In this document: piece by piece, positions 1 through 29,358 of the stretch
Position numbering within the stretch: position 1 is the stretch's first letter
Layout of the letters: each line of letters begins with the position of its first letter
Virus record (IMG/VR): IMGVR_UViG_3300030329_004084
Coordinates: 1 to 29,358 of that record
Length of the DNA: 29,358 nucleotides
Direction: 5' to 3' (one strand)
Source of the DNA: a virus
Translations under genes and position numbers: made by a program
Notes under the pieces: generated by a model
Databases searched by the model: none
The model's input: the letters and a program-made list of their open reading frames with translations, nothing else
What the model was told of the DNA's origin: nothing

Positions 1-2949
1 TTTTATCGCTATCCTCGCATTGATTACGCGCTATTAAAGAAGTACAACGAGGGCATCATCGCTGCCTCTGCGTGTCTTGGTGGCGTCTATGCTGGAAACT
101 ACTGGGAGAACCGAGAGGAAGGCGATGAGGCTGTGCTCAATGCGATGAGCGAGACGACTGAGAAGATGGTAGATATTTTTGGTGATCGCTGGTATGCCGA
201 GATTCAATGGAACAACGTAGAGGATCAGCACAAGCTGAACCAATATATTATACAGACCGCACAGAAGCACAACGTTAAACTTCTCAGCACAGCCGACAGC
301 CACTATCCTAACCCGGATGCCTGGAAAGATCGCGAACTATACACCCGCCTAGGCTGGCTAGGTAAGGGAGGTCTACCAGATTACATGGAGTCGGAGCTGC
401 CCGAGGGCGTTGAAGAAGTTGGCTACGAACTCTATCCCAAGAATGGCGATCAGATGTGGGAGAGCTATAAGAAGTATGCCTCCGAGGGCGGCTTTGAGTA
501 CGACGATGACTTGGTGCGCGAAAGTATTGAAGAGTCGCATCGTATTGCGTTTGACCGCATTGAAAAGTTCTTTCCAGACAACACGGTGCGTCTACCAAGT
601 TTCGTGGTCCCAGCAGGCTACACGGCGACACAGGCGCTAGTCCAGTATGCGCTTGAGGGATTGAAGGAGCGACAACTACATAAGAACCCTGAGTATGTAC
701 AGCGACTTAAGCACGAACTAGATGTTATTGATGACCGAGGCTTTTCTAAGTATTTCCTGACGATGAAGTCTATCGCAGACGTAGCATCCACAATGATGCT
801 GACCGGCCCTGGTCGTGGTTCTGCGGCTGGCTCTCTGGTGGCTTACGCACTCGGCATCACGCAGGTTGATCCTATCAAGTATGGCCTGCTGTTCTCTCGC
901 TTCCTGCGGTCAGATGCTACAGACTACCCAGACATTGACTATGATGTGTCTGATAGTATGGCTCTCAAGGAGAAGCTGGTGGAGATGTGGGGTGCCGATT
1001 GCGTTGCGCCAATCTCTAACTGGAACACGCTTCAGTTGAGATCGTTGATTAAAGATATCTCCAAGCTCTATGACATTCCGTTCACCGAGGCAAACCGAGT
1101 GACTGGCGTGATGATGCGCGAGGCTACACCCGAGGCAAAGAAGAAGCACGGCATCAAGGCTGGTATCTATGCACCCACGTGGGAAGAGGTGATGGAGTTT
1201 TCCCCATCGCTGCAAAGTTACTTGGCTAAGTATCCAGCAGTCAGGGCTCACGTTGAGGGGCTTGTTGGTCAGGTGCGGTCGTGTTCACGTCACGCTGGTG
1301 GCGTGGTTATCGCAGAGAACCTAGACCAGAGTATGCCACTGATTAACTCCGGTGGCGTGCGTCAGGCACCGTGGGCAGAGGGACAGAACGTCAGACACCT
1401 GGAGCCGATGGGGTTCATTAAGTTTGACTTGCTGGGTCTATCTACGTTAAAGATGATGGAAGGCGCAATCTATCACATCCTGCGCCGTCATCATGGAGTT
1501 GAAGAGCCAACGTTTGCACAGGTGCGAGACTACTACATGCAGTATCTCCATCCTGATGCGCTGGATCTAAATGATCAGGAGGTGTATCAAAACATCTTCC
1601 ACCCAGGCAAGTGGGCTGGTGTATTCCAGTTCACAGAACACGGAGCACAGAACTTCTGTACGAAGGCAAAGCCGAACAGCATCATTGATATCTCGGCTAT
1701 TACGTCCATCTTTCGCCCTGGACCTCTGTCGGCTGGTGTGGACGCAGACTACATCGATGCTAAGGAGCGGCCACACTATGTATCGTATCTATCTGAGGAT
1801 GCGCGAGAGATTACAGAGGAGACATTCGGCTTTTTGATCTTCCAAGAGCAGATTGCTCTGCTGGGTCACAAGCTGGGCGGTCTAACTCTTGACGAGGGTA
1901 ATCTTTTGCGGAAGGTTTTGACGAAGAAAGGGACTGGAAAGAATAGCGTGAAAGGCAAGCTGCATAAGAAGTTTATCACAGGATGTGTTGACAAGGGTAT
2001 ACCCCGTGACGCTGCCCAAGACCTGTGGGACAAGTTTGAGTTCTTCTCAGGCTATGGCTTCAATAAGTCTCACGCAGTCAGTTATTCTATCATCTCGTTC
2101 CAGTGTGCGTGGTTGTTCAACTACTATCCTGCTGAGTGGATGGCGGCGTTCTTGGACAAAGAGCCCGAGAGCAGAAAGGAGAAGGCAATCAACATCGCCA
2201 AGAAGTATGGCTTCAAGATTGCGCCCCTTGACATCAACAAGTCGGGTAAGGTGTGGGAGATCTCCGATGACGGCAAGACACTCATCCAGCCGCTTACATC
2301 TATCAAGGGGTTGGGAGAGAAGGCTATTGAGCAAGTGCTCGACCATCGCCCGTTCACTAACGCCGAGGATCTGTTGTTCCGAGAGGAAATCGTATACAGC
2401 AAACTAAACAAGAAAGCGTTGGATGCTCTCTGTCGTGGTGGAGCTTTGGATGACATCGTAGACGATCGATTCACTGGCAGAAAACACTTTTGGTCTGCGT
2501 GTATCGTAGATCGCCCAAAAAATCCCAAAAGATTTTCTGAGAATTTGGAACTTTACCGACCAGAGGGTGACTTCACCGAGGAGGAGATTATCCAGTTCAA
2601 GACTGACTTGACTGGCGTATTCCCGATTAACTTGGTCATCACGCCCGCTACGGTTCAAAGACTACAGGAGAAGTTTGTGCCTCCAATCTCTGAGTTCGAT
2701 CAGGAGCTACAGGTGTGCTGGTTTATCCCGCGCAAGATTACTCCGAGAAAGACAAAGAACGGAAAGAACTATTGGATTGTTGAGGTTATCGACAGCAACA
2801 ATGAACTCACTCGCATCCGGTGCTGGGGCATCAAGCCTGAAAAGGATCGCATTCACTTGAACCGCCCATACATGGCTCGCTTAAAGTACGACGAGAACTG
2901 GGGCTTTTCAACCTACGCAGTAGGCAAAACATTCAGACTACTAGGATAA
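1..2949 (+). CDS. dnaE: DNA polymerase III alpha subunit, DnaE type (5' end outside window)
   Basis: Replicative C-family DNA polymerase, presumably the phage replicase. The frame is open from base 1, so the gene begins upstream; 982 residues are visible. The first visible part ends the PHP domain (SACLGG). The palm follows: GPGRGSAAGSLVAYALG from about visible residue 267, the catalytic PDIDYD (residues 310-315) and FDLLGL with the third acid at D476. Further DnaE signatures are RHAGGVVIA, GVFQFTEHG, FRPGPL, FQEQIALLGHKLGG and GYGFNKSHAVSYS. A helix-hairpin-helix (IKGLGEKAIEQV) and a C-terminal OB-like segment (KNGKNYWIVEVID) complete the DnaE order; it is not the PolC order. All three catalytic acids are present. 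Internal ATG codons are not the true start. No separate proofreading subunit is visible. Confidence 0.95.
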   Translation, partial: FYRYPRIDYALLKKYNEGIIAASACLGGVYAGNYWENREEGDEAVLNAMSETTEKMVDIFGDRWYAEIQWNNVEDQHKLNQYIIQTAQKHNVKLLSTADSHYPNPDAWKDRELYTRLGWLGKGGLPDYMESELPEGVEEVGYELYPKNGDQMWESYKKYASEGGFEYDDDLVRESIEESHRIAFDRIEKFFPDNTVRLPSFVVPAGYTATQALVQYALEGLKERQLHKNPEYVQRLKHELDVIDDRGFSKYFLTMKSIADVASTMMLTGPGRGSAAGSLVAYALGITQVDPIKYGLLFSRFLRSDATDYPDIDYDVSDSMALKEKLVEMWGADCVAPISNWNTLQLRSLIKDISKLYDIPFTEANRVTGVMMREATPEAKKKHGIKAGIYAPTWEEVMEFSPSLQSYLAKYPAVRAHVEGLVGQVRSCSRHAGGVVIAENLDQSMPLINSGGVRQAPWAEGQNVRHLEPMGFIKFDLLGLSTLKMMEGAIYHILRRHHGVEEPTFAQVRDYYMQYLHPDALDLNDQEVYQNIFHPGKWAGVFQFTEHGAQNFCTKAKPNSIIDISAITSIFRPGPLSAGVDADYIDAKERPHYVSYLSEDAREITEETFGFLIFQEQIALLGHKLGGLTLDEGNLLRKVLTKKGTGKNSVKGKLHKKFITGCVDKGIPRDAAQDLWDKFEFFSGYGFNKSHAVSYSIISFQCAWLFNYYPAEWMAAFLDKEPESRKEKAINIAKKYGFKIAPLDINKSGKVWEISDDGKTLIQPLTSIKGLGEKAIEQVLDHRPFTNAEDLLFREEIVYSKLNKKALDALCRGGALDDIVDDRFTGRKHFWSACIVDRPKNPKRFSENLELYRPEGDFTEEEIIQFKTDLTGVFPINLVITPATVQRLQEKFVPPISEFDQELQVCWFIPRKITPRKTKNGKNYWIVEVIDSNNELTRIRCWGIKPEKDRIHLNRPYMARLKYDENWGFSTYAVGKTFRLLG

Positions 2950-2952
2950 AAA

Positions 2953-3561
2953 ATGAACATTATTTATACACCGAGCGCACTGCTCAAAGAGGTTAAGTTT
3001 AGAAGTGAGAGCTTGCCAGTAGTTATTCGTGTTAATAAGTTTGACGAGAAAGCCGCCCAAGACTTTTCTAAAGATGTAGCAAGAGCCCAAAACACAGGTC
3101 AGCCAGTCCTACCAGTTATTATTGATAGCTACGGAGGTCAGGTTTACAGCCTTATGTCTATGATCTCGGATATTGAGCATTCGCGCATCCCGGTTGCCAC
3201 CATTGTGCAAGGCAAAGCAATGTCTTGTGGAGCTATCTTGTTTAGCTTTGGCGTTGATGGTATGCGGTATATGGATCCCGACGCCACTGTTATGATTCAT
3301 GATGTTAGCTCTATGGCTTGGGGAAAAGTGGAAGAAGTCAAAGTAAGCGCACAGGAAACTGAGAGACTTAATAATAAAGTTTACAAGATGATGGCCAAGA
3401 ATTGCGGGCATCACGAAGATTATTTTCTTGACATTGTTCATGAAAAAGGCCACGCCGATTGGTTCCTGGACGCAAAAGAAGCAAAGCGCCATAAGCTGGC
3501 TAATAAGCTTAAAATACCCGAAATGAAGATTGATGTTAAAGTGGCGTTTGAGTTCAAGTAG
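2953..3561 (+). CDS. ClpP-like serine protease, intact triad (ClpP paralog 1)
   Basis: ClpP/crotonase-fold protease of 202 residues, the usual ClpP size. The oxyanion-type turn SYGG is at residues 59-62. The nucleophile Ser91 lies in GKAMSCGAILFSFG, His116 in TVMIHDVS, and Asp169 in HADWFLDAKEA, which aligns with the RDxFMSAxEA motif of bacterial ClpP. The triad is therefore complete. ClpP forms heptameric rings that degrade proteins delivered by a Clp/Hsp100 ATPase; no such ATPase is visible here, so a host unfoldase or a maturation role is inferred. The gene starts 3 bases after the polymerase stop, with AGGA about 6 bases before the ATG. A second, diverged paralog lies at 11084-11710. Confidence 0.85.
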   Translation: MNIIYTPSALLKEVKFRSESLPVVIRVNKFDEKAAQDFSKDVARAQNTGQPVLPVIIDSYGGQVYSLMSMISDIEHSRIPVATIVQGKAMSCGAILFSFGVDGMRYMDPDATVMIHDVSSMAWGKVEEVKVSAQETERLNNKVYKMMAKNCGHHEDYFLDIVHEKGHADWFLDAKEAKRHKLANKLKIPEMKIDVKVAFEFK

Positions 3562-3578
3562 TGTTAGCTACTTAGTGT

Positions 3579-4274
3579 ATGAGCGCTTATCAACGACTTA
3601 GGTGGAAACGTGTGCTTAATGATTGTAAGCACGCTAAAGAAGAGTTAGAGCTTGTGGAAAGTCTTAACCGCGAGATATCTCCAGCATTCCAAGAATACTA
3701 CGAGACTTTTCTATCCGATCATAATCTCGATCTAAACGAACTAAACAAAAAACATGCAGAACGCATACGTGAAGCTTATAACATACCGGAAGCCACTGAG
3801 ATAGATGGGAACTTGCCGCTAGAAGACGATGGAACCTCTTTAATAGTCGATGTTGAAACGAGAGACAAAACTCAAGAGGAACAACTATCAGAAGATGATA
3901 TTGTGTTGCATGGCATATTCTCAAAGTTGTTCAAAAAGATCGCACTTAAAGTGCATCCTGATAAGATAGACGCTTTAAAACATTCATACCATGAGCGCCG
4001 CCAAATGGAGCAAGATTTTCGAGAGGCAAACAAAGCACTAGAAAATAAAGAATATTTTATTCTCATAGAGATTGCGGAAAGGCTTGACATTGCGCTGCCG
4101 ACCAATTATACTCAACAAATAAGATGGATGAACGAACAGCTAGATTTAGTAAACCGAGAACTTATGAAACAAAAATCAACATACAGCTATCTTTTTGCTG
4201 AAAAGAACACGAAGCAAGAAAAAGACTTGTTGATGCGCCAGTTTGTAAAACAATTATTTGATCTTAATTTATAA
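3579..4274 (+). CDS. J-domain (DnaJ-like) protein
   Basis: The 231-residue product carries a short J-domain core, LFKKIALKVHPDKI (about residues 117-130), with the invariant HPD tripeptide at 126-128. HPD stimulates the ATPase of Hsp70 (DnaK). The N-terminal half is helical and charged, with an acidic linker at about 70-105. The C-terminus is also helical. The glycine-rich and zinc-finger regions of full DnaJ are absent, so it is a specialised J-protein, perhaps steering host DnaK to a phage substrate (inference). No good Shine-Dalgarno precedes the ATG, so translation may depend on coupling with the ClpP-like gene 17 bases upstream. A promoter-like sequence lies inside this gene at 4084-4112. 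Confidence 0.75.
   Translation: MSAYQRLRWKRVLNDCKHAKEELELVESLNREISPAFQEYYETFLSDHNLDLNELNKKHAERIREAYNIPEATEIDGNLPLEDDGTSLIVDVETRDKTQEEQLSEDDIVLHGIFSKLFKKIALKVHPDKIDALKHSYHERRQMEQDFREANKALENKEYFILIEIAERLDIALPTNYTQQIRWMNEQLDLVNRELMKQKSTYSYLFAEKNTKQEKDLLMRQFVKQLFDLNL
4084..4112 (+). promoter_or_regulatory. possible internal sigma-70 promoter
   Basis: TTGACA (4084-4089), 17 bases, TATACT (4107-4112), inside the 3' part of the J-domain gene. It would give a second start for the 4335 gene and dUTPase, ahead of the intergenic promoter at 4281. Both boxes and the spacer fit well, but a match inside coding sequence can be chance. Confidence 0.4.
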
Positions 4275-4280
4275 AAACCG

Positions 4281-4309
4281 TTGACAAATAAATCATAACT
4301 TGTTACACT
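4281..4309 (+). promoter_or_regulatory. sigma-70 type promoter upstream of the dUTPase operon
   Basis: TTGACA (4281-4286), 17-base spacer, TACACT (4304-4309), in the 60-base gap after the J-domain gene. It is followed by AGGAGG (4325-4330) and the ATG at 4335. The consensus -35, the spacing and the intergenic position make this one of the clearest promoters in the window. Confidence 0.8.
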
Positions 4310-4334
4310 TATAAAGTATCCAATAGGAGGGATA

Positions 4335-4583
4335 ATGGCTGCAACAAATGAAGAGAGAAAGCGCTACGTCAAGGAATATATTCGTTCTTTGAAGGCGATC
4401 GAAGATTGTATTGAACCATACAAGGAGCAGAAGCGAGAGCTTCGTTCTGAGTTTCGTGAGAACGGATGGCTCAATACTGACGAGATCCGAGCTGCTGTGA
4501 AGGCATACCGTCTTTACAAGGGCAAGGTAAACATTGACGAGGTTGTTGAGAACTTCAACATGTTCTCGGGAGAGGAAGAATGA
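4335..4583 (+). CDS. small conserved-type phage protein, unknown function
   Basis: I do not recognise a function. The 82-residue protein is highly charged and predicted helical. Basic residues dominate the first half, with a motif around YIRSLKAIEDCIEPYKEQKRELR, which is split here by its position at residues 15-37. The C-terminus is acidic (FSGEEE). There are no cysteine pairs and no membrane segment. It is the first gene after the strong promoter at 4281 and has a very good ribosome site (AGGAGG, 4 bases before the ATG). Its last codons overlap the dUTPase start as ATGA, so it is co-translated with nucleotide-metabolism functions. A DNA-binding or helper role would be a guess. Confidence 0.7.
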   Translation: MAATNEERKRYVKEYIRSLKAIEDCIEPYKEQKRELRSEFRENGWLNTDEIRAAVKAYRLYKGKVNIDEVVENFNMFSGEEE

Positions 4584-5044
4584 TTATTGAGTTCACCAAG
4601 TCGCGAGACAACGCACACAGCCCACAGCGCGCAAACCCATCGGACGCCGGACTAGATGTGTTTTACTCTGAGTTGTCGCCGCAAGAGATTATTGTGGTAC
4701 ACCCTAACCAGAGCGCACTGGTGCCCACTGGCTTGCGCTTTGGCGTGCCTCACGGCTATATGCTGGAGGTAAAGAATCGCTCAAGCGTGGCAGCTAAGTT
4801 AAACTTGGTGGTTGGCGCTTGTGTGATTGACTCGGGCTATGATGGCGAAGTGTTTATCAATGTTCATAATGTTGGACGCGACACTCGCGTCATCACAGAC
4901 GGCGACAAGATCGCGCAACTGGTCATGATGCCAGTCGTACATTTTCAGCCGCAAGAAAACACAGAGGGTACGCTATATGATTACCCCAAAACAATTAGCA
5001 ATAGGGGCACAGGAGCCCTAGGGAGTACTGATGAGAGGAAATGA
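4580..5044 (+). CDS. dut: dUTP diphosphatase (dUTPase)
   Basis: Trimeric dUTPase that hydrolyses dUTP to dUMP and PPi, keeping uracil out of phage DNA and supplying dUMP for dTMP. All five motifs occur in the 154-residue protein: I SDAGLDVF (21-28), II NRSSVA (66-71), III VIDSGYDGEV with the catalytic Asp at D84, IV GDKIAQLV (108-115), and V NRGTGALGST (141-150). In motif V the aromatic residue that usually stacks on uracil (GFGST) is replaced by Leu (GALGST), which is an unusual detail. The start overlaps the previous stop as ATGA. The last 14 bases overlap the next gene. Confidence 0.93.
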   Translation: MIIEFTKSRDNAHSPQRANPSDAGLDVFYSELSPQEIIVVHPNQSALVPTGLRFGVPHGYMLEVKNRSSVAAKLNLVVGACVIDSGYDGEVFINVHNVGRDTRVITDGDKIAQLVMMPVVHFQPQENTEGTLYDYPKTISNRGTGALGSTDERK

Positions 5045-6452
5045 CAAATATGATGTAAAGGAGACTAAGGAATCCCTGTACATGATTCGAAAATACTATA
5101 ATGATACAGAGCTAGACCCATCTTTCCAGCGCCTAGGCGGCATGGACAACGGATCCGGCTGGTCTAAGAAGGACTCGGAAGGCTATATGGAGTCGCTTTT
5201 CGCCGGTTCGGTTTTTAACAAGGTGATGCTGGCAGATGTTGAGTCATGTCTGCGGCACGCTAAAGATGAGGGAGATCAAGAATCCGAAGATTATTTTCAA
5301 GATCTCTTTGACAAGGGGCGCAAATTTGTGAGTATTGACGGTAACAACACATCAAGTACGATTACTGCATATTTAGATAACAAGTTTCCTGTGTACATCG
5401 ACGAAAACAAGCGAGGTAAGGGCTACCCTAAGAAGTACTTTAAAGACCTGGCTGAAAATGAGCAGGCTGACTTGCTTTATACTGAAAAGCTGACCTTGTA
5501 TACTTTTAGGCGTATTGGAATTGTAGATATGTGTAAGGTTTTCCGTCGTGAAAATACCTCTACTCACTTAAATAAACAAGAATACCGACAAGCGCGCTGG
5601 TCGGAATTGGCGAAGTTTATCCGCGTACAGGCAAATACGACTGCCAATAGAAAGATTTTCACCAATCTAATGGCAATGTCAAGTGCTGATTTAGACAAGC
5701 GCAAGCACGAAGAGGCTGTTGCCAGAACTGTGCTTAAAATTCATACAGATTATGCGGGCGAAACTACCGCTAAATACCTTGATGACCTTTATGAAAAAGC
5801 CACATCGCTGGATACATCAGTAGAAAAACGCCTCATCAAGGCAATAAACATTATCGCAACTATTGCAGAGCCGATTAAGTTGACCAAGAAGTTTAGTTTG
5901 ACTCCAGGCGTTATGCATGCACTTTTTGATTTGGTGGATTATATTTGCGAGCACCATAAAGATATAGAAATTTCAAACCCTAAGCAATTTTTTAATTGGT
6001 TTATTGTGCAAGATGCTGAATTTAAGGCAGTGTCGAATAAGGTCAGCGAGGAAGATAAAATTGCAAAGTCTTATCACTATTGGACTACGGTTCACGGTCA
6101 AGGTTCCCAATATAGAAAAACGAATCTCCTGTTTCAGAGTGCATTTTTGAAGGATTTTGATAAGTTGATTACTGAGAGAACTTTGAATAGAGTTAGGACG
6201 AGCAAAGATCTTTTTAGTACCAAGCAAAAATTAGAGCTTTATATGCGCCAGCAGGGCATTATGAGAGACGGCAAGAAGATGTCACTTATTGATTTGTATA
6301 CGGGCGCCCTAGAGGCTGATCACGTTGTGTCTGTTAAAGATGGAGGCTCCACTACCATTTCAAATGGAGAGCTGATGACTAAAATTGCGAACCGTTCGAA
6401 GGGCAGCAACTCTAACGAACCATATTTCGATTTTCAAGGAACTCAACAATGA
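5031..6452 (+). CDS. DUF262-type protein with C-terminal HNH nuclease motif
   Basis: The 473-residue protein joins two modules seen in GmrSD-like nucleases. The N-terminal part is DUF262/ParB-like: a DPSFQR segment (29-34), then SIDGNNTSST (101-110) where DUF262 proteins carry DGQQR-like residues. The C-terminus has a compact HNH motif with Asp430-His431, Gly-Gly at 438-439, Asn445, Asn454 and Lys457. It may be an NTP-dependent or modification-sensing nuclease (inference). In the nucleotide motif the usual Gln/Gln/Arg are Asn/Asn/Thr, so NTP use is uncertain. GGGAG lies 5 bases before the ATG at 5031. The stop overlaps the start of an adenine methyltransferase as ATGA, which suggests the two are made together. 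It could be anti-competitor, homing-like or host-directed. Confidence 0.72.
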   Translation: MRGNDKYDVKETKESLYMIRKYYNDTELDPSFQRLGGMDNGSGWSKKDSEGYMESLFAGSVFNKVMLADVESCLRHAKDEGDQESEDYFQDLFDKGRKFVSIDGNNTSSTITAYLDNKFPVYIDENKRGKGYPKKYFKDLAENEQADLLYTEKLTLYTFRRIGIVDMCKVFRRENTSTHLNKQEYRQARWSELAKFIRVQANTTANRKIFTNLMAMSSADLDKRKHEEAVARTVLKIHTDYAGETTAKYLDDLYEKATSLDTSVEKRLIKAINIIATIAEPIKLTKKFSLTPGVMHALFDLVDYICEHHKDIEISNPKQFFNWFIVQDAEFKAVSNKVSEEDKIAKSYHYWTTVHGQGSQYRKTNLLFQSAFLKDFDKLITERTLNRVRTSKDLFSTKQKLELYMRQQGIMRDGKKMSLIDLYTGALEADHVVSVKDGGSTTISNGELMTKIANRSKGSNSNEPYFDFQGTQQ

Positions 6453-6919
6453 ACAAAGAAACACAAAAGACAATGTTTAGCTCCAAGACAGGCGAGTGGG
6501 CAACCCCTCAAGAGTTTTTTGATAAACTTAACTGGCGATTCGGACCGTTTGATTTGGATCCGTGCGCTAACCCTCACAATACAAAGTGCGCTAACTTCTA
6601 TACAGAAGCGGAAGATGGCCTATCGAAAGATTGGTCAGGGCATACAACATTTGTTAACCCTCCCTATGGAAGAGGTATTGACAAGTGGATTGAGAAAGGA
6701 TATAATACTGCCAAGGATGGAGTTTCCAAGGTGGTTATGCTCATTCCAGCAAGAACTGACACAAAGTATTGGCACAGCTATGTGATGAAGGCCTCAGAGG
6801 TCTACTTCCTTAAGGGCCGGCTAAAGTTCGGCGATAGTGTAAACAGCGCCCCATTTCCATCAGCGGTTGTAGTATTTGGCAGCAGCAGCCAGCAGATTTT
6901 CGGAGCAATGAATCGATGA
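6449..6919 (+). CDS. phage DNA N6-adenine methyltransferase
   Basis: This 156-residue protein fits the phage N6A methyltransferase family. Features seen are the N-terminal SSKTGEWATPQEFFDKLN, the FDLDPCA stretch (34-40), the catalytic NPPY (70-73) followed by GRGIDKW, and a C-terminal segment (KGRLKFG...PFPSAVVVFG) typical of the family. It transfers a methyl group from S-adenosylmethionine to adenine N6 in DNA, so phage DNA is probably modified. It is translationally coupled (ATGA) to the DUF262-HNH gene upstream and to the zinc-ribbon gene downstream. A perfect sigma-70 promoter sequence lies within it at 6678-6706. No target site can be derived from the sequence. Confidence 0.9.
   Translation: MNKETQKTMFSSKTGEWATPQEFFDKLNWRFGPFDLDPCANPHNTKCANFYTEAEDGLSKDWSGHTTFVNPPYGRGIDKWIEKGYNTAKDGVSKVVMLIPARTDTKYWHSYVMKASEVYFLKGRLKFGDSVNSAPFPSAVVVFGSSSQQIFGAMNR
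6678..6706 (+). promoter_or_regulatory. perfect-consensus sigma-70 promoter inside the methyltransferase gene
   Basis: TTGACA (6678-6683), exactly 17 bases, TATAAT (6701-6706): both hexamers are full consensus. It encodes part of GIDKWIEKGYNT, so it is also constrained by the protein. If used, it would transcribe the zinc-ribbon, thioredoxin, IMPDH and sigma-like genes downstream. Confidence 0.5.
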
Positions 6920-7179
6920 ATCGCAAGCAGCGCCGCGCAATGGAGAAGAAAATGGGTAAAGAAAACTCGCAAAAACTTGCCGAAAAAATTTTCCAGTTCG
7001 ACCAGTTGCCAGATAAGTGCTTGGCTTGTCTTAAAGATTTTGACAAGAAAAACAAAGAGATGGTTATGACTTGGAGTGTTGTCGTGCAGGATCAAGAAAA
7101 TGTTAGGCTTTATTGTCCAGAATGTTGGGACATGGCATGTCACATTGTAGAAGAATTCAGAAGCAGGAAAGAACAATGA
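6916..7179 (+). CDS. small zinc-ribbon protein
   Basis: The 87-residue protein starts MNRKQRRAMEKKMGKE, a strongly basic helix. It carries two Cys-x2-Cys knuckles, CLAC (35-38) and CPEC (67-70), spaced as in a zinc ribbon, and ends in an acidic/basic helix. Proteins of this pattern are, to my recollection, common in marine T4-like phages, with no known function. A nucleic-acid or ribosome-associated role is possible. It overlaps its neighbours on both sides by ATGA junctions, so it is translated with the methyltransferase before it and the thioredoxin after it. Confidence 0.75.
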   Translation: MNRKQRRAMEKKMGKENSQKLAEKIFQFDQLPDKCLACLKDFDKKNKEMVMTWSVVVQDQENVRLYCPECWDMACHIVEEFRSRKEQ

Positions 7180-7604
7180 ACGTTGAAAGAATAGACATTG
7201 TTACCTTGAGTAAGCTTTTGAGCGGCAAAGTCCAGCACCCTGTCACTTGTATTGTAAAATTTTACTCAAACACTTGCGGATATTGTCACGCCTTAGAGGT
7301 TCCTTATAGGGATATAGCTAGTCATTTCAAAGAAGTGTTGTTTTTCGCGATTAATTCGGAAGAAGTTCCCGAACATCTTCTTAATAAATTGGGAGTCAAT
7401 GGAGTGCCCAGCTTTTTAGCGATACCTCGTACTCGCCCTGGGCGACAGCCTCGTCCTAAATTGTTGGAGGATCCTCGCCGTCCCCATCCCACTAATTTTT
7501 ATTATATCGATGATATTAAAAGATTCATAGAACGTCACGCTAAAGTCACACGCAGAACAGCGGAAAAACAGTTAAGGAGAATGCTGAACAATGAAGATGA
7601 ATAA
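7176..7604 (+). CDS. thioredoxin-fold protein (CGYC)
   Basis: A 142-residue thioredoxin-like protein. The redox site is CGYC (34-37) after the strand CIVKFYS, and the cis-proline is in GVPSF (77-78). A basic, proline- and arginine-rich insertion (about 84-103) follows, then a basic C-terminal extension that is not part of classic thioredoxin. CGYC lies between thioredoxin (CGPC) and disulfide-isomerase types. Likely roles are an electron donor to a ribonucleotide reductase outside the window, or control of protein thiols. There is no signal peptide, so it should be cytoplasmic. The ATG at 7176 overlaps the previous stop and is preferred to an upstream in-frame start inside the zinc-ribbon gene. 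Confidence 0.82.
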   Translation: MNVERIDIVTLSKLLSGKVQHPVTCIVKFYSNTCGYCHALEVPYRDIASHFKEVLFFAINSEEVPEHLLNKLGVNGVPSFLAIPRTRPGRQPRPKLLEDPRRPHPTNFYYIDDIKRFIERHAKVTRRTAEKQLRRMLNNEDE

Positions 7605-8010
7605 AAAATTATATGATGCCACGTTGGCGCGCCTGAGAAGTAGGGCCCTGGAGGCTCTGGCCAACCTTGAGCTTAGTCTGGCAAATGCTGATTCAAGTGG
7701 GCCCCCGTTAAATGTTGATTGTATTACGCAGCACGCTGAAGATTTGGCGCGCCTTGAAGGAGCGATAATCACTTTGCAGCAATATTTTTCCACGAATCAG
7801 CCGGCCCAGCCCCCGTCGCCCCCGCCGGCTCCTCTGCCGGCACCAGAAGCAGTTGCTAAAGTTGCCGCAGAGCCTCCGAAAAAAATCACCGAAGAGATGT
7901 CGCCAAGTTATCGAAAGTCTATTGAGGCAGAAAAAAAGCGCCAAAAAGCGGAAGCAGAGCGCATCAAGAAAGAGGCTAAGAACTCTAAGTCTTCCAAAGG
8001 CAAGAAGTGA
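7591..8010 (+). CDS. helical protein with Pro/Ala-rich linker and Lys-rich tail, unknown
   Basis: I recognise no family. The 139-residue protein has three zones: a helical N-terminal part (residues 1-70) with many Leu and Ala, a Pro/Ala-rich flexible linker (about 71-97, PPSPPPAPLPAPEA), and a highly charged Lys/Glu helix ending in a run of Lys and Ser. The basic tail would suit nucleic-acid binding or attachment to an acidic partner (inference). The start overlaps the thioredoxin gene by 14 bases; an in-frame ATG at 7597 would overlap by 8. AAGGAG lies 11 bases before 7591. The stop overlaps the IMPDH start. Confidence 0.6.
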   Translation: MKMNKKLYDATLARLRSRALEALANLELSLANADSSGPPLNVDCITQHAEDLARLEGAIITLQQYFSTNQPAQPPSPPPAPLPAPEAVAKVAAEPPKKITEEMSPSYRKSIEAEKKRQKAEAERIKKEAKNSKSSKGKK

Positions 8011-9026
8011 TGCATCGAACTTATTCTTATGATGATGTTTTGCTGATGCCGCAATATTCCGATATTCGCTCCCGCAGCGAGATTGACATCTCGACCGATT
8101 TGGGCAAGGGCGTAAGGCTTCAGTTACCCATCTTTGCTTCCCCGATGGACACAATATCTGAAGGGGCAATGGGAAGTGCTTTAGCTAAAGTAGGGGCAAT
8201 TGCAATTATTCATCGCTACAACACCATTCAAGAGCAGATGAGAGAAGTCAACAGAGTGGAATCACCAAACATTGTTGGGGCTGCTATCGGCATCTCTGGT
8301 GACTATTTGGAGCGAGCTAGTGCCGTCGTAGATTATGGCGCCGACTTTCTTTGCGTCGATGTTGCGCATGGCCATCACATTATGATGAAAGAAGCGCTGC
8401 ATGAGCTTAGAAAGTTGTTTGGTGACGATTACCACATTATGGCTGGAAACGTTGCCACTCGCCAAGGTATTAATGACCTTGCAGACTGGGGAGCAGACTC
8501 TGTGAGATGCAACATTGGGGGCGGCTCTATTTGTTCTACGCGCATTCAAACAGGTCATGGTCTCCCTGGATGGCAGACGATTGTGGAATGCTCGATGACC
8601 GATAGAGACGTTAAAGTTATTGCCGATGGCGGAATCAAAAACTCTGGCGACATTGTTAAGGCTCTAGCTGCAGGGGCAGACGCCGTGATGGTGGGGTCTT
8701 TGCTCGCAGGAACCACAGAGACACCTGGAGAAATGTTTATGGATTCTCATGGCGCGCGCTGGAAAACCTATAGAGGAATGGCCTCTAAAGAGGCGCAAGT
8801 TGAATGGCGTGGAAAGTATTCATCTTTTGAAGGTGTCGCAACACGCGTTCCTCACCGAGGCTCAGTTCGTGAAATACTTGAGGACTTAGAAAAAGGCATC
8901 CGTTCTGGCTTCTCATACACGGGCGCCCGCAATCTGCGCGAGCTACAAGCTAAGGCGCAGTTTGTCGAACAAACAACGTCAGGCTTATCCGAGAGCCGCA
9001 CCCACATCAATACGAGGAGTTGGTAA
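8010..9026 (+). CDS. guaB: IMP dehydrogenase-like enzyme lacking CBS domains
   Basis: IMPDH oxidises IMP to XMP with NAD+, the committed step to GTP. The barrel is clear in this 338-residue protein: the N-terminal [21 protein letters not shown], the catalytic loop [15 protein letters not shown] with Cys175, [25 protein letters not shown], and the YRGMAS segment. The C-terminal region ([11 protein letters not shown]...[15 protein letters not shown]...TSGLSES) matches IMPDH better than GMP reductase. The two CBS domains that regulate cellular IMPDH (normal length near 490) are absent, which suggests a deregulated enzyme boosting guanine nucleotides. The ATG at 8010 overlaps the previous stop (TGATG); a GTG one codon earlier is less likely. 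GMP reductase is the main alternative. Confidence 0.85.
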
Positions 9027-9352
9027 TGTCCGATGACGTAGCCAATCCTCATTTGGACAAGAAGGTTGCGTTTGTTGAGAACACGCACCAGCACGCTAAA
9101 CTTATCTTAAAGTTGCGTCACGATGGTGTTACCCAGTCAAAGTTCTTTCGCGCTATTATCGCTGGCTATCTTGATGGCGATGAGCGCATACAAAGTTATA
9201 TTGACGATATGAAGCCGCAGAACAAGAAGAAGAAAGCAAAATCAAAACAGTTGAGAGACAAAGGAAAGCAGAAAATGGAAGATTTTGGATTGAACGAAGG
9301 TGAGATAGAAAACATATTTGACCTCATCGAAGAGGAGCACCCAGGGTTATGA
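9026..9352 (+). CDS. small basic/helical protein, possible ribbon-helix-helix type, unknown
   Basis: The 108-residue protein is unknown. A segment around KLILKLRHDGVTQSKFFRA, with a strand then two helices, resembles the ribbon-helix-helix DNA-binding pattern. It is followed by a Lys-rich stretch (KKKKAKSKQ) and an acidic helical end. The start is taken as the ATG at 9026 because GAGGAG (9014-9019) sits 6 bases upstream and the ATG shares a base with the IMPDH stop (TAATG). A TTG two codons earlier is less likely. Its stop overlaps the start of the sigma-like gene (ATGA), so the two may form a regulatory pair. The DNA-binding assignment is weak. Confidence 0.65.
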   Translation: MSDDVANPHLDKKVAFVENTHQHAKLILKLRHDGVTQSKFFRAIIAGYLDGDERIQSYIDDMKPQNKKKKAKSKQLRDKGKQKMEDFGLNEGEIENIFDLIEEEHPGL

Positions 9353-9612
9353 AAAATTTTGATGGATTACGCTCTTGCTCTAGAAAGTGCATTAAGAAGA
9401 AAAAACAATGCAAGGATACTTCTTGTAGGCTATGGCAAGATTTTCCATCCGATTTTAATTGCACACTAATATCTGTCCATGAAAATGGACCAATGACCCT
9501 TAGAGCAATCGCTGATACGGAGAAACTGTCTTTTGCGCGCATAAAACAAATTGAGAGCGCTGCTTTAAAAAAACTTAAATCATTAAATTTAATTGGCTGT
9601 TTTCGATTTTGA
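9349..9612 (+). CDS. sigma-70 region 4-like HTH protein with Cys-rich N-terminus
   Basis: This 87-residue protein has a helix-turn-helix like the end of sigma-70 factors: MTLRAIADTEKLSFARIKQI, then ESAALKKLK (about residues 49-77), compare TLEEIG...TRERIRQIEAKALRKL. Region 4 contacts the -35 box and the beta flap. The N-terminal half carries five Cys (10, 14, 21, 26, 38) within basic sequence and may bind a metal. Regions 2 and 3 are absent, so it is not a full sigma factor. It may be an accessory transcription factor, co-activator or antagonist acting on host polymerase (inference). It overlaps the preceding gene by ATGA and closes this operon. Confidence 0.7.
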   Translation: MKNFDGLRSCSRKCIKKKKQCKDTSCRLWQDFPSDFNCTLISVHENGPMTLRAIADTEKLSFARIKQIESAALKKLKSLNLIGCFRF

Positions 9613-9633
9613 GTGCTATTATGAAAAAAAGTT

Positions 9634-9642
9634 ACTATTTAT
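9634..9642 (+). promoter_or_regulatory. ACTATTTAT box before virion-type gene (candidate late promoter)
   Basis: ACTATTTAT lies 36 bases before the ATG at 9679, in a 66-base AT-rich gap. The same nine bases occur before 17400 and 22252, both probable virion genes. No -35 box is visible. It could be a phage late-promoter element, but the evidence is repetition and position only. Confidence 0.35.
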
Positions 9643-9678
9643 TTTTGAAGTTTTGTCATTAAACAAGGAGATTTAACA

Positions 9679-10605
9679 ATGGCCCGTAAGAAACTATTAA
9701 CAGAAGGCGAGATTCGCCAATTTATGAAACTCGCAAATCTGCGTCCTGCCGGCCAGAGGCGCCTTAGCGAAATGTACGATGTGCCTGGCGCGCGAGACGA
9801 AGACGAAGAGCTTCGCGATGAGCTTGGTGCTACCGAGGATGAGCTTGGAGATGAGGATGCTTTAGCTGACGAAGAGGGCGCCGAGCTTGACGACATGGCT
9901 ATGGATGATGCCCCCGGCGGCGATATGGTCTCCATGGATGATTTTATGTCTGCTCTTGAGCGTGCCATCGAAGAAGTCACAGGTGAGGAGGCAGATGTTT
10001 CCGAAGAGCCTGGCGATGAAGAGATAGAAATGGACATGGAAGTGGGCCCCGAAGGCGATGAAATAGAGATGGATGTCGAGGAGGATCCTATGATGGAGGC
10101 GCGCAAGGGCCATGGCGGCGGCGCCCGCAGCGAAGACCCAGAAAAGAATAAGCCCGGCAAGTTTGGTAAGCCCGATGAAGAGAAGCCTGACAAATATGCT
10201 GGTGGCGAAGGCGCCGCTCCCGAAGAAGAGCCAGTTCGCAGAGGTCGCAAGTCTGCTGGTCATCGTCCTGACAAGCAGAATGAAGGCATGGCAGATGCAG
10301 CGCCCGCTCCCCATCGCTCCCCACGTATGCAGCGCAGACGCCGTGACGATGATGATGATGGTCCCGTTGGAGACATTATGACTGGTGATGATTCCGAGAT
10401 GCTGTCGGCAACTGAGTATGATCCATCCGAGGAGATCCCTCGCGCTCAACGTGGCGCTAAAGGTCGCTATCGTCGTGATGAGTCGATTGATGATGTTGTC
10501 AATGAGGTCGCTAAGCGTGTTGCTGTGCGATTACAGAATGAAAACCGCAAGGAACAGATGGTAGATCAGCTTGCTGAGCGCATTATGAAAAGACTCACAA
10601 AGTGA
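9679..10605 (+). CDS. acidic, low-complexity probable virion/prohead protein
   Basis: The 308-residue protein starts MARKKLLTEGEIRQFMKLANLRPAGQ, a pattern I associate with structural proteins of marine T4-like phages (from memory). The middle (about 30-145) is extremely acidic (runs of Asp/Glu with Met and Gly), then a Gly/Pro/Lys-rich region (about 145-215), then Arg-rich and Asp-rich stretches. A helical C-terminus holds DDVVNEVAKRVAVRLQ and LAERIMKRL. The composition fits a prohead core/scaffold or a DNA-mimicking internal protein (inference). LTE-G at residues 7-10 resembles a T4-type prohead protease cleavage site. It has a good AAGGAG ribosome site and is followed by an intrinsic terminator. 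Confidence 0.6.
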   Translation: MARKKLLTEGEIRQFMKLANLRPAGQRRLSEMYDVPGARDEDEELRDELGATEDELGDEDALADEEGAELDDMAMDDAPGGDMVSMDDFMSALERAIEEVTGEEADVSEEPGDEEIEMDMEVGPEGDEIEMDVEEDPMMEARKGHGGGARSEDPEKNKPGKFGKPDEEKPDKYAGGEGAAPEEEPVRRGRKSAGHRPDKQNEGMADAAPAPHRSPRMQRRRRDDDDDGPVGDIMTGDDSEMLSATEYDPSEEIPRAQRGAKGRYRRDESIDDVVNEVAKRVAVRLQNENRKEQMVDQLAERIMKRLTK

Positions 10606-10606
10606 C

Positions 10607-10635
10607 TTGACAAAGTATTTTGTATGTGATACATT
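10607..10635 (+). promoter_or_regulatory. sigma-70 type promoter overlapping a terminator
   Basis: TTGACA (10607-10612), 17 bases, TACATT (10630-10635). The start point would fall near 10642, inside the 5' arm of the terminator hairpin at 10634-10668. The new transcript would lack much of that arm and so escape termination, while transcripts from upstream stop. It would drive the membrane protein and the second ClpP-like gene. Confidence 0.7.
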
Positions 10636-10668
10636 AACCACTGGGGAAACTCAGTGGTTAATTTTTTT
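10634..10668 (+). terminator. Rho-independent terminator
   Basis: A perfect 10-bp inverted repeat, TTAACCACTG (10634-10643) with CAGTGGTTAA (10652-10661), has an 8-base loop and is followed by seven T (10662-10668). It follows the stop of the acidic virion protein gene by 28 bases and should end that transcript. Confidence 0.85.
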
Positions 10669-10680
10669 GGAGTAATTAAG

Positions 10681-11103
10681 ATGGGCCCATGGTGGATTTA
10701 TCTGTTGGTTTTTATATTTGGGTATTTTACTCATAAGACGTTTTATTTCTTTCGTTCATTGAAAATCAGTATTGGACTAATACGCGTGTCGCAACTAATT
10801 AGTCTTGCAGTGTTGGCAAAATCAATTGAAAACCTTTACTATTCCCATACGACAAAAATGAGACAAATGAGAGATAATAACGAAAGCGCTGCGCGCATGA
10901 ATGAGGCGCGCCGCCTATTTAATAACGAGATATCGGAATACAAAAACAAAGCCATTCAAGAAATGATAGACTTACATCCCGCATTTTACGATCCAATTGT
11001 TGATTTTGATGATTGGAAATCTGCAATGTCTTTTTTAGAAGAAAATAAAAAATACATTTTTGAATTTTTAAACCAGGATAAAAATGATAAAAAAACTCCT
11101 TGA
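10681..11103 (+). CDS. small N-terminally membrane-anchored protein, unknown
   Basis: The 140-residue protein starts with a hydrophobic aromatic segment (residues about 3-20, WWIYLLVFIFGYF), probably one membrane anchor, with a second weakly hydrophobic helix at about 33-50. A charged helical domain follows, with a likely coiled-coil stretch (KMRQMRDNNESAARMNEARR) and a Lys-rich end. It would be cytoplasm-facing. The ATG at 10681 is chosen because GGAG (10669-10672) lies 8 bases upstream; an upstream in-frame GTG at 10654 lies inside the terminator hairpin. It is the first gene of the transcript starting near 10642. It overlaps the ClpP-like gene by 20 bases. The function is unknown. Confidence 0.65.
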   Translation: MGPWWIYLLVFIFGYFTHKTFYFFRSLKISIGLIRVSQLISLAVLAKSIENLYYSHTTKMRQMRDNNESAARMNEARRLFNNEISEYKNKAIQEMIDLHPAFYDPIVDFDDWKSAMSFLEENKKYIFEFLNQDKNDKKTP

Positions 11104-11710
11104 TAAACTTAGCTCTGATGAGCAAAAAATTGTCCTTCTAGACCCGGCAGCTTTAGGAGGCTCCGGCGCGCAAGAGCCTGATCTTAGAATAATTGGCATG
11201 TTTTGCGATGTACATGAAGAAAAAGTAGCTGAGATAATACATGCCATGCTTTATCTTAATGAAATGAACAGGCTTCAAAAGAAGCCGGAACTTAAAAGGC
11301 CAATCGAGTTTTACCTATCAACATATGGCGGCAGCGCAGATGACATGTTTGCCCTTTATGATGTAATGAGGACGGTGCGGCAAGAAACAGAGATTCACAC
11401 TTTAGGATTAGGCAAAGTTATGTCTGCCGGCGTGCTGTTGCTAGCCGGCGGCACAAAAGGCAAACGCCGCATTGCGAAGAACTGTCGCGTCATGATCCAC
11501 TCGGTCGCAGCAGGAAATGCTGGTGCCCTGCACGATTTAACGAATGAACTGGAGGCAATCCAAGACCTGCAGGATATGTACACAACCTGTTTGGCCGCAG
11601 AGACAAACATGACAGAAGGCGACATAAAAGATATGCTTAATCGCAACGTTAATGTCTATTTATCTGCGGTAGAGGCGGTTAAACTTGGGATTGCGGATAT
11701 TATTATTTAG
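11084..11710 (+). CDS. ClpP-like protein with Asn in place of catalytic Asp (ClpP paralog 2)
   Basis: ClpP-fold protein of 208 residues. TYGGSADDM (80-88) is the oxyanion region, Ser114 sits in GKVMSAGVLLLAGG, and His139 in RVMIHSVA. At the third triad position, ClpP has Asp in RDxFMSAxEA, but this protein reads VNVYLSAVEA with Asn190, followed by the expected LGIAD. Unless another acid substitutes, activity should be low or altered. Seen together with the intact paralog at 2953, it may form mixed rings, as ClpP and ClpR do in cyanobacteria (established family knowledge; the application here is inference). A capsid-maturation protease is another option. It overlaps the membrane protein gene before it by 20 bases. 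Confidence 0.8.
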   Translation: MIKKLLDKLSSDEQKIVLLDPAALGGSGAQEPDLRIIGMFCDVHEEKVAEIIHAMLYLNEMNRLQKKPELKRPIEFYLSTYGGSADDMFALYDVMRTVRQETEIHTLGLGKVMSAGVLLLAGGTKGKRRIAKNCRVMIHSVAAGNAGALHDLTNELEAIQDLQDMYTTCLAAETNMTEGDIKDMLNRNVNVYLSAVEAVKLGIADIII

Positions 11711-11719
11711 GAAAAACAG

Positions 11720-13447
11720 ATGGCAGATTTAAAAGATATATTGAGAGAGGAATACGTCAAGCAAATCAACAGCCTTGATCTGAAAACACTTCTTGAGATC
11801 GTTGAAGACGTTATGTCTCAACCGTTAACAGTGGCTAATGAAGAAGTTGTGAATCCTGCTACTCTCCAAGGAAAAGATGACACAGCCGCTCTTGAAATGA
11901 TATTAAAAATGATTCCAGACATTGAAGTATCTGAAATCGGCTGGTCAGATGTAAAAACACCGGAGAACCAAGCAGAGATTAAAGGACCGCAACGCCAACT
12001 GCTTGAGGGATATTTGTCCAACATTCAAGGTAATGATTTCGCACAGCGAATTGATAGTGTTTCAAAATTTTACGATAAAGGGTCTTTGATGATTTCAGAG
12101 CAAGCGGGAGAGGACAGAACAAAGCGCATCGTACAAGCCATTTCGTATCTTGTGTTTTATAAAACACTAACAAAAGTAATTACAAATTTTAATGCCTCAT
12201 CAGCAGGTTTTAGTTTTGAGTCTTTTCTAGCTGCGTTGGTAGATGGATACCAGATACCTGCCAATACAGGAACAATCGCGGATTATATTGATAGAGCTAG
12301 TGGTCAAGAAATCCCCGTCAGCTTAAAATTATATCGCGAAGGCGGCTTAGAAGTTGGCGGTAGCTACACTGATCTTGTTAATGATCTCGTTAAGCCTAAA
12401 TATCCTAATTCTATTAACGGCGGGATGAGATACGTTGTCTGTACTAAACAATTGGCTGGCGAGGACCTAGAACAAGAAGGGAAAATTGATTTTTACCAGT
12501 TTGATTTCAATCTTGAAAATGTTTTTGATATTTTGGTAAATTCTAAGGATAAATCTCAGAAATGTATCATGCTGCCGAGAGAAATTGTCAGTGCTCTTTT
12601 GGGGGGCCAACAATCAGGTGTTGATATAAACAAGTCACTTCCAGGGCAGCAAAATCTCCCTAGTGATGAAGAGCTTGAAAAGGTTTTTATTAGCGCACTC
12701 GACCAATTAATTCAGGCTAATGAAATAGTATTGTCCCAACAGCAAGGCGAAGCGCTTAAGCAAGCATTAGATTATGCTAAGAAAGATAATATTTTTCGTG
12801 ATTACATTGCAAAGAAAGGTGACGAGGTACGCAACCTGGGAATTGTTCGCGGTAGGTCATTAATAGACAGAGAATTTGTTAAAAAACTTTTACAAGACTT
12901 TGATTGGTATGGTGGATTAAAAACAGCAAGCGGAAGGTCAGCTCGGCAAACATTACTAAATGCAATTGTAAAAGCGAACGGCGTAATCATCGATCGCCTT
13001 AAGCAATCTAGACTATCTGACGAGCGTAAAGCTGAAATTTCTAGAATGGTTAAAGATGGTGAATTTTTAGATCCACAAGAATCAGCCCGCCAATATAAAA
13101 TGTTAGGACGCGAACAGAAAAAAATTGCTCTTAAAAATAGCTGGGGATATTTATCAACCGGCCACTTCTCGTTAAATCAGAAGCAAGCAACTGCCGAAGG
13201 GGCCCCAACAAATACTAAATTTATTGGCTCAATCATGATCGGGCGCGCGCTAGTCGGCAATGTTGTAAATAGCATTAGAGATATTCTTAATGAAGAAGTG
13301 GCCGAGATTTTTCAATCCCTTAAGATCTTATCCGATAGTCTTAATACTTTCTTTGCCGGCGGCCTAGAGGATGATGGCTTAGCAAAAGCCGCAACTGATA
13401 ACGCACAGAATATCAGCTCAAAAGAAATCTTAAATCCAAACAAATAG
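11720..13447 (+). CDS. large unknown protein with possible PD-(D/E)XK nuclease-like core
   Basis: No family is recognised with certainty in this 575-residue protein. The N-terminus (ADLKDILREEYVKQI) is helical. Around residues 160-205 is a pattern reminiscent of PD-(D/E)XK folds: a helix GFSFESFLAAL with Glu167, then IADYID with Asp188, and a strand VSLKLY with Lys203. The following GGSYTDLVNDLV also fits such folds. The rest is mixed helix and strand, with Gln-rich stretches (LSQQQGEALKQALDYAKK). An Ala/Gly-rich tail (DSLNTFFAGGLEDDGLAKAATDN) ends it. The size and the nearby virion-type genes suggest a structural or DNA-handling protein. The nuclease idea rests on three residues and spacing only. 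The next gene has its own promoter. Confidence 0.5.
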   Translation: MADLKDILREEYVKQINSLDLKTLLEIVEDVMSQPLTVANEEVVNPATLQGKDDTAALEMILKMIPDIEVSEIGWSDVKTPENQAEIKGPQRQLLEGYLSNIQGNDFAQRIDSVSKFYDKGSLMISEQAGEDRTKRIVQAISYLVFYKTLTKVITNFNASSAGFSFESFLAALVDGYQIPANTGTIADYIDRASGQEIPVSLKLYREGGLEVGGSYTDLVNDLVKPKYPNSINGGMRYVVCTKQLAGEDLEQEGKIDFYQFDFNLENVFDILVNSKDKSQKCIMLPREIVSALLGGQQSGVDINKSLPGQQNLPSDEELEKVFISALDQLIQANEIVLSQQQGEALKQALDYAKKDNIFRDYIAKKGDEVRNLGIVRGRSLIDREFVKKLLQDFDWYGGLKTASGRSARQTLLNAIVKANGVIIDRLKQSRLSDERKAEISRMVKDGEFLDPQESARQYKMLGREQKKIALKNSWGYLSTGHFSLNQKQATAEGAPTNTKFIGSIMIGRALVGNVVNSIRDILNEEVAEIFQSLKILSDSLNTFFAGGLEDDGLAKAATDNAQNISSKEILNPNK

Positions 13448-13449
13448 CC

Positions 13450-13478
13450 TTGACAAAAAATGATTCAGGGATTATAAT
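13450..13478 (+). promoter_or_regulatory. perfect-consensus sigma-70 promoter of groEL
   Basis: TTGACA (13450-13455), 17-base spacer, TATAAT (13473-13478). Both hexamers are full consensus and lie in the 56-base gap before groEL, followed by GAGGG 5 bases before the ATG. No CIRCE-like inverted repeat is visible, so expression looks constitutive and strong. Confidence 0.88.
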
Positions 13479-13503
13479 ATAAATCTAACCATATGAGGGA
13501 CTA

Positions 13504-15075
13504 ATGAGCAGAGCTTATGATGACAATCAAACTCTTCAACAAAAGATTATTAAGGGCGCTAATGTACTAGCAGACAACGTAGCGTCAACACTTGGGCCGA
13601 AAGGTCGCAATGTTCTGCTAAAAGAAAAAGACAAACAACCATTTATTACCAAGGACGGTGTGACAGTCGCAGCGTTCGTGGCACTAGAGGATCCATTTGA
13701 AAATGCAGGCGCTCAAATCTTACGCCAAGCGGCTATTGAAACGAATAATGAAGCGGGAGACGGAACAACAACGTCAACAGTTCTTGCAAGAGCTATCTTG
13801 CGCGAATCCCAACGATTTATTGCTTCAGGAGTATCTCCTATCGAGCTACAACGTGGCATCGATCTTTCTGTTAGGGAAGTGGTAGCAAATCTTAGGAAAT
13901 TAGCACAGCCAGTTAAAAGTATTTCCGAAGTTGAAAATGTGGCTACGATTTCTGCAAATAATGACTCTAGCATTGGGAGCCTTATTGCTACAGCGGTGGA
14001 TAAGGTTGGTCAAGATGGCTCTATTACGATTGAAGAATCTCGTTCGTTGGATACCACTCTAGATCTTGCCGAGGGGTTCAAAATTGATGCAGGTTTTTGC
14101 GCTAGCGCTTTTATTACCGATGAAAGAAGATCGATGATGCACCATGAGGATCCGTTGTTTTTAGTGACTGACCATAAGATTTCGGCTGTAGAGCAGATCT
14201 TACCAGTATTAGAATTAATCGCTAGGGAGAATCGCCCCTTAGTTATCGTTGCGGAAGATATCGAAGGCCAAGCGCTCGCAGCTTTGATTATGAACGCAAT
14301 GCGAGGTACACTAAAAATAGCAGCCATCAAGGCGCCCCGCTATGGCGAAGAAAGAAGAAATATGCTTAGCGATCTAGCCATTTCTACCGGCGCCACTTAT
14401 ATTACTCGCGAAAGTGGCTTAAAGCTGCCTGAAGTTCAGATGATCCATTTAGGCACCGCGAAGTTTGTTGAAAGTAACAAATACTCCACCACCATTGTGG
14501 GGGGCGCTTGCGATCCTGAAGTGGTCAATGAAAGAATCGAATCTTTGAAACAAAGCATTAAAGATACAAAAGCATTATCTGAGTGCGATCGGATTCAAGA
14601 ACGTATTGTGCGCTTGTCTTCTGGTGTTGCTGTCATTCGCGTTGGTGGTTCTACGGAAGTAGAGATGACTGAAAAGAAACATAGAATCGAAGATGCTCTT
14701 GAGGCTGTTAGATCGGCTCAGGATGAGGGCATCATAGTGGGCGGTGGAGTGGCTTTGACATTAGCCGCTCAAAAGATCGCAATCACAACCGACAACAACG
14801 ATCAGGCATACGGCGCTAGCGTGGTAAAGATTGCTTGCCAGGAGCCATTAAGGCAAATGGCACTAAATGCAAATGAGTCGCCCGACATCATTATCGAGAA
14901 AGTTTTGGCGAGTAGTAAAAATTATGGATGGAATTTCAGAACGTCCGAATTGGTTAATCTATTTAACAGTGGTGTTGTCGATCCCGTTAAAGTTACTAGA
15001 ACAGCTCTGCAAAATGCAGCTAGTTGTGCAGGCACTTTAATCACCACTAACTATGGGATCATACAAACGGAGTAA
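13504..15075 (+). CDS. groEL: GroEL-type chaperonin (60 kDa)
   Basis: Group I chaperonin of 523 residues (E. coli GroEL has 548). ATP-site signatures are LGPKGRNV (30-37), TKDGVTVA (49-56), GDGTTTSTVLA (85-95) and GGGVA near the C-terminus; RIEDALEAVRSAQDEG carries the Asp that drives ATP hydrolysis. The equatorial, intermediate and apical order is conserved. The C-terminal Gly-Gly-Met tail of bacterial GroEL is missing, and the end is TTNYGIIQTE. No groES follows, so it must use host GroES, a phage co-chaperonin elsewhere, or act alone, as some phage chaperonins are reported to do. It probably folds capsid or other phage proteins. Its own perfect promoter implies high expression. Confidence 0.95.
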   Translation: MSRAYDDNQTLQQKIIKGANVLADNVASTLGPKGRNVLLKEKDKQPFITKDGVTVAAFVALEDPFENAGAQILRQAAIETNNEAGDGTTTSTVLARAILRESQRFIASGVSPIELQRGIDLSVREVVANLRKLAQPVKSISEVENVATISANNDSSIGSLIATAVDKVGQDGSITIEESRSLDTTLDLAEGFKIDAGFCASAFITDERRSMMHHEDPLFLVTDHKISAVEQILPVLELIARENRPLVIVAEDIEGQALAALIMNAMRGTLKIAAIKAPRYGEERRNMLSDLAISTGATYITRESGLKLPEVQMIHLGTAKFVESNKYSTTIVGGACDPEVVNERIESLKQSIKDTKALSECDRIQERIVRLSSGVAVIRVGGSTEVEMTEKKHRIEDALEAVRSAQDEGIIVGGGVALTLAAQKIAITTDNNDQAYGASVVKIACQEPLRQMALNANESPDIIIEKVLASSKNYGWNFRTSELVNLFNSGVVDPVKVTRTALQNAASCAGTLITTNYGIIQTE

Positions 15076-15078
15076 ACT

Positions 15079-15303
15079 ATGACAAAAAACATGCAAAAAG
15101 GAGACCTAGTATGGATCCCGCAACATGCTCAGCTTCACTGGCTTCGTGAAGGCGCAGATAAGAGATACTTAACCACTGACGCTCCGCGCACTGCGGTTAT
15201 TTACGAAACAAAAGACAGATGTTATGATGTGTTCTTAGATGGAAATATGTGGACAGTTAATAAATCTTACACCTATCACGTGGAGAGTGGCTATGCTCGT
15301 TAA
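15079..15303 (+). CDS. small SH3/KOW-like protein, unknown
   Basis: The 74-residue protein begins MTKNMQKGDLVWIP and continues with strands ending in CYDVFLDGNMWTVN. The pattern KGDLVW...TAVIYE...YDVFLDG...W is that of small beta-barrels of the SH3/KOW type. Several similar proteins are encoded at 26898-28778. The role is unknown; small barrels of this kind often bind nucleic acid or partner proteins. It sits 3 bases after groEL, with GGAG before its ATG, so it is probably co-transcribed with groEL. It overlaps the next gene by 11 bases. Confidence 0.65.
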   Translation: MTKNMQKGDLVWIPQHAQLHWLREGADKRYLTTDAPRTAVIYETKDRCYDVFLDGNMWTVNKSYTYHVESGYAR

Positions 15304-15583
15304 ACTTACAGAGGTGTGCAACAATGGAGCGGTGACAACGAACAAGACTTACTCACTTAGAGAGGTGTTTATTAATCCTGAACATGTGGTTATGATTCGC
15401 GAAGAAAAACAAATGAGAGAACTTAATGAAACCGGCAAAGTAGCCGCCGGCCTAGATACCACTCATCAATTTTCTAAGCTAATCATTAATCGCGGAAATA
15501 CGGGCACTGAAATTGTTGTTGTTGGTTCTCCTGCTATTATTGAAAACACCCTGAAAAAAGGAAAGCAACTTTTAAGAGGATGA
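15293..15583 (+). CDS. conserved-type phage protein, unknown
   Basis: The 96-residue product begins MLVKLTEVCNNGAV and contains SLREVFINPEHVVMIREE, a beta-rich pattern that loosely recalls FlbD-like small proteins (MIKLTRLNG...). A C-terminal part follows with VVVGSPAIIENTLKKG. No catalytic motif is visible. The ATG at 15293 is preferred because GGAG (15282-15285) lies 7 bases upstream; an earlier in-frame ATG at 15239 lies deep inside the preceding gene. From memory, similar proteins occur in marine phages without a known role. It is part of the groEL transcript by spacing. Confidence 0.65.
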   Translation: MLVKLTEVCNNGAVTTNKTYSLREVFINPEHVVMIREEKQMRELNETGKVAAGLDTTHQFSKLIINRGNTGTEIVVVGSPAIIENTLKKGKQLLRG

Positions 15584-15584
15584 T

Positions 15585-15938
15585 ATGGGGCAAAGAATTA
15601 ATATCACATATAGTATTGACATCAAAGAACTCCAACAAGAGGTGAAGCGCCTTTGGAGAAAGGCTGAAGATAAAATTTCTTCTTTGCAAATTGAAGACAT
15701 AGAAGAAGAACACGTGCTGAGCCATAGTTCGATCGAAATGCTTGAAAGTGTGCGCGAACAAATAGCTGATATCGACTATTGCCTTGCTGACATTGGCTCC
15801 ATTATATTGTCATATAATGCACACAAAAGTGACGAGATGAGAAACTTGCACGATGACAAGCAGCACAAAATTGATGAACTTCAGCAAAAACTTCAAAACT
15901 TTAATGATAGTGTGCTAAGTGATGAAGTCCCCTCTTAA
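15585..15938 (+). CDS. coiled-coil protein, unknown
   Basis: The 117-residue protein is almost entirely helical and charged, with heptad-like leucine/isoleucine spacing at about 12-50 (IDIKELQQEVKRLWRKAEDK) and again at about 85-110 (DDKQHKIDELQQKLQNF). This indicates a coiled coil, probably a dimer. It has no cysteine pair, no signal peptide and no recognisable family. It starts one base after the previous stop and overlaps the D12-like gene by 17 bases. A partner or scaffold role is possible but unsupported. Confidence 0.65.
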   Translation: MGQRINITYSIDIKELQQEVKRLWRKAEDKISSLQIEDIEEEHVLSHSSIEMLESVREQIADIDYCLADIGSIILSYNAHKSDEMRNLHDDKQHKIDELQQKLQNFNDSVLSDEVPS

Positions 15939-16689
15939 AAATGTAAACTTTAAAAAATATTGCCTAGCACACTTAAAAAGACTGATACCGCGCGGCTCAA
16001 AGATAGAAACACTTTTCTTTTTTTCGGGAGATCTTGAGCTTTCTCTTTCTGGTTATGAAAGATTTGTTCATGCTCACTGCTCCCTTCCGTATGTCTACGA
16101 GTTTTGGAGATGCATCGAGCACGATCCTGATTTGGTACACAGCATTGTCACTAGTGACTCTTTTAAATTTGAAGACGCGCTTTCTTTTTCTGTTTTGCAA
16201 GAAAACTGGCATACATATCAAGATGAGTTTGTAAGAGCGGCGTTATTTTTTTTGCTCAATAGGTGTTCTAGTACGGGAATGGCTTCAAGCGGAATGCTTT
16301 CGTTAGAAAATTATCACCCACATGCACTTAATGCGCTAAGGACATTTAAAATGCCAGAACACTTCCATCTTTCATTCTTGCAGCGAGATAAAATAACAAA
16401 TTTTTTTAACTTCAATAGGGAGAGTGGCTATATTTTGTTGCCGATCGGTGATTTTAGCTACAACTTTCTAGAGCATGGAAAAAGCCAGACCGAAGACGCG
16501 CTGCCTATTGATCATAAAATGATTAGACAAGGAATGACCAGTAGCCAATCCAAGATAATGTCTCTTTATAACTATCGACCTGGCATTTTGGATTTTTTTA
16601 AAGATCTGAATGTTGCGCTGATCACGCAAACAGGACAACAAACTAAAAACTCACAGGAGGCACTTGAAGTTGTGGTTACAAATTTCTAA
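15922..16689 (+). CDS. D12/Dam-like methyltransferase-fold protein, predicted inactive
   Basis: The 255-residue protein follows the layout of Dam (D12-class adenine methyltransferases, about 278 residues). FFFSGDLEL (32-40) sits where Dam has the SAM loop PFVGAGS. Then comes a helix ending in YEFWRCIEHDPDLVHSIV, and VRAALFFLLNRCSSTG (104-119) aligns by eye with FRRAVLFLYLNRYGYNG. Where Dam has its catalytic DPPY after a strand, this protein reads LLPIGDFSY (172-180). The last strands (VALITQTG) also correspond. With both the SAM and DPPY motifs changed, catalysis is unlikely; it may be a DNA-binding decoy or structural relic (inference). The ATG at 15922 is preferred to a GTG one codon earlier. 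Homology rests on my own alignment by eye. Confidence 0.5.
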   Translation: MKSPLKNVNFKKYCLAHLKRLIPRGSKIETLFFFSGDLELSLSGYERFVHAHCSLPYVYEFWRCIEHDPDLVHSIVTSDSFKFEDALSFSVLQENWHTYQDEFVRAALFFLLNRCSSTGMASSGMLSLENYHPHALNALRTFKMPEHFHLSFLQRDKITNFFNFNRESGYILLPIGDFSYNFLEHGKSQTEDALPIDHKMIRQGMTSSQSKIMSLYNYRPGILDFFKDLNVALITQTGQQTKNSQEALEVVVTNF

Positions 16690-17029
16690 CAAGCTAATGT
16701 TGGCATTATCTTTATTCGCCCTAGGTCAAACTCTGGCGTGGTTTCAAATCAACAGTCAATTTGTTTGGGAGTGGTGGAAGCATCACCCCATCGTTGCTGT
16801 TTTGTTGTATGGTATTCCGACTGGGTTTTGTTTTTATTATGGCGTTCGTTTCGCCTATGAAGAAATGGGCCAGGTTTGGGGGCCAAGGTTCTTGATTTTT
16901 AGCATGTCTTATTTAACATTCCCTATACTTACGTGGTATTTTTTAAATGAAAGCATGTTCACCACAAAGACTATGATTTGTGTATTTTTGTCCATGATGA
17001 TTGTGGGCGTTCAACTTTTTTGGAGATAG
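16670..17029 (+). CDS. small multi-spanning membrane protein (DMT-like)
   Basis: About 119 residues, with four hydrophobic segments of membrane-helix length (roughly residues 6-22, 40-58, 75-93 and 98-117). Notable features are FALGQTLAWFQINSQF, YGIPTGFCFYYG and SYLTFPILTWYFLNES. The size and layout resemble small DMT/DUF486-type proteins. It should sit in the host inner membrane; the substrate is unknown. A TTG start at 16670 is chosen because AGGAGG (16655-16660) lies 9 bases upstream. A TTG at 16664, with 3-base spacing, is the alternative and adds two residues. It overlaps the D12-like gene by 20 bases. Confidence 0.65.
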   Translation: MWLQISNKLMLALSLFALGQTLAWFQINSQFVWEWWKHHPIVAVLLYGIPTGFCFYYGVRFAYEEMGQVWGPRFLIFSMSYLTFPILTWYFLNESMFTTKTMICVFLSMMIVGVQLFWR

Positions 17030-17030
17030 T

Positions 17031-17360
17031 GTGAGACGAGTAGAGAAGCCCTGGGGCTATGAAATAATCTGGGCAGAGACAGATGGTTATGTGGGCAAGC
17101 TGCTACACATCAACGCTGGACATCGATTGTCCAAACAATACCACCAGATTAAAGAAGAGACAGTGTATGTTCTTAGCGGTATTTTGTACAACTACGATGC
17201 TAATGATAAGATACAAAAGATTCACGCTGGCGAAGCCTTCCACGTCCAGCCGCATCAGATACACCGCTTTGGTGCGAATGAGGTCGCCGTAGAGATTATG
17301 GAAGTAAGCACTCCTCACCTTGATGACGTGGTGAGACTTGAAGATGATTATGATAGATAA
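17031..17360 (+). CDS. cupin, mannose-6-phosphate isomerase/ManC C-terminal type
   Basis: A single cupin of about 109 residues. It opens with RRVEKPWGYEIIWAE, the PWG start typical of type II phosphomannose isomerase domains. The metal-binding motifs follow: LSKQYHQIKEETVYVLSG (His and Glu ligands) and GEAFHVQPHQIHRF (His ligands). Known relatives interconvert mannose-6-P and fructose-6-P or are the C-terminal domain of GDP-mannose pyrophosphorylases; as a lone domain the true substrate is unclear. A sugar-nucleotide or glycan-related function is inferred. GTG at 17031 is chosen because GGAG lies 5 bases upstream and the previous gene stops at 17029. Confidence 0.75.
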   Translation: MRRVEKPWGYEIIWAETDGYVGKLLHINAGHRLSKQYHQIKEETVYVLSGILYNYDANDKIQKIHAGEAFHVQPHQIHRFGANEVAVEIMEVSTPHLDDVVRLEDDYDR

Positions 17361-17373
17361 TCCAAAATAGCAA

Positions 17374-17382
17374 ACTATTTAT
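17374..17382 (+). promoter_or_regulatory. ACTATTTAT box before the 1153-aa gene (candidate late promoter)
   Basis: A second copy of ACTATTTAT, 17 bases before the ATG at 17400, in a 39-base gap. It overlaps a small inverted repeat, AAATAG (17365-17370) with CTATTT (17375-17380). The identical box occurs before 9679 and 22252. Confidence 0.35.
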
Positions 17383-17399
17383 AATGTTGAGGTTTATTT

Positions 17400-20300
17400 A
17401 TGGGTTATTCAAGTGATAAATGGTTTAGATACCTTAAAGAAAATGTAAGAATAGATGAGGGAGTCCGAGACATCGGGCTGACCGAAATGATCGCAGACTT
17501 TATCGAGTCTGCGTTATACGATGCGCCCGAGAGTGCAAAGACGTGGATGGGGCACAGGTGGAAGAAAACGCATCTCCACCAGTTTATGGCTGCGGCCCCA
17601 CGCCAGCAGTTTCGGTTCGACACGATAGAGCCGCTACTGTCTGCTCTTGACTATTGGACCGGCGCCGCGAAGCAGGATGACTTAGAGCCTCCCAAGCTTG
17701 ACGTTCAGTTTGAGAGCATTCTGAAAGAAAATGTAGAGTGGAGCGCCGAGAAAGCCGAACGCACCAAGCAAGTGCTCAAGAACATCAACCGAACCATTAA
17801 AGATGATGCTCTGGGCAAGTGGCCGAGAGCATTTAAGAGGGCTGTAAAAAACCTTAGCAAGCTGGGTCTCAAGAGCGAAGTGGTCGAGTTCGTTCAAGAG
17901 GTGCTACAAAACACAGAAGATCGCGCGTGGAAAGCCTTTGAGACACGCTTTCGCGATGTGTTCACGTTCTTAAATCTACATCCAGACAACATCAGAGTTC
18001 TCGCTGAGTATGAGCTTATGGCTGATGCCGACAATAAAGCCGAAGCAGAACTATCAGAGATGGAAGATCCCGATCAGATCCTTCACAAGTTTGATGATGG
18101 CTCGTATTGGTATGATCTACAGGCAGGTTCGTGCGACATTGAAGGCGAGCGAATGGGGCACTGTGGTGCTGGCCAAAGCGGCGGCAATCTTTACTCGCTC
18201 CGCAAGCCCGAAGGCAAGCGCGGCAAGTCTAAGTCGTTCGTGACGCTTGAGGCATCCCAAGATACAGTCTATCAAATCAAAGGCAGAGGCAACAGCGCAC
18301 CCCCCGAAGCCACGTGGAACCACATCGTATGGTTTATAGACAACATGGGCATTGAGACTGTAGAAGAGCAGGGCGAGTACTCCGACAATCCCGAAGACTT
18401 TGAGTATATGAATGAGCATCTTGAAAGGTATACCAACGCAAACTTTGCCGGCAATCGCCAAGCCCGCGTGCACGAACTTGAGAACGAGCTTCAAAATCTT
18501 GGCTACGAACTGGACGGACTTGAGCGTAGCGAAGTGTATTTTGAGATCTCCGACTATGGTGAGGACGAGAACAAAATCTATGTGGATGCGTCAGTTGAGG
18601 CCATTATGGAAATCGATCTTGGCTGGCCAATGTTCTTTGAAACCAAGGGCGGCTACATTGCGATGGATAAACAGGGCAATCCAATCACTGGCTTGCAAAT
18701 GATCCCGACAACTTATAGCCAGCAAAACGATTTCGTGAGAGATGTTGGTATTGATGCTGTGGCTGATGAACTTCCCGGTGAACTTAATCAGATTGATCTT
18801 GAGTTTAAGATGCTACAGGGTGTAGTGCCTGATGATTGGGATTATGCAGCCGAGGGAGATTATCCCGACACAGCACATTTGATTGTTACGATAAACAAGT
18901 CAGAAACCTTTGTAGACGAAGAGCGAGAAGGCGGCAGCAGCGCGGCTTATGAGTGCTCAAACTTCCAACAAGCTGTGCAAGATGATTTCGATGAAGAAGA
19001 CAAGTATAAGCAACACGTCAGGGGCGTCCAGGCAGACCTTCAAGCAGAAGAGTACATGAAGCAGAACGCATACGTTAAAGATATGGACAAGCTCCAAAAG
19101 ATCAATGACCTTAAACATTGGAGCGTTTATGTTGATAGTTCCGAGGCTAAACTTACGTTTCTTGACGAGAACAATGCTGGTCAGGCTACCAACAAGCTGC
19201 CCACAGGACTAGCGCTGCCCACCGAGGTAATGATTTATCGGACTGCTGGCGAGCGAGAGGACCCAAGAAGTGTAATAAGCGCGATGTTTCCCAACATCGG
19301 CTTCAGAAACTTAGAAGAAATCCGAGCCCCGTCGCTAAACTCACAGATGGCAACTCGCCTTAACGATGCCTATGGATCAGCCCAGCGAGCAAAGATGGCT
19401 GCCTCGGGACAAGAGGAGTTTGACTTTGGACCTCAATACGAAGCGAAGCCTGCGATGGAACTTGCGAAAGACATAGAGTTGGTTATTTATCCCAAGATCA
19501 GATACGATGTTAGAGAGCCCAATCGCGTTCCTACGCTTTCGTTCGACTTCTTCTTTCAAATCCGCGTTGGCTTTGATGATAACGTGGAAGAGATCGATCG
19601 CGTGCTGGCTATGGCCGCACACATCAACGACAACCCCACCATCGTGCGTGAGGCTGTGCGAGACATCATAGCAGTGCCGATGAGCGAGCTAAACGATGGT
19701 GTGCAGGCTAGAAAATCAAAATTACTAAACCCTAACACTGCGGTTAGTTACTACAACGAGATGGATAGTAAGTTTGGCGCCTCCGCTGCTGCTGGGAATG
19801 ATGACGATGAGCGCCGTATGCTTATTGCGATGTGGATCCGCGACAACTACGCACAGATGGATGAAATTGAGAAGTTCGTGGCTTACTGGAAATACATCAT
19901 ACCGATGCTGGGTCTTGATGGTCAAGTCTTCCGCATCTTTGGAGCAAACGCAGCCATCAATCCCGACACAGGCGAGCCACGTAACTGGTGGGATCTGGTC
20001 CAGAACGAGCGTCAGCGCCGTGGTGTGGGCTTGGCTGGTAGTTCGCCAGTCAACGAGAGCATCGAAGATCAAATCGCAAGAATAGACGCACTGCTGAATG
20101 AGAAAGAGTCTCCGATTGACTTGCGGATTTATAGGACACAGGTTGGTTGTTCTGTTGATTCCGGTATTGCTGGTGCCGACATGGAGGTAGAGACGCAGAT
20201 TCGCGGCATTGACGGCGTGACAACTGTTAAGTCGCTGGTGGACTCCAAGCGTCCATTAACAGCAAACACAGAGTATGTTGTATACGAGATAAAGTTTGAA

Positions 20301-20861
20301 CTTATGGGAGCCACCAGCAGAAAAGAATATCGCGAGGTAGTCCTTTTTCCCGGCTTGCGACGTATACCGGGCTTAAACATTATTGATTGGACTTCAATAC
20401 ATCGCACTAATGTGCGCGGTACAATCAGGACTGTGCGAGAAAATTATGATGTTTCAAATGTTGCTGGCCTAGGCGGCTCTTTAGCGGCTGTTGCAGGTAG
20501 GGCGCCGACACCGGCAATGCCAACGCCCCGTCCCGCGCTCCAAAAAATGATAGATGATTGGTCTGAAGGTGGCGTACAGCTTTATGATGCGCCAATGAAC
20601 ACTAATTCAATGAGATACACTGTGATGATGCCGGTTGATGAATTGGCCCCTCTCATTAGCGCGACCTATCGTGGCGATCGTAATGATTTTAACGGCAGGT
20701 ATCGTTATTTTATAAAAGACGGCCCACAAAATCCGGTTTATCTTGCCATCGGACAAAATCGTAGAGCGAAAATTACAGGAAACGAAGATTTAGTGTGGTT
20801 CGCTAAAAAATCCGGCTTAGAGGAGTTGCCTGTTTTTATCAGCTACCAGAAGCAGGTATAG
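17400..20861 (+). CDS. 1153-aa multidomain probable virion protein with PcfJ-like segment
   Basis: A very large protein of unknown role. The N-terminal region (1-120) starts GYSSDKWFRYLKENVRIDEG. At about residues 237-330 is a PcfJ-like segment: CDIEGERMGHCGAG, NLYSLR, FVTLEA, YQIKGRGNSAP. The middle is acidic and rich in Asp, Glu and Gln. Near the C-terminus (about 905-990) is a compact alpha/beta domain (MEVETQIRGIDGVTTVKSLV) like small domains I recall from marine T4-like phage structural proteins. The C-terminal 150 residues hold an Ala/Pro linker (PTPAMPTPRP) and another beta-rich domain. LKE-N and IDE-G near the start resemble prohead cleavage sites. The PcfJ name is by motif similarity; the function is not established. 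A frameshifted overlap was looked for and not seen. Confidence 0.6.
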   Translation: MGYSSDKWFRYLKENVRIDEGVRDIGLTEMIADFIESALYDAPESAKTWMGHRWKKTHLHQFMAAAPRQQFRFDTIEPLLSALDYWTGAAKQDDLEPPKLDVQFESILKENVEWSAEKAERTKQVLKNINRTIKDDALGKWPRAFKRAVKNLSKLGLKSEVVEFVQEVLQNTEDRAWKAFETRFRDVFTFLNLHPDNIRVLAEYELMADADNKAEAELSEMEDPDQILHKFDDGSYWYDLQAGSCDIEGERMGHCGAGQSGGNLYSLRKPEGKRGKSKSFVTLEASQDTVYQIKGRGNSAPPEATWNHIVWFIDNMGIETVEEQGEYSDNPEDFEYMNEHLERYTNANFAGNRQARVHELENELQNLGYELDGLERSEVYFEISDYGEDENKIYVDASVEAIMEIDLGWPMFFETKGGYIAMDKQGNPITGLQMIPTTYSQQNDFVRDVGIDAVADELPGELNQIDLEFKMLQGVVPDDWDYAAEGDYPDTAHLIVTINKSETFVDEEREGGSSAAYECSNFQQAVQDDFDEEDKYKQHVRGVQADLQAEEYMKQNAYVKDMDKLQKINDLKHWSVYVDSSEAKLTFLDENNAGQATNKLPTGLALPTEVMIYRTAGEREDPRSVISAMFPNIGFRNLEEIRAPSLNSQMATRLNDAYGSAQRAKMAASGQEEFDFGPQYEAKPAMELAKDIELVIYPKIRYDVREPNRVPTLSFDFFFQIRVGFDDNVEEIDRVLAMAAHINDNPTIVREAVRDIIAVPMSELNDGVQARKSKLLNPNTAVSYYNEMDSKFGASAAAGNDDDERRMLIAMWIRDNYAQMDEIEKFVAYWKYIIPMLGLDGQVFRIFGANAAINPDTGEPRNWWDLVQNERQRRGVGLAGSSPVNESIEDQIARIDALLNEKESPIDLRIYRTQVGCSVDSGIAGADMEVETQIRGIDGVTTVKSLVDSKRPLTANTEYVVYEIKFELMGATSRKEYREVVLFPGLRRIPGLNIIDWTSIHRTNVRGTIRTVRENYDVSNVAGLGGSLAAVAGRAPTPAMPTPRPALQKMIDDWSEGGVQLYDAPMNTNSMRYTVMMPVDELAPLISATYRGDRNDFNGRYRYFIKDGPQNPVYLAIGQNRRAKITGNEDLVWFAKKSGLEELPVFISYQKQV

Positions 20862-20862
20862 T

Positions 20863-21693
20863 ATGTTTAATAAGATATTAAAGTTTATCAAACACATTCT
20901 ACAGATGATTGCAGTCGTAGCTATTGGATTCGGTATAAGTTTAGGGATTCACATCAGCGTTAGTGAAAGCCAAAAATTTCCCGCATACAATGAAATCAGA
21001 TCGCTTAATAATGTATCACAGGAGCTGAACCACAAAGAAGAGAAGGCTGTGTTGTCTTCTCGTCGTAGTATTTTGCATGTTTTGTCAAGCAGCCCTAAAA
21101 GAGGAGGCCCAGCAAAAATGTCGGGCACTTATGTAGAGCACAACGGCAAGTATTATGTCATCACTGCTGCTCATGGTATTGTGGGCGAATGTGATAGGAT
21201 GTTTGTAGCCACCGATCGGGACAATATATATGATTGCATAAAATATATCATAATTGATTACGGCGTTGATTATGCAATTATTCAAATTGAGCAGGTTGCG
21301 GGGCGCACCCCCGTTAAACTTAATAACATCAAGCCGTCCAATAGAGAATGGAGAAAAGAAGCTTCAGTATTAAATAGGGTGTACTATACTGGTTACCCAA
21401 ATGGCATCGGGCCTCTGACGTTTGACGGATCTATTGCGGGCATTTCTAGTAGTAATTATTTGTACCTACACTCGTATGCATGGCCCGGATCTTCAGGATC
21501 AGGTGTTTTTAGTCATGACGGCAACATGATAGGGATTGTTATAGCTCTAAGTGTTGGGTTTACTGCCGCCGGCTATGACGTGCTTGAGGATCTAGTTATA
21601 GTTACGCCGCTTTTTATGATTGACTGGGATACTGCCTACCAGATCATGGCGGAGCCATCGCCATCTGGCGACACAGGAGACACTGGAGAATGA
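20863..21693 (+). CDS. membrane-anchored trypsin-like serine protease
   Basis: The 276-residue protein has one N-terminal hydrophobic helix (about 12-32, IAVVAIGFGISLGIHIS) after a short basic stretch, so it should be anchored in the host inner membrane with its protease domain in the periplasm. The chymotrypsin-fold triad is His104 in VITAAHGI, Asp136 in GVDYAIIQIE, and Ser213 in WPGSSGSGVFS. No PDZ domain follows. The C-terminal tail ends in collagen-like triplets (GDTGDTGE). It may act on envelope proteins, virion parts or superinfecting phage (inference). It starts one base after the 1153-aa gene and overlaps the next gene by 4 bases. Confidence 0.85.
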   Translation: MFNKILKFIKHILQMIAVVAIGFGISLGIHISVSESQKFPAYNEIRSLNNVSQELNHKEEKAVLSSRRSILHVLSSSPKRGGPAKMSGTYVEHNGKYYVITAAHGIVGECDRMFVATDRDNIYDCIKYIIIDYGVDYAIIQIEQVAGRTPVKLNNIKPSNREWRKEASVLNRVYYTGYPNGIGPLTFDGSIAGISSSNYLYLHSYAWPGSSGSGVFSHDGNMIGIVIALSVGFTAAGYDVLEDLVIVTPLFMIDWDTAYQIMAEPSPSGDTGDTGE

Positions 21694-21920
21694 AAAAAAA
21701 GACAAAGTTGTGCTATAATAGCCTTGTTAAGCAGTTGGATAATATGGATTCTCAAATTTGTAAACTCAAAGAACAGATTAAAGAACTTAAAACTTGCTTT
21801 GTTGCAAGCGAGGAAGAAATATGCCAAGATGAAATAGAGGCCGATCGCGCAGCCTATGAAGCGATTAGCGATATCTGCCTGGAGTCTTTGTTAGATATAG
21901 AACCGAAAGGCGATGCGTGA
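21690..21920 (+). CDS. small coiled-coil protein, unknown
   Basis: The 76-residue protein has a basic N-terminus (MKKKTKLCYN), then a heptad-like helix LVKQLDNMDSQICKLKEQIK continuing to ELKT (about residues 12-35), then an acidic region with scattered Cys. A short coiled coil is likely. No family is recognised. The start overlaps the protease stop (ATGA) and its end overlaps the next start, so it is part of a translationally coupled set between the protease and the tail-fibre genes. Confidence 0.6.
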   Translation: MKKKTKLCYNSLVKQLDNMDSQICKLKEQIKELKTCFVASEEEICQDEIEADRAAYEAISDICLESLLDIEPKGDA

Positions 21921-22249
21921 TGGCGCCCGAAGACAAAGAGTTCTCGACGGAAGCCGAGGACTTAAAGCCGAAGAAGCCGAGCAATAGAGCACCGGAAGGT
22001 ATCAGAACCTTTACCGTATGTCGCCAAAGCGATGAGTCTGGTATATCTGGCGAGGGCGTTGTCATCGAAGGCGCAACCTTCGCCACAGGGCATACAGTCA
22101 TCCACTGGCTGACGCCTGCTCCGCGTGGTAGTATTGCGTTCTTTGATGCGTTTGACGATTTTCTCAAGATACATATCAAGCCCCATCCCACAAACAAGAC
22201 TATTATCACGTTTGAAGATGGCGAACAGACTATTTATGATGGAGGATAA
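21920..22249 (+). CDS. small conserved-type phage protein, unknown
   Basis: The 109-residue protein opens with a charged, probably disordered stretch (MAPEDKEFSTEAEDLKPKK). It is followed by a beta-rich domain with FTVCRQSDESGISGEGVVIE, FATGHTVIHWL and a closing acidic strand. This arrangement resembles small phage proteins of unknown function that I recall from cyanophage-like genomes; no active site is apparent. ATG 21920 is chosen because it shares a base with the previous stop (TGATG); an in-frame GTG one codon earlier is possible. It precedes the tail-fibre gene by 2 bases, and its 3' end contains the ACTATTTAT box. Confidence 0.6.
   Translation: MAPEDKEFSTEAEDLKPKKPSNRAPEGIRTFTVCRQSDESGISGEGVVIEGATFATGHTVIHWLTPAPRGSIAFFDAFDDFLKIHIKPHPTNKTIITFEDGEQTIYDGG
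22229..22237 (+). promoter_or_regulatory. ACTATTTAT box before tail-fibre gene (candidate late promoter)
   Basis: A third exact copy of ACTATTTAT, ending 14 bases before the tail-fibre ATG at 22252 and lying in the last codons of the preceding gene. GGAGG for the tail-fibre start follows almost at once, so a transcript starting about 10 bases downstream would have almost no leader. Confidence 0.3.
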
Positions 22250-22251
22250 AA

Positions 22252-23385
22252 ATGAGTTACAAGTTTAGTACAGGTAGCGTTTTTCAGGGTGACATCTATT
22301 TTGAGGATGATCGCAGAGGCGCGCGCACGTGGATCGACTTTGGTCACGACACTATTACTTTGCGCCCAAGCGGATCTGCCATTCTGTACACGGAGGCAAC
22401 AAAAGTTGGCATCGGCACAACATCGCCCGACTACACCCTTGATGTAGCAGGTGACATAGGCGTTGATCAATACATTTATCACAACGGCGATGCCAACACA
22501 CACATCAACTTTACTGATGACAAGATAGTCCTTAAAGCAGGCAACATAGCGATGGTTACTATGGAGGAAAAAGCATCTGCTCCTCATGAGGTTACTATCA
22601 ATGATGGAAGCAATAACATCGACTTTGTTGTAAAGGGTAATGGTTCTGGGGAAGGAAACCCCGGAATGAAGTTTGATGCCTCTACAAATAAGTTAGGTAT
22701 TAACGGAGTAGGTACTCCCGACGAAGTGCTACATGTGGATGGCAATATCAAAGTGGTGGGAGATGATCCTAGGGTTAAAATCGATGGAGATACAGACAGT
22801 CATCCCGGCTTAGAGCTTTATGAGAATGGCACCCGCAAATGGATTGTCTATAATAACTACGTTAACGATAACCTTACGTTTAAGACTAATAGTGACATAA
22901 GACTATCTATAGAGCAAGATGGTAATGTTGGAATAGCCAACCAGTCTCCCAAGACAGCATTAGACGTTCATCACGATCCCACGTCACTCGCGAATGACAC
23001 TGGCGGCGGTGAGGTAGTTACATTCGGCGCAGGTCCAAGTGGTGGCTCTACCACCGCTGGCAAGCTATATTATCTCGACACCGATGGGCAGTGGGAGGAA
23101 GCCGACGCAGACGCGCTAGCGAGCAGCGGAGTGCTCTTGGCGATTGCTTTGGGTACAAGCCCGGGCACTCATGGTATGTTACTGCGCGGGTTCTTTGACG
23201 TTCACTCTTACTTCGTCGGCACGTTCAACGAGGGAGTGCCCGTGTATGTATCAACAACAGCAGGCTCCATTTCAGTTAATGCGCCCAGCGGCACAGGAGA
23301 TATTGTTAGAATAGTAGGATTTTGCACCACAACTGCAAATGTAATCTACTTTAACCCAAGCAATAACACACTGGAGCTTTCGTAA
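22252..23385 (+). CDS. tail-fibre-like protein with repeated VGIGTTSP-type motifs
   Basis: The 377-residue protein has the repeat seen in phage tail fibres and related adhesins: VGIGTTSPDYTLDVAGDI (about 52-69), LGINGVGTPDEVLHVDGNI (about 147-165) and VGIANQSPKTALDVHHD (about 226-242). Between them are beta-strand stretches such as KIVLKAG and LTFKTNSDIRL, as in trimeric beta-helical fibres. A Gly/Ser linker (GAGPSGGSTTAGK) leads to a C-terminal beta domain (LLRGFFDVHSYFV, GVPVYVSTTAG) often found at fibre ends. It should be part of the tail fibre or baseplate, giving host contact. GGAGG precedes the ATG. The last base pair overlaps the next gene (TAATG). Confidence 0.78.
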   Translation: MSYKFSTGSVFQGDIYFEDDRRGARTWIDFGHDTITLRPSGSAILYTEATKVGIGTTSPDYTLDVAGDIGVDQYIYHNGDANTHINFTDDKIVLKAGNIAMVTMEEKASAPHEVTINDGSNNIDFVVKGNGSGEGNPGMKFDASTNKLGINGVGTPDEVLHVDGNIKVVGDDPRVKIDGDTDSHPGLELYENGTRKWIVYNNYVNDNLTFKTNSDIRLSIEQDGNVGIANQSPKTALDVHHDPTSLANDTGGGEVVTFGAGPSGGSTTAGKLYYLDTDGQWEEADADALASSGVLLAIALGTSPGTHGMLLRGFFDVHSYFVGTFNEGVPVYVSTTAGSISVNAPSGTGDIVRIVGFCTTTANVIYFNPSNNTLELS

Positions 23386-24563
23386 TGCCGGTCAACAAGG
23401 CAAATAACATCGCCCTGAGCGGCATCAGCAAGCTGGAGAATATCGCCAAGGGCAGCATATCTAAAATAGATAATGAAAGCATTGGAGAGGCTCCTGCAAG
23501 CTCCTTGCGCGTGGCTTTAATGGTGGGCAACGGAGGTTATATAGAATGGAACACAGGTTCGCTTGATAATGACGATCATTGGCACCGGTTAGACTTTAGT
23601 GGTGATGTATATCGAGATGTAACTTGGGGTTATGATGAAAACGGTACTGAGTGCTGGCTAATCTCCACCAACAAAACTGGGCGCCCCCTTATGGTGGCCA
23701 AATCCGATGGCTCCGACAACTGGGTGCCTTCTGGAAGCTCTAACTGGGCCAACATCAAGCCAACTGGAGGCCCATGGCCGGGCACTTGGAACTTTCGTGG
23801 CTATAGATGTGGGCGCGGAGATCACACAAACAACAACCGCGCAACTTTTATGATGGGAGCTATGAATAACTCAATACTATCGACATACGTTACCGGCGGT
23901 ATTACAGATTCGGCCAATTGGTCACAGCAATATCGTGGCTTTGATAGTAGCGGCACCAATAGCGCAATCTATGGGCTTGTGTGGAATCGTGAGTCTTCAG
24001 ATTCAGATTCTATCTTTGCTTTGACAATCGGAGCAGACGTATGGATGAGCACCAACGGTACAGGTTCAGGCGACAACGGTGATTGGCAGATGGTATTCCA
24101 AAGCCCAGGATCTTCAGTCACACAAATGTGGAATCTTCAGTATGGAAACGATGTCTGGGTCGGCGGCGGTACCAACGCCCAAGGTAAGGGGAACCTAACT
24201 GGTTCCGGCGCCGGGACTGGCTCCTGGGGACACTTTAATAGACCTGCTAATAGGGGCATGCGAGGCGCAGCCACAAATATGTCGGGTAACTGGGTAATGG
24301 GCGGCAATGACGGCTACATTTGGTATAGTGCTGATGACGCAGCTAGCTGGAACGAAGTGAGGATTCCCGATAACCAAGGGGGATCGACTTATAGGGATTG
24401 GTATGACGTGGCTTATGACGGCAATGGCACGTGGGTTGCTTGTGGTGAACGAGCATATGCCGTTAGCACAGACAATGGACAAACTTGGACTTCTTCCAAC
24501 GGCTTGGCCGGCAATGCTACATACAACGCCATCGCATTTAATGTGACAAACACGTCACAATAG
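23385..24563 (+). CDS. Asp-box/BNR repeat beta-propeller-like probable receptor-binding protein
   Basis: The 392-residue protein begins with a helix-prone stretch (NIALSGISKLENIAKGSIS, about residues 7-25) that could attach to the fibre. The rest is strand- and Trp/Gly-rich. It contains Asp-box-like motifs: VWMSTNGTGSGDNGDW, WYSADDAASWNEV (about 316-328) and VSTDNGQTWTSS (about 361-372), which recur in beta-propellers such as sialidases and glycan-binding proteins. No sialidase catalytic set is visible, so binding rather than cleavage is more likely. The context, just after a tail-fibre gene with one base shared, supports a role in host recognition. Confidence 0.7.
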   Translation: MPVNKANNIALSGISKLENIAKGSISKIDNESIGEAPASSLRVALMVGNGGYIEWNTGSLDNDDHWHRLDFSGDVYRDVTWGYDENGTECWLISTNKTGRPLMVAKSDGSDNWVPSGSSNWANIKPTGGPWPGTWNFRGYRCGRGDHTNNNRATFMMGAMNNSILSTYVTGGITDSANWSQQYRGFDSSGTNSAIYGLVWNRESSDSDSIFALTIGADVWMSTNGTGSGDNGDWQMVFQSPGSSVTQMWNLQYGNDVWVGGGTNAQGKGNLTGSGAGTGSWGHFNRPANRGMRGAATNMSGNWVMGGNDGYIWYSADDAASWNEVRIPDNQGGSTYRDWYDVAYDGNGTWVACGERAYAVSTDNGQTWTSSNGLAGNATYNAIAFNVTNTSQ

Positions 24564-24571
24564 GAGAAGAA

Positions 24572-24814
24572 ATGACAGATCAACAACTAGCAGATGTTTT
24601 ACTTGAGATCCTCGATGAAGGAATGTTTAACGACTTTTATATGAGAGGAGACTATAACAAGAACGAGGTAAGGCGCCTGATGGTAGAAAAAGGCGTGAGC
24701 AATGAACAAGTTAGTGATGTTCAAGAGCGCTACCAAATACAATCCGAAGTCACTTTTACTGAAGTTTTGGCCTATTTAATAGAGAATCTTAATCCAGGAA
24801 TAGAAATACCATGA
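24572..24814 (+). CDS. small acidic helical protein, unknown
   Basis: The 80-residue acidic protein has about three predicted helices: QQLADVLLEILDEGMF, KNEVRRLMVEKGV and TFTEVLAYLIENL. The pattern is typical of small helical adaptor or inhibitor proteins, but I recognise no family. AGGAG lies 6 bases before the ATG. Its stop overlaps the nucleotidyltransferase start (ATGA), so the two are probably made together. A regulatory pairing is possible but unproven. Confidence 0.6.
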   Translation: MTDQQLADVLLEILDEGMFNDFYMRGDYNKNEVRRLMVEKGVSNEQVSDVQERYQIQSEVTFTEVLAYLIENLNPGIEIP

Positions 24815-25872
24815 ATAAATGGCAAGAGTTTTTGCGAGAAGCAAAAAAGTTAGATAACCCTCCCCGAAAATCAGCAGCGGGTATCCGCCGCAGCATCGGC
24901 ACCCTCGCACAACAAGGTGGCGAAACTAAGGCCGGCCCGTATAAAGATGTTGAAGATCCGCTTGAGGGCAAAGAAGATGAGGAGATTTCAGCCCCTCCGG
25001 GCGCAGAGGGAGGACTAGAAGAGAAGCGCAGCAACTATAGAAAGCGCGTGCAGCGTTATACCAAGGACCGCAACAAGATGTTGAACGTGGGAGGCCAAAA
25101 GAATACCCCACCATATACACAGAAGATGGGCTCTCACGTCACATTTGATCGTCAACTAGGCGAGGAGGTTGAACCCGAGAGTTTTGAGAAGCAGCCAGAA
25201 CTTGAACCTAAGTTTTGGGTAGCGGGCAAGCTCAATCCCAGGATTGCCAAAAGGCTACAAAAGATCGCGAATGAGTTTCTTGAGGGACTAGATATTGGTG
25301 CGACCATGGAAGACTTGCGCTTCACCGGAAGTCTTGCCAACTATAACTGGTCTAAGTATTCCGATATAGACCTTCACATCGTCGTAGACTTCTCCAAAAT
25401 TGATGAGAATACAGAACTAGTCAAAGGGTTTTTTGACAATGCCAGATTGCGTTGGAACGATTTGCACGACATAATGATTTATGGCCACGAAGTTGAAATT
25501 TATGTTGAAGATGCGGGCGAGGTTCATAAGTCGTCAGGTCTATACTCCATTGCTGATAACGAGTGGATTGTCGAGCCTTCCCCTGGTGTTGTGGATTTCG
25601 ATTACCCGAGCGCACGCAAAAAAGCTGACTCAATACAAACCCAGTCGAACTTGATTGAAAAGTTCATTAAAACAAAACCTAGTAGCGCTGTGAAATCTAT
25701 TGACAGACTTAAAGATAAGATCCGCAGAATGAGAAAGGCCGGCCTATATAGCTCCGAGCAGGAATATTCAGCGGAAAACATAGCGTTCAAAATACTTCGT
25801 CGAGAGGAAACACTAGACAAACTCAATCAAATGAAGTATGATGCTTATGACGATATTTTATCAATGAGGTAG
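24811..25872 (+). CDS. nucleotidyltransferase-fold protein with phage-type N-terminal region
   Basis: The 353-residue protein has a DNA polymerase-beta superfamily motif: FTGSLANYNWSKYSDIDLHIVV, positioned at 171-192, with Gly173-Ser174 and the metal-binding pair Asp185 and Asp187. A third acid is likely in VEIYVED (Glu229), where Asp is more usual. Superfamily members transfer nucleotides to RNA, protein or small molecules; the substrate here is unknown. The first 130 residues are disordered and charged, opening with MNKWQEFLREAKKL. This resembles N-terminal tags of virion proteins, so packaging into the capsid is conceivable (inference). The C-terminal helical part (about 265-353) may be a partner or substrate domain. 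It is coupled to the small helical gene upstream. Confidence 0.72.
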   Translation: MNKWQEFLREAKKLDNPPRKSAAGIRRSIGTLAQQGGETKAGPYKDVEDPLEGKEDEEISAPPGAEGGLEEKRSNYRKRVQRYTKDRNKMLNVGGQKNTPPYTQKMGSHVTFDRQLGEEVEPESFEKQPELEPKFWVAGKLNPRIAKRLQKIANEFLEGLDIGATMEDLRFTGSLANYNWSKYSDIDLHIVVDFSKIDENTELVKGFFDNARLRWNDLHDIMIYGHEVEIYVEDAGEVHKSSGLYSIADNEWIVEPSPGVVDFDYPSARKKADSIQTQSNLIEKFIKTKPSSAVKSIDRLKDKIRRMRKAGLYSSEQEYSAENIAFKILRREETLDKLNQMKYDAYDDILSMR

Positions 25873-25874
25873 CA

Positions 25875-26108
25875 ATGGAGCTAATTGATATTTCTGAAAA
25901 TTTAAAAGTTAGCGCTGGTGAGTATATTTATCACCGACCAACTAAACAAGTTGTTGTTTGTGGTGGTTTTAGTCGCGACAATGATTTGATCACCGCGCTA
26001 GCTCGCGGTTCTATTTTGCGTGACAAGATTTCTAATTTTCAAAAAATAAATATGACCGGTAAAGAAATGAGAGCACATAGAACTAGCGGTTGCAAGAGTT
26101 GCAAATGA
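25875..26108 (+). CDS. small conserved-type phage protein, unknown
   Basis: The 77-residue protein has alternating strands (GEYIYHRPTKQVVVCGGFSRD), a helix (LITALARGSIL) and a C-terminal basic tail with CKSC, a lone cysteine pair. It could be a small alpha/beta protein with a metal or redox motif, but no family is recognised. It starts 2 bases after the nucleotidyltransferase and overlaps the next gene (ATGA). It begins a row of small early-type genes. Confidence 0.6.
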   Translation: MELIDISENLKVSAGEYIYHRPTKQVVVCGGFSRDNDLITALARGSILRDKISNFQKINMTGKEMRAHRTSGCKSCK

Positions 26109-26371
26109 TAGCTGCGCCTTCTTTTTTTACTGTCGGCGTGTTTGCCGAATCAGAACAAAAAGCCAAGGAGTTCGCAAGTAATCTTCTTTTGACACATACT
26201 GTTTGCGAGTGTGCTCTTAAACTTGAGAAAGCAGAGCGCGAATATGAGGAAGCTATTTTACAGAAAGATGAAATGAGAGCTGAACGTAAGAAGCTAGAAA
26301 TTGAAGCGTGCAAAGTTTCGCTGCAATTTACGGCGAACTTCTTTGATGCTCTTGGTGAAGTTGGGAAATGA
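26105..26371 (+). CDS. small coiled-coil protein, unknown
   Basis: The 88-residue protein has a short beta/hydrophobic start (MIAAPSFFTVGVFAE) and then a long charged helix with heptad spacing (CALKLEKAEREYEEAILQ continuing to ERKKLEIEACK), so a coiled coil is likely. No family is recognised. The start at 26105 is chosen because it overlaps the preceding stop (ATGA); an upstream TTG in the same frame lies inside the preceding gene. It overlaps the next start by 4 bases. Confidence 0.6.
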   Translation: MIAAPSFFTVGVFAESEQKAKEFASNLLLTHTVCECALKLEKAEREYEEAILQKDEMRAERKKLEIEACKVSLQFTANFFDALGEVGK

Positions 26372-26631
26372 CTAAAATATACATATATTGTTTATTTGAT
26401 ACACGCGATTCTTTTATGGGGGTCTATTCTTCTTTGCAGGCTATTCATCGTGATGCTTTGCGCTTGGCTAATCGTGGACACTCAAGCGTACATATGGTGT
26501 ACGACAATGAGGCGACCCCGCCTTCTTTAACTGCTTTGCGTAACATTTTCAAAGGAAAGTGCGATATTGAAGTCAAATACCGAACATCAACTACCAATGT
26601 TCGCATTTACAAAACAAAACTAAAGGAGTAA
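26368..26631 (+). CDS. small alpha/beta protein, unknown
   Basis: The 87-residue protein opens with MTKIYIYCLFDTRDSFMGVY, then a helix IHRDALRLANRGHSS, a strand, a second helix LTALRNIFKG and basic strands (DIEVKYRTSTTNVRIYKTKL). It is a plausible compact beta-alpha-beta fold, basic at the C-terminus. Similar proteins occur, as I recall, in marine phages with no function assigned. It overlaps the previous gene (ATGA); the glutaredoxin gene follows at once. Confidence 0.6.
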   Translation: MTKIYIYCLFDTRDSFMGVYSSLQAIHRDALRLANRGHSSVHMVYDNEATPPSLTALRNIFKGKCDIEVKYRTSTTNVRIYKTKLKE

Positions 26632-26632
26632 C

Positions 26633-26887
26633 ATGAGCACCTACATTGTATATGGAATATCAGATTGCCCCGCGTGCTTACGAGCATGCGCCGATCTTAT
26701 GGAGGCTGGCAATGAATATGTTTTTGTTGAGATGGATTTTTCAAAGACTTATCGAGAATACATAAAAGATAGATACCGGTGGCCCACGTTCCCGATTATC
26801 ATACGCCAAAGTCATAATACAACCGTAAAAATAGGCGGCTATGATCAGCTAAAAGAATATATGAAGAGTCCTGGCTCACTAACGTGA
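26633..26887 (+). CDS. glutaredoxin
   Basis: The 84-residue protein has the glutaredoxin layout: strand YIVYGIS, active site CPAC (12-15), helix, strand YVFVEMDF, cis-proline in TFPIII (Pro54) and the GG motif (IGGYDQL, 68-73). It would reduce disulfides using glutathione, most likely serving a phage ribonucleotide reductase or modulating host redox state. AGGAG lies 5 bases before its ATG. The middle Pro-Ala resembles some phage and bacterial types (CPYC is commoner). It complements the thioredoxin-like protein at 7176. Confidence 0.88.
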   Translation: MSTYIVYGISDCPACLRACADLMEAGNEYVFVEMDFSKTYREYIKDRYRWPTFPIIIRQSHNTTVKIGGYDQLKEYMKSPGSLT

Positions 26888-26901
26888 TAGTTACTATGTG
26901 G
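26888..26901 (+). repeat. 14-nt direct repeat, copy 1 (TAGTTACTATGTGG)
   Basis: TAGTTACTATGTGG spans the end of the glutaredoxin gene region and the GTG start of the next gene. An identical copy is at 27826-27839, again on a GTG start of a small SH3-like gene. It may be a duplicated leader or a regulatory site for translation. Confidence 0.6.
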
Positions 26902-27128
26902 AGTACAAGGTGGGACAACTTATTAGATGGATTGAAGATTGGAGCACATACACGGCCTCCGACACAGGCGAGGTTCGCGGTCTTGATCCAAACTATCGTC
27001 ACGCAATCATTACGAGCGTGGCGTATGACAACAGCAGTGTAGTGGCGTATTGCTTTGACTGCAAGATTTTGGATTGGGTTGTGCTCAGTCCAAAAATGGA
27101 TAACTTTCAAATAATCAGCGAGGATTAA
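26898..27128 (+). CDS. small SH3/KOW-like protein, unknown
   Basis: The 76-residue protein starts at GTG with MEYKVGQLIRWIED. Strands follow (TGEVRGLDP, HAIITSV, SSVVAYCFDC, DWVVLSPKM), a pattern of small SH3/KOW-like barrels (K-x-G-x-L-I start, then G-x-V strand). Related proteins occur at 15079, 27460, 27836 and 28554. The function is unknown. There is no strong Shine-Dalgarno; the start sits in a 14-nt sequence also found before 27836. The glutaredoxin stop is 10 bases upstream. Confidence 0.6.
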   Translation: MEYKVGQLIRWIEDWSTYTASDTGEVRGLDPNYRHAIITSVAYDNSSVVAYCFDCKILDWVVLSPKMDNFQIISED

Positions 27129-27130
27129 AA

Positions 27131-27412
27131 ATGGCTAACATATTTTGGAACGACAAGAAAGCATCAAAAGAGGAAGCCCGAAAGGGGCTGATGGAATACA
27201 TAGCGGACAACTGGATTGACAGGTTTACAGTCAACTTCGCTTCTGATGATGGCGGTCACATGATCCAAGCTATCTTAGAGTTTGATGATACGGAGGAGTT
27301 GATGCCGACTGAACTTCGCAATAAGTTCCCGGCAAAGTGGATGGGCTGGCGCATGGTTGTGCTTAAAGTTCCTCGCGGGCACATTGATGTGTTCTATAAA
27401 GATAAAAAGTAG
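27131..27412 (+). CDS. small protein, unknown
   Basis: The 93-residue protein has a charged helical start (KKASKEEARKGLMEYI) and then strands rich in aromatic residues (RFTVNFASDD, AILEFDD, GWRMVVLKVP, IDVFYKDKK). It is an alpha/beta protein with no recognised motif. GAGGAT precedes the ATG by 6 bases, sharing the tail of the previous gene. It ends just before the promoter at 27413, so it is the last gene of its transcript. Confidence 0.6.
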   Translation: MANIFWNDKKASKEEARKGLMEYIADNWIDRFTVNFASDDGGHMIQAILEFDDTEELMPTELRNKFPAKWMGWRMVVLKVPRGHIDVFYKDKK

Positions 27413-27441
27413 TTGACATCATGTCGGCTTAGTGTTAAAGT
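27413..27441 (+). promoter_or_regulatory. sigma-70 type promoter before small SH3-like gene
   Basis: TTGACA (27413-27418), 17 bases, TAAAGT (27436-27441), followed by AGGAGG 4-5 bases before the ATG at 27460. The -35 box is perfect; the -10 box is weaker. It begins right at the stop of the previous gene. Confidence 0.65.
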
Positions 27442-27459
27442 AATACTTTAGGAGGACAA

Positions 27460-27828
27460 ATGCCAGTACAGGTTGGCGATCTTGTCGGTTTCTATCGCCG
27501 CAAGTCCCCAGGAATGGGAATCGTTTTAGATAAGATAGATGACATTTTAGATCATGCAGGGGTGGATGAGAGCATAGCATTTCAAATCGCAGAGAACGCA
27601 CAAGGTAGAACGTATTGGGAAAAGAAAAGCGCGATTGAGGAGTTGTGTGATGGGCAAAAAGTACACTCAACATCGTTAAGATTATTTTTTCAATACAATG
27701 ATAGGTGGTGCAGTAAGCCAAAAAAATCATTTGTAAGAATCAAATGGTTTAAGCAGCCGAGAGCATACGAGGGAAGAATAGCAGAGAATGAAGGCTGGTA
27801 TCCAGCAGATTGGGTGAGGAGCAAGTAG
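27460..27828 (+). CDS. SH3/KOW-like protein, unknown
   Basis: The 122-residue protein has the pattern VQVGDLVGFYRRKSPGMGIV at its start, a helical insert (about 30-60), and a C-terminal barrel-like part (FVRIKWFKQPRAYEGRIAE, WYPADWV). Family members in this region share VGxLV near the N-terminus and an aromatic motif near the C-terminus. It has its own promoter at 27413 and a strong AGGAGG site. No function is known. Confidence 0.6.
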   Translation: MPVQVGDLVGFYRRKSPGMGIVLDKIDDILDHAGVDESIAFQIAENAQGRTYWEKKSAIEELCDGQKVHSTSLRLFFQYNDRWCSKPKKSFVRIKWFKQPRAYEGRIAENEGWYPADWVRSK

Positions 27829-27839
27829 TTACTATGTGG
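27826..27839 (+). repeat. 14-nt direct repeat, copy 2 (TAGTTACTATGTGG)
   Basis: Identical to 26888-26901. It begins with the TAG stop of the preceding gene and ends on the GTG start of the next, so each copy links the end of one gene to the start of an SH3-like gene. Confidence 0.6.
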
Positions 27840-28072
27840 CTATTAATCCAAAATATCAAAAGGGCGACTTAGTTAAGGCGTGTTACACATTTTATGATTA
27901 TTATTATCCGCATGAGGATGAAGATGAACTATTTTATCCATGGAACGGGATTATTGTTGATGTATATTATGACGAGCATTATTTTGGTGACGATGCGATC
28001 TATGATGTGCTGTGCACGGATGGCACGCAGCGACTCTTTGCCGAGTGGGAACTGATGCTGATCCAGCGGTGA
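27836..28072 (+). CDS. small SH3/KOW-like protein rich in Tyr and Asp, unknown
   Basis: The 78-residue protein starts at GTG with MAINPKYQKGDLVKACYTF, then a Tyr/Asp-rich loop (YDYYYPHEDEDEL), then GIIVDVYYDEHYF, YDVLCTDGTQRLFAE and LMLIQR. The KGDLV start, the G-I-I-V strand and the Y-D-V-L...DG turn place it with the SH3/KOW-like set. An ATG two bases earlier runs into a stop after 12 codons, so the GTG frame is right. No strong ribosome site is visible beyond GAGGAG at a long spacing. The function is unknown. Confidence 0.6.
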   Translation: MAINPKYQKGDLVKACYTFYDYYYPHEDEDELFYPWNGIIVDVYYDEHYFGDDAIYDVLCTDGTQRLFAEWELMLIQR

Positions 28073-28092
28073 CATTTGGTTACATAAATCGC

Positions 28093-28121
28093 TTGACAAT
28101 ATGATCGCCAGATGATATATT
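28093..28121 (+). promoter_or_regulatory. sigma-70 type promoter of the tRNA array
   Basis: TTGACA (28093-28098), 17 bases, TATATT (28116-28121), ending 12 bases before tRNA-Leu. The start would be near 28128. It probably drives the tRNA-Leu, Lys, structured RNA, CAT tRNA and Arg array with the small genes between. Confidence 0.8.
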
Positions 28122-28133
28122 AAGAGCATGAAT

Positions 28134-28219
28134 GGGAGAGTGGTGGAATGGTAGACACAGGAGACTTAAAATCTTCTGCTCTGAAGAGCGTGCGGGTTCG
28201 ACTCCCGCCTCTCCTACCA
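28134..28219 (+). tRNA. tRNA-Leu (TAA)
   Basis: 86 nt including an encoded CCA. The 7-bp acceptor stem GGGAGAG pairs with CTCTCCT (one G-U at position 1), the discriminator is A, the anticodon loop CTTAAAA gives anticodon TAA (28167-28169), the T-arm is GCGGG-TTCGACT-CCCGC, and a long variable arm (GCTC-TGAA-GAGC core) is present as in class II tRNAs. It reads UUA (and UUG by wobble). Confidence 0.95.
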
Positions 28220-28255
28220 GTTACAGAGCATCGAGAGCATTACGAAAAGCCAGCA

Positions 28256-28348
28256 ATGGTTGAAGAGTTGGTCAAGTTGAATGATTTGGAGGTATTCGTT
28301 TATACTTATAAAGGAGAGCTTGTAAATATCAAGTCCCGATGGAGATAG
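28256..28348 (+). CDS. possible 30-aa small protein
   Basis: A short frame starting at ATG 28256 (MVEELVKLNDLEVFVYTYKG then ELVNIKSRWR) sits between tRNA-Leu and the next gene. Its stop lies 2 bases before the ATG at 28351, so the two could be translated together. There is only a weak ribosome site (GAAAAG). A longer reading of the same frame starts inside the tRNA and is rejected. It may be non-coding spacer. Confidence 0.3.
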   Translation: MVEELVKLNDLEVFVYTYKGELVNIKSRWR

Positions 28349-28350
28349 AA

Positions 28351-28554
28351 ATGAATACAAGAGATATGTGGGAGAATCAGGTGGAGTTGCTAACGCGACA
28401 GTGCCAGAGAATGACCCGAAAGATTGACGAGTTAGAACAGAGATTGCATTATTTTGAAGGAGTTGTCGCGACCTTATTGGTTGCGCTTAAAGAAGGGGGT
28501 GTGATAGTTGACAGCAGCGAGAAAGACGCTGATGCAACTGAATACGAGTTTTAA
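28351..28554 (+). CDS. small coiled-coil protein, unknown
   Basis: The 67-residue protein has a long helix with heptad spacing (LLTRQCQRMTRKIDELEQRL, about residues 11-30), a hydrophobic stretch (GVVATLLVALKEGGVIV, about 36-52) and an acidic tail. It could be a coiled-coil dimer or a peripheral membrane protein. The ATG at 28351 is chosen because GGAG lies 6 bases before it; an ATG four codons earlier lacks a ribosome site. Its stop overlaps the next start (TAATG). It sits between tRNA genes. No family is recognised. Confidence 0.6.
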   Translation: MNTRDMWENQVELLTRQCQRMTRKIDELEQRLHYFEGVVATLLVALKEGGVIVDSSEKDADATEYEF

Positions 28555-28778
28555 TGGCGCGTGTTCAAAAGTGCGGGGGATTTCAGGTCGGTCAACTTGT
28601 CCGTATTCTGGGTGTTCCCGATGCTGTTGGGCTTGTGCTGGCAATCGAAACCATGTATCATAGCATGAGCGAGTATCATGTTTGTTGGATACAAGTTTTG
28701 TGGTCGGATCTTGGCCCTCCCGCCAACTGGGAGCGCGCTGAGTGGCTCCGACATAGCGACGAAAATATAGATTTATAA
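28554..28778 (+). CDS. small SH3/KOW-like protein, unknown
   Basis: The 74-residue protein has FQVGQLVRILGVPDAVGLVLAIE near its start (with the G-Q-L-V and G-L-V strands; quoted as positions about 9-31), then YHVCWIQVLWSD, and ANWERAEWL at the end. This is the clearest SH3/KOW-like pattern of the set. It ends 2 bases before tRNA-Lys, so it is carried in the tRNA transcript. No catalytic residues are evident. Confidence 0.62.
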   Translation: MARVQKCGGFQVGQLVRILGVPDAVGLVLAIETMYHSMSEYHVCWIQVLWSDLGPPANWERAEWLRHSDENIDL

Positions 28779-28780
28779 AT

Positions 28781-28856
28781 GGGTCCATAGCTCAACTGGT
28801 AGAGCATCGGACTTTTAATCCGCAGGTTCTGGGTTCGAGTCCCAGTGGACCCACCA
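28781..28856 (+). tRNA. tRNA-Lys (TTT)
   Basis: 76 nt including an encoded CCA. The acceptor GGGTCCA pairs with TGGACCC, the anticodon loop CTTTTAA gives TTT (28814-28816), and the T-arm is CTGGG-TTCGAGT-CCCAG. It reads AAA/AAG. The gene follows the stop codon of the preceding small gene by 2 bases. Confidence 0.96.
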
Positions 28857-28860
28857 TTTT

Positions 28861-28981
28861 ATGATTTCAGTGACAGGTGAGAACCCTGGCCCCTGAAGTT
28901 TCAAGCCCCTCTTGCGAGGGTGGCGGAAAACAATGATAGCTGAACCATTGATCTTCGCAGTGACGAAGACGCTGAAATCAT
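28861..28981 (+). ncRNA. 121-nt structured RNA between tRNA genes (unknown class)
   Basis: The ends form a perfect 10-bp helix: ATGATTTCAG (28861-28870) with CTGAAATCAT (28972-28981). It encloses four hairpins: CAGG/CCTG (28874-28877 with 28885-28888), CCCTC/GAGGG (28907-28911 with 28916-28920, 4-base loop), CAATG/CATTG (28931-28935 with 28946-28950), and TCTTCG/CGAAGA (28952-28957 with 28964-28969). CAGTGAC occurs twice, in the first junction and in the last loop. It begins 4 bases after tRNA-Lys and is followed by CTTTTTT. There is no reading frame of note. T4 encodes small stable RNAs C and D of similar size in its tRNA cluster (established); this is a possible functional analogue. It does not match the hammerhead core and I know no family for it. 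Confidence 0.6.
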
Positions 28982-28993
28982 CTTTTTTACATA

Positions 28994-29070
28994 GGGCTCT
29001 TAGCTCAGTTGGTCAGAGCACTCGGCTCATAACCGAATGGTCGTAGGTTCAAGTCCTACAGGGCCCACCA
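28994..29070 (+). tRNA. tRNA with CAT anticodon, probably tRNA-Ile2 (AUA)
   Basis: 77 nt including an encoded CCA. The acceptor GGGCTCT pairs with AGGGCCC, anticodon CAT is at 29028-29030, and the T-arm is GTAGG-TTCAAGT-CCTAC. CAT can mean Met, fMet or Ile2. An initiator is excluded because position 1 pairs. The C4-G69 pair and the 3' half (GGTTCAAGTCC...CAGGGCCCACCA) resemble bacterial Ile2 tRNAs, whose C34 is changed to lysidine by TilS, more than elongator Met. The rest of the array reads A-ending codons, which also favours AUA. Confidence 0.9.
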
Positions 29071-29087
29071 TTAACCCAGGAGAAAAC

Positions 29088-29309
29088 ATGTTGCCTTATA
29101 CAGCAATCTATCAAAATGCCATCGGCAAAATCACACGCTACACCGCACAAGCATCTAACGATCGCGCTAAAGCATGGAAACAGTTGAGCGATATGAAAGA
29201 AAGTGACGGCGAATGTTTGATTTTGCTTGTACCGGGGGATCATCCTGTGATACAATATGAAGACACGCTGGAGAATAGACAGGTCGATTTGTTTGATAAC
29301 ATGCCCTGA
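29088..29309 (+). CDS. small unknown protein whose stop lies inside the next tRNA gene
   Basis: The 73-residue protein begins MLPYTAIYQNAIGKITRYTA, then a helix (NDRAKAWKQLSDMKE), a strand (ECLILLVPGDHPV) and an acidic tail (DTLENRQVDLFDNMP). No family is recognised. AGGAG lies 5 bases before the ATG, so this start is well supported, while an upstream in-frame GTG lies inside the CAT tRNA. Its stop TGA (29307-29309) is within the acceptor stem of tRNA-Arg, so translation and tRNA processing of one transcript would compete. Confidence 0.65.
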   Translation: MLPYTAIYQNAIGKITRYTAQASNDRAKAWKQLSDMKESDGECLILLVPGDHPVIQYEDTLENRQVDLFDNMP

Positions 29310-29358
29310 TAGCTCAGTTGGATAGAGCATCGGTCTTCTAAACCGAGGGTCGTAGGTT
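29303..29358 (+). tRNA. tRNA-Arg (TCT), 3' end outside window
   Basis: The first 56 nt of a tRNA: acceptor 5' strand GCCCTGA, D-arm AGCTCAGTTGGATAGAGC, anticodon loop CTTCTAA with anticodon TCT (29337-29339), and the start of the T-arm (GTAGGTT). It reads AGA/AGG. The acceptor 3' strand and CCA lie beyond the window. The first 7 bases overlap the preceding CDS. Confidence 0.93.

Follow-up and report, generated by a model that had tools for sequence, protein, structure and literature searches.

What is the self-complementary element of 121 nt (28861..28981, + strand) that sits between two tRNA genes of a marine phage: a non-coding RNA, a mobile piece of DNA or an insert without function? We studied it in a window of 29,358 nt, i.e., the whole stretch of DNA that was analysed, which comes from a 36,490-bp IMG/VR virus record. 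The record encodes a DnaE-type DNA polymerase, a ClpP/head-maturation-protease-like protein, GroEL and an IMPDH/GMP-reductase-like protein, and the annotated phages closest to it are remote. The gene of the IMPDH/GMP-reductase-like protein (8007-9026) is common to at least 571 viral stretches and is a good marker for the phage group. A protein of 1153 residues (17400-20861) had no phage relative (tblastn, INPHARED) and no match in PHROGs.

The tRNA array and the insertion site

The tRNA array begins at 28134 on the + strand and comprises tRNA-Leu(taa), tRNA-Lys(ttt), a CAT tRNA, a split Arg(tct)-like tRNA at 29303, and tRNA-Ile(tat), which lies outside the window. The Arg(tct)-like gene at the window's end (29307-29383 of the record; L003:9308-9384) has a run of ten N inside. 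A promoter-like site with a TG extension (TTGACA-17-TATATT, 28093..28121, + strand, 11/12 matches) is found 12 nt upstream of tRNA-Leu, on the same strand as the element, and its TTGACAAT is kept in two relatives (L005 and L142). The element starts 4 nt after the end of tRNA-Lys(ttt) (28781..28856, + strand), which has an encoded CCA, and its closing helix ends 12 nt before the CAT tRNA, called as tRNA-Met (28994..29070, + strand). Across 10 nt, the two arms (28861-28870 and 28972-28981) show 100% complementarity, in agreement with the position and the perfect 10-bp helix given by the initial annotation. Neither ARAGORN nor Rfam matched the element to a tRNA or tmRNA.

Taken alone, the closing helix and the single-sequence fold are weak evidence, because similar inverted repeats exist at two other sites of the record and the folding z-score is modest. 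The region 28861-28981 has a minimum free energy of -39.5 kcal/mol (z -2.62), a value that 4 of 200 shuffled sequences equalled, and 7 of the 273 GC-matched windows of 121 nt fold as well as the element. Perfect 10-nt inverted repeats with a loop of 40-130 nt occur in three places of the record, the element's included. What raises the element above chance is the combination of a homologue in a distant phage (L044, see below) with empty sites in two relatives.

These two close relatives share an empty site that can be summarized as CCACCATTTT|ACATAGGG or, in the form used for the feature, CCCACCATTTT|ACATAGGG (L005, 13760-13778, and L049), with flanks that are identical or nearly so. In L005 (IMGVR_UViG_3300025131_000195), which is syntenic to the window at a DNA identity of about 73%, the gap between tRNA-Lys and the CAT tRNA is just 10 nt (CCCACCATTTT|ACATAGGGG). 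The corresponding site of L049 (IMGVR_UViG_3300030329_003264) reads CCCACCATTTT|ACATAGGGCTCTTAGC and matches both flanks of the window identically, and the two tRNA genes are likewise adjacent in L047. Hence, the empty sites in L005 and L049 delimit a clean insertion of 128 nt (28861..28988, + strand), whose boundaries may shift across as many as 4 T, such that 28857-28984 is equivalent. Two more distant relatives (L004 and L133) have a short open reading frame between the same tRNA genes. Since the junction is empty, element-bearing or ORF-bearing depending on the relative, it seems to be a site where small cassettes come and go. At 28221-28780 and its equivalents in L004, L005, L133 and L142, the intervals between tRNA genes carry small ORFs that differ from one relative to another, which suggests that the array as a whole acts as a hotspot for small cassettes.

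An insertion bounded by inverted repeats and matched by empty sites is also what one would expect of a mobile DNA element that is not autonomous (MITE-like or with hairpin ends): a transposase or homing enzyme, provided in trans, would recognise its 10-bp terminal inverted repeats. The fold would then matter chiefly as DNA ends. We regard this as the main rival to an RNA gene, though an unlikely one: the insertion lacks a proper target-site duplication, having a T-run only, and a CTTTTTT separates the repeat from the flank.

A homologue in the tRNA region of a distant phage

To find other copies, we scanned IMG/VR with a pattern fixing the arms of the closing helix (P1) alone, TGATTTCAG-N(85-115)-CTGAAATCA, which returned 40 stretches. 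One of them is a copy at 11263-11382 of IMGVR_UViG_3300008050_000431 (L044), 73% identical to the element across the full 121 nt; the other 39 are chance occurrences, the majority resembling coding DNA, with interiors that do not match. Further patterns searched in viral contigs (exact 30-mer and internal patterns, and one fixing the loops and leaving the stems free) gave L044 alone or nothing. Altogether, the pattern scans covered 2.9 million viral contigs and, in one scan, 257 billion bases of genomes, collections in which the window's own record and its close copies may be masked, and they revealed one other copy, that of L044. The sole match in genome contigs, in Anaerovibrio (L131), is attributable to chance (9.8 bits). 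The element had no blastn match in phage and plasmid collections, no further copy turned up among 50 records of related phages or at 80 loci sharing the GMP-reductase-like gene, and a model search with filters off detected none in the tRNA clusters of other relatives. Both the window record and L044, which are genome fragments, have the element in single copy. One copy per record, with a single other copy among so many contigs and genomes, fits poorly with a MITE-like element; the rarity would suit a chance self-complementary insert without function, spread by horizontal transfer.

The phage of L044 is distant, its GMP-reductase-like protein being 55% identical, and the two copies lie in dissimilar surroundings. 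The change of locus is compatible with a mobile DNA element and disfavours a role in cis on one shared neighbour gene, since the flanks are unrelated. The L044 copy lies 148 nt past tRNA-Arg(tct) and ahead of tRNA-Asn, on the tRNA strand. It differs from the window copy by 27% overall and by three single-base indels, so there is no conserved reading frame, which rules out a protein-coding element; no ORF spans it in the window either, and the earlier description of the element as non-coding holds.

The neighbourhood of this second copy has features of its own. Just ahead of it, at 11133-11238, a promoter-like, TG-extended GTGAAA-17-TATAAT precedes a segment of 69 nt that GGAAAC/GUUUCC closes, with a T-run; this stretch has the look of a small RNA gene in its own right. 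The segment 11383-11690 was considered as a second structured RNA and rejected (z -0.12). The 3' strand of P1 (TGAAATCAT) occurs again 350 nt further downstream (11724-11733), at the start of an ORF; about 0.15 occurrences are expected in the whole L044 contig, both strands counted. The tRNA region also encodes a TilS-like PP-loop ATPase (PF01171, 8564-9184), which might, by modification, make a CAT tRNA read isoleucine codons. Finally, an HNH endonuclease with zinc fingers is encoded at 10233-10814, between two tRNA genes. Its proximity to the element, which follows about 450 nt further downstream, counts in favour of a MITE-like origin.

Consensus structure and covariation

The two copies share a consensus fold in which P1, the closing helix of 11 bp, encloses the hairpins P2-P5; this supports the four inner hairpins proposed from the window alone. 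The 5' strand of P1 (UGAUUUCAGUG, 28862..28872, + strand) pairs with the 3' strand (CGCUGAAAUCA, 28970..28980, + strand), as seen from complementarity and from the consensus, and A28861-U28981 adds a pair in the window copy only. As P1 is the same in both copies, it provides no covariation support, and its sequence may be under constraint. P2 (28874..28888, + strand) is CAGG-UGAGAAC-CCUG in the window and CGG-UGAGAAU-CCG in L044, where an A-U pair is missing from both strands together; its 7-nt loop (UGAGAAY) matches the pattern UNNRANN and could be a T-loop. It is followed by a conserved single-stranded linker, CCCCU-AAG (28889..28898, + strand), with 8 of 10 bases the same in L044. P3 (28899..28928, + strand; UUYY[AA]GCC-NNNN-loop-NNNN[GU]GGC-GGAA) covaries, CCUC/GAGG of the window being replaced by UUGC/GCGA, and keeps the bulges AA and GU. 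P4 (28931..28950, + strand; CAAUG-AUAGCUGAAC-CAUUG) becomes CGGUG/CACCG in L044, with two double compensatory changes, around a conserved loop AUAGCU..AC that contains the palindrome AGCU. P5 (28952..28969, + strand) is the most divergent hairpin, having a variable loop with a 1-nt indel, and it also has two double compensatory changes.

Among the 36 consensus pairs, 35 can be compared, the other being the A-U pair of P2 gone from both strands in L044. Twenty-five are the same, 4 changed on one side via G-U, 6 changed on both sides, and none is broken. In other words, all variable pairs (10/10) remain standard pairs. When columns were shuffled within their conservation classes, none of 1000 shuffles was as good as the consensus fold (z -6.2), and for the interior without P1 the figure was 3 of 1000 (z -3.1). 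Sliding the partners by 1-3 columns brought pairing down from 100% to 40-50%. A stricter control, in which pairs were shuffled, did as well as the real alignment in 12 of 500 cases, as expected with two sequences only; with a family of two members, the covariation amounts to one pairwise comparison. The G-U pairs favour pairing on the + strand, on which the model scores 140 bits, against 13 on the - strand.

The initial annotation had suggested seeking compensating base changes at the same tRNA interval of related phages. Such changes were found, although not at that interval, which is empty in L005 and L049: the pairs were compared with L044, at a different site of its tRNA region. They bear on two of the alternatives. 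In a MITE-like element, P1 strands that stay unchanged while the copies diverge by 27% would be well explained, but conserved interior loops and stems covarying through G-U pairs would not be needed. An insert without function would agree with the modest single-sequence z-score. It is hard to reconcile with loops that are conserved and with every variable pair being kept at this divergence, and we consider such a reading already unlikely, with very little probability left to it. The element is thus very probably a real non-coding RNA, judging from the homologue, the consensus fold and the placement on the sense strand of a tRNA array.

A further possibility is that the element regulates the downstream tRNA or gene in cis, as a riboswitch-like element, attenuator or anti-terminator working by re-pairing of P1. 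The window copy invites this reading, since TTCA/TGAA elements recur five times, GCCCCT occurs twice and CTTTTTT follows the closing helix, all as first described. However, only the two P1 strands persist in L044 among the five TTCA/TGAA elements, the first CCCCT alone is kept while the second is replaced by a covarying stem, and the T-run is absent. The proposed switch and the role as terminator therefore lose support, and the consensus scan for terminators did not flag the element. The motif GGUGAGAAYCC of P2 followed by CCCC would count for a cis regulator, as we take it to resemble the P4 region of cobalamin riboswitches. However, cmscan matched neither cobalamin models (window E up to 10, L044 E up to 5) nor another riboswitch, and the genes downstream of the two copies are different. 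We thus hold cis regulation to be very unlikely.

Comparison with known RNA families and a proposed role

The covariance search of Rfam (release 15) envisaged at the outset matched neither the element (at the gathering thresholds and to E 10) nor its L044 homologue (to E 5) to any family, and the entries reported at E 10 (mir-557, CRISPR-DR57 and ssnA) are chance matches. Together with the compensatory changes in the homologue and the tRNA-array sense strand, this agrees with the view of the element as a candidate new phage non-coding RNA. It also bears on whether the element could be a self-cleaving ribozyme or a processing element, separating tRNA-Lys from the CAT tRNA by a cut in their precursor. 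The placement exactly between two tRNAs and the compact core, with several branches and conserved runs of unpaired bases, would be in keeping with a ribozyme. Yet the models of hammerhead and other self-cleaving ribozymes in Rfam did not match (window E ≤10, L044 E ≤5), the former as already thought from the lack of a hammerhead core; the L044 copy is not flanked by adjacent tRNAs; and the relatives L005 and L049 manage without the element. This makes a ribozyme or processing element rather improbable.

The closest likeness in setting is with RNA C and RNA D of T4 (species 1 and 2 stable RNAs; 139 and 119 nt, against 121 nt here), whose function is still not known (PMC9697503). The initial annotation's comparison stands as regards kind and setting, i.e., a phage tRNA cluster and the tRNA sense strand, with a large-phage genome as host in T4, but not as regards a sequence link: searching 69.0-75.5 kb of T4 (RNA C/D region) with our model (R1) without filters gave scores at chance level only. 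Moreover, RNA C and D come after the last tRNA, whereas the element is inserted between two and absent in close relatives. GOLLD and ROOL are structured RNAs of phages and prophages, frequently near tRNA islands, and GOLLD env-38, from a marine sample, was found downstream of a Met-tRNA (PMC12286853). They are far larger than the element, GOLLD often exceeding 800 nt and ROOL, with its multiple pseudoknots, also being called large, and their Rfam models matched neither the window nor L044. Hence, despite the similar setting, the element belongs to none of these. The ncRNA candidates from Grad-seq of phiKZ are short, structured RNAs of a large phage, one of them intergenic and about 100 nt long; unlike the element, they are not reported from a tRNA array (PMC8545117), and no similarity was found in the phage collection. 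Marine cyanophages also have structured RNAs, manA and wcaG, of which manA commonly lies in potential 5' UTRs and is thought to be cis-regulatory (PMC2864571); the element has no Rfam match.

We consider it moderately probable that the element encodes a structured non-coding RNA of about 121 nt, the first of a new family, which is carried as a cassette of the tRNA array, co-transcribed with it and acting in trans. Transcription would start from the promoter-like site ahead of tRNA-Leu. Processing of the tRNA-Lys 3' end and of the CAT-tRNA 5' end (by RNase P) would then cut on both sides, as suggested by the start 4 nt past the encoded CCA and by the gap of 12 nt between the helix and the following tRNA. 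This route of release cannot be general, since the L044 copy is 148 nt from the nearest tRNA and past a terminator-like hairpin; the promoter-like site and T-run hairpin between tRNA-Arg and that copy imply that its release differs. Once freed, the RNA would persist in a compact form capped by P1 and offer its conserved runs, the P2 loop UGAGAAY, the CCCCU-AAG linker and the P4 loop AUAGCU..AC, to a partner, either protein or RNA, from the host or the phage. In its setting and size it would work as T4 RNA C and D do, with no homology implied. A bolder version, which we regard as a long shot, is that the two copies are the founding pair of a family of small mobile RNAs in which the piece of DNA that is transferred coincides with the RNA. 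Such a cassette, bounded by its unchanging P1, would move from the tRNA array of one marine phage to that of a distant one, and its compact RNA would act in trans, possibly as a dimer through the AGCU of the P4 loop, on host tRNA metabolism or translation.

Few non-coding RNAs of phages are known, 21 having been counted in 2021 (PMC8545117), and for all those of tRNA regions, T4 RNA C and D, GOLLD and ROOL, a function is still missing. The element adds to them a new RNA family that is small and well delimited, and for which both an exact empty site and a homologue in a distant phage are known. Hence, it is open to synthesis, probing, deletion and searches in marine data, and it would help to ask why the tRNA arrays of large phages gather structured RNAs.
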